IMG/VR virus record: IMGVR_UViG_3300049460_000128
Location: 1 to 64,000 of that record
Strand: one strand, 5' to 3'
Source of the DNA: a virus
Length of the DNA: 64,000 bases
The notes under the pieces were generated by a model. That model had not been told where the DNA came from. It saw nothing but the letters and a program-made list of their open reading frames with translations, and searched no databases. This document shows positions 1 to 64,000 of this stretch, piece by piece. Within the stretch, counting starts at the first letter, position 1; every line of letters starts with the position of its first letter. The position numbers and the translations under genes are program-made.

Positions 1-58
1 CACAAACTTTACAGGTATTGAATTGCATAACCGACTCCGTTTTGTTTACCATGTATCA

Positions 59-87
59 AGTATAAGTTCAAATGAACCACAAATCAA
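59..87 (-). promoter_or_regulatory. Early sigma-70 promoter with palindromic spacer
   Basis: The -35 is TTGATT (82-87) and the -10 is TATACT (59-64), with a 17-bp spacer containing GTTCATTTGAAC. It points leftward out of the window. It belongs to the promoter family repeated across the first 12 kb. Confidence 0.75.
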
Positions 88-100
88 CTTTTATTTGCTT

Positions 101-451
101 TTACAGGCGGGCCGCTTCTTCAGCGGTTTCCACCTTGTAGCAGAGTGGCAACGGTTCGCCGTTCTCGCCCTTGCAGAAGTCGTCATGGCGATTGGCATGG
201 CTCAGCATTTCAGCACAACCACGGCAGTAGAATTTCATGCTACCACGATTGTACCAGGTAGCTGATGCTGGCCGCAGGCATGCGCTATAGAAGCAGGTGC
301 CGCCATAAAGGCCAGCATCGGCCGGCTTCTTAGGCCGCTCATAGCGCAACGTGTCTTCACTTTTGGGAACCGACGCCCTGGAATTGTAGGAGGACTTGGT
401 GGATTTGGATTTTACTTTGACGAGCTTGCCGTTTACGGTAGTGTATGCCAT
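101..451 (-). CDS. Hypothetical protein with cysteine pairs, possible zinc binding
   Basis: A 116-residue basic protein. The first 40 residues are Lys/Ser rich. The second half has two cysteine clusters, TCFYSAC and FYCRGC followed by HANRHDDFC, which could form a zinc site. No family recognised. Its ATG shares one base with the stop codon of the upstream gene (451-660), so the two are probably co-transcribed from the early promoter at 683-711. Function unknown; zinc binding is inferred from residue spacing only. Confidence 0.65.
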   Translation of the reverse strand: MAYTTVNGKLVKVKSKSTKSSYNSRASVPKSEDTLRYERPKKPADAGLYGGTCFYSACLRPASATWYNRGSMKFYCRGCAEMLSHANRHDDFCKGENGEPLPLCYKVETAEEAARL

Positions 452-660
452 TATTGTTCGTATGCCAGGATGGCGAGAGGTTTATCACCCAGCACAGTTG
501 GCTGGCCTTTGATTGCATTTGCGAGTTCATTGCGTGCCGAATCTTTCATCGACAGTTCACCCATTACCTGCGAGCGTGCCGTCTCGATATCACTTGCGAC
601 CGCAATAAAGCGGCCAATATCAGTGTCCCACAGGTAGACCGTCAAAGCATTGGTTGCCAT
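451..660 (-). CDS. Hypothetical early protein
   Basis: A 69-residue protein beginning MATNALTVYLWDTDIG. The start was chosen because the ribosome binding site TTGGAGGAAAT lies directly before this ATG and the promoter at 683-711 ends just upstream; a longer reading frame would run through the promoter. No family recognised. It leads a two-gene early operon with the Cys-rich gene at 101-451. Confidence 0.65.
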   Translation of the reverse strand: MATNALTVYLWDTDIGRFIAVASDIETARSQVMGELSMKDSARNELANAIKGQPTVLGDKPLAILAYEQ

Positions 661-682
661 ATTTCCTCCAAGTAGATACCAC

Positions 683-711
683 ATTATAGGTTCAAATGAA
701 CCAAAGATCAA
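683..711 (-). promoter_or_regulatory. Early sigma-70 promoter with palindromic spacer
   Basis: TTGATC (706-711), 17-bp spacer with the perfect palindrome GGTTCATTTGAACC, then TATAAT (683-688). It drives the genes at 451-660 and 101-451. This is the best copy of the family. Confidence 0.85.
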
Positions 712-712
712 C

Positions 713-945
713 AAAAAAGCCACACTAGGTGGCTTTTAGGATCACACGCTGGTACCAGTGACATGAAACCTTTACGCGCCAGAGCACCATTTCTGGTAGG
801 TCTACACTTGGGCACTCCGGAGCTCGTGCGCTTCTCCGGATAGGTTGATAGGACTATCTCAACAGCAGGCGATTTACGGTGTCCACCGCCACGTTTCCGT
901 GTCACCTAACCGCATGGTAATACGTCTGGTACTACCATGCAAGCT
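713..945 (-). ncRNA. Structured non-coding RNA candidate or structured 3' UTR, ending in a terminator
   Basis: About 230 nt without a convincing gene. On the leftward strand it holds a run of hairpins: GCATGGTA/TACCATGC, CACG-GAAA-CGTG with a GNRA tetraloop, CGGTG-GA-CACCG and TCCGGAG/CTCCGGA. It ends in a terminator (AAAAGCCACC...GGTGGCTTTTTT type, 713-737). No separate promoter is clear, so it may be the 3' end of the 948-1505 transcript. A 65-residue frame here lacks a ribosome binding site and was rejected. Confidence 0.4.
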
Positions 946-947
946 TT

Positions 948-1505
948 TTAGTCAGCATCAAAAGCACTGACGTATACTGGGCGACCCACCAGCTTAACCA
1001 GTTCCGCTGAAGCAGTTGCACGATCAAAACGGTTGCGGATACGTGGGTTGGTGCTGAACGTGTAACCGGTGCCCATGTGGCCGGGCTGGTATTGGTACGA
1101 CTTGCCAGCTTGCAGATCTGCAACGATCTTATTAAGGTCTTCTGGAGTGAAGAAACGCTTGGCAGGGCCCAGGTTGAATTCGCGGGAATTTGCCAGACGT
1201 GCTTGAGCAGCTTTGACACGCTCGATTTGTTCAGGAAGCTCTTTGGCGATAGCCGCGGCAGTATCGATATAAAAGCTATCATCGTGGCCACGGCGGCTGA
1301 ACGTGAATTCTTTGCCTTGTGCTTTGTACTTGGTATCGCAGCTTGGCGCACGATCGTTGCCGTTCCAGAAGCTGAATACGACGCTCATACCTTCGCCTTC
1401 GCGGATAAACAGCATGACGTCTTCCTCGCCGGGAATCACCATTCCGTTGTATTGTGGAGCCAGAGTTTGCAGTAGGGCAGTTACTTGATCACGAAAAGTT
1501 GTCAT
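948..1505 (-). CDS. Hypothetical early protein, 185 aa
   Basis: Begins MTTFRDQVTALLQTL behind a strong ribosome binding site (CAGGAGGTAAT) and an early promoter at 1531-1559. Composition is that of a soluble globular protein; residues 95-115 (LPEQIERVKAAQARLANSR) look helical. No known domain recognised. Monocistronic, followed by the structured RNA segment at 713-945. Confidence 0.7.
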   Translation of the reverse strand: MTTFRDQVTALLQTLAPQYNGMVIPGEEDVMLFIREGEGMSVVFSFWNGNDRAPSCDTKYKAQGKEFTFSRRGHDDSFYIDTAAAIAKELPEQIERVKAAQARLANSREFNLGPAKRFFTPEDLNKIVADLQAGKSYQYQPGHMGTGYTFSTNPRIRNRFDRATASAELVKLVGRPVYVSAFDAD

Positions 1506-1530
1506 ATTACCTCCTGTTTATCATGTTCGT

Positions 1531-1559
1531 ATGATAAGTTCATTTGGTGTTTTAGTCAA
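1531..1559 (-). promoter_or_regulatory. Early sigma-70 promoter
   Basis: TTGACT (1554-1559), 17-bp spacer with the half-site AAATGAAC, TATCAT (1531-1536). It drives the gene at 948-1505. Confidence 0.75.
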
Positions 1560-2077
1560 GCATCTCGCTCGAAAAGGATGACTTCCGGATGACGTGCTGC
1601 GGCAGCAGTCATCATCCGACGCAGATACAATTCGCCGTCGGGTTCATAACGAGAATTCGAGATGTTTCGTTTGCTGGACTTAGCATATTGGAACAATGCC
1701 TCAACGATCGCTTTGGAGACACCGCCCTGCTTGTATTCATCATGGGTGCTAATGTAGCCCACACCGATGGAATTTTCATGCCAAACAGTCGTCTCTGATA
1801 TGGCCGCAACGCCGACCAATTGCTCACCGCGTAAAGCCGCAAAATAGGTACGACTTTGAGTGTTCAGGTTGTGACGATTGAAGTTCCAGATATGATCGCC
1901 GACGTCAGCGTCGCGAAGGATGTAAAGGTCTTCGTAGGTCTTAATGATGCGAACTTCAATTGGCTTAGCCCAGTTCGCATCAACTTCACGTTGCCGTGCT
2001 TGCGCCTCAGTGCCGTGTTCTGGACAGTCTGGATCTTCAGCGATCCAAGGGCCACCAATAATATAGCATTCGCACAT
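1556..2077 (-). CDS. GNAT-family N-acetyltransferase
   Basis: A 173-residue protein. Residues 78-160 fit the GNAT fold: strand YFAALRGEQLVGVAAI, then GVGYISTHDEYKQGGVSKAIVEALF, which matches motif A (acetyl-CoA pyrophosphate loop, Q-x-G-G-x-S/A). The first 25 residues (MCECYIIGG...DCPEHG) carry Cys and His and may be a small metal-binding extension. Ribosome binding site TGGAGGAATC precedes ATG. Substrate unknown; phage GNATs can modify host proteins or metabolites, but nothing here decides this. Confidence 0.75.
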   Translation of the reverse strand: MCECYIIGGPWIAEDPDCPEHGTEAQARQREVDANWAKPIEVRIIKTYEDLYILRDADVGDHIWNFNRHNLNTQSRTYFAALRGEQLVGVAAISETTVWHENSIGVGYISTHDEYKQGGVSKAIVEALFQYAKSSKRNISNSRYEPDGELYLRRMMTAAAARHPEVILFERDA

Positions 2078-2099
2078 GATTCCTCCAAAAGTTGATTAC

Positions 2100-2128
2100 A
2101 TTGTACGTTCATTTGGGCCATTAATCAA
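2100..2128 (-). promoter_or_regulatory. Early sigma-70 promoter
   Basis: TTGATT (2123-2128), 17-bp spacer containing CAAATGAAC, TACAAT (2100-2105). It drives the acetyltransferase gene and overlaps the 3' end of the gene at 2121-2354. Confidence 0.7.
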
Positions 2129-2354
2129 CTTCTGGTTGAGGCTCAGGGACCAGCAAGTGTGCAAAACGCAACTTGAACAACGTGGAGGCAGCGTCATTGC
2201 CATTAATGCAAATGGGAAATATCATTTCAAAATTAACTCGAGCCGTCCACCAGTCAATTTCTTCACTGGTAGGTTGGGATTCAAACCAGTTATATATTTC
2301 TGGGTTAAATACATGCCAGCTGTCAACTGACAGATAAAATTTATTGATTGCCAT
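2121..2354 (-). CDS. Hypothetical protein, 77 aa
   Basis: Begins MAINKFYLSVDSWHVFN; rich in aromatic residues (EEIDWWTARVNFEMIF). No signal peptide or clear domain. It lies between the acetyltransferase gene and an RNA/terminator segment, and its last codons overlap the acetyltransferase promoter. The ribosome binding site is weak, so the start is uncertain. Confidence 0.5.
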   Translation of the reverse strand: MAINKFYLSVDSWHVFNPEIYNWFESQPTSEEIDWWTARVNFEMIFPICINGNDAASTLFKLRFAHLLVPEPQPEVD

Positions 2355-2365
2355 ATTGATGATGT

Positions 2366-2389
2366 AAAAAAGCCGCCCGAAGGCGGCTT
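2366..2389 (-). terminator. Rho-independent terminator
   Basis: GCCGCC-TTCG-GGCGGC stem followed by TTTTTT, reading leftward. Confidence 0.85.
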
Positions 2390-2500
2390 AGCGGATACCA
2401 CAGTGAGGCGCCACTCTCAAAGGGGGTGCGTGTCAAGGAGTCTTCGTACGCACCACCAGACGAAATGTTTCAACCCCAGCACTTAGGCTCGTCACACCAC
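2370..2500 (-). ncRNA. Small structured RNA candidate with its own promoter
   Basis: About 130 nt between genes. A promoter can be drawn at the end of the upstream gene: GTGACC (2525-2530), 17 bp, TACTAT (2502-2507). The transcript contains the hairpin GGTGCGT/ACGCACC and a GTGGCGCCTCAC element, and ends at the terminator at 2366-2389. No open frame with a ribosome binding site. Family not recognised. Confidence 0.4.
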
Positions 2501-2516
2501 TATAGTAACAGGTATA

Positions 2517-3257
2517 TCAAGCGAGGTCACGAGCTTTGCGGATATTTTCCGCACAGTCCATGAATTGTTGATACAGCTTTGGATTACGGAAGGCTTCGAT
2601 CTCGCACAGACGAATTGCAATCTCGATGTTCGCCTTGGAATCCAGTTCAGCCGCTGCTGGGGTGGCGAAGCTTGCTACCGGGTCGTTTTCCTTAGGCTTG
2701 ACGCCCATCTGGAATGGAACGCGGTTTTCAAACGGCTTAACCACCAGTTGTGTGATCTTGGCATCGGCTGCCCAGTAGCAATAGCCCGCACCTGGATTAC
2801 CAGGCTGGATTTGCTTGCGTTGGATCAACTTGTCGTTGGTGAGGTCTGCCAAAATACCAGTTGCCGTTTCCTTAGCACCGTGGCCCAGGAGTGCAAACTT
2901 GGTACGAATTCGCATTGACGTGATACCGGGATTTGTTTCGATCAAGTCCAAGATGAAATCAACTTTCTCTTGGGCTTTGTTTTTGATTGCAAGTTGAGCA
3001 TCCGAGATACCACCGGGCAATTCAATACGATCGTTGTTGTACCAGAAGTAATAACCCTTGTGGAGCTTGTCGGCGTCGATCGGCACACGATAGAAAGTTT
3101 CGGTCTCGACCAAGCGAGCGATCAAGCTATTGACGCGATTCTTGAGCTGTTCGGTCAATGGTTCGTCGGTGGCGCCGCAGCGTATATCGAACGAAGTTTG
3201 GCCTGGGTTTGCTTTCACGTAGTCGATGATTTTCGACTTCAGGGTTGTGGAGTCCAT
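2517..3257 (-). CDS. Hypothetical protein with two winged-helix-like halves
   Basis: A 246-residue protein. The N-terminal half (about residues 1-75) and the middle (about 95-165) share a layout: helix, NPGQTSFDIR or NPGITSMRIRTKF turn, helix, then a wing-like segment ending in YYFWYNND or YCYWAADA. This suggests a duplicated winged-helix DNA-binding domain. The C-terminal 50 residues are helical and basic. A role as an early DNA-binding regulator is plausible but inferred. Confidence 0.6.
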   Translation of the reverse strand: MDSTTLKSKIIDYVKANPGQTSFDIRCGATDEPLTEQLKNRVNSLIARLVETETFYRVPIDADKLHKGYYFWYNNDRIELPGGISDAQLAIKNKAQEKVDFILDLIETNPGITSMRIRTKFALLGHGAKETATGILADLTNDKLIQRKQIQPGNPGAGYCYWAADAKITQLVVKPFENRVPFQMGVKPKENDPVASFATPAAAELDSKANIEIAIRLCEIEAFRNPKLYQQFMDCAENIRKARDLA

Positions 3258-3337
3258 TGTTTCTCTTAGTTAGTGTTGAACAATTGGTGCCAGTCTATAC
3301 TGGCATTGTGCCAAACACCAAAACTAAGATTTCAACT

Positions 3338-3694
3338 TCATGCAGAAACTTCGTCTGCCCAGTCACCCGACAACGTGGCACCCTTGCGACCAAGCGGGGA
3401 ACGCTCCAAAACGCCGTCTGGCTTGACCCATGCCACACAGTTGTCCAAAGCTACACCGAAGGCGACTTTGTCTTGGGCGCGACTGGTTACGACACGGATG
3501 ATATCCCAGCCAAGCTTATATAGCTTTGCGAAGGTTGCAATTTGCTGATCGGTGGCGAGGTTTTGCATTTTATCTTCGCAGATCCACGCAAAGCGAGCAT
3601 TGATGCCCTGGCTACCGCGCACCATATCATGCGTGAGTGCGGTGATAGACAGTTTATCTTCGCGGCTTACCTTGAATGCAATGCGTTGTGCCAT
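3338..3694 (-). CDS. Hypothetical early protein, 118 aa
   Basis: Begins MAQRIAFKVSREDKLS. This ATG follows a ribosome binding site (GGAGCAACAA) and the promoter at 3724-3752; longer frames would include the promoter. No family recognised; the product looks soluble and mixed alpha/beta. Monocistronic. Confidence 0.65.
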   Translation of the reverse strand: MAQRIAFKVSREDKLSITALTHDMVRGSQGINARFAWICEDKMQNLATDQQIATFAKLYKLGWDIIRVVTSRAQDKVAFGVALDNCVAWVKPDGVLERSPLGRKGATLSGDWADEVSA

Positions 3695-3723
3695 TTGTTG
3701 CTCCGTGTCTTTAACGTAAAAAC

Positions 3724-3752
3724 ATGATAGCACCAAATGAATCAAAGGTCAA
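3724..3752 (-). promoter_or_regulatory. Early sigma-70 promoter with palindromic spacer
   Basis: TTGACC (3747-3752), 17-bp spacer with GATTCATTTGGTGC, TATCAT (3724-3729). It drives the gene at 3338-3694. Confidence 0.75.
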
Positions 3753-3753
3753 C

Positions 3754-3778
3754 AAAAAGGCCCACCGAAGTGAGCCTC
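3754..3778 (-). terminator. Rho-independent terminator
   Basis: AGGCTCAC-TTCG-GTGGGCCT followed by TTTTT, ending the transcript of the gene at 3797-4825. Confidence 0.85.
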
Positions 3779-3796
3779 TATTGACTGGTTACCAGA

Positions 3797-4825
3797 TTAC
3801 TTATTGTTGACCGCCAGGTAATGGCACAGTGGAATCATTTCATTCCAGGTTTCGGCAATACCTGCCAGCGTAGTGCTTTTGCCTTTTTTGGCCGAGAATT
3901 CTTTCGTCCAGTCATGGATTTCACCGTTTACCGCATCGAAGCCTTCCTGCTCTTCCATCACGTTGCGCAGTGCATCCTTGGCGATATACCGGCAGTTGGA
4001 CAGGTTGGTGAGGTCGGCAGTAGTGCGTTGTTCGACCATGGTGAATTTGTTGCCCTCGATAGTGTACTTGGCGTTCTGGCCTAGGTTGCTGATGGTAAAC
4101 AGCACTGCCAGCAGATCAATTTCGGGATTGGTCATACGTCGATCAGCTTTTTTCAAAGCTGCCATCTTATCAGTTGTAATTTCGCCGACCTTGCGAGCTT
4201 TTTGCACAAGATCGTACCAGGCTTGCTGCACTTCAGGTTTCAAGGCCGATGCAAGCTGACCTTCACGCGGGTACAGATTGATGCCAGTGTGGCTTGGTGC
4301 TTCTTTGTGGTAAACGTTCAGGGCGATATGCGTGCGATGGAATTCAATCGTACCGCGCAGCGTGCCATCGGCCGAATCACCTACCGCCCGAGTTTCGTAA
4401 GATGGTTCCAGGTTCAGGCCCGCAAAATCGAAGCCGGCGAATATCTCGGCCGCAAATGCGTTCGCCTTGATGTTCCAATTACGGCCATATTCGATCATGG
4501 CGTGTTGTTGAGCCACATAAGCGGCCAGTGCGTCGATGTCACGTTCGAGCGATTGTGGATTACCGCGCTGGTTCGAGAATTCTTTTGTGTCGACCAACAT
4601 AGCCTCCAGGCCTTTGTTAACCGTTTCTTCGTAGACGATGCCATCCATTTTGGTGGGAATATCGTTATGCTGGACCTCTACAGTCACGTTATACGGCAAT
4701 TGATACGTTTCTGGGTAGCGAGTACCAAACAGACTTGCGGTTTTAGCTGACATCGGCTCCTGGTTCAGTTTTTTGAAGAATGCGGTCAGGATGTCTGCTT
4801 GTGCTTGGGTCAGATTTGGGATCAT
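3797..4825 (-). CDS. Hypothetical early protein, 342 aa
   Basis: Begins MIPNLTQAQADILTAFFKKL. No transmembrane or signal segment. Long stretches of charged alpha/beta sequence (for example LYPREGQLASALKPEVQQAWYD is helical). No conserved catalytic motif that I recognise. It is expressed alone from the early promoter at 4858-4886 and ends at a strong terminator. Function unknown. Confidence 0.65.
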   Translation of the reverse strand: MIPNLTQAQADILTAFFKKLNQEPMSAKTASLFGTRYPETYQLPYNVTVEVQHNDIPTKMDGIVYEETVNKGLEAMLVDTKEFSNQRGNPQSLERDIDALAAYVAQQHAMIEYGRNWNIKANAFAAEIFAGFDFAGLNLEPSYETRAVGDSADGTLRGTIEFHRTHIALNVYHKEAPSHTGINLYPREGQLASALKPEVQQAWYDLVQKARKVGEITTDKMAALKKADRRMTNPEIDLLAVLFTISNLGQNAKYTIEGNKFTMVEQRTTADLTNLSNCRYIAKDALRNVMEEQEGFDAVNGEIHDWTKEFSAKKGKSTTLAGIAETWNEMIPLCHYLAVNNK

Positions 4826-4857
4826 GTTTTACTCGCTAGTGCGTTTAAGATGTTCCT

Positions 4858-4886
4858 ATTATAGATTCAAATGAACCATTAATCAA
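4858..4886 (-). promoter_or_regulatory. Early sigma-70 promoter with palindromic spacer
   Basis: TTGATT (4881-4886), 17-bp spacer with GGTTCATTTGAATC, TATAAT (4858-4863). It drives the gene at 3797-4825. Confidence 0.85.
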
Positions 4887-4887
4887 C

Positions 4888-4910
4888 AAAAAAGCCACCC
4901 GAAGGTGGCT
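4888..4910 (-). terminator. Rho-independent terminator
   Basis: AGCCACC-TTCG-GGTGGCT followed by TTTTTT, ending the transcript of the Ig-like virion gene. Confidence 0.85.
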
Positions 4911-4929
4911 TCTTGAATCAAGTATTTGA

Positions 4930-5553
4930 TTAAGCTGGGTCTGTTACCGTTACCGCGATAGTAGCAGTCACGGTATTCAGTGCAGTGCTCGTGATCGTAA
5001 TCGTTGCCGAACCAGCAGCTACCGCAGTCACCAGACCGCTTGCTGATACAGTTGCAAAGCCAGTTGCGGACGACGTGTAGGTGACAGTCTGAACAGCACC
5101 AGCCGGAACAACCGAGGCAGTGATCTGACTGGTGTCACCGACCACCAGAGTCATAGTGGCTGGTGAACGTGTGATGCTAGTTGGAGCAGGTGGTGGGGTT
5201 GGTACCACTTCCAGAGCTGCTTGAGTTGCCGATGCCGAACCAAGAGTCCACGACAGAGTTGAGCCATCAGTTGTGTTGCACGAAGCCGACATCAGTTTCG
5301 ATACGTAACGAACAGTGCTCGATGCATCAGTGATCTGGATGGTTGCTTGACCAGCAGCCAACGAGGTTGCTTGTGCGGTGGTGACCACGAGGTCAACGGT
5401 GAACATGTTTGTGCCGTCAGCGGTAACCAGGTACTTGACTGGACCCAGTTGCTTGACGATGTAGCCGGTTACGACTGCGGTGCCGTTATGGAAACGAACA
5501 CGAATTTTACCTGGCTCTGCGCCAAAGTTTGAGTTGTTGATTGGACGACCCAT
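4930..5553 (-). CDS. Virion surface protein with C-terminal Big_2 Ig-like domain
   Basis: A 207-residue protein starting MGRPINNSNFGAEPG; this start follows ribosome binding site CAGGAGATACTT. Residues 1-120 are a beta-rich module of unknown family, then a Pro-rich hinge (VPTPPPAP), then residues about 130-205 form a bacterial Ig-like group 2 domain (TMTLVVGDTSQITASVVP ... GLVTAVAAGSATITITST). Big_2 domains on phage heads and tails usually bind weakly to cell surfaces or decorate the capsid. A late promoter motif at 5598-5605 supports a structural role. Confidence 0.8.
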   Translation of the reverse strand: MGRPINNSNFGAEPGKIRVRFHNGTAVVTGYIVKQLGPVKYLVTADGTNMFTVDLVVTTAQATSLAAGQATIQITDASSTVRYVSKLMSASCNTTDGSTLSWTLGSASATQAALEVVPTPPPAPTSITRSPATMTLVVGDTSQITASVVPAGAVQTVTYTSSATGFATVSASGLVTAVAAGSATITITSTALNTVTATIAVTVTDPA

Positions 5554-5597
5554 AAGTATCTCCTGAAAAGCCATTTCGCAATGACATGATTATGAGG

Positions 5598-5605
5598 TAT
5601 TTATG
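5598..5605 (-). promoter_or_regulatory. T4-type late promoter motif
   Basis: CATAAATA on the leftward strand, about 45 bp before the Ig-like virion gene. Confidence 0.55.
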
Positions 5606-5630
5606 ACTTTTCAGTGAATCGTCGCTGAGG

Positions 5631-5858
5631 TTATTTGCCCACAAATCCTTCGGCTTTGATGGCCATACGTTCACGCCCCATAGCCTTCAGGAGACGATCG
5701 GCGCAGGAATGATGCAGCTCAACTTGATAGTGTGTGTGACGGCCAATAGTCGCCGTCGCGGAGGAGATCACCTGCCCATGGAATTCTGGTACCGGACTGT
5801 TATTGGCGATGGTCTCGATAGGATGACCACATGCGTCGCAAATGACTTGGATTGCCAT
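5631..5858 (-). CDS. Small putative zinc-binding protein
   Basis: A 75-residue protein starting MAIQVICDACGHPIE. CDACGHP and the later HYQVELHHSC could together ligate zinc. The start was chosen inside a longer frame because a separate small gene (5867-6004) ends just upstream. Downstream gene of a three-gene early transcript from 6026-6054 or beyond. Confidence 0.6.
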   Translation of the reverse strand: MAIQVICDACGHPIETIANNSPVPEFHGQVISSATATIGRHTHYQVELHHSCADRLLKAMGRERMAIKAEGFVGK

Positions 5859-5866
5859 GATATTCC

Positions 5867-6004
5867 TTAGTCGACTAGATGATAGGTGAAATAGATATGA
5901 CTGCCGTTTTGGCGTGTCATTTTGCGAGTGCGAGGATGTGCAAGACCACCCAGGGTACAAAAGTACAAGTAGGTGATTTGGTTTGCTGTCGTGCAAGGCA
6001 TCAT
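5867..6004 (-). CDS. Hypothetical small protein, 45 aa
   Basis: A short frame (MMPCTTANQITYLYF... ending YFTYHLVD) with ribosome binding site AAGGAG six bases before ATG, directly below the early promoter at 6026-6054. A second ATG follows at once. No family recognised. Confidence 0.5.
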   Translation of the reverse strand: MMPCTTANQITYLYFCTLGGLAHPRTRKMTRQNGSHIYFTYHLVD

Positions 6005-6025
6005 GCGCTCCTTAATAGATGTTCC

Positions 6026-6054
6026 ATTATAGAGCCACATGAACGAAAAATCAA
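6026..6054 (-). promoter_or_regulatory. Early sigma-70 promoter
   Basis: TTGATT (6049-6054), 17-bp spacer with CGTTCATGTGGC, TATAAT (6026-6031). It drives 5867-6004 and 5631-5858. It overlaps the end of the membrane-protein gene at 6051-6188. Confidence 0.8.
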
Positions 6055-6188
6055 CTATTGTCTTTCCCTCGATTCGTCTTGATGATGAACCAGAAATTCA
6101 GTCCACACGTTAGTACCAGGGCAATTGTTGCCACCGTGACTTGGAAAACTACGCCCGCGCACTCGGCCATCATTACTTGAATTTCCAT
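6051..6188 (-). CDS. Single-span membrane protein, 45 aa
   Basis: MEIQVMMAECAGVVFQ leads into one hydrophobic span of about 20 residues (VTVATIALVLTCGLNFWFII) and a basic tail KTNRGKDNS. This is an N-out, C-in or holin-like topology, but nothing identifies it as a holin. The start follows ribosome binding site CAGGAGACACTTGT; a longer frame lacks one. Confidence 0.55.
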   Translation of the reverse strand: MEIQVMMAECAGVVFQVTVATIALVLTCGLNFWFIIKTNRGKDNS

Positions 6189-6247
6189 ACAAGTGTCTCC
6201 TGTTATTTTCCACCAATATAGCATGATATGGTATTTAGAAGACAAAT

Positions 6248-6275
6248 AAAAAAGCCCGCCGAAGCGAGCTTTTTT
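6248..6275 (-). terminator. Terminator of the tmRNA operon
   Basis: GCTCGC-TTCG-GCGGGC stem flanked by A and T runs. It works for the leftward tmRNA transcript and could also act rightward. Confidence 0.85.
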
Positions 6276-6660
6276 GAGACTTGGATGATGAGGTATGTCT
6301 CTACCCCCACCGTTTAGGCTGCTACAGCCTGACGGAACGAAGAATCGTTTGCATTTACAACGTGCCGACTTTTATTTTCGTGAATCATCGACTTTCACGT
6401 GTTGTCATCTTCGGCTTATTCACCCTGTCGAAACCAGGTCAGGCCCATCATATAAGATTCTCTCGCTTACGTCTCGCGGGATACTGCGCTTTATCCTGAT
6501 AGTGGCCAGCGAAGTTTATCATGCGCTGCTGGTCTAACCTACCGAAAATCTATATGGTGGACCTGTGGGGAATCGAACCCCAGTCCAGAATGCCTCTACG
6601 TCCAAATCTGTCAGTTGCCTGACCACAACAATGTAATGCGCCTATCAGGCGGGGTAAGCC
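6270..6660 (-). ncRNA. ssrA: Circularly permuted (two-piece) tmRNA
   Basis: The tmRNA halves occur in reversed order on the leftward strand. First comes the acceptor piece: T-arm TGGGG-TTCGATT-CCCCA, acceptor strand CAGGTCC (6565-6559), A73 and an encoded CCA ending at 6555. After a 108-nt linker comes the mature 5' end GGGCCTG (6446-6440), which pairs with CAGGTCC over 7 bp (one G-U), followed by the tmRNA signature CCTGGTTTCGACAGGG. The tag frame GCA AAC GAT ... GCC TAA (6352-6314) encodes ANDSSFRQAVAA. The linker ends pair (ATATAGATT with AATCT-ATAT), as expected of a precursor cut to give two pieces. The upstream limit of the acceptor piece (here 6660) is uncertain. tmRNA with SmpB rescues stalled ribosomes and tags products for proteolysis. 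Confidence 0.9.
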
Positions 6661-6931
6661 CCGTCATCAATGCGTATTGGTTAGAATACGTTTCCCCTGT
6701 GACCGCTCGAAGTGTCACCCCTGTACTCAGTACCCTAACCAATAAACATTTGCAAAATCGTTTAAGCGTGAAGGGAGTCGAACCCTTGAGCGCCCTGCCG
6801 CTACGTTACCGTAGTGTCTGACTCGAACAGACCACTAGGCTCTCCATGCTCTAGTATGTACTCAACCGGGAGATGCCTACCACCCACTGGACCTAAACTT
6901 TTTGCTGGTGACACATTACTGCATCACCAAG
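6661..6931 (-). ncRNA. Structured leader RNA with T-loop hairpins, upstream of the tmRNA
   Basis: The first 270 nt of the tmRNA transcript carry GGTGA/TCACC, then GTCTG-TTCGAGT-CAGAC (6832-6816) and AAGGG-TTCGACT-CCCTT (6787-6771), two perfect T-arms with canonical T-loops. Next is a domain closed by TATTGGTTAG/CTAACCAATA. I could not draw a complete tRNA: the strand after the second T-arm (CACGCTT) has only an imperfect partner (GAGCATG, 6/7 pairs). It may be a degenerate tRNA, a tRNA-like decoy, or part of the tmRNA precursor. Confidence 0.5.
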
Positions 6932-6937
6932 ACCACA

Positions 6938-6965
6938 GTATATGGCAATCCATACATGCGGTCAA
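6938..6965 (-). promoter_or_regulatory. Sigma-70 promoter of the tmRNA operon
   Basis: TTGACC (6960-6965), 17-bp spacer, TATACT (6938-6943). Transcription should begin near 6931. No GTTCATTTGAAC palindrome in the spacer, unlike the protein-gene promoters. Confidence 0.85.
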
Positions 6966-6984
6966 GCATTATTTACCACTTTGT

Positions 6985-7890
6985 TTAATTCATATGCGAA
7001 TAATCATCTGCCATATGAGTGCGCAGCTTCTTCAAAGCCGCCACCTCAATCTGACGAACACGTTCGCATGAAATATTGTACTTGTCTGCCATCGCCCGCA
7101 ACGGCACACCAGCCCCTTCATCATTTACCAGGAAACGTTGCTCGATGATATACTGCTCGCGTTCGTTCAACTTTTCCATGTACTTCTGGAGGCCGGTTGT
7201 CTGAAGTTCAACCATACGCATACTGGACAATACGTTGGTGGGTTCCAGCGTGTCGTCACTCAGATAATGGTATACGAAGTCATCCATATCAGCACTGTCA
7301 AGGAACTGATTGGTTGGAGGCACATCGATGGAGCTATCACCGCCACGCATACGCATTTCAACTTCACGCACGTCTTCTGGTCTGACCTCCAACGCATCAG
7401 CGGCCCATTTGATCTGTTCTTCGGTCATGCTGCGCCCTACTTCCAAACGACTACGCAGGTTGAAGAACAGCTTGCGATGAGCTTTGGTAGTGAAGCTTTT
7501 CACTATGCGAGAATTGCGAATCACATAGTCCATCATCTCTGCTTTGATCCAGGGAATCGCATAGGTGGCAAAACGCACATTCTGGGCGGGATCGAAGCGA
7601 TGAATTGCTTTCATCATTCCAATACTTCCTTCTTGAACTAGATCATCTTGGCTCATGCCGTAGAATTTCAATTGACGGGCTTGGCTCATGACCAAACGCA
7701 TATAGCTATGAGCCAGTGCGTCAATTGCCTTTTGATCATTGTTTCTCACTCGTACCCACAGCGCATCTTCTTGCGGCGGGGTAAGCATGGGAAACCGCAT
7801 GGCGGTGCTATGGTAATTGTCAATGCTGCTGAGGTTTACCGTAACACCAAGGTTCAATGGCTTATTAATACCAGTAGCGTCAAGTTTCAT
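6985..7890 (-). CDS. RpoH-like (sigma-32 type) RNA polymerase sigma factor
   Basis: A 301-residue sigma-70-family protein. Region 2 covers about residues 55-130 (DLVQEGSIGMMKAIHRFDP, RFATYAIPWIKAEMMDYVIRN). Residues 138-146, HRKLFFNLR, match the RpoH box diagnostic of heat-shock sigma factors of proteobacteria. Region 4.2 helix-turn-helix is at about 265-291 (ISCERVRQIEVAALKKLR). Length is close to E. coli RpoH (284). It would direct RNA polymerase to heat-shock-type promoters. It is transcribed from its own early promoter (7920-7948), and the RNA operon starts within 25 bp of its stop. It is not a gp55-type late factor, which is much shorter. Capture from a host rpoH is the likely origin. 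Confidence 0.9.
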   Translation of the reverse strand: MKLDATGINKPLNLGVTVNLSSIDNYHSTAMRFPMLTPPQEDALWVRVRNNDQKAIDALAHSYMRLVMSQARQLKFYGMSQDDLVQEGSIGMMKAIHRFDPAQNVRFATYAIPWIKAEMMDYVIRNSRIVKSFTTKAHRKLFFNLRSRLEVGRSMTEEQIKWAADALEVRPEDVREVEMRMRGGDSSIDVPPTNQFLDSADMDDFVYHYLSDDTLEPTNVLSSMRMVELQTTGLQKYMEKLNEREQYIIEQRFLVNDEGAGVPLRAMADKYNISCERVRQIEVAALKKLRTHMADDYSHMN

Positions 7891-7919
7891 TCTTATTCTG
7901 CATTATTGTAAGTTCATGC

Positions 7920-7948
7920 AGTATAGAGCAACAATCACTTGACGTCAA
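7920..7948 (-). promoter_or_regulatory. Early sigma-70 promoter of the rpoH-like gene
   Basis: TTGACG (7943-7948), 17-bp spacer, TATACT (7920-7925). Confidence 0.85.
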
Positions 7949-7961
7949 TGCCGTATGAATA

Positions 7962-9020
7962 TTACATGCGAGAATTTGCCTCAACGGAGATATAGTTCTT
8001 CTCTTCAGTGGTCCAGCGCACTTTGACGTTCGGGTATTTTGCCTGAATTTCATCAACGATTTTCTGCATCTTGGCACCCCATTCGTCATCCAATTCTTCC
8101 CAGTCGTAGTCTTGTTCGTCACCATCTTCAAGTTCAGCATCGACCGGAATCTGCCAACCACCCCAGTTACGAACCTCGAAACTATAGCCCGTCCCTTCTT
8201 TTGCAATATCACGCCATTCACCAGTATAACCTGAACTATACCCAAGTTTTCCAGACGACATTGCCGATTTCATCAAGGAACGAATCCGTGATAAAACGTC
8301 TTGCATTTCTTGTGGTGATGCTTTGGCGATAGCCTGTGGTTCAGCTTTTGGCTTAGGTGCTTCTACGGGTTTTGGATCAGATTGATCTTTCAAGGCAAGA
8401 TTACCCTTACCATACGATACTCGCCCACGTCCTGGCACCATTTGAGAACTAGTCCATTCCCAACGCCCCAAAGGTTGATTGGTCTCTGGATTATAGTACA
8501 TGATGACTTGATTCTTCTTACCTGAACCATAGCTATGCAATGACGGCAAGTTAGGCGCATCAATATAGGCGATTGGAACATCGCCAAAGGTTTGCTTTAT
8601 AGCATCTTTAAGCTCCCGAATTTCAGTCCAACTGGTATATTCGTTAAATTTTGGATTGGTGGGCAATGGTGGAAGTTCTTTCTTGGGCTCGGGTTTTTGT
8701 TCCACGGCTTTCGGTTCAACTTTAGCTGCTGGTGCTTTCGTCGTTGGCGCCGCTTCTTTGCCTGGTTTCTTCGCAGGCATGAACGGTTCTTTGGCCAAGA
8801 CGTATTTGAATCCACCACCGTCTGGTGTTCGGAAACCCACAATACCAACTTTTGGATCCATGTAGTAAACCGCACCACCAGCTTGTGGCTTGCTTTCTTT
8901 CCACGCGGTAGCGCCCAGCTTACGTATGCCAGCTTCAAATTCAGCTTTGGAGGAGAGGGGATTTGCGAGGTCGAACTTGTTCTTGTAGTTCGCCTCGAGG
9001 ATGATTTGATTGTAACGCAT
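7962..9020 (-). CDS. Putative internal head protein with capsid-targeting leader
   Basis: A 352-residue protein beginning MRYNQIILEANYKNKF. The leader resembles T4 capsid-targeting sequences, with a possible prohead-protease site (ILE before A). Residues about 90-135 are an Ala/Pro/Lys-rich linker (KKPGKEAAPTTKAPAAK). Two globular parts flank a second linker (PKPVEAPKPKAEP). The acidic segment DAELEDGDEQDYDWEELDD lies near residue 305. Late promoter at 9043-9050. Packaging into the head is inferred from the leader and promoter. Confidence 0.6.
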   Translation of the reverse strand: MRYNQIILEANYKNKFDLANPLSSKAEFEAGIRKLGATAWKESKPQAGGAVYYMDPKVGIVGFRTPDGGGFKYVLAKEPFMPAKKPGKEAAPTTKAPAAKVEPKAVEQKPEPKKELPPLPTNPKFNEYTSWTEIRELKDAIKQTFGDVPIAYIDAPNLPSLHSYGSGKKNQVIMYYNPETNQPLGRWEWTSSQMVPGRGRVSYGKGNLALKDQSDPKPVEAPKPKAEPQAIAKASPQEMQDVLSRIRSLMKSAMSSGKLGYSSGYTGEWRDIAKEGTGYSFEVRNWGGWQIPVDAELEDGDEQDYDWEELDDEWGAKMQKIVDEIQAKYPNVKVRWTTEEKNYISVEANSRM

Positions 9021-9042
9021 GAAATACTCCCAATTAAGAGAG

Positions 9043-9050
9043 TATTTATC
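9043..9050 (-). promoter_or_regulatory. T4-type late promoter motif
   Basis: GATAAATA on the leftward strand, about 20 bp before the gene at 7962-9020. Confidence 0.6.
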
Positions 9051-9057
9051 CGTGGCA

Positions 9058-9249
9058 TCAATCTACTGATTTGATGTTTTTCAATCGTTGCTGCTTGATT
9101 TCTTCTTCACGCTGGATTCCCCAACCGATCATTTGATCAGTAAATGCCTTGCGCATTGCAGGGTTTTCACGGAACTTTTTATCAAATCGCCAGACGAATG
9201 CTCGATAGACGATTTGATAGTCAAACCAGGCAATCAAGCGAGCGATCAT
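9058..9249 (-). CDS. Hypothetical basic protein, 63 aa
   Basis: MIARLIAWFDYQIVYRAFVWRF... is amphipathic and could bind a membrane surface; the rest is charged and helical. The start was set just after the stop of the upstream gene (9251); longer frames overlap it. No family recognised. Confidence 0.5.
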   Translation of the reverse strand: MIARLIAWFDYQIVYRAFVWRFDKKFRENPAMRKAFTDQMIGWGIQREEEIKQQRLKNIKSVD

Positions 9250-9250
9250 A

Positions 9251-9574
9251 TTATGCCACAATGTTGTGACGTTCCATTGCGGCCTGGATGGCATCAAGGT
9301 CAACATGATGCCGTGCAATCGCACGTTTCAGTTCAGACATATACTTGATGTCCCAGAACAGATTGAATTCGTTTGGCAAGTGCGGATCGCGTGCTTGCGG
9401 GAAGTCGTTCAGTTCAGTGCGCGGTTTCCAGGACTTGAATTCGTCCATGGATACAGTATGGCCACCAGCCTCATCGTCGAAGTAATAATGGATGCGTTGT
9501 TTGGCACCATCATAGCCATAGGTCTTTGCAATACGACCACATGGTAGTTCATAAAAAATACCTACGGTATTCAT
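9251..9574 (-). CDS. Hypothetical protein, 107 aa
   Basis: Begins MNTVGIFYELPCGRIAKTYGYD. Mixed alpha/beta; the C-terminus (SELKRAIARHHVDLDAIQAAMERH) is helical. Earlier in-frame ATGs at 9601 and 9616 are possible. Pairs with the gene at 9058-9249. No family recognised. Confidence 0.5.
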   Translation of the reverse strand: MNTVGIFYELPCGRIAKTYGYDGAKQRIHYYFDDEAGGHTVSMDEFKSWKPRTELNDFPQARDPHLPNEFNLFWDIKYMSELKRAIARHHVDLDAIQAAMERHNIVA

Positions 9575-9675
9575 TGTTATCTTTCTTGCCTCTTTGGGCA
9601 TGTTGTAATTCGTCATGAGACGTCATGGTTCGTCACCAGTGCGACAAACATTAACGGGATGACCCAAGTGTCAGA

Positions 9676-9960
9676 TTAGTCTCGCCACTCGCCTATACCA
9701 TCCCAATTGGATGATAACACAGTTCTGGCAACTGAGCGAGCTACTGGATGATTGAAACGTGGATCGGATATGATGGCATAGAAGACGTCCTGCATGTCTT
9801 CCAGATTTGGCGGGAGTTGTTGACCGAATTGACGTACTTCGTTTTTGAATTGAGCAATCTGCGCACGATTGTGGGTTTTAAGCACTTCATAATCGCAGAT
9901 CACACACTCCATGAGAATGAAGAAGTCGATGACGTAATATAGACGTTCCTGAGAGATCAC
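9676..9960 (-). CDS. Hypothetical protein, 94 aa
   Basis: MISQERLYYVIDFFILMECVICDYEVL begins with a hydrophobic helix, followed by soluble helices. Its ATG overlaps the stop of the RHH gene upstream (ATGA), indicating translational coupling. It could be a partner of that regulator, but no toxin motif is visible. Confidence 0.55.
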   Translation of the reverse strand: MISQERLYYVIDFFILMECVICDYEVLKTHNRAQIAQFKNEVRQFGQQLPPNLEDMQDVFYAIISDPRFNHPVARSVARTVLSSNWDGIGEWRD

Positions 9961-10169
9961 AGTGTAATCAACTCCGTGGTTTCGCCTGTTTTCGGATCAC
10001 GCCACATCACCTTGCTACCAGCGTCTTGGTGGGCAAGGATCGTCGCCTGCAAGGCCAGGGCTTTGCGCACGACTTCGGTGTATGATGATGCTTCGGTTTT
10101 GTCCTTGAGACGTTTTAACCGGTCGTATGCACTTGCGGGTAATTCCAATTGAACACGCGTCTTAGCCAT
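9957..10169 (-). CDS. Ribbon-helix-helix DNA-binding protein
   Basis: A 70-residue protein starting MAKTRVQLELPASAYDRL. The strand TRVQLELP followed by two helices (SAYDRLKRLKDKTEA, SYTEVVRKALALQATIL) is the Arc/MetJ-type RHH fold, used by small repressors and antitoxins. The start inside the longer frame was chosen because RHH strands begin within a few residues of Met. Middle gene of a three-gene overlapping operon (10162-10434, this, 9676-9960). Confidence 0.7.
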   Translation of the reverse strand: MAKTRVQLELPASAYDRLKRLKDKTEASSYTEVVRKALALQATILAHQDAGSKVMWRDPKTGETTELITL

Positions 10170-10434
10170 TGTGTTGCTCCGGCCACAATTCATTGATACG
10201 TGCGATGAACAGATCAATGTCGCGGAATACTTCGTCAGGGTTGGAGAAGGCGATGCAGTCTTCTTGACTTGACCGCCACAGTCCATATACGTTCAGGATT
10301 GGGCGATGTGCAATGGTGTATTCTTGCCCATTGTATTGGAAGTCGAAAAACGCCTCAGCATTTGGATCATATGCACCATCGCGTATGATCGTTAAGTGGG
10401 GCAGCTCCGCTTTCAACCTATCATCAATTTTCAT
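10162..10434 (-). CDS. Hypothetical protein, 90 aa
   Basis: Begins MKIDDRLKAELPHLTIIRDGAYDP after ribosome binding site AAAGGCAGTT. The longer frame runs back into the tRNA-like RNA at 10452-10626, so this start is preferred. It overlaps the RHH gene by 8 bp. No family recognised. Confidence 0.6.
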   Translation of the reverse strand: MKIDDRLKAELPHLTIIRDGAYDPNAEAFFDFQYNGQEYTIAHRPILNVYGLWRSSQEDCIAFSNPDEVFRDIDLFIARINELWPEQHNG

Positions 10435-10451
10435 AACTGCCTTTTTGTTAG

Positions 10452-10626
10452 GCACCCCGGGTGGAATCGAACCACCGACCCTTCGATTAAATATCGACCG
10501 CTCTATCGTCAAAACTATTCAACAGGTCAACAGCGGGACGTCACTCGCTATCTTGCTGTCTAGCCGTTTATTCAATTCCACCGGCGACCGTCGTCACCTT
10601 ATGTGGTACCTCTGAGCTACGGGGCA
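10452..10626 (-). ncRNA. tRNA-like RNA with a large insertion in the D-loop
   Basis: Canonical parts: acceptor TGCCCCG/CGGGGTG, U8-A9 (TA), D-stem GCTC/GAGC, a 17-nt anticodon arm, 5-nt variable loop GGGTC, and T-arm GGTGG-TTCGATT-CCACC. Between AGAGGTA and GATAGAGC the D-loop holds roughly 100 extra nt with its own hairpin (GGTGAC-GACG-GTCGCC). The anticodon loop reads TATTTAA: position 33 is A not U, and 34-36 would be TTT. No CCA is encoded. It is therefore unlikely to be a normal tRNA-Lys; a tRNA-shaped RNA of other function is more likely. Confidence 0.6.
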
Positions 10627-10665
10627 TTGCTTGGTTAAAAGATGATTGCTCATCTCTTGAATTCT

Positions 10666-10826
10666 TGGCGTCAACTGCCGGATTCGAACCGGACGACGGA
10701 ATACACTTTTGACCTCTATGAGGCGGGTATGCCCTTACTTTCACCGTTAGGCTGTCCACTTCTGCCCATGCCATTCAGCAAAGACATATCTGCGGCGTTC
10801 GTTCTGCCAGACTGAACTAAGTCAAC
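10666..10826 (-). ncRNA. tRNA-like RNA with insertion between D-arm and T-arm, encoded CCA
   Basis: Acceptor GTTGACT (10826-10820) pairs with AGTTGAC (10676-10670) over 7 bp, then G73 and CCA (10668-10666). TA at 8-9, a perfect D-arm GTTC-AGTCTGGCA-GAAC, and T-loop TTCGAAT on a CCGG/CCGG stem are present. The D-arm to T-arm distance is about 105 nt instead of about 23. A CTCATAG segment inside resembles a Met anticodon loop but lacks a stem. Charging and anticodon are undetermined. Confidence 0.6.
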
Positions 10827-10828
10827 AA

Positions 10829-10933
10829 GTATGGCGGGGAATTGAACCTCCAGTCCAAAATGAGCAGCACCATGGCGCCGTTTCACTTGGCCCTAGTTTC
10901 CTAGGCTGCTTCCCAAAGCAGCGTCGACCATAC
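10829..10933 (-). ncRNA. tRNA-like RNA without recognisable D or anticodon arm
   Basis: GTATGGT (10933-10927) pairs fully with GCCATAC (10835-10829). Just inside the 3' strand is a T-loop TTCAATT on an imperfect GAGG/CCCC stem, preceded by TTTTGGAC, the spacing seen in tmRNA acceptor pieces. The rest is two hairpins, GCTGCTT-TGGG-AAGCAGC and CCTAG-GAAA-CTAGG. No anticodon and no encoded CCA. Confidence 0.45.
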
Positions 10934-11035
10934 AATGTGGGTTGGAGTAACTTGGCGATTTAATCCGGGACTCTGCATTCTTGCCCGACTTCATGTTTCG
11001 CCACCTGAAAGCTAGTTTGTCTAGTCCTCACCACG
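10934..11035 (-). ncRNA. 5' part of the RNA transcript, structured
   Basis: Leader of about 100 nt between the promoter at 11042-11070 and the first tRNA-like element, with hairpins CTAG-ACAAA-CTAG and CGGG...CCCG. No gene seen. Confidence 0.35.
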
Positions 11036-11041
11036 GAGTCA

Positions 11042-11070
11042 ATAGTACAGCAAACCACGGAAGTTCGCAA
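11042..11070 (-). promoter_or_regulatory. Sigma-70 promoter of the tRNA-like RNA operon, flanked by inverted repeat
   Basis: TTGCGA (11065-11070), 17 bp, TACTAT (11042-11047). GTCAATAGT and its reverse complement ACTATTGAC flank the promoter core, a possible operator. Confidence 0.65.
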
Positions 11071-11087
11071 CACTATTGACACCACAT

Positions 11088-11933
11088 TCACTTGCGGGGT
11101 TTCTTTATTGCACTGAAAAGTAGCATCAATGCAACACCGGTAAGGAACATCACCCAACTTTCAGGCTCTGGAACAGGAGTCGTAATGGGTGGAGTGACGA
11201 TTGGCGGAACAATCGGTGGAGTAATTACAATGCAGCAACCACCGCCACCACCACCGCCATTGTCGATCGGGCTCCACGGAGTGAATCCGTGCCAACCGTT
11301 ACCGCCAGGATTCACCAATGAATTGTTGGGCTCACCTGAGCCAGTAGTGATACTCCCTGGGGCAACATTTGACGCACCACCACCCCCGCCTCCGCCACCA
11401 CCTTCAGTTGGTTCTGCGGGTTGTTCAGCTTGTGCTTGAGCAACTTCAGCAGTTTCACCACCACCTTTATGTGAACCAGTAGTTACCTGGGTTTCCGGCA
11501 ACCGCTTCACACGGCTGATATTTTGGCAAATAGTTGGTACCAGGATACAAGTTTCGCCCTCGCAGTACACCAATGCTTCCTCTTTACGAGTGGGTGACCA
11601 TTTGTCACGAGTTGTTGCCAGACAGATTTGCGGCTTAGCACTCTTGCCACCAAAGTGCATATCGGTGATGGTCGACTCATATGCGTGGATGCCAGTAATT
11701 CGATCTTTCGTGATGGTCACGACTTCATCGAACTGCTTTTTCTCCAAACGCTGTTTGAACTTAGCCCGCAGTTCAGGCGAAAGATCACGATAATGATCAA
11801 TCGCATTCGAGACGGCGCCCTTGTAGGGATTGACACCTGGGTTGTCCCACGAACAGGTGTCAAGTATTACCGCTTGGGAACTGGCCATGGTCCCCAGGAA
11901 CAAAAGTCCCATCAATGCCTTAAAAAGTTTCAT
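11088..11933 (-). CDS. MHFG-type PEP-CTERM secreted protein
   Basis: A 281-residue protein. The ATG at 11933 follows ribosome binding site GAGGAATTGTAT; the frame could extend two codons to a TTG. Residues 1-21 are a Sec signal peptide (MKLFKALMGLLFLGTMASSQA). The mature part has ITDMHFGGKSAKPQICL, WSPTRKEEALVYCEGETCIL and a Cys pattern recalling the MHFG family of Oxalobacteraceae. Two poly-Gly tracts follow. The C-terminus VPEPESWVMFLTGVALMLLF plus KKPRK is a PEP-CTERM sorting signal for exosortase/EpsH. Such proteins are bacterial surface or biofilm proteins; on a phage it looks like cargo taken from the host. MHFG assignment is from memory of the family. Confidence 0.85.
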   Translation of the reverse strand: MKLFKALMGLLFLGTMASSQAVILDTCSWDNPGVNPYKGAVSNAIDHYRDLSPELRAKFKQRLEKKQFDEVVTITKDRITGIHAYESTITDMHFGGKSAKPQICLATTRDKWSPTRKEEALVYCEGETCILVPTICQNISRVKRLPETQVTTGSHKGGGETAEVAQAQAEQPAEPTEGGGGGGGGGASNVAPGSITTGSGEPNNSLVNPGGNGWHGFTPWSPIDNGGGGGGGCCIVITPPIVPPIVTPPITTPVPEPESWVMFLTGVALMLLFSAIKKPRK

Positions 11934-12040
11934 ATACAATTCCTCAATTGGTTGCCCTATATATCATATGGCGCAATCGAATGGTATATTAAAATTATGC
12001 TAATTCATAAAACCAAATCATCAACTATTTGATATTTGCC

Positions 12041-12069
12041 TTGATCTGGCAACCAAATGAATGTATCAT
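12041..12069 (+). promoter_or_regulatory. Early sigma-70 promoter, rightward
   Basis: TTGATC (12041-12046), 17-bp spacer with CCAAATGAATG, TATCAT (12064-12069). It drives the gene at 12092-12520 and belongs to the same family as the leftward early promoters. Confidence 0.8.
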
Positions 12070-12091
12070 GTATTCATTAACTGGAGGGAAT

Positions 12092-12520
12092 ATGAAAACC
12101 ATCTCGGCAACGGTAACTCAATATCAAGCAGATGACGGCACGCCATTCGACAGCGAAGCGGCATGCAAGCTGTACGAGGATGAACTGAAACGCACCTCCT
12201 ACTGGATCGTGTACTTCAATCCAGACCTCACGGAAGGGCGGGGCACGCAGTATTCCACGGCATTCAGTGTGGTCACGCCATACGGCAAGAGTGATGCGCA
12301 AATGTGGATGACGGACTACTGCATGCAGAAACATGGTCGCCCAGTGGCATTCGTGCAAGGCGCATCGCCATGCCCAAACTGGACTCTGAGTGAGCTCGAT
12401 CGCAAAGCATACGAAGCCCACAAGGCCCGTACTCCTGATCGTTACAACCAGCACACGGTTGGCGTGTTGAAGCTGAAAGGTGACGACAAGCTGCACTACG
12501 CCTTGACCTTGGTCAAATAG
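12092..12520 (+). CDS. Hypothetical early protein, 142 aa
   Basis: Begins MKTISATVTQYQADDGTPFDSEAACKLYEDEL after ribosome binding site TGGAGGGAAT. The N-terminal pattern (Q-Y-x-A-D-D-G-x-x-F-x-S-E-A-A-C) suggests a small alpha/beta domain that starts by reading out a residue string, as in several uncharacterised T4-like phage proteins. No catalytic motif recognised. Ends at the bidirectional terminator at 12524-12552. Confidence 0.7.
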   Translation: MKTISATVTQYQADDGTPFDSEAACKLYEDELKRTSYWIVYFNPDLTEGRGTQYSTAFSVVTPYGKSDAQMWMTDYCMQKHGRPVAFVQGASPCPNWTLSELDRKAYEAHKARTPDRYNQHTVGVLKLKGDDKLHYALTLVK

Positions 12521-12523
12521 TCG

Positions 12524-12552
12524 TAAAAAAGCCCCTAGGCTAGGGGCTTTTT
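12524..12552. terminator. Bidirectional terminator
   Basis: AAAAAAGCCCCTAG...CTAGGGGCTTTTT. It serves the rightward gene at 12092-12520 and the leftward RNA operon ending at 12556. Confidence 0.9.
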
Positions 12553-12555
12553 GTT

Positions 12556-12709
12556 TGGTGGCGAGAGGAGGGGTCGAACCTCCAATGTGCTACACATTGA
12601 CAAATATGCGTGCTCGAGGATCCGGATCCAATTGGCCGCCCTACACTCGTCAACTTAGAACACTCTCCAGCTCATCGGCTGGCGTATCTACCAATTCTAC
12701 TACCCCGCC
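12556..12709 (-). ncRNA. Leu-tRNA-like RNA with extra arm, encoded CCA
   Basis: 5' part is Leu-type: acceptor GGCGGGG, TA, D-stem GTA/TAC with loop GAATTGGTAGA, G26, CCAGC. 3' part: a long variable hairpin AATGTG-TAG-CACATT, T-arm GGAGG-TTCGACC-CCTCC, acceptor TCTCGCC (7 pairs, two G-U), A73, CCA. The anticodon arm closes on a 6-nt loop CGATGA (CCAGC/GCTGG), so no normal anticodon exists. About 60 extra nt follow it, closed by TTGAC/GTCAA. Length 154 nt versus about 87 for tRNA-Leu. Confidence 0.6.
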
Positions 12710-12712
12710 TAA

Positions 12713-13062
12713 AATGTAATGGTGGATGACCGTTGGTGTGCTATTACGCCCAATGCTCAACGGGTCTTGTACGACATCGCGCTTACTCTAATCCCTTTAC
12801 CCTCAGCGCTTACCTAGGGGCCGTTATCCTTCGGCATCCTGTAGTCATGGGCTACGCCCCATAACATGATGACCAATTTCCTGCCAGCTGGGAAATTGTT
12901 GCCATCTTATCGTACAAACTGTACTTGTCCTTCCCCGGTGGATTATGCGCGATGATTGCCACCATCTGAAGCTGGGATCGCTTCCGCCCTTATCCACTTT
13001 GCAACTCTTTAAAGGATGGCTGCTTCTAAGCCCACCTTCCAAAAGTCATCCACCATTACATT
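12713..13062 (-). ncRNA. RNA mimicking the GTPase-associated centre of 23S rRNA
   Basis: Closed by an 18-bp perfect stem (12713-12730 with 13045-13062). Next to it lies the core of 23S helices 42-44 (E. coli about 1051-1108). UUGG/CCAA replaces CCAG/CUGG of H42. H43 carries GGCUUAGAAGCAGCCAUC (13032-13015), identical to E. coli, then UUUAAAGA. H44 carries GCGUAAUAGC (12749-12740) with hexaloop GUAAUA. Pair 1058-1080 changes U-A to G-C and 1056-1082 changes G-U to A-U, so pairing is kept while sequence changes. Some 250 nt of other hairpins (GTGGAT/ATCCAC, AATTTCC/GGAAATT, ATGGG/CCCAT) are inserted in the 5' strand of H44. In ribosomes this domain binds uL11 and contacts EF-G, EF-Tu and RelA. 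A decoy or scaffold role is inference. Confidence 0.8.
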
Positions 13063-13063
13063 C

Positions 13064-13280
13064 ATGTGCTTTGTTGGGCACCATCCGCCACCCCCATCGG
13101 GTCAGCATCCACAGCGGGATTACTAGGGACTCGAACCCTTCTTCGCTTGACTGTACGGGCCAAGCTAGTACGCTATCATGAACCATCTGCATCACTTACC
13201 GCGAATAGGCGATGTTTCCCGTTCATGCTTCCCAAATTAATGGTTTTTCACGTAGACGACTGATGTCCAACAAAGCACAT
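13064..13280 (-). ncRNA. Structured RNA with T-loop, first segment of the rRNA-mimic operon
   Basis: Closed by a perfect 14-bp stem (13064-13077 with 13267-13280). Inside are GCTTG/CAAGC, an AGGG-TTCGAGT-CCCT T-loop hairpin, and the string CTAGTAATC, which also occurs in 16S rRNA near position 1340. It begins at the predicted transcription start and abuts the GTPase-centre mimic. Confidence 0.6.
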
Positions 13281-13287
13281 ACATGAC

Positions 13288-13316
13288 ACTATACTGCTGG
13301 TTCAGCTACCAGTCAA
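13288..13316 (-). promoter_or_regulatory. Sigma-70 promoter of the rRNA-mimic operon
   Basis: TTGACT (13311-13316), 17 bp, TATAGT (13288-13293); start expected near 13281, the first base of the 14-bp stem. Confidence 0.85.
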
Positions 13317-13340
13317 GCATTCTTTTCTGGTAGCTGAACC
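13299..13340. repeat. 14-bp perfect inverted repeat overlapping the RNA promoter
   Basis: GGTTCAGCTACCAG (13299-13312) and its reverse complement (13327-13340), separated by 14 nt. It starts right after the stop of the gene at 13341-13700 and reaches into the -35 of the RNA promoter. It could act as a terminator without a T-run or as an operator. Confidence 0.6.
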
Positions 13341-13700
13341 TTAAATGTCCCACGGATTAGCCCAACGCTGATATTTGCGATCATCGATGAAGTCCCGCAG
13401 GTCTGGCTCATAGTCGGGATTCTGGAGGTGACGCACCAGTTCGTGCTCGTTATGAGCCCTTGCCGAATTCTTGCCACCCTTCACAGCATACCAACCATAG
13501 TATTTCTTGCTGTCGCGATGAAAGCGCCAGTAGCCTTCATCCAACTCTTTACCAGTCTTCCAAATGCGTGGGAAAGCCCACACGGTATCATGGCGACCGG
13601 AATTACCATTCCACTCATCTGGGATGGTGGTCAGGTACCTTTTAATGTTGCTGCTGCGCCCGATGCGCTTTTCGCCTTTACGGCGGATGGTTCGACTCAT
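13341..13700 (-). CDS. Hypothetical basic protein, 119 aa
   Basis: MSRTIRRKGEKRIGRSSNIKR begins strongly basic; the rest is rich in Trp, Tyr and Arg (KKYYGWYAVKGGKNSARAHNEHELVRHL). The composition fits an RNA-binding protein, and it sits between two structured RNA genes. Ribosome binding site TGGAGATCTAAC. Function inferred from context only. Confidence 0.6.
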   Translation of the reverse strand: MSRTIRRKGEKRIGRSSNIKRYLTTIPDEWNGNSGRHDTVWAFPRIWKTGKELDEGYWRFHRDSKKYYGWYAVKGGKNSARAHNEHELVRHLQNPDYEPDLRDFIDDRKYQRWANPWDI

Positions 13701-13801
13701 GTTAGATCTCCAGTAATGGTAACCTAACGAGTCGATTTCTCCTTGTATGCGTACACTTTCATGTTTCGCTCCAGTTTGCCGCCAATCAGGCTAGCAGGTT
13801 A

Positions 13802-14077
13802 AAAAAATGCACTGACTTTATCCTCCGCGGCGTATCAATCCTTTCGGACTAACCCACGAATGTGGGTGATCGGCGCGCTGCTATGGTCAACCCATAGTGA
13901 GGTGCTACAAGTCTAGCTTGGGTGGCATAACCTCCCCAGTGCCAAAGTGGATGCTGAATTTACCGCGTATCGACCTAGCTGGCTTACGGGGAGCAACTCA
14001 GTTACTCGCCACCACTGGTCACGTGGTGCAACAATTCTAGCATGGGGCAAACACTACGTCAGCCCCTGCATCCAACA
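13802..14077 (-). ncRNA. Two-domain structured RNA with own promoter
   Basis: Domain 1 is closed by TGGATGC/GCATCCA (about 14067 to 13953) and holds GGGGC/GCCCC and GCACCAC/GTGGTG hairpins. Domain 2 is closed by GCACTG/CAGTGC (about 13944 to 13809) and holds CTATGG/CCATAG, ACCCAC/GTGGGT and TCC-GAAA-GGA. A T-run follows at 13802. I do not recognise the family; it is neither RNase P RNA nor 6S RNA by the motifs I know. No open frame with a ribosome binding site. Confidence 0.6.
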
Positions 14078-14083
14078 TGTTCA

Positions 14084-14112
14084 ATAATACGGCAAATGGT
14101 TCATTGAGTCAA
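14084..14112 (-). promoter_or_regulatory. Sigma-70 promoter of the two-domain RNA
   Basis: TTGACT (14107-14112), 17 bp, TATTAT (14084-14089). Confidence 0.8.
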
Positions 14113-14189
14113 GTGAATATTTCAACAATGTTGATAAGATGTTGCTCTGGTGCTGAATAGCCAGTCTAATGGCAATTTTAGGAACTATC

Positions 14190-14579
14190 ATGACTCCCAT
14201 CATTATCTTACTGGTGCTCATCCAGTTGAAACACTACCTCTGCGACTTTCCGCTGCAAACCCAAAATCATCTATCCACGAAGGGCATCTACGGCAATCTG
14301 GGTGGTATCAGCCACAGCGTCAATCATGGACTTGGTACCTATGTGGTGTTTGCCATCATGGGGCTTGGTATGGTTGAAAACAATCTGCAACTAGCGATCA
14401 TCATGGGTTTGATCGATGCTGTGATTCATTATCACATTGACTGGATCAAGACTCGCTTCGGACAAAAGGACATAACGAAAAAATCGTTCTGGAATCAACT
14501 GGGGCTGGATCAATTGGCACATCAACTCACGTATGTGCTGATCATTGGCTTGTATTTTAACGAGATCTTGAAATCCTGA
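14190..14579 (+). CDS. DUF3307 family membrane protein
   Basis: Begins MTPIIILLVLIQLKHYLCDFPLQT after ribosome binding site TTAGGAAC; 129 residues. The pattern H-x-x-x-D-F-x-x-Q near the N-terminus, the internal GGISHSVNHG and the late DxxxHxxxD (DAVIHYHIDW) are typical of DUF3307, a membrane family found in phages and bacteria with conserved His/Asp. About three hydrophobic spans. Biochemical role unknown. Confidence 0.75.
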   Translation: MTPIIILLVLIQLKHYLCDFPLQTQNHLSTKGIYGNLGGISHSVNHGLGTYVVFAIMGLGMVENNLQLAIIMGLIDAVIHYHIDWIKTRFGQKDITKKSFWNQLGLDQLAHQLTYVLIIGLYFNEILKS

Positions 14580-14759
14580 TTCTGGCTATTTCTGACTAGA
14601 AATCAATCAAGTTTCAAAATACCTACCTGGAGTTTACGACATCAGGTGTTCGATTTCTGACATAATTCTTCAAGAAATGATATTTCGATGATCCTCATCT
14701 TCCTCAAGAAGATCTCTATCATTGGTTATAGTTCGTGAAGACTATAAGGGGTTTGGTAT
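14580..14759. other. Non-coding gap
   Basis: 180 bp between two rightward genes, with small imperfect inverted repeats (TTCTTCAAGAA type). No RNA gene, promoter or clear terminator seen. Confidence 0.4.
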
Positions 14760-15056
14760 ATGGCTAGTATTCCCATATGGCGTATGTGTGATGCCTTAGT
14801 GAGTTGTAGTTGGTTGGTTACCTATCGTAGTTTCAATATCCACCTTATGGGTTTTGTTGGAGTTCGGGATATCAATTATGCTATTCGAGTTTTCTATAAG
14901 GGGTTTGAGGATCGGTTGAGTGGTAGTGGTATTTGTGTAAGGAGTTGTGTATGGGCGGGTGGTCCTTCGTGTGAGTTGATTGTGAGTTTGTGTGGTAGTT
15001 CGAGTATATTGAGTGATGACGAGTGGATTCGGGTAGTATTTTTATTGGGGCGGTAA
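14760..15056 (+). CDS. Hypothetical protein, 98 aa
   Basis: MASIPIWRMCDALVSCSWLVTY... is Cys- and Trp-rich with weak hydrophobic segments. A possible ribosome binding site (AAGGGG) precedes it. The DNA here is G/T-rich with heavy use of GTG/TTG/AGT codons, unlike the rest of the window, as also in the next two genes. It may be recently acquired, or a chance frame. Confidence 0.4.
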   Translation: MASIPIWRMCDALVSCSWLVTYRSFNIHLMGFVGVRDINYAIRVFYKGFEDRLSGSGICVRSCVWAGGPSCELIVSLCGSSSILSDDEWIRVVFLLGR

Positions 15057-15061
15057 GAGAT

Positions 15062-15259
15062 ATGATTGCGGAGATTGTGTATCAGAAGTATCGTCATGGT
15101 GATTCGATCAATGATGACGATGTTCTTCGTGGACTTGAGGTTTATTTGAGTGCTCAGGCGGCGTTACGGGGATTTGGTCCTGTGTTTCGTTTGAGTATAG
15201 AGGAGATTGATCGTGTGGTGGTATGGTTGACTGATATTCGTGCAGTGCGACGGTTATGA
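15062..15259 (+). CDS. Hypothetical protein, 65 aa
   Basis: MIAEIVYQKYRHGDSINDDDVLRGLEVYLSAQAALRGFGPVFRL... forms two predicted helices joined by an acidic turn, like the small phage helical proteins of unknown role. Starts 5 bp after the previous stop. GTG/TTG-rich codons. Confidence 0.5.
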   Translation: MIAEIVYQKYRHGDSINDDDVLRGLEVYLSAQAALRGFGPVFRLSIEEIDRVVVWLTDIRAVRRL

Positions 15260-15325
15260 CTATGGTTCGTCATAGATCGTCACCAGTGTGTCGTGTAGAT
15301 TTCTTTAGTGTGTTGGGGTAGGGTC

Positions 15326-15601
15326 ATGTTATCTACGGTATGGGAGTTGATTGGTGAGGTTTGGCTGTATTTGTTTTCAATGCCCAGATTAATCGTGTAT
15401 GCGACTATTCCGGTCGCATTTGTGCTTTTGGGTAAATGGTTGTATGACAATCGCCGTATACCGAATTCTATAGTGATTCAGGATATCACATATGGTGCAG
15501 CGTCGTTCAATTGTGTAGTGGTTATGATTAAAGTTGATGGTAAGTGGCGTCCTGCTGTGAGTCAGGACATTGTGCATTTACCGCCTTGGGAGATGAAATG
15601 A
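15326..15601 (+). CDS. Membrane-anchored hypothetical protein, 91 aa
   Basis: MLSTVWELIGEVWLYLFSMPRLIVYATIPVAFVLLGKWLY gives one or two N-terminal membrane spans, then a soluble beta domain (IVIQDITYGAASFNCVVVMIKVDGKW). The ATG at 15326 was preferred over the GTG at 15308. The end overlaps the Sel1 gene (ATGA), so the two are coupled. Confidence 0.55.
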   Translation: MLSTVWELIGEVWLYLFSMPRLIVYATIPVAFVLLGKWLYDNRRIPNSIVIQDITYGAASFNCVVVMIKVDGKWRPAVSQDIVHLPPWEMK

Positions 15602-16074
15602 CAGAAGATCAAATGGTAGTAATAAGGAAAGCTCTTGACAATGATGATATCGAGCTAGTTAACAGCATTGTGGGGCCGTTGTTGGAGATCAATCCCAACG
15701 ATGTTGATGCTTTGTTTCTTCGTTCCACCTATACGATGGGTGATGAGACCGAGGAGGAGTTTGCGCTTCGTACTGTTGCGATGATGACGCGTGCCTGTGA
15801 TTTGGGTTATGCGCCAGCTCAGTACCAGATGGCGGTATGGTTGCATGCTGGTGAGATTATGGCCGCAGATTTAAATCGTTCTGGTCATTTTGCGAAACTT
15901 GCGAGTGATGCCAAGTATCCGCCAGGTATGTTTGAGCATGGGCGGAATGTTTTTCATGGCACACATGGTAATATCAAGGATGAGCGAGCGGGGATTTCTT
16001 TGATTGAAAAAGCGGCAATGATGGGTGATTCTGATGCTGCTTTGTGGATGCTTACCGTGGTATACGACGCGTAA
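15598..16074 (+). CDS. Sel1-like repeat protein
   Basis: A 158-residue protein starting MTEDQMVVIRKALDND. The N-terminus has a TPR-like helix pair. From about residue 70 there are Sel1-type repeats: APAQYQMAVWLHAGE, PPGMFEHGRNVFHGTHGN and DERAGISLIEKAAMMGDSDAALWML. Sel1 repeats mediate protein-protein contacts. The ATG overlaps the stop of the membrane gene, which suggests a membrane-linked adaptor pair. Confidence 0.7.
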   Translation: MTEDQMVVIRKALDNDDIELVNSIVGPLLEINPNDVDALFLRSTYTMGDETEEEFALRTVAMMTRACDLGYAPAQYQMAVWLHAGEIMAADLNRSGHFAKLASDAKYPPGMFEHGRNVFHGTHGNIKDERAGISLIEKAAMMGDSDAALWMLTVVYDA

Positions 16075-16156
16075 TCGTCACCAAACTGTCTAGTGGTGGG
16101 TGTTTAGGGTCTAGGTCATCCACTACCAGACTATCACATGGGTGACATTCTGCCCT

Positions 16157-16324
16157 TTATTGTCTTGCTTTCTTTGCAGTGTCAATCATTCGGTTGAACT
16201 TCTTCAGAATTTCTTCTTTTGTCATTCCAGCATGGAAGCAGGTGGCAGTAGCCGAGTCAAACGTTTCAGCTCTCTTGGCCATTTCTTCCATGACCTCTTG
16301 TTGAGTTAGTTCTCGGTCGGACAT
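16157..16324 (-). CDS. Hypothetical helical protein, 55 aa
   Basis: MSDRELTQQEVMEEMAKRAETFDS... is charged and helical. Its ATG overlaps the stop of the upstream gene by one base (TAATG). Last gene of a four-gene overlapping leftward cluster. No family recognised. Confidence 0.55.
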   Translation of the reverse strand: MSDRELTQQEVMEEMAKRAETFDSATATCFHAGMTKEEILKKFNRMIDTAKKARQ

Positions 16325-16608
16325 TATTCTTTGGTTCCTGAAAAATTGATATGAAACTGGCATGGTAGGACTTGTTCTTTGCTCAAGAACAGATCAATGA
16401 AATCCATGTACATATCAACCGCACATTTGGCTGTACATGGGATCAAGTATGTGAGGTGAACAGCCGTCAGTTCTGGATGATCGTATTCGTCGATCATCGT
16501 GGTGACCTGATAGCCTTTCAGTATTTCGTTGGCTGTCTGCATCAAGGCTTTGGCGTGTGTGGAGTCAACCTTGTATTTCTTGAGTGCCTGTTTGAGTTCT
16601 GGGGTCAT
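16324..16608 (-). CDS. Hypothetical protein, 94 aa
   Basis: MTPELKQALKKYKVDSTHAKALMQTANEILKGYQVTTMIDEYDHPE... mixed helix and strand, ending QFHINFSGTKE. Overlaps both neighbours by 1-4 bp. No family recognised. Confidence 0.55.
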   Translation of the reverse strand: MTPELKQALKKYKVDSTHAKALMQTANEILKGYQVTTMIDEYDHPELTAVHLTYLIPCTAKCAVDMYMDFIDLFLSKEQVLPCQFHINFSGTKE

Positions 16609-16793
16609 CGCTTGATCTCAGCATGCTTCATTGTTTTGCGTATTGGGGGTGCGCCGCAAGTACGGCATTTTTGACATTCTGCAACCATATCACGATCGCA
16701 TTTGTAGCACCAGAAATAGCCACCTCGTGGGTATCTGGATTTGAATCTATTCACCTTGCGTGTTTGCTCGGTCAGTTCTTTCTTGTAAGCCAT
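16605..16793 (-). CDS. Small zinc-ribbon protein, 62 aa
   Basis: Starts MAYKKELTEQTRKVNRFKSR after ribosome binding site TGGAGACAG. CYKC followed by CQKCRTCG is a zinc-ribbon arrangement; the N-terminus is basic. Likely nucleic acid or protein binding. It overlaps the end of the upstream gene by 47 bp. Confidence 0.6.
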   Translation of the reverse strand: MAYKKELTEQTRKVNRFKSRYPRGGYFWCYKCDRDMVAECQKCRTCGAPPIRKTMKHAEIKR

Positions 16794-16929
16794 ATACTGT
16801 CTCCACAACATCCTGTAGGGCGTCATATTCCTGCGCCTCCATGGATTTATTCCAGATATCCATATATGCCTCATTTGCGTCCTTAAACCCTAGGGCGGTC
16901 GCATAATCGTCTTCGTCGAATGTGTCCAT
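16747..16929 (-). CDS. Hypothetical acidic protein, 60 aa
   Basis: MDTFDEDDYATALGFKDANEAYMDIWNKS... acidic and helical. Weak ribosome binding site. First gene of the cluster that continues to 16157. No family recognised. Confidence 0.45.
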   Translation of the reverse strand: MDTFDEDDYATALGFKDANEAYMDIWNKSMEAQEYDALQDVVETVYGLQERTDRANTQGE

Positions 16930-16964
16930 GCCACCATTTTACTTAGTGGAGCCATGATATCAAA

Positions 16965-17282
16965 TTATAGGTTACGCCATTTCCATCGTGAGTTATTGCA
17001 GCCATCTGCGTGTGCTTTGGCATACCAGAGGGCGACATTAAGGCTATTGGTGGAGCTTGGGTCGCCGATCATTGGTGTGAATCTACCTCGACGTTTCGTC
17101 TTATGACGCGTGGCTTGCGAAATGGGATAGAGTTTGTATTCGTACCGGAAACCGTAATAGCCATTGTTGAACATGACTATTTTGACTCCCTTATACATGA
17201 TTGTCTTCATTCGCTTGAACAGTGCGGCCTTGGGCCAAGACCGTTTCTTATAGAGGCGACGAGTAACTAGTTGTTGTCCCAT
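16965..17282 (-). CDS. Hypothetical basic protein, 105 aa
   Basis: MGQQLVTRRLYKKRSWPKAALFKR begins very basic; the middle YKGVKIVMFNNGYYGFRYEYKLYP is beta-rich. It may bind nucleic acid. The start is uncertain: an internal ATG at residue 25 (MKTIMYKGVKIVMF) is also plausible. Confidence 0.5.
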   Translation of the reverse strand: MGQQLVTRRLYKKRSWPKAALFKRMKTIMYKGVKIVMFNNGYYGFRYEYKLYPISQATRHKTKRRGRFTPMIGDPSSTNSLNVALWYAKAHADGCNNSRWKWRNL

Positions 17283-17307
17283 GATGAATTTGATTTTTAA
17301 TAGTCGT

Positions 17308-17331
17308 AGAAAAGGGCGTTGCCGCCCTTTC
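17308..17331 (-). terminator. Rho-independent terminator
   Basis: AAGGGCG-GCAA-CGCCCTTTTC, ending the transcript of the gene at 17333-17602. Confidence 0.75.
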
Positions 17332-17332
17332 G

Positions 17333-17602
17333 TTATTTGCGATCTACCAACGAGCGTTCCAACAATGCCTTAAGACGCAACGTAGTATCTTGATCGAACA
17401 CCGTGGTATCCCAATGTCCGTATTTGCATTTGTAGCCAAACACGTATTTGACGGCTTTCCACACACGGATATACCATGGATCAAAGTCGTTCAAGAATAC
17501 GCTCAAGTACAAGTCACCGTCGTCGGGTTCGTATTGGAAGCGGATAGTATGTTCATCGCTGTGGCAAGAACATTCAATATAGTGGTACTCAGTTTGTTTC
17601 AA
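17333..17602 (-). CDS. Hypothetical protein, 89 aa
   Basis: Uses a TTG start (ribosome binding site CTGGAGAAAACA). YHYIECSCHSDEHTIRFQYEPDDGDLYLSVFLND... is beta-rich with an N-terminal Cys/His group. A 12-codon leader frame (MNESLHMRGPEEI) with its own AGGAG lies upstream at about 17640-17680. No family recognised. Confidence 0.55.
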   Translation of the reverse strand: MKQTEYHYIECSCHSDEHTIRFQYEPDDGDLYLSVFLNDFDPWYIRVWKAVKYVFGYKCKYGHWDTTVFDQDTTLRLKALLERSLVDRK

Positions 17603-17687
17603 TGTTTTCTCCAGCGTGTTGCCCCTCGTCTGAACTATTCAGATTTCTTCGGGGCCACGCATGTGTAGAGATTCGTTCATATTACTC

Positions 17688-17912
17688 CTAGCACCAAGTA
17701 AGGCGGAACAATGCTGCACCTTCTTCGGTTTCAAATTGAAGTTCACCGTGGGGGTCAGACCAATATCGATTGCCTGTGGTCAATATAAGATTTACCCATT
17801 GACCAGGGCGTAGCCGTTTGGTCAGCAAGCTTATATTTTGGGCAGTCAACCATTCGTTGATTGCAACCAGTGTATCATCATCGGTTAAAAAAGTCACGTA
17901 GAACGTTTTCAT
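17688..17912 (-). CDS. Small paralog of the FKLTWG family, 74 aa
   Basis: MKTFYVTFLTDDDTLVAINEWL...EEGAALFRLTWC. Its C-terminal motif LFRLTW also ends the adjacent gene (LFKLTWG) and occurs near the end of the protein at 38458-38664 (MFKIAWG). All three are about 70-85 residues with an early strand and helix. Function unknown. The start was chosen by matching these relatives. Confidence 0.55.
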   Translation of the reverse strand: MKTFYVTFLTDDDTLVAINEWLTAQNISLLTKRLRPGQWVNLILTTGNRYWSDPHGELQFETEEGAALFRLTWC

Positions 17913-17947
17913 GTTTGGCGCATTGGTTATACGCCATCCAATATCAG

Positions 17948-18190
17948 TCAACACCACAAATGACCCCAAGTTAGTTTGAAGAGAGTCAGATCTTCTTCTG
18001 TATAGATGGAAGTTTCAATCATTGGGTTACCACTATTGAAACGAGGACACACTGTAGCTTCTGGCAAATTGACCTTGAACCATTCCATATACTCGCGTGA
18101 TTCTTCCGTTGTGGCGTAGAAAGCCCAAAAGTACCAATATGGCAGATCATTATCGTAAGCTTCTTGATGCCCGTAATTTTTGATCAGCAT
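17948..18190 (-). CDS. Small paralog of the FKLTWG family, 80 aa
   Basis: MLIKNYGHQEAYDNDLPYWYFWAFYATTEESREYMEWF...DLTLFKLTWGHLWC. The start is coupled to the stop of the PAAR-hydrolase gene (TAATG). Same C-terminal motif as the next gene. Function unknown. Confidence 0.55.
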   Translation of the reverse strand: MLIKNYGHQEAYDNDLPYWYFWAFYATTEESREYMEWFKVNLPEATVCPRFNSGNPMIETSIYTEEDLTLFKLTWGHLWC

Positions 18191-19203
18191 TATGGGCATC
18201 CTGGTCTCAACACACTAACGATTTGACCACGAGCTGGCGTCCAACCACTTTTCCAAGAGTTTGTGACGTCACCATCGGAAGGATTATTACCACCACTGCC
18301 AGTTGGTGTTTGATTACCACCCACAAACGAAAACTTACCGTTGTTCGCAGTATAGCAAAAATTCACGTGATGGAAACTCCACAATACCAAGTCGCCGGGT
18401 TGCATATCGGCAATCGCTACTTGCGTCATTCCCAACGATGGGCCTTTAGCAAACATCGCTTGTGCTCCTGCTTCTTTGGCATAGGCGAGGCCGCTTTCTT
18501 TCAAGGCGAAGTTCACAAAGCCCGCACACCAAGCAGTTTGATCTGACAACCATGCGCCGCTTTGTGGGAAGCCCAATGATTTCCAGATGTTCAGGATATT
18601 TTGGTTAGACTGACGACCACCCTGTCCTGATTCACGCCACAAACCATTGGATGCTTCTGCGAGTATCTTTTGCAAGAATGGAACAACCGTTGCGGCATGT
18701 CCGTTGCTACACGTCTTAGGAGGCTCAGGATCGACCATGCCAGTCGTATCTGGAGTACCAGCATAGTTTTCCTTGACGCCGTTTTCGGCAGCGACTGGGT
18801 TCTTGTATGCTGATGGGTTCGAGACATAACTGTTGGTCTTGGCCGTATTCTGCGACTCGACTACTGGATCTGCCTCAACGGGAGGATCAGCTGGTTTAGT
18901 GAATGACTGACTGACGGTCACGGATGAGTCGCCAATATCACGGGTGCCACTACCTTGAAGAATAGTGGCACCGCATGAGAGTGGATCACCCACTCGTGCA
19001 GTTTTGCGCCCATTGGTTAGCGTCAAGCTTGCGGTTGCCGAGATAGTGACAGTACCATGCCCTTTCTTGCTGCATGATGCCGTATCACCATCTCGTGCCA
19101 CACCCTTGCCTTCATCAGTCGTATCTGAGCTAGCGGACGTAATTTGTCCTGTCACTTCAGAGCCGTGACCAATCTGGTCACCCAAACGAGCGACTTTAGG
19201 CAT
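18190..19203 (-). CDS. PAAR-repeat spike tip fused to a cysteine peptidase (TIGR02594/NlpC-P60-like)
   Basis: A 337-residue protein. Residues 1-100 are PAAR repeats (MPKVARLGDQIGHGSEV ... ARDGDTASCSKKGHGTV ... RTARVGDPLSCGATILQGSGT), the conical tip of contractile tail spikes. A linker at about 100-165 follows. Residues about 175-335 match TIGR02594-type peptidases: GLWRESGQGGRQSNQ, SDQTAWCAGFVNFAL with the catalytic Cys, and GDLVLWSFHHVNFCY with the His. The tail tip probably pierces the outer membrane and opens peptidoglycan. T4 has these functions on gp5 and gp5.4; the fusion here is different. TAATG coupling with the gene upstream. Confidence 0.85.
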   Translation of the reverse strand: MPKVARLGDQIGHGSEVTGQITSASSDTTDEGKGVARDGDTASCSKKGHGTVTISATASLTLTNGRKTARVGDPLSCGATILQGSGTRDIGDSSVTVSQSFTKPADPPVEADPVVESQNTAKTNSYVSNPSAYKNPVAAENGVKENYAGTPDTTGMVDPEPPKTCSNGHAATVVPFLQKILAEASNGLWRESGQGGRQSNQNILNIWKSLGFPQSGAWLSDQTAWCAGFVNFALKESGLAYAKEAGAQAMFAKGPSLGMTQVAIADMQPGDLVLWSFHHVNFCYTANNGKFSFVGGNQTPTGSGGNNPSDGDVTNSWKSGWTPARGQIVSVLRPGCP

Positions 19204-19538
19204 TACTTGATCAGTGAACCCGCCGAAGCGATTTCAATGCCACTGGTGACAGTCAGGTACTGCTTGGCAGCATCTGCACGAGCTGCGACTGGAGCAGTCA
19301 CCATATGACTACGCAGCACTTCGTAGGTAGTGTGCATGTCGTCGTCGATGCCCATGCTGAATGGGGCAAAGGTGACGGTTGGGTGACCGGTTTCTGGATC
19401 ACGTACCAGCATCAGCACGTATGGGCGTGCCAGTGTGTACACCTCGCCTTCATGTGAGACAACCTTGGTGATGATTTCCTGGCCATTGACCAGTTTTACA
19501 GCTACTACTTCGTTTACGATGGATTTCTTCAACAGCAT
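19203..19538 (-). CDS. Putative Sm-like (LSm) phage protein
   Basis: A 111-residue protein: VVAVKLVNGQEIITKVVSHEG, then EVYTLARPYVLMLVRD, resembles Sm1 (V-K-L-x-N-G-x-x-I-x-G) and the following strands; the later RSHMVTAPVAAR matches the tail of cyanophage and T4-like relatives. Sm-like proteins form rings that bind RNA. The assignment rests on motif shape only. Confidence 0.5.
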   Translation of the reverse strand: MLLKKSIVNEVVAVKLVNGQEIITKVVSHEGEVYTLARPYVLMLVRDPETGHPTVTFAPFSMGIDDDMHTTYEVLRSHMVTAPVAARADAAKQYLTVTSGIEIASAGSLIK

Positions 19539-19551
19539 TTTATTTTCCTTT

Positions 19552-20058
19552 TTACAGCAGACCAGCGGCTTTCAGTACCGCAGTGGCTTTTTCATAGTTA
19601 CCACGAGATACTTCGATGGTAGTCAGGGTTGCTTTGCGAGCAGCGGCAGCGGCTTCACGAGCCACTTGTTCCAGGCGTTCTTGTTCGGCTTCCTCTTCTT
19701 CGCGCTTCTCTTGCAGTTCACGGGCTTTTTCGAGGTCAGATTCAAACATGCCTTCCACGAAGTCGTAGTCGAAGTCGAGCCCGTAACCAGTCAGGTCGTC
19801 GTAATCGAAGCCTGCCAGTTGACGTTCGAATTCAGTACGCACATCAGCACGCACCTTGATGGTCTCGCTGTCGAGACCCAGTTCGTCCAGGTCTACTTCG
19901 TAGCCCAGTTGATCCATGATGTTATCCAGGAAGTCTTCGAACAGCGAGTATGGTACATCCAGGGTCATTTCGCCGTATACGCCGCGTTTTTCACGACGCT
20001 TCAGGTCAGCCAGTACAGCAGCGGTGTCCGGAGCTTGGTCAGTTTTAATTTTTGCCAT
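19552..20058 (-). CDS. Hypothetical acidic coiled-coil protein, 168 aa
   Basis: MAKIKTDQAPDTAAVLADLKRREKRG. The centre is very acidic (QLGYEVDLDELGLDSETIKV, DYDDLTGYGLDFDYDFVEG), and a heptad-rich helix follows (ELQEKREEEEAEQERLEQVA). The layout fits a structural or scaffold-like protein; it sits upstream of the LSm-like and PAAR genes, possibly in one transcript. Confidence 0.6.
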   Translation of the reverse strand: MAKIKTDQAPDTAAVLADLKRREKRGVYGEMTLDVPYSLFEDFLDNIMDQLGYEVDLDELGLDSETIKVRADVRTEFERQLAGFDYDDLTGYGLDFDYDFVEGMFESDLEKARELQEKREEEEAEQERLEQVAREAAAAARKATLTTIEVSRGNYEKATAVLKAAGLL

Positions 20059-20122
20059 TTTGTTTTTATTGTAGTGGGTTAAGAGATTGCAAGTATGCTA
20101 GGTAAGACTTGATGCATCAATA

Positions 20123-20395
20123 TTAATGTTGGATGCAAAACAGAAATGCTTCATCATCTGGTACGTTAAGGCCAAACTCAAAGTTCAAAAACGTATGAGT
20201 CTTGCCTTGTGTGCCGTAATGATTGCCACGGTCAATATTTACACATGGATATTTGGCTTGTGGCCACTCTCTACGGAATGATTCACCCATGTATTGAGTG
20301 ACCATATCCTCCACTTCTTCAAGACTTAGGGCCTTGAAGTCAAAGTGGGCGAGTGGTAGCAAGTGATACGTGAATGCGATTTTATGAATGTCCAT
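20123..20395 (-). CDS. Hypothetical protein, 90 aa
   Basis: MDIHKIAFTYHLLPLAHFDFKALSLEEVEDMVTQYMGE... small alpha/beta protein. No family recognised. It stands alone between the acidic coiled-coil gene and the terminator below nrdB. Confidence 0.5.
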   Translation of the reverse strand: MDIHKIAFTYHLLPLAHFDFKALSLEEVEDMVTQYMGESFRREWPQAKYPCVNIDRGNHYGTQGKTHTFLNFEFGLNVPDDEAFLFCIQH

Positions 20396-20449
20396 GAGGT
20401 CCTATTTCTCCTTTGCTGTATGGTAAAGATGACAGAAAGTTAAGTCAAA

Positions 20450-20475
20450 ATAAAAGCCCACCTGAGTGGGCTCGT
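20450..20475 (-). terminator. Terminator after nrdB
   Basis: GAGCCCACTCAGGTGGGCTTTTATTTT, reading leftward. Confidence 0.75.
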
Positions 20476-20489
20476 AAGGTCAACTAGGA

Positions 20490-21491
20490 TTAGAAATCTT
20501 CGTCAAAGCCAACATCACCACCAATACCGATGCTGTATTCAGCAACTGTACGTTCGAAGAAGTTGGTAACAGCTTGCATGTCTTGCAGTTCCATGAATGG
20601 GAACGGATTCTTGACATTGAAGCGTGGTTTCATACCCAGACGTACCGAGCGAATGTCGGCAATGAATTGCAAGTATTGCTTCATGTCAGTCTTGCTCATG
20701 CCTGCAACACCCAGATCCAAGGCATCTTCTGCGAACTGATATTCGCAATCAATAGCTTCGTCCAACATTTCGTTGACTCGTTGTTCCATGCTGGCATCCC
20801 ACAGATCTGGATACTCTGCACGCACGGTATCAACAATCTCAAATGCAACGTTCATGTGGAACGATTCGTCACGGAATACCCAGTTTGTGCCAGAACCCAG
20901 ACCATGCAACAGGCCACGTGAACGCAGGAAGTACACATACGCGAAGGCGCCGAAGAAGAACATGCCTTCGATAACAGCAGCAAATGCGATGAGGTTCAGC
21001 AAGAACTTACGACGGTCGTCTTCTGTGCGGCATTCGTCAATCTCCATAACACTGTCGATGTATTTGAAGCAGAAGTCAGCTTTCTTTTTGATCGACGGAA
21101 TGTTGTTGATTGCATCAAATGCGGCAGCACGTTCGGATTCGTCTTTGATGTATTCATCTAACAGAGTCAAGTAGAATTGAACGTGCAATTGCTCTTCAAA
21201 CAGTTGACGGCCGTAGTACATACGGGCTTCTGGGGAGTTCACGTGCTTGTACAGACTCAACACCAAGTTGTTGCCCACGATGGTGTCACCGGTAGCAAAG
21301 AATGCTACCAAGCGTTTGATGACGTGGAGCTCGGCTGGGGAAACTTTATCACGCAGGTCAGCAATGTCAGTGCTGAACGAGATCTCTTGAACTGACCAGT
21401 TGTTAGCTTGGGCATTGATGAAGTGTTGATAGAATGCTGGGTATTTCATAGGACGCAACGTTAAGTTGAATCCTGGATCTAAGATGGCCAT
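20490..21491 (-). CDS. nrdB: Ribonucleotide reductase class Ia, beta subunit
   Basis: A 333-residue R2 protein. The di-iron signature is present: FEEQLHVQFY gives Glu, His (E-x-x-H) and the radical tyrosine at the E. coli Y122 position; FRDESFHMNVAFEI gives the second Glu and His. It supplies the tyrosyl radical for NrdA to make dNTPs for phage DNA synthesis. nrdA lies upstream, separated by two unrelated genes (21525-22580) in the same orientation. Length is shorter than E. coli NrdB (376) mainly at the ends. Confidence 0.95.
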   Translation of the reverse strand: MAILDPGFNLTLRPMKYPAFYQHFINAQANNWSVQEISFSTDIADLRDKVSPAELHVIKRLVAFFATGDTIVGNNLVLSLYKHVNSPEARMYYGRQLFEEQLHVQFYLTLLDEYIKDESERAAAFDAINNIPSIKKKADFCFKYIDSVMEIDECRTEDDRRKFLLNLIAFAAVIEGMFFFGAFAYVYFLRSRGLLHGLGSGTNWVFRDESFHMNVAFEIVDTVRAEYPDLWDASMEQRVNEMLDEAIDCEYQFAEDALDLGVAGMSKTDMKQYLQFIADIRSVRLGMKPRFNVKNPFPFMELQDMQAVTNFFERTVAEYSIGIGGDVGFDEDF

Positions 21492-21524
21492 ATATCTCCT
21501 TTTCTTTCTTATCTTTTAGGGCTT

Positions 21525-22025
21525 TTATTTAGTAAACAGTGTATCGAAGATATCTTCTTCGATTTCATACTCAAGCTCGATTGGTTCCGAGTACTCTCCC
21601 CGCAGGTAAATGGGGAAGTCAGGAACCGGCAAGGTCGAGACGTCGTAGTCTTGGCCAATATCGTAGCTGAGTGAAATGTGTGGTTTGTATTCGTCAAAGT
21701 CGTATGTGGCACCGGCTTCCATTGCTTCTTCGAAGCGTAAGCGCAAGTACGTACTGTCGTAGTGCCACACCAGACAGCGAGCACCGGATGGGGTGTCCCA
21801 GCCCTCAATGATTGAATCGGTAGTGTCTACCGTAATGTCAATCGAGTGGTTGGGTTCAAAGTCATTTACGGGTACCTTGCTGTACACGATTGTGGTGTGA
21901 AAGCCAGGTGACTTGATTGGATTTGGTATATTATAGTCAGCCAGATATTTGGCGATTCTTTGATTTGTTTCGTCATCAAAGTAAGCGGCAACATAGAGGC
22001 CGCTTGATTGTTCTTTGTCACTCAT
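21525..22025 (-). CDS. acb1: Acb1-like anti-CBASS 2H phosphodiesterase
   Basis: A 166-residue 2H-phosphoesterase. HTT at residues 43-45 (PGFHTTIVYSKVP) and HIS at 116-118 (YKPHISLSYD) match the paired catalytic motifs of T4 Acb1 (gp57B), including the N-terminal GLYVAAYFDDETNQRIAKYL and NIPNP segments that I recall from that family. Acb1 cleaves cyclic nucleotide signals of CBASS, stopping abortive infection. It lies within the nrd cluster, which suits early to middle expression. A general RNA-repair 2H enzyme is the alternative. Confidence 0.8.
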   Translation of the reverse strand: MSDKEQSSGLYVAAYFDDETNQRIAKYLADYNIPNPIKSPGFHTTIVYSKVPVNDFEPNHSIDITVDTTDSIIEGWDTPSGARCLVWHYDSTYLRLRFEEAMEAGATYDFDEYKPHISLSYDIGQDYDVSTLPVPDFPIYLRGEYSEPIELEYEIEEDIFDTLFTK

Positions 22026-22034
22026 TAGAGACCC

Positions 22035-22580
22035 TTATTGTTCTTGTTTTAGTCTGAGCAGCATCTGGAATGTCAGATCACATGCCTCATCAAGATCACC
22101 AGTAAGCTCAATCTCCGGAGCTTTCTTCTCGATGGTGTATTGGAGATATTTTTCGTTTGTGAAACCTGGTTCTATACCAACCACCACATTTTTGTGGCCT
22201 TCTTCGCCAATGATTTCACCCAATTCAAACAACGTAGTCAGGCAATAGTTACGCTTGGTGTCAACTGTTTTATTTGCCAGCCATGCCAACTTAACGCCTT
22301 TGCCGCCTGCTCGTGCGATGTGAATATGTTCCCAATCCACCTGTTGATAAAAGGTGTCATCGTCAAAGTCTTTCAAGTCTTTGAACTGTGGTTGTCGGGG
22401 ATTGAATACTACCAATTCCAAGTCTGATGAATCTTGCTGTGCCAGAAACTCCAGACGATTCTTGGCGTATTCTTGCCATTCCCAAGTCCCCAGGATGGGT
22501 CCAATAAGGAATACCGAATATGCGTTGGCGGTATGGGTTGGTTGGAAGTTTGGTGCGTCTACAAAGTAAATTTTTGCCAT
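22035..22580 (-). CDS. Nucleoside 2-deoxyribosyltransferase-like protein
   Basis: A 181-residue protein. AYSVFLIGPILGTWEWQEYA is the nucleotide-binding loop of the Nuc_deoxyrib_tr2 family, followed by VVFNPRQPQF, FYQQVDWEHIHIARA and TTLFELGEIIG with a Glu in the usual catalytic position. The family transfers deoxyribose between bases, or hydrolyses related nucleosides. With nrdA and nrdB around it, a role in the nucleotide pool or DNA modification is likely. A late-type motif GCTAAATA lies at 22613-22620. Confidence 0.75.
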   Translation of the reverse strand: MAKIYFVDAPNFQPTHTANAYSVFLIGPILGTWEWQEYAKNRLEFLAQQDSSDLELVVFNPRQPQFKDLKDFDDDTFYQQVDWEHIHIARAGGKGVKLAWLANKTVDTKRNYCLTTLFELGEIIGEEGHKNVVVGIEPGFTNEKYLQYTIEKKAPEIELTGDLDEACDLTFQMLLRLKQEQ

Positions 22581-22626
22581 ATTGTTTCTCTCTCAGTGTC
22601 ACTATACTAAAATATTTAGCTCACTC

Positions 22627-22659
22627 AAAATAAAAGCCACCCGAAGGTGGCTCTTTTTT
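22627..22659. terminator. Terminator after nrdA
   Basis: AGCCACC-TTCG-GGTGGCT with T-runs on both sides. Confidence 0.85.
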
Positions 22660-22673
22660 AACTTGCCATCAGA

Positions 22674-25112
22674 TCAAGTGCAGGATTCGCAGATTTCTGG
22701 ATTCTCTGGTGCCTGTTGAACCTGGTTTTCAGTTGCAGCAGTTACCTTGTTGATCTTCGTTGCCGAACGACCACGCAGGTAGTAGGTAGTCTTCAGACCT
22801 TTGCCCCATGCGTACATGTACATGGAACTCAGAACGGCAATACGACGATCTTCCGCAAATTTGTTCAGATCCATGAACAGGTTCAGGGATTGACTTTGGT
22901 CGATGTATGCACCACGTGCAGCAGCATGATCGATGACCACTTTCTGTGGAACTTCCCATACAGTTTTGTACAGTGCGTACAGCTCGGCTGGCAGGTCAGG
23001 AACAGTGGTCAGGCTACCTTCGCTCAGTTTCAGCTGATTGATGGTGTCTTGATTCCAACGACCCAATTTGATCAGATCTTGAACCAGATACTTGTTCACA
23101 GAAACAAACTCACCCGACAGAGTTTCGCGCTTCAGCAGATTGCTCTTCTGAACTTCGATACACTCTTCAGCACCAGTAATTGCCGCGATAGTTACCGTTG
23201 GAGCGATAGCAATCATGAGGCTGTTGCGCAGACCATACTTGGCGATCTCTGCTTTCAAGGCATCCCAACGAGTGGTATCGGATGGAGTAACACCCCACAG
23301 GTCGAATTGCAGTTGACCCTTAGCCGCATGTGTGTGCTCGAAGTCGCGGTGTGGACCGTGTACCTTAGCCAGTTCGCATGAGGTTTTCAAAGCCTGGTAG
23401 TAGATCTCTTCCTGAACTTGTGCCGATAATGCGATCGCTTCTGGGCTTTCAACAGGCAGACGCAGTTGGAAGAACAGATCAGCCAGACCCATCAGACCCA
23501 AGCCAACTGGACGCAGACGTGCATTCGAGGCTTTTGCTTCTGGTACTGGGTAGAAGTTACGATCAATAACACGATCCAGGTATTTCATAGCAGTAGCGAC
23601 ATTCTTGTGCAGCTTGGTAATATCCAGTTTGCCATTTTTCAGGTAACCACGACCAATATTGATCGATCCCAGATTGCACACTGCCACTTCACTACCCTGG
23701 ATTGCCTCGACGTCAAACGAGTCAGGGTTCAAACCAATCACGTTGATGTTACGTTCTACTACTTCCTGTGGAGTCAAGCGCATAAGCTCTTCTCGTGTCA
23801 GGGTGACGTATTTACCGCTTGCTGTAGGCTCGATGATCTCCGTGCAGAGATTCGAGAGGTGAACTACACTACCATTCACTGCACTGTTGCACAGCTGATT
23901 GGAGCGATCTTTGAAGCACATCCAGCCATTACCGGTCTCAGCCAAGGTCTTCATCATACGAGCAAAGATTTTTTGGGCTGGCATCTGTTCATGGTACATC
24001 TTTGCTTCTTCCAGCTCCAAATAGCGAGCCTTGTAAGCATCACCGAACAGGTCGGTCAGCTCTGGTGCAACCGCTGGATCGAACAGACTCCACATTGCAC
24101 CATCTTTCACACGTTCCATGAACAGGTCAGGAACCCAGTTAGCCAAGTTCAAGTTGTAGGCACGCTTCTCTTTCTCGCCCACGTTGTCGCGCAGTTGCAG
24201 GAAGTCCAGGATATCCGGGTGATGCGTTTCCAAGTACACGCAAGCCGCACCTTTACGTTTACCGCCTTGGTTAACTGCCACGATCGAACCCGACAGTTTG
24301 TGCAGCCAAGGGATGACGCCGTTGGATTTGCCATTTGTGCCTTTGATCAATGAACCGCTCGAACGAACGCGCGAGTACGAGAAGCCAATACCACCAGCGA
24401 ACTTACTCAAACGTGCCATGTCTTGGGTACGTTTGTAGATATCACGCAGGTCATCCATTGGCGAATCCAACAGGTAGCATGACGACATCTGGCTGTGTAC
24501 TGTGCCGCTGTTGAACAGGGTAGGCGACGAGTTCATGTACTCCAGGCTTGACAGCAGGTTGTACATTTCAATCACTTCAACGGCATTGTCAGCCAAACCA
24601 GCAGCGACGCGCATGAAGAAATATTGTGGGGTTTCGAACACTTGGCGGTTGGTTGGATGCTTCAACAGGTAGCGATCGTATACGGTTTTAATGCCGTAGT
24701 ATTCGAACAGTTGATCACGTTCTGGCTTGATAGCCGCATTCAGCTTGCGCTTGTTTGCTTGAACGAGGTCCAGGGTTGCTTGACTGATCAGACCGTTGTC
24801 GTAACCAAATTGGATAGACTGGCTGAACGACTCAACGCCTTGTGCTGCGACTTCCTTGGCAACAAAGTTGCTTTGCAGGATGGTGGTCACTTTGTGGAAG
24901 ATAGGATCTTCCAATGCGAAACCCAGGGCAGTTTGGATCGACAACAGATCCAGTTCGCGAGTGCTAACACCGTCATACAGCCCACCTACGGTTTTAATTG
25001 CGATTTTGGTGTAGTCAATCTCACCGAGGTCACCGCAAACTCGTTTCAAACTACCAACGATCTTATCCAGGTTTACTGGTTCAAGTTCACCATTACGTTT
25101 TTTTACGTGCAT
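22674..25112 (-). CDS. nrdA: Ribonucleotide reductase class Ia, alpha subunit
   Basis: An 812-residue R1 protein. Residues 1-90 form an ATP-cone (MHVKKRNGELEPVNLDKIV). The body has NSSPTLFNSGT, MSSCYLLDSPMDDL with the active-site Cys, NLCTEI, and IAPTVTIAAITGAEECIE. The C-terminus CESCT keeps the mobile Cys pair re-reduced by thioredoxin or glutaredoxin. It reduces ribonucleoside diphosphates with NrdB. An exact TATAAATA late motif lies 40 bp upstream (25151-25158). Full length for the family. Confidence 0.95.
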   Translation of the reverse strand: MHVKKRNGELEPVNLDKIVGSLKRVCGDLGEIDYTKIAIKTVGGLYDGVSTRELDLLSIQTALGFALEDPIFHKVTTILQSNFVAKEVAAQGVESFSQSIQFGYDNGLISQATLDLVQANKRKLNAAIKPERDQLFEYYGIKTVYDRYLLKHPTNRQVFETPQYFFMRVAAGLADNAVEVIEMYNLLSSLEYMNSSPTLFNSGTVHSQMSSCYLLDSPMDDLRDIYKRTQDMARLSKFAGGIGFSYSRVRSSGSLIKGTNGKSNGVIPWLHKLSGSIVAVNQGGKRKGAACVYLETHHPDILDFLQLRDNVGEKEKRAYNLNLANWVPDLFMERVKDGAMWSLFDPAVAPELTDLFGDAYKARYLELEEAKMYHEQMPAQKIFARMMKTLAETGNGWMCFKDRSNQLCNSAVNGSVVHLSNLCTEIIEPTASGKYVTLTREELMRLTPQEVVERNINVIGLNPDSFDVEAIQGSEVAVCNLGSINIGRGYLKNGKLDITKLHKNVATAMKYLDRVIDRNFYPVPEAKASNARLRPVGLGLMGLADLFFQLRLPVESPEAIALSAQVQEEIYYQALKTSCELAKVHGPHRDFEHTHAAKGQLQFDLWGVTPSDTTRWDALKAEIAKYGLRNSLMIAIAPTVTIAAITGAEECIEVQKSNLLKRETLSGEFVSVNKYLVQDLIKLGRWNQDTINQLKLSEGSLTTVPDLPAELYALYKTVWEVPQKVVIDHAAARGAYIDQSQSLNLFMDLNKFAEDRRIAVLSSMYMYAWGKGLKTTYYLRGRSATKINKVTAATENQVQQAPENPEICESCT

Positions 25113-25150
25113 GAATATTGTTCTCTCTTCTTATTATTGTTTTGGGAATC

Positions 25151-25158
25151 TATTTATA
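25151..25158 (-). promoter_or_regulatory. T4-type late promoter motif, exact TATAAATA
   Basis: Matches the T4 late consensus exactly and lies just upstream of nrdA, overlapping the end of the gene at 25154-25606. Confidence 0.6.
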
Positions 25159-25606
25159 TTTTCGACCACATATCTTGTTTCCATTGATATGCGTACTCGA
25201 CTTCGATATTTGCGTCCAAGTCATGTACTGGAACACATTTGCCGTAACTATAGTTGAGAACAATCAGGTTATCAATTTTGACCACAAAATATTCTGACCC
25301 TAGTGCATCGGCTTCACGAATCATGACCAGTTGCAGGCGTTGTGGATCCCAGCCACTGAAACGCAGGGTTGCTTCAATGCCTACGGCCACACTGTTGATG
25401 CAGTATTGGCCTTCGTAGAGCATCTCCCAGACAGACATCCATTCTTTCGGCGCAGTGGGGTCAATTACCCATCGATCAAATGGGCATTGCTGCCAGAATT
25501 CCGCAACCGCTTGGAGTTGTTCTGCTTCTGGCATAGATGGCAATGAATCTCTAAACTCGCTCCAAGCGGCAAGGCGTTGGGTCGGAGGTAACTTGAAAGA
25601 GTTCAT
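25154..25606 (-). CDS. Hypothetical protein, 150 aa
   Basis: MNSFKLPPTQRLAAWSEFRDSL... helical N-terminus, then a beta-rich part (LQLVMIREADALGSEYFVVKIDNLIVLNYSYG). No catalytic motif recognised. Sits between nrdA and the nuclease gene in the same direction. Confidence 0.6.
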   Translation of the reverse strand: MNSFKLPPTQRLAAWSEFRDSLPSMPEAEQLQAVAEFWQQCPFDRWVIDPTAPKEWMSVWEMLYEGQYCINSVAVGIEATLRFSGWDPQRLQLVMIREADALGSEYFVVKIDNLIVLNYSYGKCVPVHDLDANIEVEYAYQWKQDMWSKI

Positions 25607-25627
25607 GGTATTTCCTTTATTGATGGT

Positions 25628-26311
25628 TTATTCTTTCGCTGCTTGTTTGGCATAGAAGAGTTCTACACGCGCCTCCCACATTGCCAAATATTTGTCAAAC
25701 TCTTCGCCTTCGATAACGAAGGTCTTGAACTGTAAATCTCTACTTACCATAAAGATGACCACAGTTCGGATGTCAGTACCGTAGAGGATGTTATGTGACA
25801 ACGCATATGCACATGACTGCAAGAAGTAGTCGGTGATCATGTCTGCGGTTTTCATCTTACTGGCTGTCTTATAGTCAGCGATACAGGGCTTGCCTTGATA
25901 TACGCCGATCAAGTCAGCGGTACCAGCCCAACGTTCAGGATAGTAAAGTGGACTTTCAATGCCCCATACTTCATCCATATGAATCAAGCCGTTGGCGATA
26001 ATGGTGTCGGCCATATTTCGGGCCATTTGACGAACAAGGTTTGAACCCTTTGGGCGATCGATCTCTTGAATATGGCATTCCAAATGTTCGTGCATCAGCG
26101 AACCCAATCCCGTTGCTTCGTCGCGGATTTGATTTGCTCTAGACTCGCCCACAAACTCACGCCAGGCTTGAAGGCCCGCATTGTCTGATGTGCTGGAGAG
26201 GATGGTGGTAACACTTGGGAGTGCGCCAAATGGAGTCACGTAGACGCGTTCTCCTGTTGGCTGTGTGGATCGTTCGAGTGCTTCATAGCAGTAGTGGTTT
26301 TTGATTAACAT
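25628..26311 (-). CDS. PD-(D/E)XK exonuclease, RecB/Cas4-like
   Basis: A 227-residue protein with the PD-(D/E)XK core in order: GSLMHEHLECHI (helix with His/Glu), WAGTADLIGVYQGKPCIADYKTASK (Asp, then D-x-K), and FLQSCAYALSHN (Gln-x-x-x-Tyr helix). This resembles the nuclease common to T4-like cyanophages and lambda-type exonucleases. Roles in host DNA breakdown or recombination are likely. Length typical of single-domain members. A GGTAAATA motif at 26354-26361 may be its late promoter. Confidence 0.85.
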   Translation of the reverse strand: MLIKNHYCYEALERSTQPTGERVYVTPFGALPSVTTILSSTSDNAGLQAWREFVGESRANQIRDEATGLGSLMHEHLECHIQEIDRPKGSNLVRQMARNMADTIIANGLIHMDEVWGIESPLYYPERWAGTADLIGVYQGKPCIADYKTASKMKTADMITDYFLQSCAYALSHNILYGTDIRTVVIFMVSRDLQFKTFVIEGEEFDKYLAMWEARVELFYAKQAAKE

Positions 26312-26353
26312 GATTATAGGTAAGGTTGGTTAGAGTACAAAATATCTACCAAG

Positions 26354-26361
26354 TATTTACC
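26354..26361 (-). promoter_or_regulatory. Late promoter-like motif
   Basis: GGTAAATA leftward, about 45 bp before the PD-(D/E)XK nuclease gene. Weaker than the others. Confidence 0.35.
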
Positions 26362-26385
26362 TTCATGAAAATCTCATGCCGTCAA

Positions 26386-26414
26386 TAAAAAAGCCCGGGG
26401 TCTCCGGGCTCTTT
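26386..26414 (-). terminator. Rho-independent terminator
   Basis: AGAGCCCGGAGACCCCGGGCTTTTTT, reading leftward after the gene at 26414-26764. Confidence 0.85.
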
Positions 26415-26764
26415 CATTGTGTTGCTGCTTTTATCGCTTGTTTTGTTGCAGTCTTGGCTATCTGACTTTGTTCCTTTTCTGCCTGTTGATCACTGACCGA
26501 TCGTTCAGGCCCAGACAAACTAGGATTCAAGTATATCTTATCGCCCTCAATCTTCTTGATCAAAGGCAATTGATTAGGATCCAGAGCCTGCATGATCAAT
26601 TCACGATCGATGTGAAGACCGCTTGGGATGGTCTTCAGTTTTTGAATGACTTGTTGGAAGGTCACATATTCAACACCACTAGCAGCGATGGGAGTCAACA
26701 TATCCATGATGGATTGCTGGAACCCATCATCTGGACCTTCTGTGATTATTTCATGATATCGCAT
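26414..26764 (-). CDS. Putative head protein with MRYxEI targeting leader, 116 aa
   Basis: MRYHEIITEGPDDGFQ: leader with possible prohead-protease site after ITE. The body has a winged-helix-like layout (FQQVIQKLKTIPSGLHIDRELIMQAL) and a Gln/Lys-rich tail. It is last in a head-gene run from 29721 down. Packaging is inferred from the leader shared with three other genes in the window. Confidence 0.6.
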   Translation of the reverse strand: MRYHEIITEGPDDGFQQSIMDMLTPIAASGVEYVTFQQVIQKLKTIPSGLHIDRELIMQALDPNQLPLIKKIEGDKIYLNPSLSGPERSVSDQQAEKEQSQIAKTATKQAIKAATQ

Positions 26765-26767
26765 TGA

Positions 26768-27490
26768 TTATTTGCGACCTGCATATTTGGCCATGAAGCC
26801 ATTTTCCAGGTGACGACCTTCACGTACCAATGCGATGATGTCTTCAGCATCTACACCGAACTGTTGAGCGGTTTCCTGGATCGCATCGATACCTTTCATG
26901 CCATGTTTCATACGCATTACGGTTGCGGCCAACAGGATTTGATCAGGGTCTTCTGATTCACGCAGCATATTGATAGAGCGTGCCTGAATACTTTCCTTCT
27001 TGGCACGATCTGGAGTAGGTGCATCCGAGAAGACGTCATCCAAGTCACCATTCGATACCGCTGGAGCGGCCGGGGCTGCTGGAGTTTCTGGAGCTTCTCC
27101 GCCTGCTTCAGGTGCTGCTGGTTCAGCTGGCGCCGCAGGTGCGGTTGGCAGTTCTTCGCCAGGTACGCCGGCGTTGGTTGCCATATCATTGCCTGAATTT
27201 TCACCCGTAATGACGTTTTGCATCTTATCAATATTTGCGCCAATTTGATCCTTGGCACCTTTAATTGCAGCCACGACGTTCTGCAAGGCAGCGGTGGCAT
27301 CTGCGCTCAGCTGTTGCGAGAATTCAGGGCCAAAGTTCATACGAATGGTATCCAACAATGGCATGATGTTGTTAGCTTCAAGCTTGGCGATTTTTTCGGC
27401 CATATCTTGCAGTGTATCAGTAACGGCTTTTGCGGCCAAAACTGCTTCTGCTTGGTCCATTTCGTTTTCCAAAATGATTTTCTTACTCAT
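26768..27490 (-). CDS. Putative head-associated protein with Ala/Pro-rich linker, 240 aa
   Basis: MSKKIILENEMDQAEAVLAAK: an N-terminal helical domain (about 1-105), an Ala/Pro/Glu linker at about 115-150 (TAPAAPAEPAAPEAGGEAPE), and a C-terminal helical domain (about 175-240, PDQILLAATVMRMKHGMKGI). ILE near the N-terminus is a candidate protease site. Its stop is separated by 3 bp from the MRYHEI gene. Function unknown; a head or scaffold component is plausible. Confidence 0.6.
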   Translation of the reverse strand: MSKKIILENEMDQAEAVLAAKAVTDTLQDMAEKIAKLEANNIMPLLDTIRMNFGPEFSQQLSADATAALQNVVAAIKGAKDQIGANIDKMQNVITGENSGNDMATNAGVPGEELPTAPAAPAEPAAPEAGGEAPETPAAPAAPAVSNGDLDDVFSDAPTPDRAKKESIQARSINMLRESEDPDQILLAATVMRMKHGMKGIDAIQETAQQFGVDAEDIIALVREGRHLENGFMAKYAGRK

Positions 27491-27762
27491 TACTTTCTCC
27501 TGATGGTTTTTCTGCGTTTAGGCGCGATTTCATATAGGTAGATCCTGAGTGCTTCAGTGATCAATACAAACTTGGTATACTCTCTACTCTGCACGCCTTC
27601 ATACAAGGCATGTTGGCGAAGTTGCTCGTATGATTTCAAAGCATCACTAGCGGCTGCTTCGTCGAGGAAAGCATCCTGTGACATTCCATAGGTTTTCACC
27701 AGTATGTCGACAATCTGTTGTAATTTGCGTTCTGAACTCGAACTAAAATCCGAAACGTGCAT
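27490..27762 (-). CDS. Hypothetical helical protein, 90 aa
   Basis: MHVSDFSSSSERKLQQIVDILVKTYGM... all-helical, with a basic end (KRRKTIRRK). The stop overlaps the next ATG (TAATG). Late promoter CATAAATA at 27790-27797. Probably a virion or assembly protein. Confidence 0.6.
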   Translation of the reverse strand: MHVSDFSSSSERKLQQIVDILVKTYGMSQDAFLDEAAASDALKSYEQLRQHALYEGVQSREYTKFVLITEALRIYLYEIAPKRRKTIRRK

Positions 27763-27789
27763 GAAACCTCTACCTGAAAATTATTAGGT

Positions 27790-27797
27790 ATTTATGG
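27790..27797 (-). promoter_or_regulatory. T4-type late promoter motif
   Basis: CATAAATA, 28 bp before the gene at 27490-27762. Confidence 0.6.
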
Positions 27798-27810
27798 TAG
27801 GCGCAAAAGA

Positions 27811-27837
27811 AAACAGCCAAGTTAACTTGGCTGTTTG
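27811..27837. terminator. Terminator
   Basis: AACAGCCAAGTTAACTTGGCTGTT stem, ending the transcript of 27857-28522. Confidence 0.75.
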
Positions 27838-27856
27838 AACAATGACTACGGGTGGT

Positions 27857-28522
27857 TTACACCAAATTGTTGATCTGAACAATTTGTGCCTTGTGCTTGA
27901 GAGCCAAGGCACGACTTTCTTGATAACGATCGTCGGCCACACATGCTTCAAACCGATTCTGAGATTCGTTCATGCGGCGGGCTTTGCGTTTGAACAACGC
28001 TGCTTCCTGACGCGCACGAGCGTATTGATCTTCTAGAGTCAACACTTCCATGACGTGACGATGGTTGATGCCCATGTTCTTGTTCAGCATCTTGGTAATA
28101 GCCAGTGCTGATTCATACAAGGTCAGATCACGAGCGATTGGCTCATTGGTCTTCACATTGACGATATCGTATGTTTTGTTGCCTTGATCTTCGTATACCT
28201 TGATTTCCCATGAACCAACTTTGACACCATCTTTGGTACGTTCGGTAACCAGAGCGGTGTGGAATTCACGGTCGGTGTCTTCATTTTCAGTGATGCGTTG
28301 AACACTCATGCTTGCGCCTTGATTAAAGCGTCGCAGGATTTCTTTCATGTCGTCCGTGCCGTCAGTTGACGTACCGAGTTCACGTGACGGAGTAGTAACT
28401 CCATGACTCTGATGTTCAGCGATATAGTCTTGTGCTACATCGTGTTGAACATCCTGATATTCGCCGTTAAGAATGCGGCGAATACGTGCCATTTCTTCGA
28501 TTTCTTTTACTGAAACTGTCAT
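27857..28522 (-). CDS. Hypothetical coiled-coil protein, 221 aa
   Basis: MTVSVKEIEEMARIRRILNGEYQD... has an N-terminal IEEMARIRRILNG segment of the kind seen in CTS-type leaders, a beta-rich middle (VKVGSWEIKVYEDQGNKTYDIVNVKTNEPI) and a helical C-terminus rich in Arg/Lys/Ala. The start abuts the stop of the MRYFEI gene. Likely part of the head-gene operon. Confidence 0.6.
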   Translation of the reverse strand: MTVSVKEIEEMARIRRILNGEYQDVQHDVAQDYIAEHQSHGVTTPSRELGTSTDGTDDMKEILRRFNQGASMSVQRITENEDTDREFHTALVTERTKDGVKVGSWEIKVYEDQGNKTYDIVNVKTNEPIARDLTLYESALAITKMLNKNMGINHRHVMEVLTLEDQYARARQEAALFKRKARRMNESQNRFEACVADDRYQESRALALKHKAQIVQINNLV

Positions 28523-28744
28523 TTAGAATCTCCCAATATTCTCTAAGCCATTTTGCACATAGTATACTTTGTCGTCGATTTCAAGTCTATTTAAAAGCCC
28601 TCGTGACAACATCTTACATGCAACTTCGACTTCACGTTCGTCAAGCTTTTCTTCCAATAGGCCATCGAGAGCACTATCAAGGATCGTCTGCTCTTCTTCA
28701 GAAATATCGAGACGGAAACCGCCAGCAATTTCAAAGTATCGCAT
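28523..28744 (-). CDS. Small protein with MRYxEI leader, 73 aa
   Basis: MRYFEIAGGFRLDISEEEQTILDSALDGLLEEKLDEREVEVACKMLSRGLLNRL... The leader matches the MRYxEI family. The rest is acidic and helical. TAATG coupling with the gene upstream. Confidence 0.6.
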   Translation of the reverse strand: MRYFEIAGGFRLDISEEEQTILDSALDGLLEEKLDEREVEVACKMLSRGLLNRLEIDDKVYYVQNGLENIGRF

Positions 28745-29721
28745 TATTTGCCCGTGATAGAATTGCCCATGCGATCAATCTGCGACATCAAATCAGCCAT
28801 CAGATTACGCACTTCGGCAAACTCGCTTACCTTGATATCACCCAGGCCTGCTTGGATTTGTTTGAACGACATGCGAATGTGTTCCATGGTCGCCCATTCT
28901 GGCAAACTGTTACTGATATCGTGGTTGACTGGTTCTGGAATCTCTTGAACTTCAACATCATTCAACGGAACATCAACGACTGACGAAATCGTCATATCGT
29001 CGTCGCATTGAATGATTGGCATATCCATCTCATCTTCCATCGGTGGACGACCAGCGAGCGTTAGCAGACGCGGCAGCATGGAATCCATGCCGGTCATACC
29101 CATAACACCTTCCTCGATCAGATCGGCGTCGAGGTCAAGGTGTTCCGTATAGTCAGTGCGTCCTTTGTGTTTGCGTTCAGCCTTATCCTGAATCCCTTTT
29201 TTGCTAGGGGTGGCTTTTGGTTGATACTGAGGTAACGCCAAAGCTTTAGCCATTGGGTCACGTGGTTTAGGTACAGGTGTACCTGGTTTTGGTGGTTTCT
29301 GTGCCATGTCTTTAAATGTCTGGAGGTTTGTATCTACTGATGCGCGCAGCTGAGTAACTTTACGGCTCAACTTATATGCGACATCGCGATCTGCGCAATC
29401 TACAACAATCACGTTATTGAGTCTATTGGTATATGGAATATTTTCATCTTCCAACCAATCAACCAATTGATCTTTTGCTGTTTGTGTTTTGAACTTAGCC
29501 GTATATTCCAGACCTTCGTTGGTTTTACGGAAGTAAGCGCTCTCACGGATAGGATCAATGAAGTCAATGATCGATGCCTTATCGCCTTGGCGCACCAAGT
29601 CGTTAAGTTTATAGATGTCGTCAATAGGAATGTTGGCCAGTTTTTCCTGAACTTCATCTTCAGTTTTGCCAGTCAATTTGACGATTGAGTCGATTAGTGA
29701 TTTATCCATAGGTCCCGCCAT
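28744..29721 (-). CDS. Hypothetical structural protein, 325 aa
   Basis: N-terminal helical domain (MDKSLIDSIVKLTGKTEDEVQEKLANI), an alpha/beta domain at about 55-120 (TAKFKTQTAKDQLVDWLEDENIPYTNRLNNVIVVDCADRDVAYKLSRKV) that resembles a small RNA- or protein-binding fold, then a Pro-rich stretch (PPKPGTPVPKPRDP) and an acidic C-terminal half ending in a helix. Late promoter ACTAAATA at 29732-29739. Confidence 0.6.
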   Translation of the reverse strand: MAGPMDKSLIDSIVKLTGKTEDEVQEKLANIPIDDIYKLNDLVRQGDKASIIDFIDPIRESAYFRKTNEGLEYTAKFKTQTAKDQLVDWLEDENIPYTNRLNNVIVVDCADRDVAYKLSRKVTQLRASVDTNLQTFKDMAQKPPKPGTPVPKPRDPMAKALALPQYQPKATPSKKGIQDKAERKHKGRTDYTEHLDLDADLIEEGVMGMTGMDSMLPRLLTLAGRPPMEDEMDMPIIQCDDDMTISSVVDVPLNDVEVQEIPEPVNHDISNSLPEWATMEHIRMSFKQIQAGLGDIKVSEFAEVRNLMADLMSQIDRMGNSITGK

Positions 29722-29731
29722 TTGTTTGGAT

Positions 29732-29739
29732 TATTTAGT
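29732..29739 (-). promoter_or_regulatory. T4-type late promoter motif
   Basis: ACTAAATA, directly before the gene at 28744-29721. Confidence 0.6.
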
Positions 29740-29740
29740 C

Positions 29741-29772
29741 AAAAAAAGAAGGGCCATATGGCCCTTCTTTTT
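29741..29772. terminator. Terminator
   Basis: AAAGAAGGGCCATATGGCCCTTCTTT with T-runs, after the gene at 29785-30198. Confidence 0.85.
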
Positions 29773-29784
29773 AGCTAAAACAGA

Positions 29785-30198
29785 TTACTGTGCAGTAACA
29801 GTGATCAGAGCAGCCGCAGCAGCCAGATCAGCAGCGTCGCCAGCAGCAACGATTGCAGCAGCCAAAGCAGCTTGCAGACGGGCTACGTCAGCAGCGCCAA
29901 CGTGTTCCAGTGCGAAGGTGAAGCCTTGGGTGTCGCCGTTTGCGTCAGCAGCAGTTACTGGCAGCATGGTCAGGATTACTGGCTGTGCGAAAACGTTAAC
30001 GGTTTGCACGAAGTAGTCCAGACGTTTCTGGCCAGCGGTTTCTTTCTCGATTTCACCAGCATCAACACCGCCAGCTGGCAGAGTTGGGTTAGCGATCAGG
30101 CCTGGTTGAACATCCAGCGAAGTTTTCACTGTGAAGAATTCCAGACGCGAGCCCAGATGACCACCTGCTTTAGCGGTGAGGTAGGTTGGTTTTGCCAT
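29785..30198 (-). CDS. Virion structural protein, paralog A
   Basis: A 137-residue protein sharing blocks with the adjacent gene at 30250-30687: LEFFTVKTSLDVQPG here versus LDFYTIRTTLDITPG there, and FALEHVGA versus FALEHFGA. The C-terminus is Ala-rich. Codon use (GCA, GCC, ACC, CGT) looks tuned for high expression. Late promoter CATAAATA at 30230-30237 and a strong terminator behind. An abundant tail or head protein is likely; a gp19-like tube role cannot be shown from sequence. Confidence 0.65.
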   Translation of the reverse strand: MAKPTYLTAKAGGHLGSRLEFFTVKTSLDVQPGLIANPTLPAGGVDAGEIEKETAGQKRLDYFVQTVNVFAQPVILTMLPVTAADANGDTQGFTFALEHVGAADVARLQAALAAAIVAAGDAADLAAAAALITVTAQ

Positions 30199-30229
30199 AA
30201 TGTATTACTCCAAAATTAAGGTTTAACTT

Positions 30230-30237
30230 TATTTATG
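30230..30237 (-). promoter_or_regulatory. T4-type late promoter motif
   Basis: CATAAATA, 32 bp before the gene at 29785-30198. Confidence 0.65.
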
Positions 30238-30249
30238 AATGGTTGATAA

Positions 30250-30687
30250 TTACAGTGCGTTATAACGAACGACTGATACGTTATCTGAGGAACCATGGGT
30301 GAAAACGAAGTCCATGACTCCGTTCAACGACTCAGCCAATGATGGTGTAGCACCACTCCAAGCACCAAAGTGCTCAAGGGCGAACTTCATTACATAAACT
30401 GATACTGCACCGGAACCGGCTACTGGTAGATCCGATGGTGCTGTTTCCAATGATACTGGCTCAACACTCACAATGATAGGCTGTGCGCGCAAACCAATAA
30501 CTTCAATCAAAGCATTCAAACGAGTTTGTGATGTAGTCCCGTAAGCACCTGGAGTAATATCCAGCGTCGTACGAATAGTGTAAAAGTCGAGCTTACGACC
30601 GAAAGCTTCACTGTTAGTGGCAGCGTGCTTACGGCCCAATGATTCCACCGAATCAACTGGGACAAAAGGTGATGCTGGTTTTCCCAT
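30250..30687 (-). CDS. Virion structural protein, paralog B
   Basis: A 145-residue paralog of the next gene (see 29785-30198), with an extra N-terminal MGKPASPFVPVDSVESLGRK and a different C-terminus (VFTHGSSDNVSVVRYNAL). Late promoter ACTAAATA at 30717-30724. Two diverged copies, each with its own late promoter, suggest different places in the virion or different amounts. Confidence 0.65.
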   Translation of the reverse strand: MGKPASPFVPVDSVESLGRKHAATNSEAFGRKLDFYTIRTTLDITPGAYGTTSQTRLNALIEVIGLRAQPIIVSVEPVSLETAPSDLPVAGSGAVSVYVMKFALEHFGAWSGATPSLAESLNGVMDFVFTHGSSDNVSVVRYNAL

Positions 30688-30716
30688 AAAAACTCCTTAC
30701 GAAATTATGTATTCTG

Positions 30717-30724
30717 TATTTAGT
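30717..30724 (-). promoter_or_regulatory. T4-type late promoter motif
   Basis: ACTAAATA, 30 bp before the gene at 30250-30687. Confidence 0.6.
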
Positions 30725-30736
30725 TAAAACTTCACT

Positions 30737-30895
30737 TTATGAACGTTTCAACACTACTGGTTTCTTGGGCTTCTTACTCGTCGTTGTCGGGTTGGTAAAG
30801 AATGGTGCTGCAACGGTAGCCACCGACGCAGATGCAGTGGCGCCCGCAGTTGCGTCTTCTTTGATGACCGGTTTTGTGATTTCGTTATATCTCAT
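30737..30895 (-). CDS. Small packaged-protein candidate with MRYxEI leader, 52 aa
   Basis: MRYNEITKPVIKEDATAG, an Ala/Ser/Thr stretch, then a basic tail (TTTSKKPKKPVVLKRS). IKE before D is a candidate prohead-protease site, and the basic mature peptide could bind packaged DNA. Its ATG overlaps the stop of the nucleotidyltransferase gene (ATGA). It is one of four leaders of this type in the window. Confidence 0.6.
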   Translation of the reverse strand: MRYNEITKPVIKEDATAGATASASVATVAAPFFTNPTTTSKKPKKPVVLKRS

Positions 30896-31719
30896 ATTGC
30901 CCTCGGCGGAATAGGTATGTCCATTTCAGTAAGTTGGCGGCAATATAGATCCCATATGAGATCACTACACTGGATCAAGGTGGGATTTTCTCGTATACGC
31001 TTAGCCACTTCTTCGTAACTATTTACGTCTTTTTCCATTACGCCGCACCCAAACAACACTTCGCATATCTGATCAGGATTGTCCCAATGATGTTCACCCA
31101 GATACAATAGCTCTGGGAATAAGGTTGAGAAGTCAGGAGCCACTGCATCGGTCACTCGTACCATTGTTGCAGTAAAGCCATGCCCGTCTTTGCGTGGTGG
31201 GCACCATCTTGCACCATAATGCAAACCAGTATCACTCATGAGTGTATACCCAATTCTAGCCACAACTCGACCATCCCTGATTGCAGTCACACTGAGGGCT
31301 TTTGCGACGGCTTTGATCAGTTGAGTTCTATGACTGCCAGCATAGTTACTAGTTGAGGGATGTGGTGCCCAATTGGTGAATTGCAATAAGGTGGCATTGC
31401 CTATCATGAAGTCAACTTGGCAGAACTTCCGACCCTTTGTATTCGGTATTGCGACCCTACTGTACACTTGGCTGAACTGTGGCTGCACCTTCACGTTATC
31501 TTGACCAAAGGCAGTCTTGAGACGATCAATGAAATCCACGTATGAGTATTCCTTGTGATTGACTGCTAGATCAATATCGCCGCATATTGATTTCTTGCCC
31601 GTACTTCCCAGCAATGTGAAATTGATTGGGTTTACGAGCTTCCGTTTGATAGAGCGAATCACACTGGGAATCAGTGTCGCATCTATGGGTTTTGTGTTGT
31701 TAAATGCGTTACCGCCCAT
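30892..31719 (-). CDS. Nucleotidyltransferase (pol-beta fold)
   Basis: Starts MGGNAFNNTKPIDATLIPSVI; the internal ATG with GGAA before it is preferred, giving an 11-bp overlap with the ligase gene. LLGSTGKKSICGDIDLAV is the G-S-x(9)-D-x-D motif and FCQVDFMIG supplies the third Asp. The rest (about 275 residues in all) resembles T4-like phage nucleotidyltransferases of unknown substrate. With the RNA ligase next to it, RNA end repair or tRNA editing is the natural hypothesis. Confidence 0.75.
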   Translation of the reverse strand: MGGNAFNNTKPIDATLIPSVIRSIKRKLVNPINFTLLGSTGKKSICGDIDLAVNHKEYSYVDFIDRLKTAFGQDNVKVQPQFSQVYSRVAIPNTKGRKFCQVDFMIGNATLLQFTNWAPHPSTSNYAGSHRTQLIKAVAKALSVTAIRDGRVVARIGYTLMSDTGLHYGARWCPPRKDGHGFTATMVRVTDAVAPDFSTLFPELLYLGEHHWDNPDQICEVLFGCGVMEKDVNSYEEVAKRIRENPTLIQCSDLIWDLYCRQLTEMDIPIPPRAI

Positions 31720-32638
31720 TGATGATTCCATTAAGTTGATCACGAAGACTCAGCACAGCCTCCAGATTTCGTGCGTGAACCCATTCATCCAATGTTGCCG
31801 TCTGTGGGTCAAGCAAGTATGCATCAAAGTGCTGTTGTATTGATGCCAACGCAGCATATGACGCTCCAACGATATCTTGGGTAGAATCTCGTGTGTGTAT
31901 GTCCATGACCGTCATATCGCGCATATACGACGATCTCATCAGTTTGCGACGAAGTCCTTGATTGTGAGTATTAAGTGTGGTGAAGAATGCCCGGTCCACA
32001 AGCTTCAACTGCCAGCCACTGTTATGACGGAATACCAATCCTTCAATTTTAGTTGGACCAAACATCGAAGTTCGTCCACGCACCAGTTTATCCAATAGAG
32101 TTTCGTAATCGTATGCTTCAAGTGACTTGAAGGTATCTAGCCACTCAGATGATGGAATCTCTTTCAGATCGGTCATCTGCCAATCAGTAGTTCTGGTCTT
32201 CTTAATATTGCGAATACCATCATCGGTGCTGGGATATTGGAAGTTTTTGACTTGACCTTCAGCATAGAATCCAATGTCATCAGGGTGAAATACCACGATG
32301 CGATTAACTACCTGGTCGTACTGAATTGTATTGGGATGATTGACTGAAAGGATTTCAGCTTTGATCTCAGCATTGGTGCCGTATGTTGCCACCAATTGAT
32401 CCTCGATTGATTTCAGGAAGGTATGTGCTTCGCGGAAGTCAGTAGTCCAGAAATTGAAATCCCAGCCAGTTGGTTCGTAGACATTGAAACGACCTTGACG
32501 AATTGAAACTTCGCCTTCTTCGATATCAATTTGAAATGTAGAGCCATCCACTTTTTCCTGACATATGAATTCTTCAGGATGTTCAAGGAACAGTTGTTGG
32601 CGCTTTTTGGAGAGTTTGTCGTAATGTAAAATGCTCAT
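31709..32638 (-). CDS. ATP-dependent RNA ligase-like protein
   Basis: A 309-residue nucleotidyltransferase-superfamily ligase. Motif I is K29-V-D-G (ICQEKVDGSTF); motif III-like FYAEG or AEIKAEIL; motif IV KIEGLVFRH; motif V WQLKLVD. The set fits RNA ligases rather than DNA ligases because no OB-fold or zinc domain follows. It probably seals nicked RNA such as cleaved tRNAs. The downstream nucleotidyltransferase gene overlaps it. Confidence 0.75.
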   Translation of the reverse strand: MSILHYDKLSKKRQQLFLEHPEEFICQEKVDGSTFQIDIEEGEVSIRQGRFNVYEPTGWDFNFWTTDFREAHTFLKSIEDQLVATYGTNAEIKAEILSVNHPNTIQYDQVVNRIVVFHPDDIGFYAEGQVKNFQYPSTDDGIRNIKKTRTTDWQMTDLKEIPSSEWLDTFKSLEAYDYETLLDKLVRGRTSMFGPTKIEGLVFRHNSGWQLKLVDRAFFTTLNTHNQGLRRKLMRSSYMRDMTVMDIHTRDSTQDIVGASYAALASIQQHFDAYLLDPQTATLDEWVHARNLEAVLSLRDQLNGIINGR

Positions 32639-32674
32639 GTACTTGATAATACATGAGCATTTGTAGATTGCAAA

Positions 32675-33886
32675 TTAAGCTGCTGGTGCTGCTGGTGGCG
32701 TTTGCTCTGGTGCCGCCGCTGGAGTTGCCGCCGCTGGTTTAGGCTTTGCCGGTGCTTTGGGCTTTGCTGCTGGGGCAGGGGCGGGAGTGCGTTTCTTGTA
32801 ATCGTTGAAGGCAGTCTGCATTACCTTACGAGCCAATTCCTGTACCTCAGGATCGGTCGCAGTAACCTGACTGCCTAGATTGGTGCCAGCCGGGAACGCA
32901 TTCATGAGTTCTTTGTCACGATCACTAAACTGAATATCAACACCAGGTGCCGCTGTGCCAGGCTGTTGATTTGCTGCTGGTTGTGCTGGGGCAGCCGCAG
33001 GTTGCGGTGTTGTCGCGGCTGCTGGTGCGGGTGTTTGTGCCTCGCCTGGTGACGATCCAGGAAGTGGCTTACGAGTGACTGGAGCAGCTTGTGCAGGTGA
33101 TTCTTGTTCGGGAGCAGCTTGTTGTGCTGGAGCCGGTTGAGCCTGTGTTGGTTGTTGCGTATTCGAAGACGAACTGGTTGGAGTAATATCAACAGTTTTT
33201 TGAGCTGCTGATTTTGCTTCACCAGATTTCAAAGCACGTTTTGCCAACTGATCGAAGAATTTACGCAGTTCAGAATCTTGAACCACGTCTTCCATTACCG
33301 TTTCAATACTTTCACGAGTAGCTTTCTTGGCCTGAAGCTTGTTCTTCATAGCGATCTGATCTTTGATCTTCTGATCATTCGCTTTGGTGGTGTCATTCTT
33401 AGCCGCCGCATCTTTCTGTGCTTGCGATTGCGGAAATGGTTTACGGGTAGTTTGTTGGGCTGGCTTAGCACTTGCACGGGCGTCACGTGCTTTTTGTGCG
33501 GCAGCATCCAAGTGATCGTTCGCCGATTTTGGTGCTTCAGCGGCAGGAGCTTGACCTGGTGCATTGGCTTGTGGGGCTGCACCATTTGCCGGCCCTACTG
33601 ACGGCGCAATGAACTTTTTCAGTTCGGCGGTTTCGGTAGAGGTAAAGTCTTGGCTGAAACCCATTTTACCCATGAATTGAGTAAAGTTTTGTGCATCGAG
33701 TGGTGAATCAGTTGAGGCTGACCATTCTTTCCATTGCTGGAACATAGCATCACTCAACAGACTGGCCGAAAGCTTGCCCTTAGCAGCGCCACTACCAAGG
33801 GCACCAGCTGCCGCATACGCGCCTTGTTTGGCTTTGGTTACAAGCGAATCCCAAAAGCCTTCAAACAGGATGTGTTCATTTGTCAT
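32675..33886 (-). CDS. Low-complexity Ala/Pro/Gln-rich protein with CTS-like leader, 403 aa
   Basis: The ATG at 33886 was chosen: it gives MTNEHILFEGFWDSLVTKAKQGAYAAAGALG and overlaps the upstream stop by 11 bp; an earlier start would sit inside the upstream gene. ILFEG is a candidate leader-cleavage site. Residues about 25-100 and 205-255 are helical domains; the rest is Ala/Pro/Gln repeats (APAQQAAPEQESPAQAAPV), and the C-terminus is poly-Ala/Pro/Lys. Probably an internal head protein or a disordered linker protein. Confidence 0.6.
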   Translation of the reverse strand: MTNEHILFEGFWDSLVTKAKQGAYAAAGALGSGAAKGKLSASLLSDAMFQQWKEWSASTDSPLDAQNFTQFMGKMGFSQDFTSTETAELKKFIAPSVGPANGAAPQANAPGQAPAAEAPKSANDHLDAAAQKARDARASAKPAQQTTRKPFPQSQAQKDAAAKNDTTKANDQKIKDQIAMKNKLQAKKATRESIETVMEDVVQDSELRKFFDQLAKRALKSGEAKSAAQKTVDITPTSSSSNTQQPTQAQPAPAQQAAPEQESPAQAAPVTRKPLPGSSPGEAQTPAPAAATTPQPAAAPAQPAANQQPGTAAPGVDIQFSDRDKELMNAFPAGTNLGSQVTATDPEVQELARKVMQTAFNDYKKRTPAPAPAAKPKAPAKPKPAAATPAAAPEQTPPAAPAA

Positions 33887-34133
33887 TCTTTGGTTCTCTG
33901 ATTTGACGAATTTTACGGCAGAATTTCTCCGTGTCATCGTTCTTGATTGCACTGAGCAATCGTTTGGTTAAGTCGTCTGCTGTTTCTTTATCGAAACTGT
34001 CTTCCACCAGTTTTATCAAATGGCGAGCACTGGCGATTACTTGTTGCGCACGACCTTCGATAAAGGTGTTTTTGTTTTTGGTAGGCACATAGGTGTTGAG
34101 TTCGTCAACTATGCTTTTGAACTGTTTGTCCAT
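33876..34133 (-). CDS. Hypothetical helical protein, 85 aa
   Basis: MDKQFKSIVDELNTYVPTKNKNTFIEGRAQQVIASARHLIKLVEDSF... all-helical. Overlaps the A/P-rich gene downstream by 11 bp and lies 2 bp from the gene upstream, so they form one operon from 34402 to 32675. Confidence 0.6.
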   Translation of the reverse strand: MDKQFKSIVDELNTYVPTKNKNTFIEGRAQQVIASARHLIKLVEDSFDKETADDLTKRLLSAIKNDDTEKFCRKIRQIREPKNDK

Positions 34134-34135
34134 TT

Positions 34136-34402
34136 TTAGCCTCTTAATCTTTCAAGCAAATTTTCAATCATTTCGGCTGCGCGGGACATTCCTGACTCTA
34201 CACCATCAGCAAACTCCCCAGGTTCCGGGTCACGGTAGCTGCGGAGTTTGAAGATGAGTGATCGGATCTGTTCGTCAACTTCAGAATCCAATACTGGTAC
34301 TGAAGCCTCAGTAATCATGATATCCTCGCGAACGATTTGTTCATTTTCGGTAAGCATGATACTGGCAATCTCAATAAAGTTTCTGATTTTTTCGTTGTTC
34401 AT
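34136..34402 (-). CDS. Hypothetical helical protein, 88 aa
   Basis: MNNEKIRNFIEIASIMLTENEQIVREDIMITEASVPVLDSEVDEQIRS... first gene of a late operon (CATAAATA at 34429-34436). LTE and ITE before A are candidate prohead-protease sites. The product is acidic and helical. Confidence 0.6.
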   Translation of the reverse strand: MNNEKIRNFIEIASIMLTENEQIVREDIMITEASVPVLDSEVDEQIRSLIFKLRSYRDPEPGEFADGVESGMSRAAEMIENLLERLRG

Positions 34403-34428
34403 CCGAATTAAAGCAAGGGTTTATGGTC

Positions 34429-34436
34429 TATTTATG
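34429..34436 (-). promoter_or_regulatory. T4-type late promoter motif
   Basis: CATAAATA, 27 bp before the gene at 34136-34402. Confidence 0.6.
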
Positions 34437-34466
34437 AAGTAATAAACCACGTAATAACTGCTACTA

Positions 34467-35897
34467 TTACTTATTGCGTACCTTGTTCAGGATGTCCATC
34501 ATGTTAGCCCTTACTGCACTCGACTGTGGCATAGGAGCCGTGCCTGCACTTGTGGCTGGCGTATTGGCTACCTGACTCTTTTGTTTCAAGTCTTTGGTAA
34601 TGTCCGCATTCGACTTCACTTCCGTGATATCACGATCTGGATCTGGATCAGTAATCCGCAATGTACGTTGATCGAAGCCCAGTTCAATACGATGGCCCAC
34701 ACATGAAGCTGAACGTGCTTTCAATACTTGCAACTGATACTCACCGCGTTCCTTCATAGCCATACTGGTGTAGATACCAAACACGTTGTCGGCGGTGTTG
34801 ATCTTGGAAATACCACCAGCAATGTGGCTGTGATCAAACTCTTGAGCCTCAACGGAGGCACGATTCAGCTGAGATGCGGTGGCGAACAGCAAGTTGTATT
34901 CACTCGCCAGTGCGCGCAATTCTTCAGCCACGAATTTATCTTTGACGAACATGTCAGACGGATTGATCTTCGCATTGTTGGGATACATCAAATCCAGGTA
35001 ATCGCAGATCACAGCAGTAGGTCGAACCCCAGTTTGAATTTCGTATTCTTTCAGATAGGCTCTGAGTTCGTTGGTAGTAGTACCAGCTTCACTCATCTTC
35101 TTGATCTTGAGGTCACCAGCTTTCTTACCGGCCATACGCACCTTGAGGTCAACCTCATCAATCTTGCGGAATACTTCCTTGGTACCATATCCAGAAACCA
35201 TACTATCCAGACGAGCAGCAACCAGGTTTTCGGCCAACTCAAGCGAGAAGTAGATCACGGTATGACCCATGAATGACCAGTTCAATGCTAAGTTTTGCAG
35301 GAACAAACTCTTACCTGAGCCTGAACCACCAGCGAAGATATTGAGTGCGCCTTTGGTGAAGCCACCATACAGTTTGTCGTCGATTGCTTTCCAGCCTGTA
35401 GAAACCATATCACTACGGTCCAATACTTGTTGGATACGAGTTTTTGGATCATCAAAGTAGCTAGTACCAAGATCAGTCGTAAGCGTGATCGTCAGTGCTT
35501 CTTTGAGCTTGGCTTCATATTCGGCATAACGACCTTCAGTGATGAGATCTGCTGCCTCAAATGACACGTTTTCGATTGCTCGGTGTCGGCAGAAGCCTTC
35601 AATCTCAGCCATAAACCATTCTGAGTGTTGAGGTTGAATATCTTGCACGAGATCAATTGCAACTTTGGTCTCAGCTTTGACTTGATCCGCAGTTGGCAAC
35701 GATCGATACTCGTCGCTGAAGCTCATGATATATCGGACAGCTGGCTTCAGACGATCGTGGAAGTATTCATCTTTGATGATGGATCGCGCCCGGATGAACG
35801 AATTGGGATCGCTCATCATGAAATTCAAGTACAGGGCTTGCAAATCAAGGTCATAGTTCTTGACTTGCTCGCGTTTATTTTTATTGTTTTCGCTCAT
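34467..35897 (-). CDS. Replicative DNA helicase, DnaB/T4 gp41 family
   Basis: A 476-residue protein with an N-terminal helical domain (1-150) and a RecA-type motor: Walker A GGSGSGKSLFLQNLAL at about 195, Walker B ICDYLDL, H3/H4 with FATASQLNR and GGISKINTADNVFGI. Hexameric 5'-3' helicase that works with the primase encoded directly upstream: the primase stop codon abuts the helicase ATG. T4 gp41 has 475 residues. Confidence 0.92.
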   Translation of the reverse strand: MSENNKNKREQVKNYDLDLQALYLNFMMSDPNSFIRARSIIKDEYFHDRLKPAVRYIMSFSDEYRSLPTADQVKAETKVAIDLVQDIQPQHSEWFMAEIEGFCRHRAIENVSFEAADLITEGRYAEYEAKLKEALTITLTTDLGTSYFDDPKTRIQQVLDRSDMVSTGWKAIDDKLYGGFTKGALNIFAGGSGSGKSLFLQNLALNWSFMGHTVIYFSLELAENLVAARLDSMVSGYGTKEVFRKIDEVDLKVRMAGKKAGDLKIKKMSEAGTTTNELRAYLKEYEIQTGVRPTAVICDYLDLMYPNNAKINPSDMFVKDKFVAEELRALASEYNLLFATASQLNRASVEAQEFDHSHIAGGISKINTADNVFGIYTSMAMKERGEYQLQVLKARSASCVGHRIELGFDQRTLRITDPDPDRDITEVKSNADITKDLKQKSQVANTPATSAGTAPMPQSSAVRANMMDILNKVRNK

Positions 35898-36914
35898 TTA
35901 TTTCATCTTTTTTCTTGCTAAATTTATTCTCAACTTGTTGTCAGTCGCGCTATCAATTATGGTTCGTACCGTGTATAACTGGCCATATTTGATTACAGCA
36001 TCGTTGGCGTCCTTTACTTCGTCATCCCATTCTGGGAAACTGACCATCCAGTCATGCTTCAATGCCAAGTCAACCATTTTTTGTCCTGCCTCATCTCGGT
36101 CGGGAAGGACGATGATTTGCTTGCCTGTGTCTTTAAGCCAGTATGCCTGTTGATCTGAAAGCTTTGCACCTTGTGTGGATACTGCATCTATGGCCAGTGC
36201 GTCAAACTGACCCTCGACCAGAACAATAAATTTCCGGTCTTTGTACATGTTGATGTTGTTGAACAGAAAATGGCCTGGTGTATTAGTCATATAGCGCGGC
36301 AGTATCGTGCTATCGATTGCTCGTCCGGTCCAACCAACTATTTTGTTTCTCCAGTAGAATGGTATAATCAACCTACGATTCATACTATTAGTTTTATCAG
36401 GACTCCAATAAAACTCATTGTTACCAAAAACGTGATCGCCACGTGTCATCGCGTAACTGACCACATCCAAGAAATCTGAATCTTCGCATTCCATTGATGC
36501 CCATTGGCTGATTGGCATTGCATCGGCGGGCAATTCAAGTTCAACAAAATTCGGAATGAAGATAGGGCTTTCGCGTTCGATAGCCCCTTCAAAATTTTGT
36601 GATAATTGCCACGCGGTGAAATTCAGCTGTTTGATTTCAAGATCATTCGCGCCAATGTTCTTCAAAAAATGTCTAATGCCCGTACCTATACGAGAACCAG
36701 GCGTCCATCGGCTTTTGAAACCACAATTGAAACAGTTGATAGAAATTGAACCATCGGCAAAGGTCCTAATACCACAGCGCTTCTTGGTATCAGGGCGTGC
36801 TTCGCCTCGGGATAAACACATTGGGCAGTCAATATTGACTGATCCATTAGGTGAGCGTTTTCGCTGACCTGGTAGGAGGTTGATTAGTTTTTGGCTGAGG
36901 AAGTCGTTTTGCAT
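35898..36914 (-). CDS. DNA primase, T4 gp61-like
   Basis: A 338-residue protein. N-terminal zinc site CPMC...CFNCGF (residues about 30-65), a middle helical domain, and a TOPRIM domain (KFIVLVEGQFDALAI, then IIVLPDRDEAG). It makes RNA primers at the fork with the adjacent DnaB-type helicase. Length matches gp61 (342). Confidence 0.9.
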   Translation of the reverse strand: MQNDFLSQKLINLLPGQRKRSPNGSVNIDCPMCLSRGEARPDTKKRCGIRTFADGSISINCFNCGFKSRWTPGSRIGTGIRHFLKNIGANDLEIKQLNFTAWQLSQNFEGAIERESPIFIPNFVELELPADAMPISQWASMECEDSDFLDVVSYAMTRGDHVFGNNEFYWSPDKTNSMNRRLIIPFYWRNKIVGWTGRAIDSTILPRYMTNTPGHFLFNNINMYKDRKFIVLVEGQFDALAIDAVSTQGAKLSDQQAYWLKDTGKQIIVLPDRDEAGQKMVDLALKHDWMVSFPEWDDEVKDANDAVIKYGQLYTVRTIIDSATDNKLRINLARKKMK

Positions 36915-36982
36915 AATTGATAAGTCTCTAAGGACATGATACGTAGCAGTACCAGTTCTATCAATTTATAAAACGACTTGAT

Positions 36983-37795
36983 TCAGTTCTTGAAGAGCAC
37001 CTTGCTAACGGTGCCCGTATTTGTTGGGTCTGGAATATAGATGAAGCGCACCCACATGAGGCTTCCCTGGAAAGTCATAGCTGTGATACCGGAGACTTGG
37101 TCCAAGGTGATGTTCGCCCCCTCAACATCAAACCAGCCCATATCATCAGTTGGTAGGCTGTTATCCAGACTAGCCTGCACTTTGAACAAGCCCTTAAAGT
37201 TCTGGCTATAAATAGCAACTGTGTGCTGACCCGCACGATTGTCACGTTGGGCGGCTCCTGGTGTGCCGCCTGATACTCGGTAAGGAATACCCGATACTGG
37301 TTGATTGGTTACGCCATATGTTTGATGGGCAAACTGATCATCACCAATCTCGTAGATGTTGTTTGGGGGTGGTAGTGGGCCAGCCTTTACTTCCAGAAAG
37401 CCGTACGATGACCGATTCTGGTCGCAGTAAATAAGGATCTGAGAACCATCTGTTCTCTCAAGTACCAAACTGTATGAGTAGTATGCTTCAGCCCACTCAC
37501 CAATATCAGATGGTGAAATGGTTAAGCGGCAGTGGCCGCGAGCATCGTTGATGACTTGGAGATTTTTTTGCAGTTTGAGGGTTTGGGAATCTGAATCCAC
37601 GACGTACATTACGATCGACTTGTTTGCCAAACTAATTGGCCGACGATCGATATCTTTGAGTAAGAATTCGATTTCATTGGTGACGTTTTTGCTCAGATCG
37701 AAGTCGATGCGGGTTGTGGCGGAGTTGACTCCGGTCGCTCCAGCTCGTGTGATCTGCGTCACTTGCGGTATTTGATAAACAGTAAGACTTGGCAT
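36983..37795 (-). CDS. Putative baseplate or fibre-attached structural protein, 270 aa
   Basis: Beta-rich. The N-terminal half resembles upper-baseplate BppU-type domains (FDLSKNVTNEIEFLLKDIDRRPISLANKSIVMYVVD ... YYSYSLVLERTDGSQILIYCD). The C-terminal part is a jelly-roll-like domain (GLFKVQASLDNSLPTDDMGWFDVEG). Late promoter GCTAAATA at 37815-37822. It lies among replication genes but with its own promoter. Confidence 0.6.
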   Translation of the reverse strand: MPSLTVYQIPQVTQITRAGATGVNSATTRIDFDLSKNVTNEIEFLLKDIDRRPISLANKSIVMYVVDSDSQTLKLQKNLQVINDARGHCRLTISPSDIGEWAEAYYSYSLVLERTDGSQILIYCDQNRSSYGFLEVKAGPLPPPNNIYEIGDDQFAHQTYGVTNQPVSGIPYRVSGGTPGAAQRDNRAGQHTVAIYSQNFKGLFKVQASLDNSLPTDDMGWFDVEGANITLDQVSGITAMTFQGSLMWVRFIYIPDPTNTGTVSKVLFKN

Positions 37796-37814
37796 TGTTG
37801 ACCTCGTTTTTACC

Positions 37815-37822
37815 TATTTAGC
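37815..37822 (-). promoter_or_regulatory. T4-type late promoter motif
   Basis: GCTAAATA, 20 bp before the baseplate-like gene. Confidence 0.55.
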
Positions 37823-37841
37823 GGAAGCGAAAATTCATTTC

Positions 37842-37849
37842 ACTAAATA
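37842..37849 (+). promoter_or_regulatory. T4-type late promoter motif, rightward
   Basis: ACTAAATA, 26 bp before the rightward gene at 37876. It is divergent from the motif at 37815-37822. Confidence 0.6.
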
Positions 37850-37875
37850 CACCACGACTATAAGGACTAACCTTC

Positions 37876-38247
37876 ATGAATGAAAAAATACAACAGATCT
37901 TGGATGCGTTTCCGTTCTTGAGTTATGGCGTTTTCGATGGCCGTGACTACTTGGGTATCATCCAAAATTCTGATAACAAACTGCTGTCTATCTATTTACT
38001 AGATATGATCCCAACTGAGGAACTGCGTCAACAATTTCTCAAGTGTGGCGAAGAGTGGTGGTGGTCAAGCAATCGCCAGATTCCGATCAACATCTTTCTG
38101 AAAGATCAGTTTGCAGTTTATCGTCCATACATCAAGCACTTCTCGCGTAAGGACTTCAATCTGGTGCATGGTCATGCCGTAAGCTTGGCTGATACTATTG
38201 CCCGTCGAATCAGAAAGCGTCAGATCACTCTGATCCGTAAGATATAA
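37876..38247 (+). CDS. Hypothetical late protein, 123 aa
   Basis: MNEKIQQILDAFPFLSYGVFDGRDYLGIIQNSDNKLLSIYLLDMI... small alpha/beta protein with Trp-rich EEWWWSSNRQIPINIFLKDQF. A lone rightward gene amid leftward ones, with late promoter in front and terminator behind. I have a sense that relatives exist in other T4-like phages but cannot name a function. Confidence 0.65.
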   Translation: MNEKIQQILDAFPFLSYGVFDGRDYLGIIQNSDNKLLSIYLLDMIPTEELRQQFLKCGEEWWWSSNRQIPINIFLKDQFAVYRPYIKHFSRKDFNLVHGHAVSLADTIARRIRKRQITLIRKI

Positions 38248-38274
38248 TAATGGCACCTTAGGGTGCCATTTTTT
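38248..38274 (+). terminator. Terminator of the rightward gene
   Basis: TGGCACCTTAGGGTGCCATTTTTT. Confidence 0.9.
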
Positions 38275-38461
38275 ATGGAAGGGGACAGCCCAACAGCTTG
38301 ATCTTTATTGCCGTCCAATCATCCTCGACTCTGATGTGCCATGAATTAATGTGGCTGTCAGTGATGGGCGGAATGAATTTGAATGGAATTTGATGCTGCC
38401 ATAACCAGTTCCGTACATCCTCGCGTGCGATCCATCCTGAACCAATATTGATGTCGGTCAT
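38273..38461 (-). CDS. Hypothetical protein, 62 aa
   Basis: MTDINIGSGWIAREDVRNWLWQHQIPFKFI... The start was chosen by the 4-bp ATGA overlap with the upstream gene. Aromatic-rich small alpha/beta protein; may be a relative of the FKLTWG group. No family recognised. Confidence 0.5.
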   Translation of the reverse strand: MTDINIGSGWIAREDVRNWLWQHQIPFKFIPPITDSHINSWHIRVEDDWTAIKIKLLGCPLP

Positions 38462-38664
38462 TGATGTAGTTTGAACGGTACATGTTCGACCGTTGCTCCC
38501 CATGCTATTTTAAACATAGTTGCCAAATTCTCATCTGGAATGTCAATCGTTAACCAGCCATGCCATGGAATAAGGGTATAGTCAGTATCGAGAAAATTTA
38601 CAGCCAGCCATGTGTGAATTTCTTGTATAGTTTCAAATGTTCGTATGACCACCTTAAAGATCAT
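38458..38664 (-). CDS. FKLTWG-family small protein, 68 aa
   Basis: MIFKVVIRTFETIQEIHTWLAVNFLDTDYTLIPWHGWLTIDIPDENLATMFKIAWGA... Shares the ending motif (MFKIAWG) and the layout with genes at 17688-17912 and 17948-18190. Overlaps both neighbours by a few bases. Confidence 0.55.
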   Translation of the reverse strand: MIFKVVIRTFETIQEIHTWLAVNFLDTDYTLIPWHGWLTIDIPDENLATMFKIAWGATVEHVPFKLHQ

Positions 38665-39064
38665 ACGAACCTCGATAGTAGCCTCGATTCAAGGCAAAAC
38701 ACACCAAATAGTTGTCGGCGTCTCGTTGATCATCAAATGACACCAACATCTCACGTTCCATATGCCAATGATGGGACTGTGCGTTCAATTCTATATTCCA
38801 TCTTGCCGTACAGTTATCCGCGCACCAGTCAATCGTACTATGAATGAATGACTCTTTCTGCACATCATCACTAACAAACGGTTGGGTGACGATTTGGCAA
38901 GCCTTATCGGACCATAACGCAAAACGTCCTGCATTCAATTCCAACTCATTGTCAGCCAAATACATGACTGGCCGCATGAACATATAGCCATTGTACATAC
39001 CACCAATAGCTCTGAGCATTTTACGTTTCGGCAACACTTCAAAGTACGATACCACGTCACTCAT
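38654..39064 (-). CDS. Hypothetical protein, 136 aa
   Basis: MSDVVSYFEVLPKRKMLRAIGGMYNG behind ribosome binding site TGGAGCAAAAA and ATGA overlap with the upstream gene. YMFMRPVMYLADNELELNAGRFALWSDKA is beta-rich; three Trp/His-rich turns follow. No family recognised. Confidence 0.55.
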   Translation of the reverse strand: MSDVVSYFEVLPKRKMLRAIGGMYNGYMFMRPVMYLADNELELNAGRFALWSDKACQIVTQPFVSDDVQKESFIHSTIDWCADNCTARWNIELNAQSHHWHMEREMLVSFDDQRDADNYLVCFALNRGYYRGSYDL

Positions 39065-39645
39065 TTTTTGCTCCATGATTTTTCAACAATGGCATTCAGT
39101 TGGACAACAATTGATACCGCATAGGCAACCGCATGGGCCTTCTTGTAGTGATAGCTACCATCAGATGGTCGCTCCCATATTTCGGCATCAATTTCTGCAC
39201 GAGATTTATGTAACAGATGGCGCTTGGCAGGGCGAATCAATGCCAACACCACTGACAAATCTTCAACTGATTTTGGCTTAATGATATTAACGATATCGAA
39301 GTGGCTATGGATGTGGACTAACATCGAAACAATGTCTGGATCATCCAGCAACTCCCATGTTGGCTCCATGGCCAGTAATGTCTCCAGGTGTTCTGAATCT
39401 CGAATGTCGGTGTAAACCGTATTGTTGATGAAGTCCATCTTGAAGTATCCCATATCTTCAGCTTTGAGGTATGTGATACTGGCTTGATCTGTCAGTGGGT
39501 CGACTGGGATATTATGGAAGTACACCCCAGTATTATGTCGTGTGACTTTGCCCTGATGCGACATGGTGGCTGGGATATGTGGCAAAACGCTCAAGGCCGC
39601 GTTGCGGTCCTTGAGATCTATATCGATGTCAGTTTTGAGGGTCAT
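39061..39645 (-). CDS. Hypothetical protein, 194 aa
   Basis: MTLKTDIDIDLKDRNAALSVLPHIPATMSHQGKVTRHNTGVYFHNIPVDP... The beginning (D-I-D-I-D-x-x-D-R) and HNTGVYFHNIP recall DNA-polymerase-associated or exonuclease-like phage proteins of unknown role, which are often annotated as hypothetical in T4-like phages. An upstream ATG at 39663 is possible. Part of a tightly packed operon from 41778 to 38273. Confidence 0.6.
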   Translation of the reverse strand: MTLKTDIDIDLKDRNAALSVLPHIPATMSHQGKVTRHNTGVYFHNIPVDPLTDQASITYLKAEDMGYFKMDFINNTVYTDIRDSEHLETLLAMEPTWELLDDPDIVSMLVHIHSHFDIVNIIKPKSVEDLSVVLALIRPAKRHLLHKSRAEIDAEIWERPSDGSYHYKKAHAVAYAVSIVVQLNAIVEKSWSKK

Positions 39646-40126
39646 TCTTGTCAGTGTTGTCAACTACAATTTTAAGACCAGATTTTGGCGCAGCAGGCAA
39701 GGCCAGCATTTGCTTGCGATCCGAAATCATGGAAATATTGAACTCGAAGCTTAGTTCATTGGAGTTGATACGCATCACGCGCATTTGATCCACTGCTGCT
39801 CCGGTTCTCAATTGTATGCAATAGGCCAAGCCCATCAATAAAAAGTACAGGCTTTGGATCAAAGGATTGTTTTCGTCAAAGTGTTCTTTAGCTTTGACCT
39901 TGTTGTCGCGTGATGAAAAGACAGTCAGGATCAGCATCTTGAAGTGCGCAGGTTCAAGTTTACTCCAGGTATCCTTACCAGCAAAGATATCCCATGCTTG
40001 TAGTTCAGTCAAGAGCGGATCTGTACTTTTCCATTTGTCAATCACTGTTTTAAATTGTGATTCATTGAACATCAGGGATGATCGTTTGTTGATAACGTAG
40101 TCATCGATTATGCAACTGGTTGCCAT
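39629..40126 (-). CDS. Hypothetical protein, 165 aa
   Basis: MATSCIIDDYVINKRSSLMFNESQFKTVIDKWKSTDPLLTELQAWDIFAGKDTW... mostly helical, with a beta end. Ribosome binding site AAGGAGATTT. No family recognised. In the operon with the clamp-loader-like gene. Confidence 0.6.
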   Translation of the reverse strand: MATSCIIDDYVINKRSSLMFNESQFKTVIDKWKSTDPLLTELQAWDIFAGKDTWSKLEPAHFKMLILTVFSSRDNKVKAKEHFDENNPLIQSLYFLLMGLAYCIQLRTGAAVDQMRVMRINSNELSFEFNISMISDRKQMLALPAAPKSGLKIVVDNTDKNDPQN

Positions 40127-40134
40127 AAATCTCC

Positions 40135-40467
40135 TTATAGTTTGTCAATTTTGTTATCCAGCTCACGTGCCAGCTTCGTGATATGGTTTGACATCTTGGT
40201 AAGTGCCAATTTCAATTGGCGATTTTCACTGGCTAGCTGATTTACACGAGTTTTCAACGAATCAACTTCCTTGGATATTTCCTGAACATGACCCACCGTC
40301 GGAACAGCAATCGCTTGTTTGTTGATCTTGATGATCGTCACATTGCGACGTGGTTCCAAGCTTTGCTCGTTTACTTGAATCCGTTCTTGGACTTTTTCAA
40401 CTATCTTTTTAGCACCGTCACCACTAAACATAGCAGCAACAATGCGTGAGTCATTTTTGTCAGTCAT
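40135..40467 (-). CDS. Coiled-coil protein, 110 aa
   Basis: MTDKNDSRIVAAMFSGDGAKKIVEKVQERIQ, then a heptad-rich coiled coil over the last 45 residues (EISKEVDSLKTRVNQLASEN, LALTKMSNHITKLARELDNK). Likely an oligomeric adaptor. ATGA overlap with the zinc-finger gene upstream. Confidence 0.6.
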   Translation of the reverse strand: MTDKNDSRIVAAMFSGDGAKKIVEKVQERIQVNEQSLEPRRNVTIIKINKQAIAVPTVGHVQEISKEVDSLKTRVNQLASENRQLKLALTKMSNHITKLARELDNKIDKL

Positions 40468-41195
40468 AAACCTGCTTCCTTTAGAAGTTCTCTGATGAAT
40501 TTCACATCTTCTGGGTGTTCCTTCAATTTGCGATCCCAGAATATTGGGGTGACATATTGTTCGATTAAGACCATTTGTTCTTCGGTCATACGACCCAAAA
40601 GATCCATTGCACTATCGGCGGTGTACAGCAACCATGGGCTCAGTCGGCCAGCGCGTATGAGTGCGGTTGCTGAGTTAGTATTGACCTTGCGGAAGAAATC
40701 GTACCAGGGCTCGTTGTTGTCAGTTTCCCACTGCTTCATAATGAGAATGTTACGTTCGAATGCAGCATCAGCGGGTTCACGCTTGGCCAACTCACGAACA
40801 AACTGCTCATATACAAAACCAGCCTCCCAATTTTTCATGGGGACTTCAGCCTTAACCAAAAACTCCACAAAGGCCTCAGGGTTCAACGCCTGGATTTCAT
40901 GCAAATAACGACCGAACCGAATGAAGCCCGTATAGTGCGGACTATCCATAAAGTCCTGATACGTGCGTGGTTTGTTATTGCGATATGACACCTCGTAAAA
41001 CTTCCGAAACACCAAAAAAGCCATACGTGAATACTTGTCGTCCTTATTTAACCAACGACGTTTCTTCTCACAGATGTGATTCAGCAACGTGGTACTTTTT
41101 GAGAATGACTTATTGCAGAATTCACAAGTGTTTTCCGCATCCTCATTTTTTGGTTTTTCGGGCTTTTTCCGGCTTGCTACCAGTTTCTTTGTCAT
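40464..41195 (-). CDS. C2H2-type zinc-finger protein, 243 aa
   Basis: MTKKLVASRKKPEKPKNEDAENTCEFCNKSFSKSTTLLNHICEKKRRW carries one finger (C-x2-C, later H-x-C) after a basic N-terminus; the remaining 190 residues are helical with many aromatic residues. The start at 41195 overlaps the upstream gene by 53 bp, in a Lys/Arg-rich stretch of both proteins. A DNA-replication accessory role is suggested by position next to the clamp-loader-like gene. Confidence 0.65.
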   Translation of the reverse strand: MTKKLVASRKKPEKPKNEDAENTCEFCNKSFSKSTTLLNHICEKKRRWLNKDDKYSRMAFLVFRKFYEVSYRNNKPRTYQDFMDSPHYTGFIRFGRYLHEIQALNPEAFVEFLVKAEVPMKNWEAGFVYEQFVRELAKREPADAAFERNILIMKQWETDNNEPWYDFFRKVNTNSATALIRAGRLSPWLLYTADSAMDLLGRMTEEQMVLIEQYVTPIFWDRKLKEHPEDVKFIRELLKEAGL

Positions 41196-41778
41196 AGGTG
41201 TCGAGGGTGGTTTTAAGCTCGTCGTCTGTGGCGCCGGTGGATTTAACGAAGTTTTCAAAGTCGTCTCGATTCATAGAGTTGATTATCATGTTCAGTTCAT
41301 CATCGTTGGCACTTGGATACCATTGAAGGAAAAACTGTTGTAGCTTACTTATCTTTTTGCGCTGTGACATAGCCAGCCATTGATGCCGTTGAACCTTACC
41401 AGATCCACATGCTGCCATCAATTTCCATTGTAAGTCAGGATAATCTTTCAAGTTCCAGAAGTTGAGGTTCATGATCTCGTTTGTGAGGATCAAGTGATAG
41501 TCGCGCATTGGTGAGCTATCAGCCACTGTACTAAACCAACGCATCGCCACCAAGGGTGAGAATGTACTGGCCATTTCTGGAGTCTGCTGATTCAGGTAAT
41601 CAAGATTCTTCAAGTCTGCATTTTTCATCTCATCAAAGATGTCAAGGCCAGGTTTCTTGGCAGGCTTGGTGCCTTTGTTTTTTCCTACATGATCATCGAA
41701 ATCGAATTCAGAATTGTCAACGGTCCAGCCGGAGAACATAAGATTGTCATTTTCGGACGATGTTGATTTTTCACTCAT
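41143..41778 (-). CDS. Putative clamp-loader small subunit, T4 gp62-like
   Basis: A 211-residue protein. FSPLVAMRWFSTVADSSPMRDYHLILTNEI, then DLQWKLMAACGSGKVQRHQWLA and FLQWYPSANDDELNMIINSM, parallels the layout of T4 gp62 (FMVENALSQFPE..., NYLMAAVPRGKRYGKWAKL, LLAKRYQVNTNDAINYKSIL). gp62 helps gp44 load the sliding clamp. The match is by eye over about 110 residues. The gp44 and gp45 partners are not in this window. Confidence 0.55.
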   Translation of the reverse strand: MSEKSTSSENDNLMFSGWTVDNSEFDFDDHVGKNKGTKPAKKPGLDIFDEMKNADLKNLDYLNQQTPEMASTFSPLVAMRWFSTVADSSPMRDYHLILTNEIMNLNFWNLKDYPDLQWKLMAACGSGKVQRHQWLAMSQRKKISKLQQFFLQWYPSANDDELNMIINSMNRDDFENFVKSTGATDDELKTTLDTYDKETGSKPEKARKTKK

Positions 41779-41880
41779 TTGTCATACTCTATGGGGTGAT
41801 TGAATAAATATTTGTACAAGATACTATGGCAAACATGAGTATCAAAATTGTTGTTCCTGAGTCTCCCAAAAACACAGGTG

Positions 41881-41912
41881 AAAAAGCCCTTGGTTGGTTC
41901 CAAGGGCTTTTT
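41881..41912. terminator. Terminator
   Basis: AAAAGCCCTTGG...CCAAGGGCTTTTT, after the gene at 41915-42124. Confidence 0.85.
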
Positions 41913-41914
41913 CT

Positions 41915-42124
41915 TTATAGGACTTTCCACGCATCGAACAATCGTCCATCAGGGTGGTAATACACATAGGCGGTATGTGTATGTTGATAAATCGTGCCCA
42001 ACAGGTCATCTGATCGCGGAAAAGGCCAAGCAGTTTTTGCTCCAGGAGTTACGGGCATAAGCTCATCACCAATACACCATTTCTGTGTGACTCCTGGCTG
42101 AGTCACAATCGTTCCTGGCTTCAT
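41915..42124 (-). CDS. Hypothetical protein, 69 aa
   Basis: MKPGTIVTQPGVTQKWCIGDELMPVTPGAKTAWPFPRSDDLLGTIYQHTHTAYVYYHPDGRL... small beta-barrel-like (SH3/OB) protein. ATGA overlap with the gene upstream. Function unknown. Confidence 0.55.
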   Translation of the reverse strand: MKPGTIVTQPGVTQKWCIGDELMPVTPGAKTAWPFPRSDDLLGTIYQHTHTAYVYYHPDGRLFDAWKVL

Positions 42125-42621
42125 ACAATCTTGGTGATGTCCAGCACTTCAGGCAGTTTGTTGATGTCTTTGACAACGAAGATACACAGCGGTGATTCGC
42201 CATCTTCCAATGGAATAGCCAACACATGCCCATACTTCAGCTTAGGGAAGAACCAGTTTACATCTGGGTAGATGTTGACGATTTGAATGTCAAGGAAATG
42301 TGGCATGTAGCCATCTAACGGGTTATACGCAAAGGCGTCAAACTGACGATCGTTGATGTTTTTGAGTTCCAAAACTTCCATGGCACCAGACTCTTTGTCG
42401 CAGATAACAATGCTCCAATCAAGTGGCAATTGAATGCGATATGGGCCCAACTGCAAGTCAGCAGCAGGGCGTGGGAAGTTGTCAAGGAAGATCAGTGGAA
42501 TCCAGTAGAAGTCAACATCTGCGGGGTCACTGTAATCAAGAACACAATAACGAACATCATCGATCTCGTCGGGAATGTTATTCATTGAAAATGAATTGTT
42601 TGAGGGTAAGAGGATATTCAT
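42121..42621 (-). CDS. Hypothetical protein, 166 aa
   Basis: MNILLPSNNSFSMNNIPDEIDDVRYCVLDYSDPADVDFYWIPLIFLDNFPRPAADLQLGPYRIQLPLDWSIVI... The spacing of LDYSDPADV, FPRPAADLQLG and LPLDWSIVICDKESG recalls a protein common in T4-like marine phages. I cannot name a function. Probably beta-rich. Pairs with the 69-residue gene. Confidence 0.6.
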   Translation of the reverse strand: MNILLPSNNSFSMNNIPDEIDDVRYCVLDYSDPADVDFYWIPLIFLDNFPRPAADLQLGPYRIQLPLDWSIVICDKESGAMEVLELKNINDRQFDAFAYNPLDGYMPHFLDIQIVNIYPDVNWFFPKLKYGHVLAIPLEDGESPLCIFVVKDINKLPEVLDITKIV

Positions 42622-42696
42622 AGAACCTTTTTGTTATGGTTATGACTTGATATTACTTGAAGTGGTATCAGGTATCAATTTCTACCTGATACAGAA

Positions 42697-42726
42697 AAGA
42701 AAAAGCCCGGAACTTCCGGGCTTTTA
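42697..42726. terminator. Terminator after uvsW-like gene
   Basis: AAAAAGCCCGGAACTTCCGGGCTTTT. Confidence 0.85.
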
Positions 42727-44271
42727 TCATTCGGCTTTCGCTTTTTTGGCTTCCGCTTTTGCTTTCTTCTCCAATGCTTCAACTACCACATCCTCGACCT
42801 TAGTGGCCGCGCTTCGGTAATCAACCTTGGACAGCGTAATTGGATATTCGGCATCACGATAGAACTCTTTCCGCTTAGTCAAGTGCTTGGCACTGAACTT
42901 CATATTGCTGGTAAGATCCCAGATGTCAACCGCATCCTTATCGTTTGCTTTACGAATACCACGACCGATGGTCTGAATAACCCTCACGAAGCTCTTGCCA
43001 GGCTCAACCATGATTACGTGAAACAATCGAGGTACGTTCAAACCAACCGCAGCCACGCCATATGTTGCAATCAATACTTTGTTGGTTGCCGTTTGGACTT
43101 CCTTGTATTGATCCACACGATCTTGGTTCTTGGTGCCGCCATTCACGAATGCACTATCTGGAATCATGCTTTGGAGCAGTTCACCAGTTTCGATCTTGTT
43201 GACCAGAATTAACGTGTTGCCTTGTTTTGCAATCTCTTGTGTGAGCTTTGCCATCCATTCAATTCGCTTGTAGTCGGTAGTCAGGTACATACTTTCACTC
43301 GCGTAATCGTTGTACTCAACATGACTGTCATCTGTCTGAATAGCATGCACGTGACATTGTGCCAATACACCTTGTTCTTGCAGATCGGATGCACGGATCT
43401 CGCCTACAATCGGTCCAAGGCTTGACAACAGTGTCATCTGCGCGTCTTCTTCCTTCGGAATAGTACCTGTGAGGCCGATTCGAATTGGAATGTGCGCCAT
43501 GGGCCCTACCAGCAATTCTTTTAAAACATTGCCTTTTGCGCTGTGGACTTCGTCGACGATAATTGCCGCAACACCGTCTACCATATCCCAAATCGTGAAC
43601 TCTTCTTCAAGTGCATCCTTGCTGTTTTTCATCAAGGCTGATACGCTTTGCCAAGTACAGATCGTGTGGGTACGACCCAGTTCTTTCCGTTCGCCAAAGA
43701 ACACACCAACGTCAAGGCCTAAGTTCACATAGTCTTCTTCAGTCTGTACCACCAAGCTCTTACTTGGAACGATAACGATCGACCGACCATATTTCTCGGC
43801 AAGGATGGACAGCGTTGCAGTCATCAGCGTTTTACCCGCACCAGTACTGATACTCTGGATACATTGCTGATGCTTCATGTAGCGATTGACTGCATCGACC
43901 TGATAGTCGCGCAGCATGATTGGTTTACCTTCAGCCACGTGACCTTTTGGCCATACGCGATCAGCCAGGAACAGCTCATCAACCTCTTCGAATTCGTAGG
44001 TGATTTGTGGACGCTCATCTTGAATGTCAACTTCGTATCCTTCACCAATTACGATCGGCAACAGAATATCAAGCAGGTTCAAATATGATGCACCACTCAC
44101 TTGGAAGAACGAGATGGTTCCGTCCCATCGACCCAGTTTGAATGCTGGTGTATGACGTGCATGAGGGAGGAAAAATTTCACACTCTCAACCAGTTTACGG
44201 CGAGTGTGAGGATCAAGGTCAACAAACTTAATGTTGACTTGATCAATGATTCGTAATGTACATTTTGCCAT
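42727..44271 (-). CDS. uvsW: UvsW-like superfamily 2 helicase
   Basis: A 514-residue protein. N-terminal domain (about 1-110: FVDLDPHTRRKLVESVKFFLPHAR, LGRWDGTISFF) is that of UvsW. The motor: Q-motif MLRDYQVDAVNRYM, Walker A SISTGAGKT, DEVH box IIVDEVHSAKGN, motif III LTGTIP, motif VI VIQTIGRGIRK. UvsW unwinds R-loops and branched DNA and shifts T4 from origin- to recombination-driven replication. AATAAATA lies at 44342-44349 as a possible late promoter. Confidence 0.9.
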   Translation of the reverse strand: MAKCTLRIIDQVNIKFVDLDPHTRRKLVESVKFFLPHARHTPAFKLGRWDGTISFFQVSGASYLNLLDILLPIVIGEGYEVDIQDERPQITYEFEEVDELFLADRVWPKGHVAEGKPIMLRDYQVDAVNRYMKHQQCIQSISTGAGKTLMTATLSILAEKYGRSIVIVPSKSLVVQTEEDYVNLGLDVGVFFGERKELGRTHTICTWQSVSALMKNSKDALEEEFTIWDMVDGVAAIIVDEVHSAKGNVLKELLVGPMAHIPIRIGLTGTIPKEEDAQMTLLSSLGPIVGEIRASDLQEQGVLAQCHVHAIQTDDSHVEYNDYASESMYLTTDYKRIEWMAKLTQEIAKQGNTLILVNKIETGELLQSMIPDSAFVNGGTKNQDRVDQYKEVQTATNKVLIATYGVAAVGLNVPRLFHVIMVEPGKSFVRVIQTIGRGIRKANDKDAVDIWDLTSNMKFSAKHLTKRKEFYRDAEYPITLSKVDYRSAATKVEDVVVEALEKKAKAEAKKAKAE

Positions 44272-44341
44272 TTGTTATTTTTGTTATGTGGTCTCTTTCA
44301 TGATTCGAATACTCAGCAGACAGCATTATCGTACTGTGAAG

Positions 44342-44349
44342 TATTTATT
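44342..44349 (-). promoter_or_regulatory. Late promoter-like motif
   Basis: AATAAATA, 70 bp before the uvsW-like gene. Confidence 0.4.
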
Positions 44350-44432
44350 GGGTGGGGAGTTTGTTTGATAGAATCAAACATGACACAAACCTGAGTTATG
44401 ATACTTGATAGACTCAGGTTTGCAAAATTGAA

Positions 44433-44669
44433 TTAACGGTATTTGTTGAAGGTGTAGTGCGCGGAAAGTTCATACATGTCTACCTGAAGCTCTTCAGACA
44501 TGCGTCGTACGGCCTCTACTTCGGCTTCGTTTAAGGTAGCGATTACGGTACGATTGGTTGCAGTTTGGGCGCCCATCGAGGCGGCGATGTCCAGTCGCTG
44601 TCGATGCGTGGCAACGACTTCGGGACTATTGAGAAAGCGGGTTTGGGATGAGTTTAAGATGGTTGGCAT
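44433..44669 (-). CDS. Hypothetical protein, 78 aa
   Basis: MPTILNSSQTRFLNSPEVVATHRQRLDIAASMGAQTATNRTVIATLNEAEVEAVRRMSEEL... helical; ribosome binding site AGGAGATCAT. No family recognised. Monocistronic between uvsW and the 45-46 kb operon. Confidence 0.55.
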   Translation of the reverse strand: MPTILNSSQTRFLNSPEVVATHRQRLDIAASMGAQTATNRTVIATLNEAEVEAVRRMSEELQVDMYELSAHYTFNKYR

Positions 44670-44717
44670 ATGATCTCCTATATGCCAACACTACATGGAT
44701 CACGAGTTGATTACAAA

Positions 44718-45020
44718 TTATTTCTCGCAGTTTTGATAGCCCAAACGAGCCGCCATCTGAAACGGCAAATGGCCATCTAGCATGAATGTGGTCAACTCAG
44801 CCAATTGTGCATCCGAGAGGCGATACCGCGAGTTACAGAGTTCATACAAGGCGTTGTGGGATTGAACTGAGCCAGACTTGTTGCGATGATAATAGGCCAT
44901 GGCTCCCTTCTCAGCAGCCAATTGAATAAGTCTAGCCAATGACAAGAATTCAGGCTCCATACCAGCCTGTATGAAACCCTGCATGTCAGCTGTCGTCAGT
45001 ATGTGTTCATTTTTCTTCAT
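44718..45020 (-). CDS. Hypothetical protein, 100 aa
   Basis: MKKNEHILTTADMQGFIQAGMEPEFLSLARLIQLAAEKGAMAYYHRN... helical. The start overlaps the end of the upstream gene by 14 bp. Last gene of the operon 46544-44718. Confidence 0.55.
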   Translation of the reverse strand: MKKNEHILTTADMQGFIQAGMEPEFLSLARLIQLAAEKGAMAYYHRNKSGSVQSHNALYELCNSRYRLSDAQLAELTTFMLDGHLPFQMAARLGYQNCEK

Positions 45021-45879
45021 TGTCTTCTTCAAAGAAGTATGCACGCGAGGTCAGCATGTCAACGTTCACATTGAGGATCTTGCCAATTTTCGATGGCAAT
45101 ACTGTTGTCAGACCAAGCCCGGCAACCTGCGACTTATTGGTGTTGTCCGGGGCCAATGCGCGGGCGATGCGATTACTTGAATTGATGGCATCGATCATGG
45201 CAACTACACGTTTTTCCGTTGACCAGTATTTGATACGATTAACTGGCGTATGCAGATCCAAGTAGAAGCCCATCACACAGTAGGGGAATTCTTTGGCAAG
45301 ATTTTCCAATGTGTAGCTCAAACGCGGCTTATTGCGGTGCTGTTGACGCTGACCGTCGTCGTTATTATGCCATACCATGAAATCGTAGTGATGGGGCACA
45401 AAAATCAACACACGATCACGCGCATGGTTTTTCATTGTCATCAATGTCTTGTCGTCCTTGACTACAATGACCTTGGCCGTGATTGGTTGCAGGGGATCAA
45501 CAACTGTCTGATATTCGATACCAAAATGCGGTAGCAGCACTTCCCACATCACACTGTCTTGATCATCCAATATGACAACGTCTCGTCCACTAGACAATGC
45601 CCCAATGAGAACTATTTCGCAAATCTCAAGATCAGTCATGGATCCAATTACCGCACGATAATCAGTATCGGCAATGAACTGCACGACCTCTTGTTGCCTT
45701 GCATTCAGCTCGTGATTGAGATTACCAACTAGCTGTTCTTTGACAAATGCTGGATCCAGCAGGTCGCGAGTTACATGATTCATAATCCGCGGGTCGAGGT
45801 CGACCGGGATGATAGAATTCAGATACGAGAGACGACGTGCCACCTTACCCGACATAGGGATTTTGAAATCCAAATTCAT
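45007..45879 (-). CDS. Hypothetical protein, 290 aa
   Basis: MNLDFKIPMSGKVARRLSYLNSIIPVDLDPRIM... The middle, DYRAVIGSMTDLEICEIVLIGALSSGRDVVILDDQDSVMWEVLLPHFGIEYQTV, looks like a Rossmann or helicase-like alpha/beta fold without a P-loop. C-terminus acidic (FFEEDNEEK). It may form a split helicase-like partner with the upstream gene (ATGA overlap). Function not recognised. Confidence 0.6.
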   Translation of the reverse strand: MNLDFKIPMSGKVARRLSYLNSIIPVDLDPRIMNHVTRDLLDPAFVKEQLVGNLNHELNARQQEVVQFIADTDYRAVIGSMTDLEICEIVLIGALSSGRDVVILDDQDSVMWEVLLPHFGIEYQTVVDPLQPITAKVIVVKDDKTLMTMKNHARDRVLIFVPHHYDFMVWHNNDDGQRQQHRNKPRLSYTLENLAKEFPYCVMGFYLDLHTPVNRIKYWSTEKRVVAMIDAINSSNRIARALAPDNTNKSQVAGLGLTTVLPSKIGKILNVNVDMLTSRAYFFEEDNEEK

Positions 45880-46544
45880 ACTACTTGGCCGTTCATTAAA
45901 TTGAATACAACATGTGCAAGGAGAGGATTATTACAGATATTCACGTATACTGTTTCTTCATCATCATCCATCACCACGGTACTTGGTTGTGTCTTGCTAT
46001 TCGTACAAAGGGTCAGATACTCAGCAGTGTCATTATCAAAGTTGAATTTGTGACGACGAATAACGTCGAATACGCGCTCAAGGTTATCTTCAACTACGGG
46101 CACAATCCAGATGCGTTGCTCTGGATTCCAGCAGGTATTTGAACCAAGCTGCGACTTTTGATGAATGAATGGTTGCTTGACTGACAGATTGCGCAAATCG
46201 GAAACTACCGTGGGATCACGCTTGAAGCGGAATGCCAGCTTGTTCATTCCCACATAACGTACCTCGCGTGGCACGTTCGTGCTTTGATACGGAGTTCTTT
46301 GGTAGCGGGGATTTTGAATGGCAGCAGTCACATCGTCACGCGAAAGTCGCATGACCTTGGCCAAGCTAGCCAAGTGATTGCTTGCATTCTTGCAAATTAT
46401 TTCACTTTGCTTGGTAGACAACGCATTGCCATTTTGCAGATGTGATGCCACATTGCCAACAAAGTTCGTCAGCCAGTTATCACGAATTGTTTGATTAGCA
46501 ACCAGCAGCGTGAGGCCACGGAGTAAATCTTCTACTGAAGTCAT
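45876..46544 (-). CDS. Hypothetical protein, 222 aa
   Basis: Starts MTSVEDLLRGLTLLVANQTIRDNWLTNF after an AAGGTCA ribosome binding site; an upstream ATG at 46574 lacks one. The first half is helical. The middle, VGMNKLAFRFKRDPTVVSDLRNL ... NPEQRIWIVPVVEDNLERVFDVIRRHKF, resembles the HARP-type annealing-helicase accessory fold (a W-x-V/I-P strand then a helix). Coupled to the 290-residue gene. Confidence 0.55.
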   Translation of the reverse strand: MTSVEDLLRGLTLLVANQTIRDNWLTNFVGNVASHLQNGNALSTKQSEIICKNASNHLASLAKVMRLSRDDVTAAIQNPRYQRTPYQSTNVPREVRYVGMNKLAFRFKRDPTVVSDLRNLSVKQPFIHQKSQLGSNTCWNPEQRIWIVPVVEDNLERVFDVIRRHKFNFDNDTAEYLTLCTNSKTQPSTVVMDDDEETVYVNICNNPLLAHVVFNLMNGQVV

Positions 46545-46562
46545 TGACCTTATCCCAGTTAA

Positions 46563-46597
46563 AAACGCCACCATAGTATAACATCACAGTGGCGTTT
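46563..46597 (-). terminator. Terminator after the AAA ATPase gene
   Basis: AACGCCAC...GTGGCGTTTTT with a long AT-rich loop. Confidence 0.7.
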
Positions 46598-46618
46598 CAG
46601 TGGTATCAGTTTGCCACA

Positions 46619-47953
46619 TTATCCAACATTCACTTGGGCAGCTGGCGTTTCCTGCGAAGCGATGACCTCAGACAGATCAATGATCTTGGGTTCGTATGCT
46701 TTTGTCTTGCCGCTGTCGGATTCGTCACCAGGCACGCTTGCGACAAGTTTGCGCTTAGTGAACGTAGTATCGTTCAAAAGAGCGCGGGATGACAACAGGG
46801 TCAAGTCTGCAACTCGTGCCCAATTACCATGAAGCAAACACAGCTTACCAATCTTCTCTACTGAGCGAATGCTAACCTCACGCAGGTTAAGAAGATTCTG
46901 GGTGAAGTAATCCATGGTCTCTTTCACCTGCGGCGCAGCCAAGCCCAATTTCTCCAACACATCCTTGTCTTTGCACTGGTGCTCAATCCACAAGAACTTG
47001 TCACGCAGCGAGTTCATGGTCAGATCCAGATAATACGTGCGATCCATCAAAGCCCGTAAGTGTTCCGTGAGAGCATTTTCACGCTTACTATCAAGATCAT
47101 CGAAGTTGATATTGGTAATAAAGATGATAGATCCCTTGAATACAAAGCGAGGCGGAGCTTCCATGCGATTGATGTATGGCGAGCTCCAGGTGAGTACGCG
47201 ATCTTTGCCGGAAATGTCCATTGCTTTCTTAAGCAAATTCAACGAGTCCTCGTTCTGCAATACGCTATCGCAGTCGTCAAATACCACGACTGACCGTTCT
47301 TCGGCAGCTTTCCACAAAATATCATACAGACCAGTTGGGCTTACTTTGCCGGAAATGAACTTGTAGCGAAGGTCGAATTGTTCCGCATATTTGGTTTCAT
47401 CTACTGGTTCCAATTTCTCACCCAAGTAGGTGGGAACAAAGTTCAACCGCTTCATAACGTCAGGTTCGTACAAAACATTCATGAGCGAGTTTTCAACACC
47501 CCAGCTTTTACCAACCCCGGGCGGACCACTGATGATAACACTTGTGATGTGACCCTCAGCGGCACTTTGGACCAGATAGTTCATGGTGTCAAAGCGTTCA
47601 GCAATACGAGCCTTAATGTATTCATCGTCGGGTCCATGCAGACTATCAATGAAGTCATCCATTGTGGCATCTGGTGTTTCAACCAATACCGTGGGTGCTT
47701 TCACGATGTGACTGATCTTAGGCAATACTTGCAGCTCGCCTTCCGTCACAGCAAAGTCACTTTCGCCGTTGATGAAGATTTTGAACACTCGTTTGGGAAA
47801 GCCTTTGACTGGCACGCCGTCAACCTGGATATAGCGCCCTTTCTTATTGGTGCCGATAGTGCTGTCAATGAGAGGGAATTGCACATTCAGGATGTCACGG
47901 AATTTTTCCTTACCAGTGCTGAACTTACCGCGATGTACTGTTACTAGTTTCAT
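46619..47953 (-). CDS. AAA-family ATPase, 444 aa
   Basis: N-terminal domain about 1-125 of unknown fold. AAA core: ERFDTMNYLVQSAAEG, Walker A VIISGPPGVGKSWGVEN at about 155, Walker B RSVVVFDDCDSVLQ, sensor 1 GSIIFITNINF. The C-terminus is helical. Length and layout match the AAA proteins found in jumbo and T4-like phages, not gp44: there is no clamp-loader SRC motif. Possible roles are remodelling of virion or replication complexes. Lys-rich tail with TKAYEPKIIDLSEV. Confidence 0.8.
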   Translation of the reverse strand: MKLVTVHRGKFSTGKEKFRDILNVQFPLIDSTIGTNKKGRYIQVDGVPVKGFPKRVFKIFINGESDFAVTEGELQVLPKISHIVKAPTVLVETPDATMDDFIDSLHGPDDEYIKARIAERFDTMNYLVQSAAEGHITSVIISGPPGVGKSWGVENSLMNVLYEPDVMKRLNFVPTYLGEKLEPVDETKYAEQFDLRYKFISGKVSPTGLYDILWKAAEERSVVVFDDCDSVLQNEDSLNLLKKAMDISGKDRVLTWSSPYINRMEAPPRFVFKGSIIFITNINFDDLDSKRENALTEHLRALMDRTYYLDLTMNSLRDKFLWIEHQCKDKDVLEKLGLAAPQVKETMDYFTQNLLNLREVSIRSVEKIGKLCLLHGNWARVADLTLLSSRALLNDTTFTKRKLVASVPGDESDSGKTKAYEPKIIDLSEVIASQETPAAQVNVG

Positions 47954-48038
47954 AGACTGTTAGTGTTGGGTTATGGCACCATTAGACAACATGGAGTTGA
48001 ATCATACAAGTCGCAGACATGAATAATCAATGAATAAA

Positions 48039-48410
48039 TCATTTGACTTGCAGTAAGCCATTTAGTTTCAATATGGCCGCGTTTGCATCATCGAGCTGTA
48101 ACCAATATCCGTATCGCCCGTTAGGCTCGTACTTACTGTCGGGGAAGTGGCGGTAATGGTAGTCGTATGGATCCATATCGTGTTCGTGGCCCGCCGTTAT
48201 CGACCATCCATCACCCATTTGTGGCAATCGATAAAGTTCTGAAGTGGCTGGCCCCACGTTAGCAACCAACCACTGCACTAAGGCAATATCACGAGCACTC
48301 ACACGCCAATACCGCCTCTGTTCCTTTGCGTCAAAATCGTAGATGAAGCCAGTCGTGTACCTGAAATTTGGTATTTCAAGTTTTACTGTAGCGTGGTGTT
48401 GTTTTGACAC
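48039..48410 (-). CDS. Hypothetical protein, 123 aa
   Basis: GTG start; MSKQHHATVKLEIPNFRYTTGFIYDFDAKEQRRYWRVSARDIALVQWLVANVG... Trp/Tyr/His-rich (AGHEHDMDPYDYHYRHFPDSKYEPNGRYGYWL). Overlaps the last member of the tandem array by 35 bp. No family recognised. Confidence 0.5.
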   Translation of the reverse strand: MSKQHHATVKLEIPNFRYTTGFIYDFDAKEQRRYWRVSARDIALVQWLVANVGPATSELYRLPQMGDGWSITAGHEHDMDPYDYHYRHFPDSKYEPNGRYGYWLQLDDANAAILKLNGLLQVK

Positions 48411-48798
48411 TGTCGATTACCTTCCAACGAAGATCGTGACACAATAGACGAATATAGTGCATGACCAGAATGTTTACTGATTCCATAGTTAGCACCAATT
48501 CGCCGTGGTTATCAGGTCGAACCAATGCAGTGGCTAATTGATCATCCACAAACATTTCTTTGAGACGGATCATCCAGTCTTCTGATATGCACACTAAACA
48601 CTCATAATCTTCACGCCGCGCATGAGCGTTATCGGCCAAGTCTGATATGTTGAGATCGTACATCTTGGTGGCCATCTGATAATAATCTTGAACCTCTTGC
48701 ATGGTTTTATTGCAATAAAATGAGGTCTGCAAACGAGTTACATCCATGGTGAGGCCAATAGTGACAATGTTCGTCAGATCAGTCGTAGAAGTGTCCAT
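48376..48798 (-). CDS. Tandem-array paralog 4, most diverged
   Basis: MDTSTTDLTNIVTIGLTMDVTRLQTSFYCNKTMQEVQDYYQMATKMYDLNISDLADN... 140 residues. Shares with its three neighbours the CN-x-T/D-x-x-x-V-x-x-x-Y start and the acidic helical middle, but has lost the G-D/E-x-G-x-G-H-G loop and the GGYG end. The start was chosen by the 20-bp overlap pattern of the array. Confidence 0.55.
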   Translation of the reverse strand: MDTSTTDLTNIVTIGLTMDVTRLQTSFYCNKTMQEVQDYYQMATKMYDLNISDLADNAHARREDYECLVCISEDWMIRLKEMFVDDQLATALVRPDNHGELVLTMESVNILVMHYIRLLCHDLRWKVIDSVKTTPRYSKT

Positions 48799-49192
48799 AA
48801 CCACCAATGTGAAGAGTTGCTCTGCGATCGTATGCCCGTTTCCACTGCAATTCTGGGTCTGACAAGCTAGCAATAGCCAGGAATATTTCACCATGTTCGT
48901 CAGTGCCAATCTTGTTGTCGGCGTCAACCAAGCTCAAAATCTTTTGGTTATCAGCAAACAGTTCATGGAAAAGATCCATGAAATCATCACTCAAAGTGCT
49001 GTCTTCATAGTCTTCACACTCGCTCGTAATGTCGATGCCATGGGCTTTCATAGCAGCATCGTACAGTTTTTCTACCGTCTGGGTGTCACGATTACACGCA
49101 TAGGTATGATTGACAGTTGAGCCATGCCCATCGCCACCTGGATCGCCCATGACCAGAACGACGCTGTGTTTCAAATCAGCAGTAGTAGCCAT
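48779..49192 (-). CDS. Tandem-array paralog 3
   Basis: MATTADLKHSVVLVMGDPGGDGHGSTVNHTYACNRDTQTVEKLYDAAMKAHGIDITSECEDYE... ending HIGGYGHFYD; 137 residues. Same layout as the genes at 49176 and 49576: strand, glycine loop with GHG, CNR, then acidic helices. Overlaps the next gene by 20 bp. Confidence 0.65.
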   Translation of the reverse strand: MATTADLKHSVVLVMGDPGGDGHGSTVNHTYACNRDTQTVEKLYDAAMKAHGIDITSECEDYEDSTLSDDFMDLFHELFADNQKILSLVDADNKIGTDEHGEIFLAIASLSDPELQWKRAYDRRATLHIGGYGHFYD

Positions 49193-49595
49193 ATCCGCCC
49201 ACATCGATTGTATTATTGTGCGTGCTTTCTTCTTTCCACACTAGCTCTGGATCCGACAGACGTGCAATCTCCCAGTAAATTTCCACATGAGTATCTAAGT
49301 CGATACGGTTTTCACCGTAACCAGCATCCTCGATCAACTTGAGGATTTCTGGTTGATCTTTGAAGACCTCATTGAACTTGGCCACAAACTCATCGCTGAG
49401 GGTATTGCATTCATATTCCTCGCATTCGTCCACGATGTTGATGCCATATTGCTTGACAGCGTTGCCATACAGTCGACGTACGTCAGCGGCTGAGCGATTG
49501 CATGCAAAGGTTGTACTATCTGATTGTCCATGACCATCGCGACTGGTGTCGCCAGTGTCGATGATGATGGTGTGTTTAAGAGTAGAAGAGTCCAT
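49176..49595 (-). CDS. Tandem-array paralog 2
   Basis: MDSSTLKHTIIIDTGDTSRDGHGQSDSTTFACNRSAADVRRLYGNAVKQYGINIVDECEEYECNTLSDEF... ending VGGYGYYC; 139 residues. Central member of the array; its 5' end overlaps the coding sequence of the GGYG end of the gene before it. Confidence 0.65.
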   Translation of the reverse strand: MDSSTLKHTIIIDTGDTSRDGHGQSDSTTFACNRSAADVRRLYGNAVKQYGINIVDECEEYECNTLSDEFVAKFNEVFKDQPEILKLIEDAGYGENRIDLDTHVEIYWEIARLSDPELVWKEESTHNNTIDVGGYGYYC

Positions 49596-50007
49596 ATCCG
49601 CCTATGTAGTGAGGAGTAATATCAGGTTCAGTGTGAACCCACGTTAAATCGCGATCAATCAAACGAGCAATCATGAAGTACAATTGAACATACGTGGCCG
49701 CATCCAGCCACAAGATGTCAAGCTCGTCTTCATCTGAAGTACCAAAATTTGCATCGTAGATCCTTTGAAAATCAGCATCGTCTTTGAACACTGCTTTGAG
49801 TTGATCGAGAAAGTCATCAATCAACCAATCCGCCTCATGGTTATCGCATTGTTTAGTGAGGTGCAGATCATACATGGCACTGGCCATGGCATAACTGCTA
49901 CGCACTTCATCAATTGTGCGATTGGAGCTATAATGGCGAGTTTCACTTTGGCCATGACCAGTGCCATGTTCTGAGCCGATGCGAAGAGCGATAATATGTT
50001 GTGCCAT
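49576..50007 (-). CDS. Tandem-array paralog 1
   Basis: MAQHIIALRIGSEHGTGHGQSETRHYSSNRTIDEVRSSYAMASAMYDLHLTKQCDNHEADWL... ending YIGGYGLFYS; 143 residues. First gene of the array. The internal ATG at 50007 was preferred because it aligns with the other copies. Family function unknown; the conserved GHG loop, CN/SNR and the D/E-rich helix could form a metal or ligand site. Confidence 0.6.
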   Translation of the reverse strand: MAQHIIALRIGSEHGTGHGQSETRHYSSNRTIDEVRSSYAMASAMYDLHLTKQCDNHEADWLIDDFLDQLKAVFKDDADFQRIYDANFGTSDEDELDILWLDAATYVQLYFMIARLIDRDLTWVHTEPDITPHYIGGYGLFYS

Positions 50008-50085
50008 TTGATGCTTGTTTGTTTGCGATATCACAGAGTAGTGGGCAAACATGGCAACACAAAATTAAGTTGAAATTACCATAAT

Positions 50086-50093
50086 ACTAAATA
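50086..50093 (+). promoter_or_regulatory. T4-type late promoter motif, rightward
   Basis: ACTAAATA, 23 bp before the rightward homing endonuclease gene. Confidence 0.6.
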
Positions 50094-50116
50094 GGTAATG
50101 AGGATAGGTGAAATTT

Positions 50117-51049
50117 ATGAGACGATTGACTAACGACGAATTTGTAACAAATGCCAAACAGGTGTATGCAGACCAATACGATTATTCATTGACCGCATAC
50201 ACGACAATGATTGTCAAAGTCAAAGTACGATGTAAGAAACATGATTACGTTTTTGACGTGGCCCCAGTAAAGCACTTGAGTGGACGTGGGTGCCCAAAAT
50301 GTAAAACTGAAAAAATGTCAATACTGCATAAAATAGACACTACTGAATTTATAAAAAGAGCTCGAGCGGTACATGGCACTGAGTACGACTATACAAATAC
50401 GGTATATGTGAATAGTGCTACCAAAGTTGAAATACGGTGTGTTATACATGGCCCGTGGATGGCATCGCCCAATAATCACACAAGCAAAGCGAATAAATGC
50501 GGGTGCCCATCGTGTGGTCATACAAAAATTTCAACAAGTAAAATCAAAACAACTGACTGGTTTATATCGCAAGCAAAATCAATACACGGCGATAAATTTG
50601 ATTATTCAACTAGTCGGTATGTTGATTGGGCCACCCCTATATCGATTATCTGTCGTATTCACGGAATATTTGAACAAAAAGCCTATCAACATTTCACAAG
50701 CAATGTATGCTGTCCACAATGTACCCCGTCAGTAAGCATTGGCGAAACTGAATGGTTGGACCACATGAATATAGCGCCTGACTTTAGACAAAAACGTCTG
50801 TTCATCAATGGTAGAAACCTGTCAGTTGATGCCATAGACTATCGTACAAATACCATATACGAATACTACGGAGATTATTGGCATGGCAATCCAGAAACCA
50901 CTCACTTAGATAAAATGAATGAACATGCCAATGCTACATTTGGTGAATTATATGCCAAAACTTTAGAACGTGAGAATTTTCTAAAAGCAAATGGCTACAA
51001 CGTTGTAGCCATTTGGGAAAACGATTGGAAGAAGCTCAAGTTACAATGA
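50117..51049 (+). CDS. Homing endonuclease, Vsr-like EDxHD type with DUF723 repeats
   Basis: A 310-residue protein, starting MRRLTNDEFVTNAKQVYADQYDYSLTAY. Three repeats of about 65 residues follow the DUF723 pattern (F-x-x-x-A-x-x-x-H/Y-G-x-x-Y-D-Y, then V-x-I-R-C-x-x-H, then GCPxC), each likely a zinc-binding DNA-recognition module. The C-terminus IYEYYGDYWHGNP ... LKANGYNVVAIWENDW is the EDxHD/Vsr-like nuclease, as in I-Bth0305I. It is the only rightward gene nearby, ends 9 bp into uvsY-like, and has a late promoter. AT-rich with different codon use, as expected of a mobile gene. Confidence 0.85.
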   Translation: MRRLTNDEFVTNAKQVYADQYDYSLTAYTTMIVKVKVRCKKHDYVFDVAPVKHLSGRGCPKCKTEKMSILHKIDTTEFIKRARAVHGTEYDYTNTVYVNSATKVEIRCVIHGPWMASPNNHTSKANKCGCPSCGHTKISTSKIKTTDWFISQAKSIHGDKFDYSTSRYVDWATPISIICRIHGIFEQKAYQHFTSNVCCPQCTPSVSIGETEWLDHMNIAPDFRQKRLFINGRNLSVDAIDYRTNTIYEYYGDYWHGNPETTHLDKMNEHANATFGELYAKTLERENFLKANGYNVVAIWENDWKKLKLQ

Positions 51050-51508
51050 AGCGTCTTCTATTCCGGCGATTCTGAGCTTCACGACGTTGGATATTTGGTA
51101 ATGCAAGTATTCAATACCTTTACTGATGCCCAGGAATTTGTTACGCAGCAATGCCACATGATTGATCATCAATGCAAGGTCAACCACTTCAGTATCACCA
51201 GCAGCAAATTTGTCAGCATCACTAGATTTCAATTCACGATCGTATTTTTCCATGTAGAAACGGAAACGGCCAGCTCGAACTTTATCCATACGAATGTTCA
51301 GGTACTTCAAAATAGCTTCGAGCTCTTGAAGCTGATTGAATCGATACTCAGCCATACCAGGAAGCTTTTTGGCCATGACTTCGATACGACCCACGACATC
51401 TAAATCCTCCCTAGCCTCAATGAGTTGTTTCTCATAGTAGGCAAAGCAATCGACCAGGGGAGTTAGATCATCTGGGTCGGCAGTAATTTTATCATACCAA
51501 CCGCTCAT
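51041..51508 (-). CDS. UvsY-like recombination mediator
   Basis: A 155-residue all-helical protein. FRFYMEKYDRELKSSDADKFAAGDTEVVDLALMINHVALLRNKFLGISKGIEYLHYQI parallels the UvsY layout (W-x-x-Y/R-Y, Y-ExxxxxDxKxxxxxDxxVxxxxxxLxxxxxxLxxxxxxIxxRxxxIxxI). UvsY displaces gp32 and loads UvsX on single-stranded DNA. Position beside uvsX and gp32-like genes supports this. By-eye match only. Confidence 0.65.
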   Translation of the reverse strand: MSGWYDKITADPDDLTPLVDCFAYYEKQLIEAREDLDVVGRIEVMAKKLPGMAEYRFNQLQELEAILKYLNIRMDKVRAGRFRFYMEKYDRELKSSDADKFAAGDTEVVDLALMINHVALLRNKFLGISKGIEYLHYQISNVVKLRIAGIEDASL

Positions 51509-51510
51509 GA

Positions 51511-51762
51511 TTAATCCTCTCCCGAGTAACCGTCTTCGTCGTATTCGTCAACCGACTCTTCCACTTCTTCTTCATACAGCGTCTTGTATGCTTCTTCCAA
51601 ATACTTGTCTTCGCCGATCAGATCAGCCATATCTTCGATATCGAAGCCATATTCTTCAAACGCACGTAAATGCTGTTGGGCGATCTCCGCACGTTTTGGT
51701 GCAGGGATGATATCCCGTACAGTTTCCCAAATTTCAGAGATCAGTCTTGCTTCGCTATTCAT
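51511..51762 (-). CDS. Hypothetical acidic protein, 83 aa
   Basis: MNSEARLISEIWETVRDIIPAPKRAEIAQQHLRAFEEYGFDIEDMADLIG..., with an acidic tail (EEEVEESVDEYDEDGYSGED). Small helical protein found between uvsY and uvsX in this phage. The acidic tail could contact DNA-binding proteins. Function unknown. Confidence 0.6.
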   Translation of the reverse strand: MNSEARLISEIWETVRDIIPAPKRAEIAQQHLRAFEEYGFDIEDMADLIGEDKYLEEAYKTLYEEEVEESVDEYDEDGYSGED

Positions 51763-51988
51763 CTTGTTCCTTTTTTATTATCAATGCGGCCGAATGTAAG
51801 GACCGCACACATTGTTGGTGATCCGCAGATCCATACCATTTATGATATCAGCAATGTTTGTCTATGCGTCATTATGCGACATGGCAAATTTACGTCAATA
51901 AACTTTTTGTTCTTTTCATGTCTGGAGGTCAACGAGATCGTCACCAAACACGACTTTGATGTGGAGATGAGGCCAACATCATTCGCCA
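51763..51988. other. Non-coding gap below uvsX
   Basis: About 225 bp. No gene with a ribosome binding site, no T-loop or other RNA signature. It may hold the promoter of the genes at 51511 and 51041, but I could not pick one. Confidence 0.4.
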
Positions 51989-52019
51989 ATAAAAAAGACG
52001 GTAAACGTTTACCGTCTTT
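51989..52019. terminator. Terminator after uvsX
   Basis: AAAAGACGGTAAACGTTTACCGTCTTT. Confidence 0.85.
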
Positions 52020-52037
52020 CCCATTAAGCAAGTTAGC

Positions 52038-53144
52038 TTAGTTGGCCAGTGCAGCCAAGTCGTCGTCGCTTGGGGCTTCCAGTTCAACGATGCCTTCAGC
52101 AATTACACCATCAGCATCTGCTTCTTGACGAGCATCAAACTCTTGCATCATCTGCATCAACAGTTCATCGCTGATCTGTTTGCGGAAGTGCTTGTGTTCG
52201 ACACCTTTCATGTCAATGTACTTCAGCTTATTGCCGTCCTTCTGGAACACGCCTTTCTGTTCGAAGAACTCAATCAGACCGCTGTATGGGTCCATACCAG
52301 CTTCGTATGGAATCTTGATTTCCATAGTCTCGAATGGCTTGGCGTAACGCGACTTCATGATCTTGATTGCAGCACGAATACCGTTAACTTCAGAAGTCTT
52401 GTTGCCGTCTTCGTCTTCCTTCAGCTTACGTTTGTCCATCGCAACAACGATCGATGCAGCGTAAACGATACCAGCACCACCTGACATTTTTGGATCAGGG
52501 TCAAACATGTCTTGTGACGCGTAGGTGTGGTTAGTTGCGACCATACCAATGTCGTATTCACCGAACATGTTGGTCACGTTTGTAACCAGTGCCTTGAGGG
52601 CTTTTGGCTTACGACCCATGTCGCCCTTCATTTCACCACGTTCGAACTGGTCGACGTCAGTTGCAGTCATCAACATACCCAACGAGTCAACAACGAACAT
52701 GACTTTCGGACGATTTTCCTTCGGCTCGCTTGCGTAGTTGCTCTTGTAGTCTTTCATGAAGTCACTGATGATTTTTGCCACATCATCAATCATGGAAGCG
52801 CTAATACGCAGAATTTTGTCTTCAGCGGTATCAACACCAAGAGCTTTCAACCATGCTTCGTCCAATGCGTTTTCGGTGTCGATCAGCACCACGAAGATGC
52901 CCATCTTTTGAGCTTCGCGTACGACGTTACCCGACGCGATGAAGCTCTTACCAGAACCCGAGGCACCGCCCAGGATGGTACTTTTGCCCAGCGGAATACC
53001 TTTGAAGAAGGAATTGCTGATCAGTTTGTTCAAGCAATAGTTGCCTGTAGGAACCCAAGTTTTTGGGTCATTAAAGCCAGTGCTGATATTCGGGAGTGCT
53101 TTTGTGAGGTCCTTTCGGAATTTACTGAGATCAAGAGGTTTCAT
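52038..53144 (-). CDS. uvsX: UvsX, RecA-family recombinase
   Basis: Starts MKPLDLSKFRKDL after an AAGGC ribosome binding site; 368 residues, close to T4 UvsX (391). Walker A GGASGSGKS at about residue 65, Walker B MFVVDSLGML, loop L1/L2 region VATNHTYASQDMFDPDPKMSGGAGI. Acidic C-terminal tail (EGIVELEAPSDDDLAALAN). Catalyses strand exchange with UvsY-like and gp32-like neighbours. Intact: the nearby homing endonucleases have not interrupted it. Confidence 0.93.
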   Translation of the reverse strand: MKPLDLSKFRKDLTKALPNISTGFNDPKTWVPTGNYCLNKLISNSFFKGIPLGKSTILGGASGSGKSFIASGNVVREAQKMGIFVVLIDTENALDEAWLKALGVDTAEDKILRISASMIDDVAKIISDFMKDYKSNYASEPKENRPKVMFVVDSLGMLMTATDVDQFERGEMKGDMGRKPKALKALVTNVTNMFGEYDIGMVATNHTYASQDMFDPDPKMSGGAGIVYAASIVVAMDKRKLKEDEDGNKTSEVNGIRAAIKIMKSRYAKPFETMEIKIPYEAGMDPYSGLIEFFEQKGVFQKDGNKLKYIDMKGVEHKHFRKQISDELLMQMMQEFDARQEADADGVIAEGIVELEAPSDDDLAALAN

Positions 53145-53291
53145 TTTTGCCTTGTTATTTTTGTTATAGTGACTCAACTTCAAGTCATGTTTCATGATAG
53201 TGTGGTATCAGCATTCACTCAATATCTTTTCAGATTTTCCTGACAGGTATACCGTGAGGGCAAACATGAAAAACTTGAAGGGATGAAACTC

Positions 53292-53326
53292 AAAATAACG
53301 GCGAGAGGTTTTCTCGCCGTTATCGT
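53292..53326. terminator. Terminator after the gp32-like gene
   Basis: AACGGCGAGA-AAACC-TCTCGCCGTT followed by ATTTT. Confidence 0.85.
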
Positions 53327-53333
53327 TACCAGA

Positions 53334-54311
53334 TTACTGGTTCAGCGTGCGCTGTTTGATACGCGCCAGGATGTCCTGTGCGTTTGGCTTAGCGCCGTCA
53401 GCTGCTGGAGCCGAAGGAGCTGGTGCTGCTGGTGCTGCTGGAGCATTGTAGCTTGGTGGTACAAAGTGGCTCGAGACCGACTGTGCTGCTGGAGCCGCTG
53501 GGGCACCACCACCATCACCACGTGCGCCGTTTGCACGGTATACCGCGCCGTACGATGCGGTGTCGAATGGACGACCAGCCAGCGAGTCTTCGAACATCGC
53601 TTTGATCATTTCGATACCATCTTTGTCTGGACGGGTGCCCAGGAAAGATTTCAGATCGTACAGACCAAACTGATCAATTGCACCCAGTTCGTCAGCACTC
53701 AAAGCGCGGGTACGCATCGACCACGACGAAGTGCCGTAGTTGGCGTATTCGCCTTTCTTGATTTTTGCCAGTTTGAAGTCACGGCCACCAACGTAGTCGG
53801 TTGGCATGTCTTCCATTTCTGGGTTCATCAACGAGTTCTTGATGATTTCGTAGATCGATGGGTTGATCACGAAACGACGGATTGGATTTTCTGGAACGCT
53901 TGGCTCTTCGAACGGGCTAGCAACCACGAAACCTTGGAACAGGAACGACTTCTTCTTGTAGTAGGTACGTGCCAGGTCTTTCTTGCTGTCATCTTTCCAC
54001 CAAGGACGGATGTGAGCAGTGATCGGGCAAGCATCGCCGAACATGTCAACGCAAGGAACCTGAACTTCAACTGGACGGTCATCGCGACCAACAACGCCCT
54101 GGAAAGGCAGTTTGATGATCTGGCGTTCAACCCAGAAGAAAGTGTTGTCAGGATCTGCGTCAGGCAGGAAACGGATGGAAGCTGAAGTGTTCTCTGGAAT
54201 GTTCCAGAATGGGAAACTAGCGTTATCGCCACTGTAGGCGCCGGTAGTTTTGGTGTCGGTTTTTGCTGCTTGAGCGAGGAGTTTAGCTTGGATTTCTGCC
54301 AACGATGCCAT
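53334..54311 (-). CDS. Single-stranded DNA-binding protein, T4 gp32-like
   Basis: A 325-residue protein. MASLAEIQAKLLAQAAKTD is a LAST-like N-terminus for cooperativity. The OB-core carries SIRFLPDADPDNTFFWVERQIIKLPF and a Cys/His cluster CVDMFGDACPITAHI, like the zinc site of gp32 with altered spacing. GFVVASPFEEPSVPENPIRRF follows. An Ala/Pro-rich linker (APAAPAAQSVSSHFVPP) joins a short C-terminal interaction motif DILARIKQRTLNQ. It coats single-stranded DNA in replication and recombination. Abundant expression is likely. Confidence 0.88.
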   Translation of the reverse strand: MASLAEIQAKLLAQAAKTDTKTTGAYSGDNASFPFWNIPENTSASIRFLPDADPDNTFFWVERQIIKLPFQGVVGRDDRPVEVQVPCVDMFGDACPITAHIRPWWKDDSKKDLARTYYKKKSFLFQGFVVASPFEEPSVPENPIRRFVINPSIYEIIKNSLMNPEMEDMPTDYVGGRDFKLAKIKKGEYANYGTSSWSMRTRALSADELGAIDQFGLYDLKSFLGTRPDKDGIEMIKAMFEDSLAGRPFDTASYGAVYRANGARGDGGGAPAAPAAQSVSSHFVPPSYNAPAAPAAPAPSAPAADGAKPNAQDILARIKQRTLNQ

Positions 54312-54385
54312 ATGAATTACCTTTTATTGTTATTTTTGTTTTGTTGTTTTTGTGTTTCAGTTTTTACTACAAGATCAAGTATATT

Positions 54386-54958
54386 TTAGTTTTCAGGTTT
54401 CGCAAAATAAAAACTACCATCTTCTCGATAAATTCTTTTCTTACCTGTTGTCGGACATTTCTGTCCTTGACGAGCCAAAGACAATGCATCTTTTTGCTCT
54501 TGAGTATATCGATATCCCTTATTGCTATGCTGCCCAATATGAGTTTGACGTAATTTCTTCTTTGTTTCTTCTGCCACTGGAGCGACCCGGTTATACTTGG
54601 ATCGATCCGCCTTTCTCATCTTCTCTTTTGTTTCTTCGGTATGCTTATGGCCACTAGTGCCTTCTCCGCCATCAGTCAAGTTTCTCAATGGACCCTTGCC
54701 AAGATCTTTTCTACCATATTGCGCAATCAACTCTTTTTCTTTCAAGAATGCCAACTCTTCAGTTAGGTCTTCCAGCAAGTACACAATGCCAGGTTCAAGT
54801 CCGTCTGCACGGATAGCTTTGATGGCACTTTGTTTTGAGTTGCATTCACGATTGGCTGATACAGTTAAATGATTCGTTGCTCGATGACCATGACCTTTCC
54901 CAATATAGAAAATTTCATTATCTTTGCGCGGATCAGTTAAAGCGTAGACGTAAAACAT
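54386..54958 (-). CDS. GIY-YIG homing endonuclease with NUMOD3 repeats
   Basis: A 190-residue protein. Catalytic domain MFYVYALTDPR ... EIFYIGKGHGHRATNH (GIY-YIG as VYAL/YIG, with Arg). LNLTDGGEGTSGHKHTEETKEKMRKA, TKKKLRQTHIGQHSNKG and QEQKDALSLARQGQ are NUMOD3-type DNA-binding repeats. Late promoter CCTAAATA at 55067-55074. It sits directly upstream of the gp32-like gene, a site where T4-like phages often carry such genes. Intact. Confidence 0.85.
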   Translation of the reverse strand: MFYVYALTDPRKDNEIFYIGKGHGHRATNHLTVSANRECNSKQSAIKAIRADGLEPGIVYLLEDLTEELAFLKEKELIAQYGRKDLGKGPLRNLTDGGEGTSGHKHTEETKEKMRKADRSKYNRVAPVAEETKKKLRQTHIGQHSNKGYRYTQEQKDALSLARQGQKCPTTGKKRIYREDGSFYFAKPEN

Positions 54959-55207
54959 ACGTTACGATTGATAGTACCTTACGATACTAGATGATGAGAG
55001 AGTTTTCATAAAATTTGCCTATTATTTGTAGTTGTTTGCCAATTGAAGAATTTTCTTCTTCAAATCTATTTAGGAAACCGCATCATATTACATGTGCAGT
55101 TATCGTCTACTTGGCGTTGCAGTTGTCTTAACCACGAATCAATTCTATACAGTCACATCATCTTTCGCAAATTAAATTCTGATTCTTTTTAGATATTTCT
55201 GACACTC
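54959..55207. other. Non-coding AT-rich gap
   Basis: About 250 bp between the 869-aa protein gene and the homing endonuclease gene, with a TTGAAGAATTTTCTTCTTCAA hairpin-like repeat and the late promoter motif at 55067-55074. No gene or tRNA seen; likely brought in with the mobile gene. Confidence 0.45.
55067..55074 (-). promoter_or_regulatory. T4-type late promoter motif
   Basis: CCTAAATA, about 110 bp before the GIY-YIG gene. Confidence 0.45.
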
Positions 55208-55240
55208 AAAAATATGGCCCGGGATCACCGAGCCATATTA
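55208..55240. terminator. Terminator after the 869-aa protein gene
   Basis: AATATGGCTCGG-TGAT-CCCGGGCCATATTTTT. Confidence 0.8.
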
Positions 55241-55254
55241 AATTCACTACCGTA

Positions 55255-57864
55255 TTACTTGAGGCCAGCCAATGCCTTCATACGTTTGATGTAAGCCAGT
55301 TGCTGCTCTTCACCATTGCGGCCACCGACTTCAATCTCATCTTCCAGACTCTTCTGCTGATCGCGTGGAACTTTAACTACTTGTTCACTTTCTTCTACGC
55401 CAACATCGCCCATCTTGGCTACATGTACCTTGCCGTCATCATCAACGCCAATCACGCCCCAGCCACTATTCTCTTCCATGAAGGCATTTGCAGCAGCATC
55501 AGTATCGAACACGTAGGTGTTGAATACTTTACCCCAAGTCTTATAGGTGCCCTTGGTCAAACCACTACCGGCCGCATCAAAGTAGTCGGTGACGCGTTTA
55601 TCCAGGTAATCTGAAGCAGACAAGCCGTCGTCGCTTTCTTCCATCTGACGATCCTTCCATTGCTGGTATGGATCATGGCTAGAACCATGCAGATCATCAG
55701 CCCCTTCACCAGCATCTGCACAGCCTTGTTCCAACATGGCGCGTTGCTCTGATGTGATCGACTTGGTGATATCTTCGCCTGTGTCATCACGAGTAATCTT
55801 GGTGATATTCACCATAGCACCACTTGGTTCATCGCGGCCGCCATCGTGATATTCGTACGTGTATTCAACAGTAACATCAACATCGTCAGTCTCGTAGTCA
55901 GGATCGTCAACTGGCAGTTCCAATGTCGAATTGCGAACCTTAGCGTGTTCTGCTTCTTCCAACGGTTCTGCGTCATCTTCTGATTCCTTGATTGCCATAC
56001 CAACCTTAGCCAGTTCATTAAAGGCCAAACGGGCAATAGCTTCAATGTCGTCAGCCGTTTTGCCCAATTTGGCAATCATTTTGCTGACCCACTTTTCTAC
56101 AACCGCGTAGGTGAGGTTGGGCAAGCCCATGATCTCGTGAACAACTTTACGGGCAGCACGTTGATCGCTGATTGGTGCTTCTGCGGGACGCATATCTTCG
56201 TCCAATGATTCGTTGGCTTTGTTCCAGATATGACGATCAATTGCTGCTTGATCATTCTCTTCTTTGGCATAGGCCAGATAATCTTGGTAACATTCATCTT
56301 CAACAGTCACGAGATCTGCTGGATTGATTTGACCTTTGATGTCTTCGTTTGTGTCTTGGCGATTTACCGAACGAATAACTGCATAGCTGCCGTCATCGTC
56401 ACCATCAACATCATAGTGAACCACAACATCAATGTCGTCTTCCTCTGAAGTTGAAACCAGGGTCTTCAATTCGAATTGACCATTTTGATCACTCTCGACC
56501 ATTGGAGTATCACATTCAGCCATTTCACTTTCGTCGAAATGTGCGTGGAAGCATTGCGACGTAAGGTTGTATGAGTCAATGACACTCAATTGTTCTGGTT
56601 TGATGGTTTCACCAGTATCCAGACGCGTAACCTCAATCAGTTCGATTGGCGAGTCGTCGCCATTTTCCTGATAGGCATACGTCACTTCGACATTTACCGG
56701 GTGTCCTTCGATGTCCAGAACTGCCTGTGCTTTATCACGAGCCATATCGATAGTTGCTTCGCTACCTTCAGTCATGACGTCGCCATCTTCGCCAATCTCA
56801 CCATCAGCACCATCGGTACTTTCGATTTCTTCTGCTTCAGAGACGTCAGCATCACCAGCACTCATTACCGTAGTGGTGTTGCTTTCTGGTTCATGCTCAC
56901 AGTCATCTTGCGTTGCAGTTGGGAAGCCATACAGGTGTTCACGAGCACGTTTGAAATGTGCATTCATGATCTCACGGTGTTTACTTGATTCATTCATATT
57001 TTTATAATCCACAAATTTACCAATTGACTTCAGCTTTTCAACAAATACATGAACAATTGATTTTTGTTCTTCTTCTGTTTTATCACTGAAATTGGTTTTA
57101 ACTAAAGTTGTTGCACGATCGAGATTGATCGCACCATAATTCTTCATTCTGGCTATCAAGTATGAGGCGTCACGGTCAGCCTCAACATCGACCAACGGGC
57201 CCATAACAACAGGGTGTCGTTTGCGTTTGGCTTCAAGCTTCTGGTACTCAGTAGCTTCATCAACACCCATATTGTCGCCTCGAATATTACGACGAGCAAA
57301 TTGGTGAATCTGTTTGGCTAAAGCCAACTCTTCAGCATGTTTCCGTTGATGTTCGCCAGCTGACATACTAGACGCACGCTCATCGGCAGCGGCCAAAGCA
57401 TGTACGTCTGGGGTTTCATTAACTGGGGTACTGACAAACTTACCATCCAGTTTCAGGTATTTAACGAAACGCAACAGAGTATCGTGAATATCTGGGCGAC
57501 TTTTCTCGCCATCATACTTACGATGTACTAACTTGGTAGCACGGGACAGATTTATTGGCTGATACCTACGCATCTGATCACGCAAGTACAAAGCCGCTTC
57601 TTCATTGGCTTCAGCATGGATAGTTTCATCGTCCATAGCAGCCAATGACAGCTCATCCAACATGCTTTCATTCATCTTGCCTTCAGATGCTAGAATTTCA
57701 GATACACGTTTGGTCACATAGCCCAAATCCTGTGGGCGATGGCCCATCATAGACAAGACACGCATGATCATGCCTTTGACATTGTGAGGAGTGATATCCG
57801 GATATGCGCCGATCTTGTGGGCAATCAATTGTGCGACGTCGTCGTCGCTACCATAATCAATCAT
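55255..57864 (-). CDS. Giant acidic modular protein, 869 aa
   Basis: Built of repeats. A helical module with PDIT/PNLT (DDVAQLIAHKIGAYPDIT; HEIMGLPNLTYAVVEKWVSK) also occurs in the 1367-aa neighbour. Two modules read NLSRATKLVHRKYDGEK and NLDRATTLVKTNFSDKT. Three beta modules read VNVEVTYAYQENGDD, DIDVVVHYDVDGDDD and VDVTVEYTYEYHDGG, each followed by R-x-D/Q-D/T-x-E-x-I-K. Very Asp/Glu-rich. Probably a virion protein of large phages or a head-core protein; no enzyme domain seen. It directly follows the 1367-aa gene. Confidence 0.65.
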   Translation of the reverse strand: MIDYGSDDDVAQLIAHKIGAYPDITPHNVKGMIMRVLSMMGHRPQDLGYVTKRVSEILASEGKMNESMLDELSLAAMDDETIHAEANEEAALYLRDQMRRYQPINLSRATKLVHRKYDGEKSRPDIHDTLLRFVKYLKLDGKFVSTPVNETPDVHALAAADERASSMSAGEHQRKHAEELALAKQIHQFARRNIRGDNMGVDEATEYQKLEAKRKRHPVVMGPLVDVEADRDASYLIARMKNYGAINLDRATTLVKTNFSDKTEEEQKSIVHVFVEKLKSIGKFVDYKNMNESSKHREIMNAHFKRAREHLYGFPTATQDDCEHEPESNTTTVMSAGDADVSEAEEIESTDGADGEIGEDGDVMTEGSEATIDMARDKAQAVLDIEGHPVNVEVTYAYQENGDDSPIELIEVTRLDTGETIKPEQLSVIDSYNLTSQCFHAHFDESEMAECDTPMVESDQNGQFELKTLVSTSEEDDIDVVVHYDVDGDDDGSYAVIRSVNRQDTNEDIKGQINPADLVTVEDECYQDYLAYAKEENDQAAIDRHIWNKANESLDEDMRPAEAPISDQRAARKVVHEIMGLPNLTYAVVEKWVSKMIAKLGKTADDIEAIARLAFNELAKVGMAIKESEDDAEPLEEAEHAKVRNSTLELPVDDPDYETDDVDVTVEYTYEYHDGGRDEPSGAMVNITKITRDDTGEDITKSITSEQRAMLEQGCADAGEGADDLHGSSHDPYQQWKDRQMEESDDGLSASDYLDKRVTDYFDAAGSGLTKGTYKTWGKVFNTYVFDTDAAANAFMEENSGWGVIGVDDDGKVHVAKMGDVGVEESEQVVKVPRDQQKSLEDEIEVGGRNGEEQQLAYIKRMKALAGLK

Positions 57865-57926
57865 ATTAATTCCTTTGAATGGTACAAAAGCCGACTTAAC
57901 GGCCTTTGTACTCTTGTGCAGCTTAT

Positions 57927-60900
57927 TTACTTCTTGATGGCACGAACCGAATTTGGATCAATGTTTAGGCTAGAAGCTTCAAACCATTTTTCCTGACCTT
58001 CGGCTGTTGTAACCAAAGCCTTGGATTCATTGATGCTCTTGCAGAACAGCAATTCACTTTCACCCAGGAGCTTGAAGAATGTGCCAGCAGTCAATGCAAC
58101 AGACTCTTTGACCTTCTTGCTTGCAGCCAGTTCCTTCTTGGCTTTGTCCAACTCAGCCTTGATTTCGTGACGCGCAGTTGGGAAGTCATCGCAGTCAGCA
58201 TACTCTTTCTGGAGTCGTGCCACTTTGTCTTCCAGAGTTTCCTTGCCTTCAGACACTTGTTCGCGTTTCTGCTTGGAGCCTTCCTTGCGCTCTTTATCAG
58301 ACTTCTTCTTGTCTTCGGCATCATCATCCTTACCACGCTTGAATGTCTTGCCTTCAGAAACCATATCACCCAGTTCGGTGTGAACCAGAGCAGCCAAGTG
58401 TGGCACATCAGATTCTGCTTTGTCGACCATAGTCAGGTAACGAGTTACCATTGCTTTGATCTTTGGCATAGTCAGATCAGGAGTGCCCTTGATCTTGTCG
58501 GCGATCTTTTTGGCTGCAACTTCGTCGCTCATACCCATTGCAGCTTCATCGATTGGTTGCTTCTTGGCATCACGTTTCTTCTGGTCGTCTTTCTTCTTGG
58601 CTTTGACGTCCACTTCATCATCGTCATTGCGTTTGAAGCTTTTACCTTCTGATACGCCTGATTTGTACACGCTGCCTTTCTCGCCATCCCATTCACCGAT
58701 ACCCTTGGTCTCGCCGCGTTTGTATGGGTTAGGGCCAACCATAGCATTGCAAGTTTCTTTGTCACCATCAAACCACACAGCAGCGTCGGCTTTCTTTGCA
58801 GCAGCTTTCCAACCAGTATATGTGCCGTATTCGTTTTCGCCCATATGATTTTTAGCTTCAGAGACTTTCTCGCCCAATACTTTAGAGGTGAAGTCAACAC
58901 CCGCGTAACCATTCGCTGCCGAATTGTTCACAGCATTGTTGAGATTCTTGACCAAGGCTGCGATGTTTTTTGGATTCTGGTTGATCTTCGAGTTACCCTT
59001 CTCGTGTGAGTAGCTTGCGCCAACTTCCAACGTGTAGCTATAAGCCTTGAGCAATTCAGCGAGCGTGCCTTCTTGCTTGTAGGTACGATCGCCCTTTGTC
59101 TTAGTGACTTCGTAGCGAGTTTCCTTGCCTTCATTGATTTGAACACTTTCAGTCATGGCCATCAGATCTTTTTCACTGACTTGCAGAACGGTATACGGAC
59201 TGATATCGTTACGATACTTGATCTTGATATCAAATTTCGTTTTACATGGACCATCAACCACCGATCCCTCTTCAGAAAAAGCATACCATCCTGGTTCGGT
59301 TACCTGGTCAATCAGATCTTTCATTGCGCCTTCAGTCAATGACTTCTCAAAGCCAAAGCGGAATGCACCTTCAGTCATAGCTGGTTTGAACTCGAAGCTT
59401 GAACGCATTGTTTTCTTGTCTTCGCCATCGACATTCAGAACCCACTGATCTTTAGGATTAGTAGGCACCGTTACGACAGTTGCAGTCTTACCCTTGTACT
59501 TACCCGCAGTGGTAACAGTTACGGTGTCACCAGCCGTCGGCTCAGGGTCAAATGCTTCGTGAACTGGAGTGGCGTCATAGATTGCTTTCAATTCGCTTAC
59601 CAGTCGTTCTACGCGCTCTGGTGACAGCATGTCAACACAGTCGGCAATCGACTTTTCATTCTTTGGGTCAACGATATTCAGGCACGAGTTCAACACGCTA
59701 TTGAATTCATCGCGACTACCTGGTGCCACACTAGTGTTCATGTGTTCGATGTCGGCAATTTGTGTCGAGTAATCTTGTTTCGGACCATCGTATGGTTTTG
59801 TGAACATACTTGGGCGCAGATCCTCGTCTACTTCTTCGCCTTTATCACGTTGACGCGCTTCTGCGGCAGCTTTGTCAGCTTTCCACTTGATATCTTTTGC
59901 GCGCTTCTTCTCATCAGCAGTGCGATCGATATTACTGGAAGCCAGACGGCTTACCTCATTGTAGGCACGCGAACCCACACGCAGCGCACCTTCATCCATT
60001 ACTGGGTCTTCCGTGCCAGTGATCACGAAACGTTCGTCATTTTCATGGTCAGCAATCCAGTCGTCACGGGCGGCTTCGTCATCGAATTTCTTCTTGAATT
60101 TGCCATTAATACCCATTGTACCAAATACGATCCACTTGTCTTGTGCCACTGGTGGAGCCATGTCTTCCATTGCCATTTCTGGTTCTGCTACATTGACCGA
60201 CATCAGTTGCGGGGCATCGAAATTACGACGTGAGATCTGGAATGGTTTACCAGCCAGCATCACAACATATACGCCGTCAGGATCAGTTGGCACCTTTGCA
60301 ATGACTGCACTCTTACCAAAGTGATCACCACGAGCTGTGATCGTTACCGTGTCACCATCTTCCAGTTTGCCCTGGAATGTTTCTTCAACTGCTTCTTCGC
60401 CAGTATCGCCACTCATGTCGTCGTCTTCGGCAACCGGCTTGCCACCAAACATGTTATCTGGGTCGAACGATTCCAGCCAATTATCAAACTGCTTGATTGC
60501 TGGGTGATTTGAGCACTCGCCCAACGAATGACCTGGCACCTTGAAGCGTACGGTTGCTTCTTCCATATCGTCCATATCTTCGCCCATAACTGCCGAGCCA
60601 ACTTCAGCATCGAGTTCAGTATCCAGCTCGTAGCACCACATACCAAACTCATGGTTAAGCTGTGCTTCTACGGTTGGATCGATTGCTTCGCCGCCGCCGA
60701 AGTGTGGGAAGAAGAAGACCACATAACCCTTCAGGTCGACGCCTTCGATGGTCAATGCTTGGTTGTTTTCAACAAAGTCACTCATGATGCGATCAGTCAA
60801 TTCTGCTGGAGGCATTGCACGAACCAGTGGCGCATCTTCTGGGATTTCAGCTTTGTACATTGGAGTAACATCTTCAGCCAGATCCATACCGTCGCCTTCA

Positions 60901-62030
60901 TCTTCCGACAATGGTTGAGTCAGAGCTTCCAGAGTTACCACGCGGGCAACAGTCGCGATTGCATCTGCATTTACACCTTCGCCCAGCATTTCAGTAACAC
61001 GAGCGACGCGCTCATTGATAGCATCAACATCTTCGCTCAGTTGTTCGCCAGTAACCAAACGGGCTGCTTCTTTCATGTAAGTTTCTACCACATACAGACG
61101 ATCGAACGAACGTTTGAAGCCGTGCATGGATTCAAAAATAGACTTACGCAGTGCCAACACTTGAGTAACTGCTTCTGATACTGGTTGTTCAACTTCACTT
61201 GATGCATGAACTTCAGCATCGTTTTCATCGCACCATTTATTCATGGCCTCTGAGTTCTTGAAGATCTTACGCCATGGTTTGCTGGTGAGACCTTTTACGC
61301 CGTATGCTTCGATTTTTGGTTCTTTCTTCTTTGCTGCTTCCGCGATACCAGGCATCACATTAATGTGACCGGTAACTTGGGCCAGATCGCTGAAGTCACG
61401 GGCCATACGAATGATTTGCGAACCAACTTCATCCGCAAAAGTACCGCCGTTGCTAACGTGTTGAGTCATAGCACGAGCACCGCTCAGCATGTTGACTGGG
61501 AAACGCAGACGTTCACCTTCTTGATTCTCAACGAAAATAGCTTGAATGTGACGACCACGGTCACCAATCACTCGCTCATTTACACGCGCACTGTGGCGCA
61601 CGATCATACGGGCATTTTCCAGCTTGAGGTAAGAGCTCTTGCTTGTGCCGTACAGACCTTCCATAATATTCATGTGATTCTCCTGTTGTTCTTCGATTGT
61701 TGCTTGCATGGCAAAATCTTTTGGTTTGATTTCCTTGTTATATTTCTTCACATGAAACAACAAGTTTGATTGCACGGAAATTGTGCGCAGCGTATCCAAC
61801 AAGCCCTCAACTTGTGAGAGGTTGAATGACGGGCTAAGGTAAAATTTCAATGCACTATTATCGCCATCTTCCACAATTGATACCAAGAGATTATCGCCAA
61901 TCACATACATGCGGCGCGCATCTCCCGGCTCAAACACTCGTGTGCCATTCTCGTCGTAAAGGACGATTTCCTTTTCATACGAACGGAGGATCTGGAAGAT
62001 TTCGGTACTGAAGGCGTTAAAGTCGATCAT
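57927..62030 (-). CDS. Giant acidic modular protein, 1367 aa
   Basis: Residues 1-110 are alpha/beta (MIDFNAFSTEIFQILRSYEKEIVLYD); 110-380 helical with RHIQAIFVENQEGERLRFPVNML, which resembles T4-like cyanophage structural proteins. Two KOW/SH3-like modules are at about 560-620 and 830-890 (GDTVTITARGDHFGKSAVI and GDTVTVTTAGKYKGKTATV). The C-terminal third alternates charged linkers (VSEGKTFKRGKDDDAEDKKK) with a helical PDLT module shared with the 869-aa protein. GATAAATA late promoter at 62059-62066. The largest gene in the window; a structural role is inferred. Confidence 0.7.
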   Translation of the reverse strand: MIDFNAFSTEIFQILRSYEKEIVLYDENGTRVFEPGDARRMYVIGDNLLVSIVEDGDNSALKFYLSPSFNLSQVEGLLDTLRTISVQSNLLFHVKKYNKEIKPKDFAMQATIEEQQENHMNIMEGLYGTSKSSYLKLENARMIVRHSARVNERVIGDRGRHIQAIFVENQEGERLRFPVNMLSGARAMTQHVSNGGTFADEVGSQIIRMARDFSDLAQVTGHINVMPGIAEAAKKKEPKIEAYGVKGLTSKPWRKIFKNSEAMNKWCDENDAEVHASSEVEQPVSEAVTQVLALRKSIFESMHGFKRSFDRLYVVETYMKEAARLVTGEQLSEDVDAINERVARVTEMLGEGVNADAIATVARVVTLEALTQPLSEDEGDGMDLAEDVTPMYKAEIPEDAPLVRAMPPAELTDRIMSDFVENNQALTIEGVDLKGYVVFFFPHFGGGEAIDPTVEAQLNHEFGMWCYELDTELDAEVGSAVMGEDMDDMEEATVRFKVPGHSLGECSNHPAIKQFDNWLESFDPDNMFGGKPVAEDDDMSGDTGEEAVEETFQGKLEDGDTVTITARGDHFGKSAVIAKVPTDPDGVYVVMLAGKPFQISRRNFDAPQLMSVNVAEPEMAMEDMAPPVAQDKWIVFGTMGINGKFKKKFDDEAARDDWIADHENDERFVITGTEDPVMDEGALRVGSRAYNEVSRLASSNIDRTADEKKRAKDIKWKADKAAAEARQRDKGEEVDEDLRPSMFTKPYDGPKQDYSTQIADIEHMNTSVAPGSRDEFNSVLNSCLNIVDPKNEKSIADCVDMLSPERVERLVSELKAIYDATPVHEAFDPEPTAGDTVTVTTAGKYKGKTATVVTVPTNPKDQWVLNVDGEDKKTMRSSFEFKPAMTEGAFRFGFEKSLTEGAMKDLIDQVTEPGWYAFSEEGSVVDGPCKTKFDIKIKYRNDISPYTVLQVSEKDLMAMTESVQINEGKETRYEVTKTKGDRTYKQEGTLAELLKAYSYTLEVGASYSHEKGNSKINQNPKNIAALVKNLNNAVNNSAANGYAGVDFTSKVLGEKVSEAKNHMGENEYGTYTGWKAAAKKADAAVWFDGDKETCNAMVGPNPYKRGETKGIGEWDGEKGSVYKSGVSEGKSFKRNDDDEVDVKAKKKDDQKKRDAKKQPIDEAAMGMSDEVAAKKIADKIKGTPDLTMPKIKAMVTRYLTMVDKAESDVPHLAALVHTELGDMVSEGKTFKRGKDDDAEDKKKSDKERKEGSKQKREQVSEGKETLEDKVARLQKEYADCDDFPTARHEIKAELDKAKKELAASKKVKESVALTAGTFFKLLGESELLFCKSINESKALVTTAEGQEKWFEASSLNIDPNSVRAIKK

Positions 62031-62058
62031 TGCTATCCTGGGAAATAATAATATGTTT

Positions 62059-62066
62059 TATTTATC
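62059..62066 (-). promoter_or_regulatory. T4-type late promoter motif
   Basis: GATAAATA, 29 bp before the 1367-aa gene. Confidence 0.65.
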
Positions 62067-62091
62067 AATTGAACTGGTAGTTCTACGGATT

Positions 62092-63675
62092 TCACATAAT
62101 TGCAAGAGGCATTGAGTCATCATCTTCTGGACTGACAATCTCTTTCAAGCTTTCGCTGTAATCTTCGTTAAGCCAACCAATAATAGCATCAAGAATACGT
62201 ACCACCAATAAGGTGGCTGAAATCAAATCATCATGTTCGCCACTCTTAGCCGCATAGCTGGCGCCGCTACTTACGAAGTTCTTGAATTGACGAATCAGTG
62301 ATTGACTGTTGACTTGCATACGGCCACTTTCCATCAATGATTTCAGCTTACTGCATGCACTCAGTTTCTTCGCATTGCTGGTGTTCAGACCCTTGCGGAA
62401 ACGACCACGACCCTGTCCAGCCACACGTTTTTCACTCACAAAGATACCTGGGAAGTTATGCTCACCCGTATCTTCAATGATTTGCAGTACAGCTTCGCCG
62501 ATACTGTTGTTTTCAACAGTCCAGAATATCTCAGGCTCTCCTTGTTGTTCTGGATTCTCCAGCAGACTTTGATTCAACATCAACAAGGTTTGCATGAGAA
62601 TTTTGATCTGCCCTCGTGGTGGAGTTTTGTTGTGCTGCCACTCAGCAACTTGAATCATTTCAGGTACTTGAAATACCTGAATAGCCGCATAGTCACCACC
62701 TGTACCCAAACATGGATCCAATCCCAACAGGAAGGTCTTATTTGGTTCAGGCTCGCAGAACCAACGTACTTGACCGGTATAGAATTCTGGTTCGCTGTAA
62801 CGCAGTTGCACCAATGTCAGAGCATCAATTAAGGTCTCGTCATCTGATACGAATTCGCATTCAAATTCCTGTTGGAATCGTGCGGCACCCAAACTGGCGC
62901 GGAATGGTGCAGCCCATGCTTCATCTCGATCTGGGTGACGATCCCACTTGACCTTGATAGGAAAGAAACCATTTGCACCTTCGCCATTTGGCAGCTGATT
63001 ACCAAATTCGTCAGTATTTTGATTTGCTCCACGCCAGATCTTAGCAAATTGGTCTTCGTCATTCTTTGGCGTTGATGTGATAATGCAGCCACCACCAGTA
63101 GCCAGAACAGGCTGAATAGCAGTCCAGAATTCGTTTGCCATACTTGGACGCACGAATGCAAACTCGTCGCAGTACAGAAGGGTAATGGACAGACCACGAC
63201 CAGCATCGGCGGTGGTTGCACGCGCAGTAATGGCCGAACCATTGTCGAATGAGATGGTACCTTTGTTGTACTCCATCACACCAGCTCGTAAATGGTTTGG
63301 GCATTCCTCGTAGCCGTATCGAATACGGTCCATAATCTCCATAGCCTGATTGAACTTATTAGCAGCAATCAGAATCTTGGTGTCTGGGACAAACATTGCA
63401 CGCCACAGCAGATATGCAGCAGCCACGGTAGTTTTACCCATTTGTCGTCCAGTCAATGATACACAGAAGCGATGATTGTGGTACGCTTCAATCATCTCGT
63501 GCTGGAATGGATACAACACGAGTGGAATAGAGCCCTTGATTGGGTGCTGAACTTTCAGGAAATTCTCGATGAAATAAAGTGGATCATCCAGGCATTTTTC
63601 CAGTTCTTCTCGTTGTGTTTTGGTGAAAGGAACCTTACTGTGTCCTTTCTTGGTGAGTTGATACTCGTTAGCCAT
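62092..63675 (-). CDS. Terminase large subunit, T4 gp17-like
   Basis: A 527-residue protein. ATPase domain: YPFQHEMIEAYHNHRF, Walker A SLTGRQMGKTTVAAAYLL at about residue 75, Walker B ITLLYCDEFAF, motif C TSTPKN. Nuclease domain of RNase H fold: LGLDPCLGTGGDY (first Asp), WTVENNSIG, and GEHDDLISATLL (last Asp). It powers DNA packaging and cuts the concatemer. T4 gp17 has 610 residues; the C-terminus is shorter here. Late promoter ACTAAATA at 63741-63748. Confidence 0.95.
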   Translation of the reverse strand: MANEYQLTKKGHSKVPFTKTQREELEKCLDDPLYFIENFLKVQHPIKGSIPLVLYPFQHEMIEAYHNHRFCVSLTGRQMGKTTVAAAYLLWRAMFVPDTKILIAANKFNQAMEIMDRIRYGYEECPNHLRAGVMEYNKGTISFDNGSAITARATTADAGRGLSITLLYCDEFAFVRPSMANEFWTAIQPVLATGGGCIITSTPKNDEDQFAKIWRGANQNTDEFGNQLPNGEGANGFFPIKVKWDRHPDRDEAWAAPFRASLGAARFQQEFECEFVSDDETLIDALTLVQLRYSEPEFYTGQVRWFCEPEPNKTFLLGLDPCLGTGGDYAAIQVFQVPEMIQVAEWQHNKTPPRGQIKILMQTLLMLNQSLLENPEQQGEPEIFWTVENNSIGEAVLQIIEDTGEHNFPGIFVSEKRVAGQGRGRFRKGLNTSNAKKLSACSKLKSLMESGRMQVNSQSLIRQFKNFVSSGASYAAKSGEHDDLISATLLVVRILDAIIGWLNEDYSESLKEIVSPEDDDSMPLAIM

Positions 63676-63699
63676 AAAGCCTCACAAATCAATAGTCGT

Positions 63700-63726
63700 T
63701 AAAAAAGGCATCATGGATGCCTTTTC
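63700..63726. terminator. Terminator between the 84-aa gene and terminase
   Basis: AAAAGGCATCCATGATGCCTTTTTT. Confidence 0.85.
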
Positions 63727-63740
63727 ATATGGTTGACTTG

Positions 63741-63748
63741 TATTTAGT
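63741..63748 (-). promoter_or_regulatory. T4-type late promoter motif
   Basis: ACTAAATA. It overlaps the stop codon of the 84-aa gene and would start the terminase transcript. Confidence 0.6.
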
Positions 63749-63998
63749 CGCTCAATTTCGAGATATACTCAGTCAAGCTAGATTTGAAGTCATTGATCAA
63801 GCCGTTGAAGTGTTGGGCAGCAACCTTACCCTCAACATCGCCATCTTTCATAGCCTGGTTGTACATGCTTTGGATCTTGGTCTTCATCGCGGTCAAGTCA
63901 GCATTCAAGCTGCTAAGGGCGTCAACTGATTGTTGTGATGCACCGAAGAAATTATTCACGGCCACATCTTCGTCAATTGATTGCTCACCGCTTTCCAT
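63744..63998 (-). CDS. Helical protein upstream of terminase, possibly partial
   Basis: MESGEQSIDEDVAVNNFFGASQQSVDALSSLNADLTAMKTKIQSMYNQAMKDGDVEGKVAAQHFNGLINDFKSSLTEYISKLSD; 84 residues visible, coiled-coil-like. In T4 the small terminase gp16 precedes gp17, and a helical oligomer would fit, but this is too short to say. The ATG is 2 bp from the window edge, so the frame may continue. Confidence 0.45.
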   Translation of the reverse strand: MESGEQSIDEDVAVNNFFGASQQSVDALSSLNADLTAMKTKIQSMYNQAMKDGDVEGKVAAQHFNGLINDFKSSLTEYISKLSD

Positions 63999-64000
63999 GA

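Follow-up and report, generated by a model that had tools for sequence, protein, structure and literature searches.

A circularly permuted tmRNA gene and an smpB gene in one T4-like jumbo phage record, a probable phage-encoded trans-translation pair

A tmRNA-like locus in viral DNA raises the question whether it is a genuine gene of the phage and, if so, whether it would take part in the rescue of ribosomes or is a remnant captured from a host. The DNA analysed, hereafter called the window, comprises 64,000 nucleotides and is the beginning (bases 1-64000) of a viral record of 296,594 bases (G000). The terminase of G000 (62092-63675, minus strand) is T4-like and has 62 % identity with that of Sinorhizobium phage Phosso, which is the nearest isolate terminase, 55 % with that of Agrobacterium phage Atu_ph07 and 48 % with that of Pseudomonas phage PA5oct. 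Ribonucleotide reductase, helicase, primase and recombinase-like genes, identified from their translations, are also found in the window, and rIIA and rIIB are located in the same record beyond it. Judged from its sequence, G000 is a very large T4-like phage, i.e. a jumbo phage.

On the minus strand, ARAGORN called a permuted tmRNA at 6223-6647 with the tag ANDSSFRQAVAA, and the Rfam model RF04321 (tmRNA_permuted, gathering cut-off 47 bits), of which the base-pair model covers the tRNA-like domain alone (PMC11915505), gave a full-length match at 6314-6611 (93.5 bits, E 8e-17). The model RF01850 (beta_tmRNA, gathering cut-off 84 bits) matched at 6247-6645 with 87.6 bits, a small margin over its cut-off (E 5e-25). 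With these E-values, a chance match is excluded, and G000 carries a genuine circularly permuted (two-piece) tmRNA gene (Table 1). A preliminary description, made from the letters alone, had proposed a phage-encoded, circularly permuted tmRNA, and both the strong permuted-tmRNA score in the covariance search and the ARAGORN call, in a record whose terminase is T4-like and which also carries rIIA/rIIB and phage replication genes, bear this out. The extent given there, 6270-6660, departs slightly from the limits found here.

Table 1 Features of the tmRNA locus of G000, listed in the direction of the minus strand (positions in the window)
Feature	Position	Strand	Basis
Sigma-70-like promoter (putative), TTGACC-N17-TATACT, just past the stop codon of the sigma-factor gene	6937-6965	-	Consensus scan, 10/12 matches
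Putative leader, ~280 nt between promoter and acceptor piece	6650-6930	-	Hairpins, position
Acceptor piece (5' end approximate)	6555-6646	-	ARAGORN, Rfam, base positions
T arm of acceptor piece	6567-6581	-	Base positions
Acceptor 3' strand CAGGTCC (6559-6565) and ACCA (6555-6558)	6555-6565	-	Base positions
Intervening segment, 108 nt, which would be excised between the 3' CCA and the 5' end of the coding piece	6447-6554	-	Between the pieces in CM alignments
Coding (mRNA-like) piece (3' limit approximate, before terminator)	6276-6446	-	Rfam, cofold
5' end of coding piece, GGGCCTG, pairing with CAGGTCC	6440-6446	-	Base positions
Motif CCTGGTTTCGACAGGG	6423-6438	-	Inside coding piece
Tag frame GCA AAC GAT TCT TCG TTC CGT CAG GCT GTA GCA GCC TAA, encoding ANDSSFRQAVAA and stop	6314-6352	-	ARAGORN
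Intrinsic terminator AAAAAAGCTCGCTTCGGCGGGCTTTTTT, 12 pairs, loop of 4	6248-6275	-	Terminator scan

The order of the pieces is permuted, the ACCA lying ahead of the 5' end of the coding piece on the minus strand. All seven pairs of the split acceptor stem GGGCCTG/CAGGTCC form, G3-U70 among them, and cofolding of the acceptor and coding pieces gave the same 7-bp stem. The acceptor half with its CCA before the coding half, the 7-bp pairing, the signature motif and the tag ending in VAA with its stop codon, which the preliminary description had listed without assigning a strand, are all present. The intervening segment folded no better than shuffled sequences (z -0.61), and the terminator is also covered by the 3' hairpin of the beta_tmRNA model.

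In the order of its pieces, split 7-bp stem, G3-U70, T arm and CCA, as well as in its resume region UAAAUGCAAACGAU, tag ending in AA and 3' terminator, the gene resembles the betaproteobacterial two-piece tmRNA (RF01850/RF04321). It differs from cellular betaproteobacterial tmRNAs in being phage-borne, in its beta_tmRNA score (87.6 bits, compared with 323 bits for Dechloromonas and 164 bits for a Nitrosomonadales MAG, both of which have the permuted form), and in its 108-nt intervening segment and leader of about 280 nt. The occurrence of permuted tmRNAs in alphaproteobacteria, some betaproteobacteria and cyanobacteria, as stated earlier for this locus, agrees with the literature (PMC11915505). 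One-piece ssrA genes were present in those of the tested Oxalobacteraceae and Burkholderiaceae genomes in which a tmRNA was found (RF00023 scores of 209-224 bits in the genomes scanned), with tags such as ANDNSYALAA. Herbaspirillum sp. RV1423 (L202) and a Herminiimonas MAG (L203) have a second, permuted tmRNA (117 and 111 bits, respectively) besides the one-piece ssrA; the tags called for these, ANESQYLAFGT and ANDANYLVQVYG, lack a terminal AA.

Since the consensus scan for sigma-70-like promoters gave 3 sites compared with 2.0 expected in shuffled sequences, the promoter in Table 1 is assigned from its position only. The putative leader includes a region of about 140 nt with two T-loop-like hairpins (TTCGAGT at 6816-6832 and TTCGACT at 6771-6787), both with the geometry of a T arm (5 bp, 7-nt loops). 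Its part at 6655-6752 forms a long hairpin which folded better than shuffled sequences (z -3.28), whereas the part at 6752-6898 did not (z -0.69). An Rfam search with the leader gave nothing above cut-off, and an exact 23-mer taken from it was absent from IMG/VR. The idea that the leader consists of tRNA genes was rejected, as nothing was matched as tRNA even with a threshold of E 10 and ARAGORN made no call. The gene directly upstream of the tmRNA transcript, at 6985-7890 on the minus strand, encodes a phage sigma factor, assigned by NCBIfam to the RpoH/sigma-32 subfamily (267.8 bits, cut-off 241), with a clear phage homologue in Salicola phage SCTP-2; no relatives were found in IMG/VR when searched via this sigma factor.

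Further tRNA-like elements were observed in the record. A tRNA match with an encoded CCA (Rfam, 31.5 bits) is located at 12559-12709 on the minus strand of the window. Its variable region is enlarged by an insertion of about 80 nt, and its anticodon-type loop is of 6 nt; it was not called by ARAGORN, and no exact match to its 3' end was found in IMG/VR. Two adjacent tRNAs, each with the anticodon CAT, are found at G000:C1:255936-256089 (L022, 3937-4093, plus strand), and these were the only tRNAs above the Rfam cut-off in a search of the whole record, in which the odd tRNA at 12559-12709 was not listed.

The same record also contains a gene for SmpB, at 269,247-269,696 on the plus strand (G000:C1), with the purine-rich stretch AGAGGAAACC preceding its ATG. 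The predicted protein matched PF01668 with 185.8 bits and the NCBIfam SmpB equivalog model with 199.9 bits (cut-off 130), aligned over almost its entire length with SmpBs of solved structure and retains 50 of the 54 near-invariant columns of betaproteobacterial SmpBs, including an intact DKR motif. A C-terminal tail altered specifically in the phage (no Trp147, Ala-Met for Ile-Met) was considered and rejected, 48 of 80 betaproteobacterial SmpBs being without the Trp and 40 of 80 having Ala-Met.

In a tree of 51 SmpBs, the G000 protein was placed, on a long branch, among those of Massilia and Janthinobacterium (Oxalobacteraceae) with a support of 99/95, and the SmpBs of the records G005, G008, G009 and G010 formed a separate group (support 91/98); a single common origin of the phage SmpBs was not rejected (p-AU 0.39). 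Between G009 and G010, dN was 0.06 and dS 0.58-0.77, i.e. dN/dS about 0.07-0.10, and by this estimate the two proteins differ as proteins under purifying selection would. Most SmpB matches in IMG/VR are situated at contig ends and, because of this position, appear to be prophage edges beside bacterial ssrA and not phage genes. Three partial records with SmpB and no match to a permuted tmRNA (L031, L032 and L222) were excluded from the count of phage pairs.

A permuted tmRNA was found in five of the relatives identified by their terminase, namely G005, Phosso, G002, G035 and G037. G005, a viral record of 523,836 bases, has 69 % identity with G000 in its terminase and 65 % in its SmpB, and its permuted tmRNA (121 bits) has the tag ANDNVFAMAA. 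In G009 and G010, both partial phage records, T4-like primase and helicase genes (identified from translations) are found close to smpB, and permuted tmRNAs with the tags ANDNSFRMAA and ANDNSFRVAA are present. In G008 an SmpB gene is found in the same gene order, with no tmRNA match within its 18.8 kb. The permuted tmRNA of Phosso (L029, PV764938; 349596-350198, minus strand, 113 bits), with the tag ANDNVSTKVALAA read by hand, is absent from the annotation of this phage and was missed by ARAGORN; it is of the alpha type, has an intervening segment of about 410 nt and differs also in this respect from that of G000, and it is not accompanied by SmpB. The tags of G002 and G037 are ANASNDEVFALAA and ANDNTVEVALAA, and the frame in G035, read by hand, is VNDNEPAMAVAA. 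SmpB was not found in Phosso, G002, G035 or G037, some of which are fragments, so the tmRNA and SmpB are not always kept together. No permuted tmRNA was found in Atu_ph07, PA5oct and the 416,714-base record G038, all relatives by terminase, or in SCTP-2, a relative by the sigma factor. The permuted tmRNA is therefore dispensable, and common but not universal, in the terminase clade.

No DNA similarity of the G000 tmRNA with phage or plasmid records was found. The acceptor stems showed compensatory changes (GGGCCTG/CAGGTCC in G000, GGGCCCG/CGGGTCC in G005, GGGGCTG/CAGCTCC in Phosso and GGGGATG/CATCTCC in the Nitrosomonadales MAG), G3-U70 being constant across those compared, and the T stem also varies with its pairing kept. 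The tag frame, of which the conservation in related phages had been proposed as a check, is kept in G005, G009, G010, G002, G037 and Phosso; the tags of the relatives end in ALAA, AVAA, AMAA, RMAA or RVAA and vary in the middle. Two other viral contigs, L003 (3612-4056, plus strand) and L005 (2525-2969, minus strand), have a permuted tmRNA for which a tag of 28 residues (ANADTFDFSAMSFTGNSVSGKSKVALAA) was called.

Both components have been described from phages. In a survey from 2022, 53 of 133 phage tmRNA structures were suggested to be two-piece, those of the Methylophilales phage Melnitz and other marine phages among the two-piece forms described. Melnitz, a myophage without integrase, has a complete permuted ssrA; this is of the alphaproteobacterial type with a glutamine riboswitch, whereas that of G000 is of the beta type, in a jumbo phage which also encodes SmpB (PMC9004378). 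A tmRNA is also reported from Sinorhizobium phage AP-J-162 (PMC11242549). Huge phages with tmRNA and SmpB genes, e.g. Lak phages, were published in 2020, the form of the tmRNA not being stated in the parts of that publication consulted (PMC7162821). In the huge phages tested here (Lak-B5, Lak-A2, LR756504 and G032), SmpB was accompanied by a one-piece tmRNA match, in contrast to the permuted form in G000, G005, G009 and G010. In a literature search which covered few subscription papers, no description of a permuted tmRNA and SmpB in one phage was found. Two-piece tmRNA and SmpB are each already known from phages, and their combination is a new example, not a new type of system.

The anatomy of the gene, the covariation, the SmpB gene, and the co-occurrence and conservation of the two components in related phages were established by the analysis. 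It is concluded that G000 probably brings its own trans-translation pair, tmRNA and SmpB, which would keep ribosomes free during mRNA degradation. Ribosome rescue while mRNAs are being cut had been suggested for this locus before, and the phage smpB, which lies elsewhere in the record and outside the stretch then considered, strengthens the suggestion. Cutting of the precursor, charging with alanine via G3-U70, delivery with SmpB and EF-Tu, and degradation by ClpXP are established steps of trans-translation, and from these we infer transcription, processing, charging, tagging and a benefit to the phage. Transcription from the minus strand would give a precursor, which tRNA-processing enzymes of the host would split into an acceptor piece with a CCA end and a coding piece; helix 2 and the split acceptor stem of 7 bp would hold these together. 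Alanyl-tRNA synthetase would charge the acceptor via G3-U70, and the charged tmRNA with SmpB and EF-Tu would enter ribosomes stalled on truncated mRNA and add ANDSSFRQAVAA, directing the tagged protein to the host ClpXP. During the degradation of host and phage mRNAs, the phage may thus gain dependable free ribosomes and be rid of truncated proteins. Counting against such a rescue pair are the leader of about 280 nt, which is unexplained, the patchy presence of the tmRNA, not always with SmpB alongside, and a beta_tmRNA score just over the cut-off and far below the cellular scores of 323 and 164 bits.

The low score (87.6 bits, compared with 164-323 bits in bacteria), reflecting divergence outside the tRNA-like domain, and the patchy presence among relatives would also fit a captured host gene which is neutral or decaying and has no function. 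This is improbable, however, as every functional element is intact, the tag frame has been maintained in related phages, the acceptor stem (with compensatory changes) and G3-U70 have likewise been maintained in those checked, and SmpB is retained alongside, apparently under purifying selection in related phages. The tag has been considered as the main purpose of the phage tmRNA, which would then serve a different degradation of the tagged proteins, e.g. evasion of SspB or ClpXP, rather than rescue. ANDSSFRQAVAA is indeed unlike Oxalobacteraceae tags such as ANDNSYALAA, and the middles of the phage tags vary, but Caulobacter-type tags end in AVAA and the C-terminal AVAA of the G000 tag is of this usual kind, while the accompanying SmpB suggests the rescue reaction as a whole; a main role in altering the tag is accordingly given a slightly lower, small probability. 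The suggestion in the preliminary description that a changed tag alters ClpXP targeting found no support beyond the usual variation between tags, given the normal ANDxxF...AVAA shape of the tag and the endings in the relatives.

A DS6A-like molecule, with scarcely anything beyond the tRNA-like domain, inhibits tmRNA, perhaps by titration of SmpB (PMC4131195; PMC11915505), and, following the proposal made for DS6A, the G000 tmRNA could similarly act against trans-translation in the host, as a decoy or inhibitor which titrates the SmpB or alanyl-tRNA synthetase of the host. This is very improbable for a molecule which, unlike the tag-less DS6A, has a complete and conserved coding piece, including the resume signal and the tag with its stop codon, and whose phage has its own SmpB, which would defeat the titration. 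Finally, the contig might be chimeric and the tmRNA or SmpB bacterial, as could be supposed from the grouping of the G000 SmpB with Massilia and from the mostly bacterial SmpB matches in IMG/VR, which appear to result from prophages adjoining ssrA. The tmRNA nevertheless shares the 64-kb window with T4-like replication genes and terminase, smpB is about 12 kb from rIIA/rIIB in the same record, and the same pairing occurs in an independent viral record of 523,836 bases and in two phage fragments, making a chimera extremely unlikely.

A phage-encoded rescue pair might in addition be foreign to the host, a two-piece tmRNA with its own SmpB acting beside or replacing a one-piece host tmRNA, because the G000 SmpB groups with those of Oxalobacteraceae, whose own tmRNAs are one-piece; this is considered a rather doubtful extension. 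If the host belongs to the Oxalobacteraceae, the pair would be a second rescue system of another architecture, possibly resistant to defences attacking host RNAs. As to why phages carry tmRNA, the presence of the RNA and protein parts together in G000, G005 and two T4-like fragments argues for active rescue over a captured remnant. One-piece and two-piece tmRNAs are each paired with SmpB in huge phages, and the G000 pair supplies concrete sequences with which phage ribosome rescue can be tested.

Follow-up and report, generated by a model that had tools for sequence, protein, structure and literature searches.

What would a phage do with a protein that carries the sorting signal of a bacterial surface pathway? 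Published work links PEP-CTERM proteins with the genes for exosortase and exopolysaccharide (PMC1569441), and the pathway brings them to the cell surface or into the matrix, where they work together with exopolysaccharide (PMC1569441, PMC9850573). The window, the whole stretch of DNA analysed here, comprises the first 64 kb of a virus record of 296,594 bases (296.6 kb), and a first-pass annotation had placed a PEP-CTERM protein of the MHFG family at positions 11088-11933. This locus is almost certainly a genuine phage-borne MHFG protein gene, and we assign a probability of about 0.6 to the reading that it encodes a phage-made substrate of the host exosortase, which alters the envelope of the infected cell.

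The gene, its product, and its surroundings

The open reading frame lies on the minus strand (11088-11933), extending from an ATG at 11933 to a stop codon ending at 11088, and encodes a product of 281 amino acids; a Shine–Dalgarno-like GAGGAA sequence (11940-11945) precedes the ATG by 6 nt on the same strand. The protein consists of four parts, all encoded on the minus strand: a predicted Sec signal peptide, MKLFKALMGLLFLGTMASSQA (residues 1-21; 11871-11933), a conserved core domain of 122 amino acids delimited by alignment and AlphaFold2 (residues 25-146; 11496-11861), a poorly conserved, low-complexity Gly/Pro linker recognised from sequence and alignment (residues 147-253; 11175-11495), and a tripartite PEP-CTERM sorting signal, VPEPESWVMFLTGVALMLLFSAIKKPRK (residues 254-281; 11091-11174), located by a borderline PF07589 match and hydropathy. 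The signal peptide, predicted from sequence and hydropathy only, contains a KxxK n-region, a hydrophobic core, and an AxA-like end, with a hydropathy of 2.03. The C-terminus, PVPEPESWVMFLTGVALMLLFSAIKKPRK, combines the VPEPESW motif, a transmembrane helix with a hydropathy of 2.33, and a basic KKPRK end, so that the PEP motif, the hydrophobic helix, and the C-terminal basic cluster are all present and the VPEPESWVMFL...KKPRK architecture of the first-pass annotation, with its signal peptide, is seen where it was described. A lipoprotein with a conserved cysteine in a lipobox was ruled out, as there is no consistent lipobox.

The assignment to the MHFG family of PEP-CTERM proteins holds in HMM searches. 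NF038119 (NCBIfam, MHFG family PEP-CTERM, an equivalog) matches residues 26-274 of the translated frame with 218 bits (E 2.7e-64) against a curated cut-off of 100 bits, and the match spans model positions 2-255 of 260. On the window protein, the generic PEP-CTERM models, which span 24 residues, give borderline scores: PF07589 (Pfam; cut-off 20.7) scores 20.9 bits in a six-frame search, at 11115-11177, its sole match in the 296.6-kb record, and 16.4 bits on the called 281-residue protein, while TIGR02595 scores 15.1 bits (cut-off 16). Borderline scores are frequent with short models. The NF038119 family model is decisive, and its full-length match excludes chance.

The MHFG motif resides within the sequence ...ITDMHFGGK..., and alignments place the CxWDxPG motif, the MHFG motif, and the five-cysteine pattern in the core of the window protein. 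Across 64 aligned viral and cellular core sequences, 13 columns are invariant, five of which are cysteines. AlphaFold2 modelling of the core on this 64-sequence alignment (pLDDT 91.1, pTM 0.83) predicts a fold of two helices and six main strands. Structure searches of the core by Foldseek (best E 0.23 in the PDB and 0.085 in BFVD) and VIA-align (best Z 2.5), and sequence comparisons with PHROGs, Pfam, PADLOC, and the PDB, returned nothing meaningful; the modelled fold is confident, yet resembles nothing known in the libraries searched.

The source record is a T4-like jumbo phage. Its T4-type terminase is 62% identical to that of Sinorhizobium phage Phosso and 48% identical to those of PA5oct-like jumbo phages, and the other hallmark genes in the window encode UvsX, a replicative helicase, a UvsW-like helicase, a single-stranded DNA-binding protein, NrdA (ribonucleotide reductase), and a sigma factor. 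The third-position GC content (GC3) of the MHFG gene is 0.46, within the range of the other genes of the phage (0.49 +/- 0.05), and the gene therefore looks settled in this genome.

Several RNA elements lie near the gene. A split mimic of the GTPase-associated centre of 23S rRNA (helices 43-44) occurs on the minus strand at 12730-13050; one half is GGAAGGTGGGCTTAGAAGCAGCCATCCTTTAAAGAGT (about 13003-13040), and the other, TTGGGCGTAATAGCACAC (12736-12753), follows after some 250 nt. At least 119 stretches of viral-contig sequence contain the 18-mer GGCTTAGAAGCAGCCATC of the mimic, and none of the 82 copies read continues into 23S rRNA. Among 55 distinct copies, one stem pair appears as GC, TA, AT, and CG and is paired in 53; the second half lies within 450 nt in 35, and tRNA genes are close by in many. 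Rfam 15 gives only sub-threshold LSU matches to the mimic, and a literature search found no paper on a phage mimic of the 23S GTPase centre. The element appears to be a phage RNA that is widespread and has not been described, and it could act as a decoy for ribosomal protein L11 or for translation factors. ARAGORN left uncalled several tRNA-like sequences, at 10460-10517, 10660-10770, 10829-10933, 12559-12709 (minus strand), and about 13109-13140 (minus strand); the copy at 12559-12709 scores 31.5 bits as a tRNA and carries an insert of about 80 nt between the anticodon arm and the T arm.

MHFG genes in phages and bacteria

Searches of viral and bacterial collections with the window protein alone gave no match because its core is divergent, and relatives were recovered by a degenerate DNA motif and afterwards by an alignment-based scan. 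The motif, derived from WDxPG...MHFG, identified 14 viral contigs, each encoding an MHFG protein, and all 14 phage MHFG proteins tested pass the curated cut-off of NF038119. The alignment-based scan extended the set to 21 distinct viral sequences, comprising the window and 20 other IMG/VR records. Carrier size varies from 7.7 kb, for a contig, to 350 and 369 kb, for jumbo phages that possess terminases of their own, and small tailed phages carry the gene as well; in the loci checked, it has terminase, tail, tape-measure, primase, or polymerase genes nearby. MHFG is present on unrelated phage types, and was found neither in a collection of 50,697 isolate-phage records nor in a plasmid collection.

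At least 154 bacterial loci encode MHFG relatives. The 80 that were listed are almost all from Burkholderiales, mostly Sphaerotilaceae (Roseateles, Rubrivivax, and Paucibacter, among the matches listed) with some Oxalobacteraceae, one metagenome-assembled genome (MAG) labelled Methylotenera, and a few that bear a broader name only; Aquincola also carries the gene. Two tandem MHFG genes are present on a betaproteobacterial MAG contig (L154, 8509-9767). A prophage origin of the cellular copies was ruled out by neighbours, named from their sequences, such as uvrA, purB, pyrF, and lipB. These copies are ordinary chromosomal genes of Burkholderiales, and none of the chromosomal neighbour families conserved around them appears at the viral loci. 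In an even sample of 300 Burkholderiales genomes, only the seed genome has MHFG over the cut-off, which indicates that the family is patchy.

The cellular distribution bears on the likely host. An Oxalobacteraceae-like host had been proposed; Oxalobacteraceae do carry MHFG, but that proposal is too narrow, as the cellular genes are mostly from Sphaerotilaceae. A permuted tmRNA of betaproteobacterial type (6223-6647, minus strand; tag ANDSSFRQAVAA), adjoining the sigma factor gene, points to a betaproteobacterial host, and the closest protein by identity among the matches listed is that of a Rubrivivax MAG (53%). A host within Burkholderiales, or another betaproteobacterium, fits the window phage.

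The dependence on a host exosortase that the first-pass annotation had put forward gains support from the distribution of the enzyme. Of 25 bacterial genomes with MHFG, all but one, a MAG, encode the PF09721 exosortase (24 of 25), against a base rate of 111/300 in the order sample; a plain binomial comparison gives p of about 7e-10, a value that ignores relatedness and rests on searches with differing E-value limits. The 296.6-kb record of the window has no exosortase, PF09721 has no match in any of ten phage records, and an alignment scan of viral contigs, sensitive only to fairly close relatives and run without a positive control in that collection, returned no relative.

In a tree of 116 columns, 68 chromosomal sequences group together (support 84/89), and many viral sequences lie on long branches outside this group. 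The viral labels require 7 changes (5-8 over bootstraps), compared with 19.4 for shuffled labels. The tree does not support several separate captures as proven, since a single viral clade is not rejected (AU p 0.225). These long branches and label changes make a long residence of the gene in phages probable. In close phage pairs, the dN and dS values of the core (0.048/0.401, 0.072/0.479, 0.091/0.394, and 0.053/0.238) correspond to dN/dS of about 0.12-0.23, which indicates purifying selection.

These results weigh on two explanations in which the gene has no role in infection. It is improbable that the gene is a host gene acquired by accident and left unused, as the ordinary chromosomal setting of the cellular copies and the lack of an isolate phage with MHFG would allow, given its presence in many unrelated phage lineages, the selection on its core, the greater divergence of the viral sequences relative to the chromosomal clade, and its phage-like GC3. 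That the viral record is a chimeric assembly or contains host contamination is extremely improbable: the record is metagenomic and has no isolate counterpart, but phage genes are spread throughout the window, the neighbours of MHFG are phage-like in many other records, and the viral loci lack both the conserved chromosomal neighbours and, in the contigs scanned, an exosortase.

A probable phage-made substrate for the host exosortase

The preferred reading, a phage-made exosortase substrate, would operate as follows. The MHFG protein would be made during infection and exported through Sec, and its cysteine-rich core would fold in the periplasm, while the C-terminal helix would hold the protein with its PEP motif on the outer side of the inner membrane. 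The host exosortase would cut the protein there, and the exopolysaccharide machinery would move it to the cell surface or into the matrix, where the core domain would alter the envelope of the infected cell. Processing of the phage protein by the host exosortase is the likelier part of this scheme and is, in our judgement, quite probable. The most likely effects would be the exclusion of other phages or the retention of matrix polymers at the cell, and a surface effect of this superinfection or matrix kind is possible at somewhat less than even odds. The first-pass annotation had raised a coat on the infected cell, a block on superinfection, and a change of biofilm as roles that such a protein might have.

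The sorting signal is well kept among the phage copies: 18 of 21 have a literal PEP motif in their last 38 residues, and all 21 have a C-terminal hydrophobic helix. The PEP motif is degenerate in at least two copies (VPDIPTW and VPELPS), and five of the 21 proteins begin at or beside M(I/L)xACSWD with no hydrophobic N-terminus (L134, 9230-9919; L135, 9709-10350; L136, 13168-13821; L137, 9438-10100; and L236, near 10000); a sixth record is incomplete. These five start 3-5 residues ahead of CSWD and keep the core and the C-terminal helix. The missing signal peptides and degenerate motifs suggest that sorting may be lost in some lineages. Such copies fit the substrate reading poorly, and could be derelict, take another route, or have a core that acts elsewhere. 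They are what would be expected if the core acted in the periplasm or at the inner membrane, with the C-terminal helix as a mere anchor and exosortase incidental, an explanation that we regard as unlikely in view of the prevalence of the literal PEP motif and the helix and of the way the family tracks exosortase-bearing genomes.

PEP-CTERM genes of other kinds also occur in viral contigs; their recurrence in many phages, like that of MHFG, was not part of the first-pass annotation. The strict motif VPEPxTWA is found in at least 120 stretches, and 68 of the matches listed are credible in frame, helix, basic residues, and end. Among the few read together with their neighbours, some reside in phage modules, for instance L320 between head-tail genes, L260 close to a terminase-like gene, and L280 close to a lysis-type gene, with neighbour identities read from sequence; some of the others may be host DNA flanking prophages. 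Two jumbo phages with MHFG carry further PEP-CTERM genes: the 350-kb G013 has a second one directly before MHFG, and the 369-kb G006 has two more away from it. Sequence likewise names several further genes: a papain-like cysteine protease gene beside a tandem PEP-CTERM pair in G006 (L117, 622-2496, minus strand), NAMPT-like and NAD-kinase-like genes flanking both PEP-CTERM genes of G013 (L124, 6684-8171 and 10142-10984), and a LOV/PAS histidine kinase gene with a GRNCRFLQ motif (L138, 13744-15273, minus strand) in the 416-kb jumbo phage G018, whose terminase shares 54% identity with its counterpart in the window phage. No NCBIfam model matched the second PEP-CTERM-like gene of G018 (L138, 15870-16754), and a C-terminal match in another record, G011 (L114), was set aside, with no convincing protein in the frame examined.

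The unrelated mature domains of these phage proteins have only the PEP-CTERM signal in common, and the window phage keeps an intact sorting signal with no enzyme of its own. Both observations would also suit a decoy, in which the phage protein is abundant enough to occupy the host exosortase fully; host PEP-CTERM proteins would then not be displayed and the matrix would loosen, which would help virions to exit or to reach new cells. A pure decoy would have no need of a core with 13 invariant columns under purifying selection, and some phage copies with a degraded signal retain that core; we consider this explanation decidedly unlikely.

Relation to known systems and significance

The MHFG family is known in bacteria, and what is new is its phage setting, with a broad pattern behind it. 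The window protein resembles the chromosomal NF038119 family of Burkholderiales in its full-length match, its CSWDxPG...MHFG core with five invariant cysteines, its linker, and its PEP-CTERM end. It differs in being phage-encoded, in its Gly-rich linker, its long branch, and the absence of an exosortase from its own genome, and its core is at most 53% identical to cellular MHFG cores among the matches listed. It shares the PEP motif, transmembrane helix, basic end, and signal peptide with the PEP-CTERM/EpsH system of Haft et al. 2006 (PMC1569441); here, however, substrate and enzyme belong to different organisms, and the 2006 paper is silent on phages. A PEP-CTERM protein of Aquincola increases bound polymer, decreases released polymer, and restores floc formation (PMC9850573). 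This floc-forming PepA is alike in sorting signal and predicted destination, whereas its mature domain is unrelated, and the floc_PepA model NF033554 is absent from the matches of the window protein. The possible purpose is shared with the general class of phage surface changes that exclude other phages (PMC7824862); that jumbo-phage overview, like further jumbo-phage papers, names no exosortase substrate. Searches of the open literature turned up no publication in which a phage encodes PEP-CTERM proteins or makes use of exosortase, and no experiments on any phage PEP-CTERM protein.

The occurrence of such genes in many unrelated phages suggests that the exosortase pathway serves phages to dress or alter the surface of infected cells. 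A wider proposal is more tentative, with the odds rather against it: phages of exosortase-bearing bacteria would systematically carry PEP-CTERM genes without the enzyme, and recoat or reprogramme the infected-cell surface by the host route. If true, this would be a previously undescribed route of host takeover, and MHFG would be a form of it common to many unrelated phages. PEP-CTERM proteins act in the floc formation and exopolysaccharide binding of environmental bacteria, and if phages supply substrates for the exosortase, infection in activated sludge and freshwater could alter how cells aggregate and how readily phages gain access to them. The phage genes would then be small natural probes of a sorting system most of whose substrates have no known function, and would also act as a host filter, since such a gene predicts that the phage infects a host with an exosortase.

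What the first reader, a model, noticed from the sequence alone, without database searches (positions are those of the whole stretch)
12713..13062. A phage RNA that copies the GTPase-associated centre of 23S rRNA
Seen: leftward RNA closed by an 18-bp perfect stem, holding an 18-nt string identical to E. coli 23S helix 43 (GGCUUAGAAGCAGCCAUC), UUUAAAGA, and GCGUAAUAGC of helix 44, in the right order and joined by a UUGG/CCAA version of helix 42. Two helix 43 pairs change on both sides (1058-1080 U-A to G-C; 1056-1082 G-U to A-U), so structure was under selection. About 250 nt of other hairpins replace the short 5' strand of H44. Known: this rRNA domain binds uL11 and the thiostrepton class of drugs and contacts EF-G, EF-Tu and RelA. 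Inference: the RNA could be a decoy or docking platform for uL11, translation GTPases or RelA, or a bait for a defence enzyme that targets this rRNA loop. I know of no described phage RNA of this kind.
Basis: partly seen in the sequence, partly recalled or inferred. Interest (0 to 1): 0.97.

Follow-up and report, generated by a model that had tools for sequence, protein, structure and literature searches.

The report
Phage RNA that mimics ribosome's GTPase centre
Many large bacterial viruses, and two large plasmids, carry a free-standing RNA that keeps the 3D-fold signature of the part of 23S ribosomal RNA where translation factors dock, with an extra RNA domain spliced into it; no such viral rRNA mimic is in Rfam or in the papers I could search.

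Summary
The window RNA (12713-13062, minus strand) holds H42, H43 and the H44 tip of the 23S GTPase-associated centre (GAC) in rRNA register. A 254-nt extension is inserted between E. coli positions 1090 and 1091; the H44 5' strand is interrupted, not replaced. IMG/VR scans gave 169 unique members, mostly in large phages, including cultured ones (GAP32, CBB, BF, XacN1, pf16, ME3, 4_4572), plus two large plasmids. Half of a 108-member set lies within 500 nt of tRNA genes, always co-oriented.

Covariation recovers the rRNA pairs 1058-1080, 1057-1081, 1064-1074, H42, and the tertiary pair 1082-1086. A prediction test worked: 94 of 94 RNAs with C1092-G1099 have C1072, and 44 of 45 with U1092-A1099 have U1072, which is the GAC base triple. 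So the tertiary fold is under selection. It is absent from Rfam 15 and I found no paper on it.

Function is inferred. I favour a trans-acting mimic that binds host uL11 (or the stalk base) as a decoy or docking platform, with the variable extension as effector. Ligand, expression and phenotype are untested.

The parts
12713..13062 (-). GAC-mimic RNA (whole element)
   Evidence: sequence, fold z-score -5.0, LSU CM hit inside it
13045..13062 (-). closing stem, 5' strand AAUGUAAUGGUGGAUGAC
   Evidence: perfect 18-bp complement to 12713-12730; family closing stems pair in their own member (0.87) but not when halves are swapped (0.45)
12713..12730 (-). closing stem, 3' strand
13039..13042 (-). H42 apical pairs, 5' strand UUGG (E. 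coli 1052-1055)
   Evidence: pairs with CCAA 12733-12736; register 1055-1104, 1054-1105 recovered by covariation
12733..12736 (-). H42 apical pairs, 3' strand CCAA (1104-1107)
13013..13037 (-). H43 hairpin (1057-1081), loop with A1067 at 13027
   Evidence: 18-nt identity to E. coli 23S; 1058-1080, 1057-1081, 1064-1074 covary
13004..13012 (-). 1082-1090 UUAAAGAGU: tertiary pair 1082-1086, A1088 (partner of U1060), lower H44 strand
   Evidence: 1082-1086 covaries UA/CG/AU, 103/108 canonical
12750..13003 (-). extension domain (254 nt), class A, ending in the UUGG linker 12750-12753 (usually UUUG/UUUA in the family)
   Evidence: class A homologs XacN1, L010, L012, ME3, L303, GAP32, BF, CBB; RNAalifold finds 25 of 41 pairs with compensatory change
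12738..12749 (-). H44 tip GCGUAAUAGC (1091-1100) plus A1101 C1102
   Evidence: 1092-1099 switches C-G/U-A together with 1072
12559..12709 (-). tRNA-like RNA downstream with an insert of about 90 nt, likely the same transcript
   Evidence: Rfam tRNA 31.5 bits
13063..13281 (-). second closed-stem RNA with a T-arm (GGGUUCGAGUCCC), upstream, likely the same transcript
   Evidence: fold
13288..13316 (-). sigma-70-like promoter TTGACT-17-TATAGT at the head of the three-RNA array
   Evidence: consensus match only
12525..12552 (-). intrinsic terminator hairpin GCCCCUAGCCUAGGGGC followed by U tract, at the end of the array
   Evidence: read from sequence; paired in the fold

Best explanation
It is a member of a widespread, undescribed RNA family of large phages and some plasmids. 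The family consists of a free-standing copy of the 23S GTPase-associated centre with a variable structured domain inserted in helix 44. The core folds into the same tertiary structure as the rRNA domain (shown by covariation). It is most likely transcribed with phage tRNA-type genes (inferred from position and strand). It most likely acts in trans by binding the host protein that recognises this fold, first of all uL11. It would thereby draw off uL11, or dock the RNA to it, and so change factor recruitment or blunt uL11-dependent RelA activation during infection; the extension domain would give the class-specific effect (both inferred).
For: Shown. (1) A scan with the 3' half alone (TTTRGCGTAAYAGCACAC) returned at least 120 viral stretches; of 107 distinct sites at least 87 carry the H43 half upstream, and several of the other 20 have it with an extra hairpin in H43 or lie at a contig end. 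(2) De novo covariation on 94 members ranks 1058-1080, the H42 register 1055-1104 outward, the tertiary pair 1082-1086 and an extension-closing stem on top. (3) The invariant tertiary partners U1060-A1088 hold in 108/108. (4) Prediction test: 94/94 members with C1092-G1099 have C1072, and 44/45 with U1092-A1099 have U1072, with position 1072 left free in the search (Fisher 9e-38 on the earlier 44/45 vs 0/108 counts). (5) 51 of 108 have a tRNA within 500 nt, all 51 on the same strand; random placement in the same loci gives 21%. (6) No neighbouring protein gene is shared by more than 4 of 108, so the partner is probably a host factor. Inferred: what stays invariant is the fold core, whereas the tip 1067-1070, where EF-G and thiostrepton act, varies (A1067 88/108; A 23, G 20, U 2 in U-A members). 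That favours a fold reader such as uL11 over a tip reader.
Against: No binding, expression or phenotype data. The extension enters at 1090/1091 and might clash with uL11; I could not model this. Reading the invariant positions as uL11-binding is from general knowledge of the L11-RNA structures, not tested here. Most cellular uL11 is already on ribosomes, so a decoy would need high copy number. Conservation at 1091-1104 is partly fixed by the search patterns.
Confidence: 0.42

Rival explanations
1. The RNA captures the ribosomal stalk, uL10(bL12), or translation GTPases themselves (EF-G, EF-Tu, IF2, RelA), acting as a decoy or recruiting them for phage use.
For: The GAC is the landing site of these factors (established knowledge). 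H42 is kept in rRNA register with 1054-1105 and 1055-1104 canonical in 108/108. The huge phage LR756511 encodes bL12, although its membership rests on a weak 3'-motif match only. One extension (L087) carries a sarcin-ricin-like GUACGAGAGGA stem.
Against: Sequence of H42 beyond 1053 is not conserved; factor-contacting tip bases 1067-1070 vary; only 2 of 35 records have an above-cut-off bL12 match; the SRL-like stem is a single case, not found by the LSU model.
Confidence: 0.2
2. It is bait for a host defence enzyme or toxin that modifies or cuts the GAC in rRNA.
For: It sits among tRNA-type genes, and phage tRNAs are known counters to anticodon nucleases. The core can change while the extension stays: L193 and L278 differ at 10/52 core but 2/178 extension positions.
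Against: I know of no bacterial toxin or nuclease with the GAC as target; across 30 close pairs core and extension change at similar rates (0.066 and 0.077); the tip loops, the likeliest cleavage site, are not the most conserved part.
Confidence: 0.12
3. The GAC fold is used as a compact scaffold for a partner unrelated to translation (a phage protein, or other RNAs through the extension).
For: Extension domains are diverse (32-365 nt) and could be the working part.
Against: No shared phage gene nearby; keeping the rRNA identity at unpaired bases in so many phages is costly unless an rRNA reader is the target.
Confidence: 0.18
4. The RNA titrates thiopeptide antibiotics (thiostrepton class).
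For: A1095 is A in 105/108 and A1067 is A in 88/108.
Against: A1067 is G in about half of the U-A type members; thiopeptide binding needs uL11 and A1067.
Confidence: 0.03
5. It is an rRNA relic or an assembly contaminant.
For: True 23S contaminants do occur among 'phage' records (L057, L189, several rows).
Against: Members are embedded in intact phage genomes, keep covarying pairs across a long insert, and swap base triples in concert.
Confidence: 0.01

Closest known systems
23S rRNA GTPase-associated centre (H42-H44, 58-nt domain; Rfam LSU_rRNA_bacteria RF02541)
   Same: H43 sequence, 1082-1086 pair, U1060-A1088, 1072/1092/1099 triple, H42 register
   Different: free-standing, closed by its own stem, 32-365-nt extension plus UUUR linker between 1090 and 1091, A1101 instead of U1101, scores below the Rfam gathering score
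Ribosomal-protein leader RNAs that mimic rRNA (L20, eL15, S15, S4 leaders, PMC7247131; uL1 sites, PMC10931766)
   Same: an RNA outside rRNA imitates an r-protein binding site
   Different: those are cis elements in host r-protein mRNAs; this one is not followed by an r-protein gene, sits among phage tRNA-type genes, and no GAC/L11 leader is mentioned in PMC7247131
ROOL and GOLLD RNAs (PMC12286853)
   Same: large structured phage/prophage RNAs near tRNA islands, function unknown
   Different: no Rfam match at gathering in the window or 20 carrier loci; no rRNA module described in what I read
Phage T4 stable RNAs C and D (rnaC, rnaD)
   Same: structured RNAs of unknown function in a phage tRNA cluster
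   Different: no GAC half is visible in either by eye; rnaC instead has a tRNA T-arm
Phage RNA mimics such as the phiTE pseudo-ToxI RNA against ToxIN (PMC3475682)
   Same: phage RNA mimicking a host RNA
   Different: mimics an antitoxin repeat, not rRNA

Membership tests
23S GTPase-associated centre fold | H43 helix pairs 1057-1081 to 1064-1074 | tested here: met
   104-108 of 108 canonical at each pair except the naturally open 1060-1078 and 1061-1077; 1058-1080 covaries in 6 pair types
23S GTPase-associated centre fold | tertiary pair 1082-1086 and its 1056 partner | tested here: met
   UA 69, CG 21, AU 13 of 108; with 1056: G.UA 50, A.UA 17, A.CG 17, G.AU 11
23S GTPase-associated centre fold | base triple 1072 / 1092-1099 | tested here: met
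   94/94 C with C-G, 44/45 U with U-A
23S GTPase-associated centre fold | U1060-A1088 tertiary pair | tested here: met
   108/108 and 45/45
23S GTPase-associated centre fold | continuous H44 hairpin 1087-1102 | tested here: not met
   interrupted between 1090 and 1091 by 32-365 nt in the members assembled
23S GTPase-associated centre fold | binds uL11 | not testable with these tools
   needs in vitro binding
bacterial LSU rRNA (RF02541) | score above gathering cut-off over the gene | tested here: not met
   21.6 bits, cut-off 50, only model 1098-1144
r-protein leader (rRNA-mimic cis element) | lies in the 5' UTR of an r-protein gene | tested here: not met
   no conserved neighbour gene; no uL11 gene in 35 carriers
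ROOL / GOLLD / other Rfam RNA | match to Rfam 15 model | tested here: not met
   only tRNA and tmRNA at gathering
T4 rnaC/rnaD | shared sequence or GAC motif | tested here: inconclusive
   read by eye: rnaC is tRNA-like and rnaD has no GAC half, but no model search was run on them

The most novel reading that the evidence does not exclude
Large phages and plasmids carry a mobile, free-standing copy of a functional centre of the ribosome that captures the host translation-GTPase machinery (uL11, stalk or factors) in trans, with exchangeable effector domains inserted in it: a viral mimic of an rRNA active site.
Probability: 0.55. Interest if true: 0.98.

Novelty: categorically new. Interest (0 to 1): 0.94.

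Why it matters
It would be a new way for a virus to touch translation: imitating rRNA itself rather than modifying ribosomes or adding tRNAs. Its distribution across unrelated large phages and plasmids implies a general benefit. It gives a defined, compact RNA whose ligand can be found in one pull-down, and a natural library of GAC variants for studying uL11, stalk and RelA recognition.

Tried and rejected
T4 stable RNAs C and D as members: no GAC motif seen by eye. Rfam family for the whole RNA: none. Other rRNA pieces in extensions: blastn against the rRNA operon of L057 gave nothing above shuffled controls (that operon copy ends before the sarcin-ricin loop); one SRL-like stem in L087 noted, not relied on. 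Conserved partner gene: none. Phage-encoded uL11 as partner: none; bL12 in two carriers only. Literature for a described phage GAC RNA: none in nine searches. Excluded false members: L057 and Pd_22F/L189 (true 23S), L194 (huge phage LR756511; only a weak 3' half found). A fold of L087 was made on the wrong coordinates and is not used.

Full report
1. The observation. On the minus strand at 12713-13062 the window carries an 18-bp perfect inverted pair (13062-13045 with 12730-12713) enclosing, in order, UUGG, A-AGGUGGGCUUAGAAGCAGCCAUCCUUUAAAGAGU, 254 nt of other sequence, GCGUAAUAGCAC and ACCAA. In E. coli numbering G1059 is at 13035, A1067 at 13027, U1090 at 13004 and G1091 at 12749. The RNA folds at -131.9 kcal/mol, z -5.0 against 100 shuffles. 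cmscan against all Rfam gave no match apart from the neighbouring tRNA-like element, but the bacterial LSU model searched over the whole 296,594-nt virus record hit this place and no other: model 1098-1144, 21.6 bits, E 1.7e-5, below the curated 50 bits. Searched over 35 other records, the same model hit 11; one is a metagenome-assembled bacterial genome with real rRNA, and in the other ten, all phage records that carry the family, it hit only positions 1077-1160.

2. One correction to the anatomy. It does not: the rRNA consensus GAGU|GCGUAAUAGC is interrupted between U1090 and G1091. G1089-C1102 and U1090-A1101 lie below and G1091-C1100 and C1092-G1099 above the junction. Position 1101 is A in 105 of 108 members where the rRNA I sampled has U, and it faces U1090 in 104 of 108. 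The extension ends in a four-base linker UUUG or UUUA.

3. It is a family. A scan of IMG/VR with the H43 half gave 64 stretches, of which only L057 is real 23S. Of 107 distinct sites, at least 87 have the H43 half upstream; several others have it with an extra hairpin in H43 or lie at a contig end. After adding the U-A type (below) I hold 169 unique sequences. Extensions run from 32 to 365 nt. Cultured carriers, found by blastn and by reading the loci, include Pseudomonas phages pf16, UNO-G1W1, Milchi and Astolliot, Xanthomonas XacN1, XaC1 and XbC2, Aeromonas 4_4572, Acinetobacter ME3, Cronobacter GAP32, Pectobacterium CBB, Serratia BF, six Erwinia SNUABM phages and Kaldavass, and Vibrio 2.275.O. 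The annotation under most of these is 'none'. In 84,980 bacterial and archaeal genomes the 3' half occurs 18 times, about what chance gives for this pattern (my estimate about 15), yet 14 of the 18 have the 5' half, so genuine copies in assemblies are rare. Two plasmids carry clear members: Aromatoleum EbN1 plasmid 1 and a 909-kb replicon of Pseudomonas sp. FeN3W.

4. Selection for the tertiary fold. On 94 non-redundant members, aligned without gaps, mutual information finds de novo: 1058-1080, the extension-closing stem, H42 in rRNA register from 1055-1104 to 1047-1112, the tertiary pair 1082-1086 (UA, CG, AU), 1057-1081 and 1064-1074. Closing-stem complementarity is 0.87 within a member and 0.45 when halves are swapped between members. 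Position 1056 shifts with the 1082-1086 pair. ME3 showed U1072 with U1092-A1099 in place of the C1072/C1092-G1099 otherwise seen. I therefore predicted that RNAs with U1092-A1099 should have U1072 and scanned for TTTRGTGTAAYAACACAC: 61 stretches. With 1071-1074 left free in the search, 44 of 45 have U1072, against 94 of 94 C1072 in the C-G type (Fisher 9e-38 on the counts 44/45 and 0/108). The switch also occurs between close relatives: L193 (Kaldavass) and L278 share an extension that differs at 2 of 178 positions but differ at 10 of 52 core positions, all three triple positions included. Relatedness alone therefore does not explain it. That 1072/1092/1099, 1082-1086 and 1060-1088 are tertiary contacts of the rRNA domain is established knowledge of the L11-RNA crystal structures, recalled and not looked up; the library had no open paper on it.

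5. Extension. The window belongs to class A (GGGGAAGGACAAG...AAGACCC..GAGCA), shared with XacN1, ME3, GAP32, BF, Kaldavass and others. RNAalifold on 12 of them returns the closing stem, H43, the extension stem and a long helix; 25 of 41 pairs have compensatory changes. Class B (23 members) ends in CACCCCGGAAACGGUAAGG; the rest are diverse.

6. Surroundings. In the window the RNA is the middle one of three structured RNAs on the minus strand: a closed-stem RNA with a T-arm (13063-13281), the GAC RNA, and a tRNA-like RNA (12559-12709), with a sigma-70-like promoter match in front (13316-13288) and an intrinsic-terminator hairpin behind (12525-12552, read). Across 108 members 51 have a tRNA within 500 nt, all 51 on the same strand; random placement in the same loci gives 21%. 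No neighbouring protein family recurs in more than 4 of 108; none of 35 carriers encodes uL11 and two have a bL12 match over the cut-off.

7. How it may work. Shown: fold and its conservation. Likely: expression with tRNA-type genes. Inferred: a host ligand that reads the fold. uL11 is first choice because the fold core is invariant while the tip 1067-1070 varies. The consequence (uL11 drawn off or the RNA docked; RelA activation or factor recruitment altered) and the role of the extension are guesses. Rivals: stalk or GTPases, defence bait, non-translation partner.

8. Known or new. Not in Rfam 15; no paper found, with the caveat that only open-licence full texts were searched. Nearest kinds are rRNA-mimicking r-protein leaders (cis; PMC7247131) and the tRNA-island phage RNAs ROOL and GOLLD (PMC12286853). 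It is neither.

9. Limits. Search patterns fix part of 1091-1104, so conservation there is partly selection by me; the covariation tests use positions left free. Real-rRNA comparison rests on 11 distinct sequences. No expression data.

Noticed in passing
window 6223-6647 (-): Two-piece (permuted) tmRNA, Rfam tmRNA_permuted 93.5 bits and beta_tmRNA 87.6 bits, tag ANDSSFRQAVAA; another carrier, L108, has a tmRNA too.
   Followed up: partly
window 6985-7890 (-): Phage-encoded sigma-70 factor (Pfam regions 2 and 4), close to the tmRNA.
   Followed up: no
window 12559-12709 (-): tRNA-like RNA with an insert of about 90 nt in the variable region and no U at position 33 of the anticodon loop; unlikely to decode.
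   Followed up: no
window 13063-13281 (-); L004 downstream of its GAC RNA: Closed-stem RNA with a T-arm next to the GAC RNA; pf16 shows a similar arrangement and T4 rnaC also ends in a T-arm.
   Followed up: no
L087, extension of its GAC RNA: Extension holds a sarcin-ricin-loop-like stem (UUGUACGAGAGGAUC) followed by CUGGUGU; the other GTPase landing site, if real. Single case.
   Followed up: partly
L133, L148, L142, L104, L091, L075: Sub-group with an additional hairpin inserted in the 3' strand of H43 after CAGCCA.
   Followed up: no
L193 and L278: Near-identical extensions (2/178 differences) with strongly different GAC cores (10/52), suggesting exchange or rapid change of the core alone.
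   Followed up: partly
L245 (Aromatoleum EbN1 plasmid 1), L244 (Pseudomonas FeN3W 909-kb replicon): Family members on large plasmids, not phages.
   Followed up: partly
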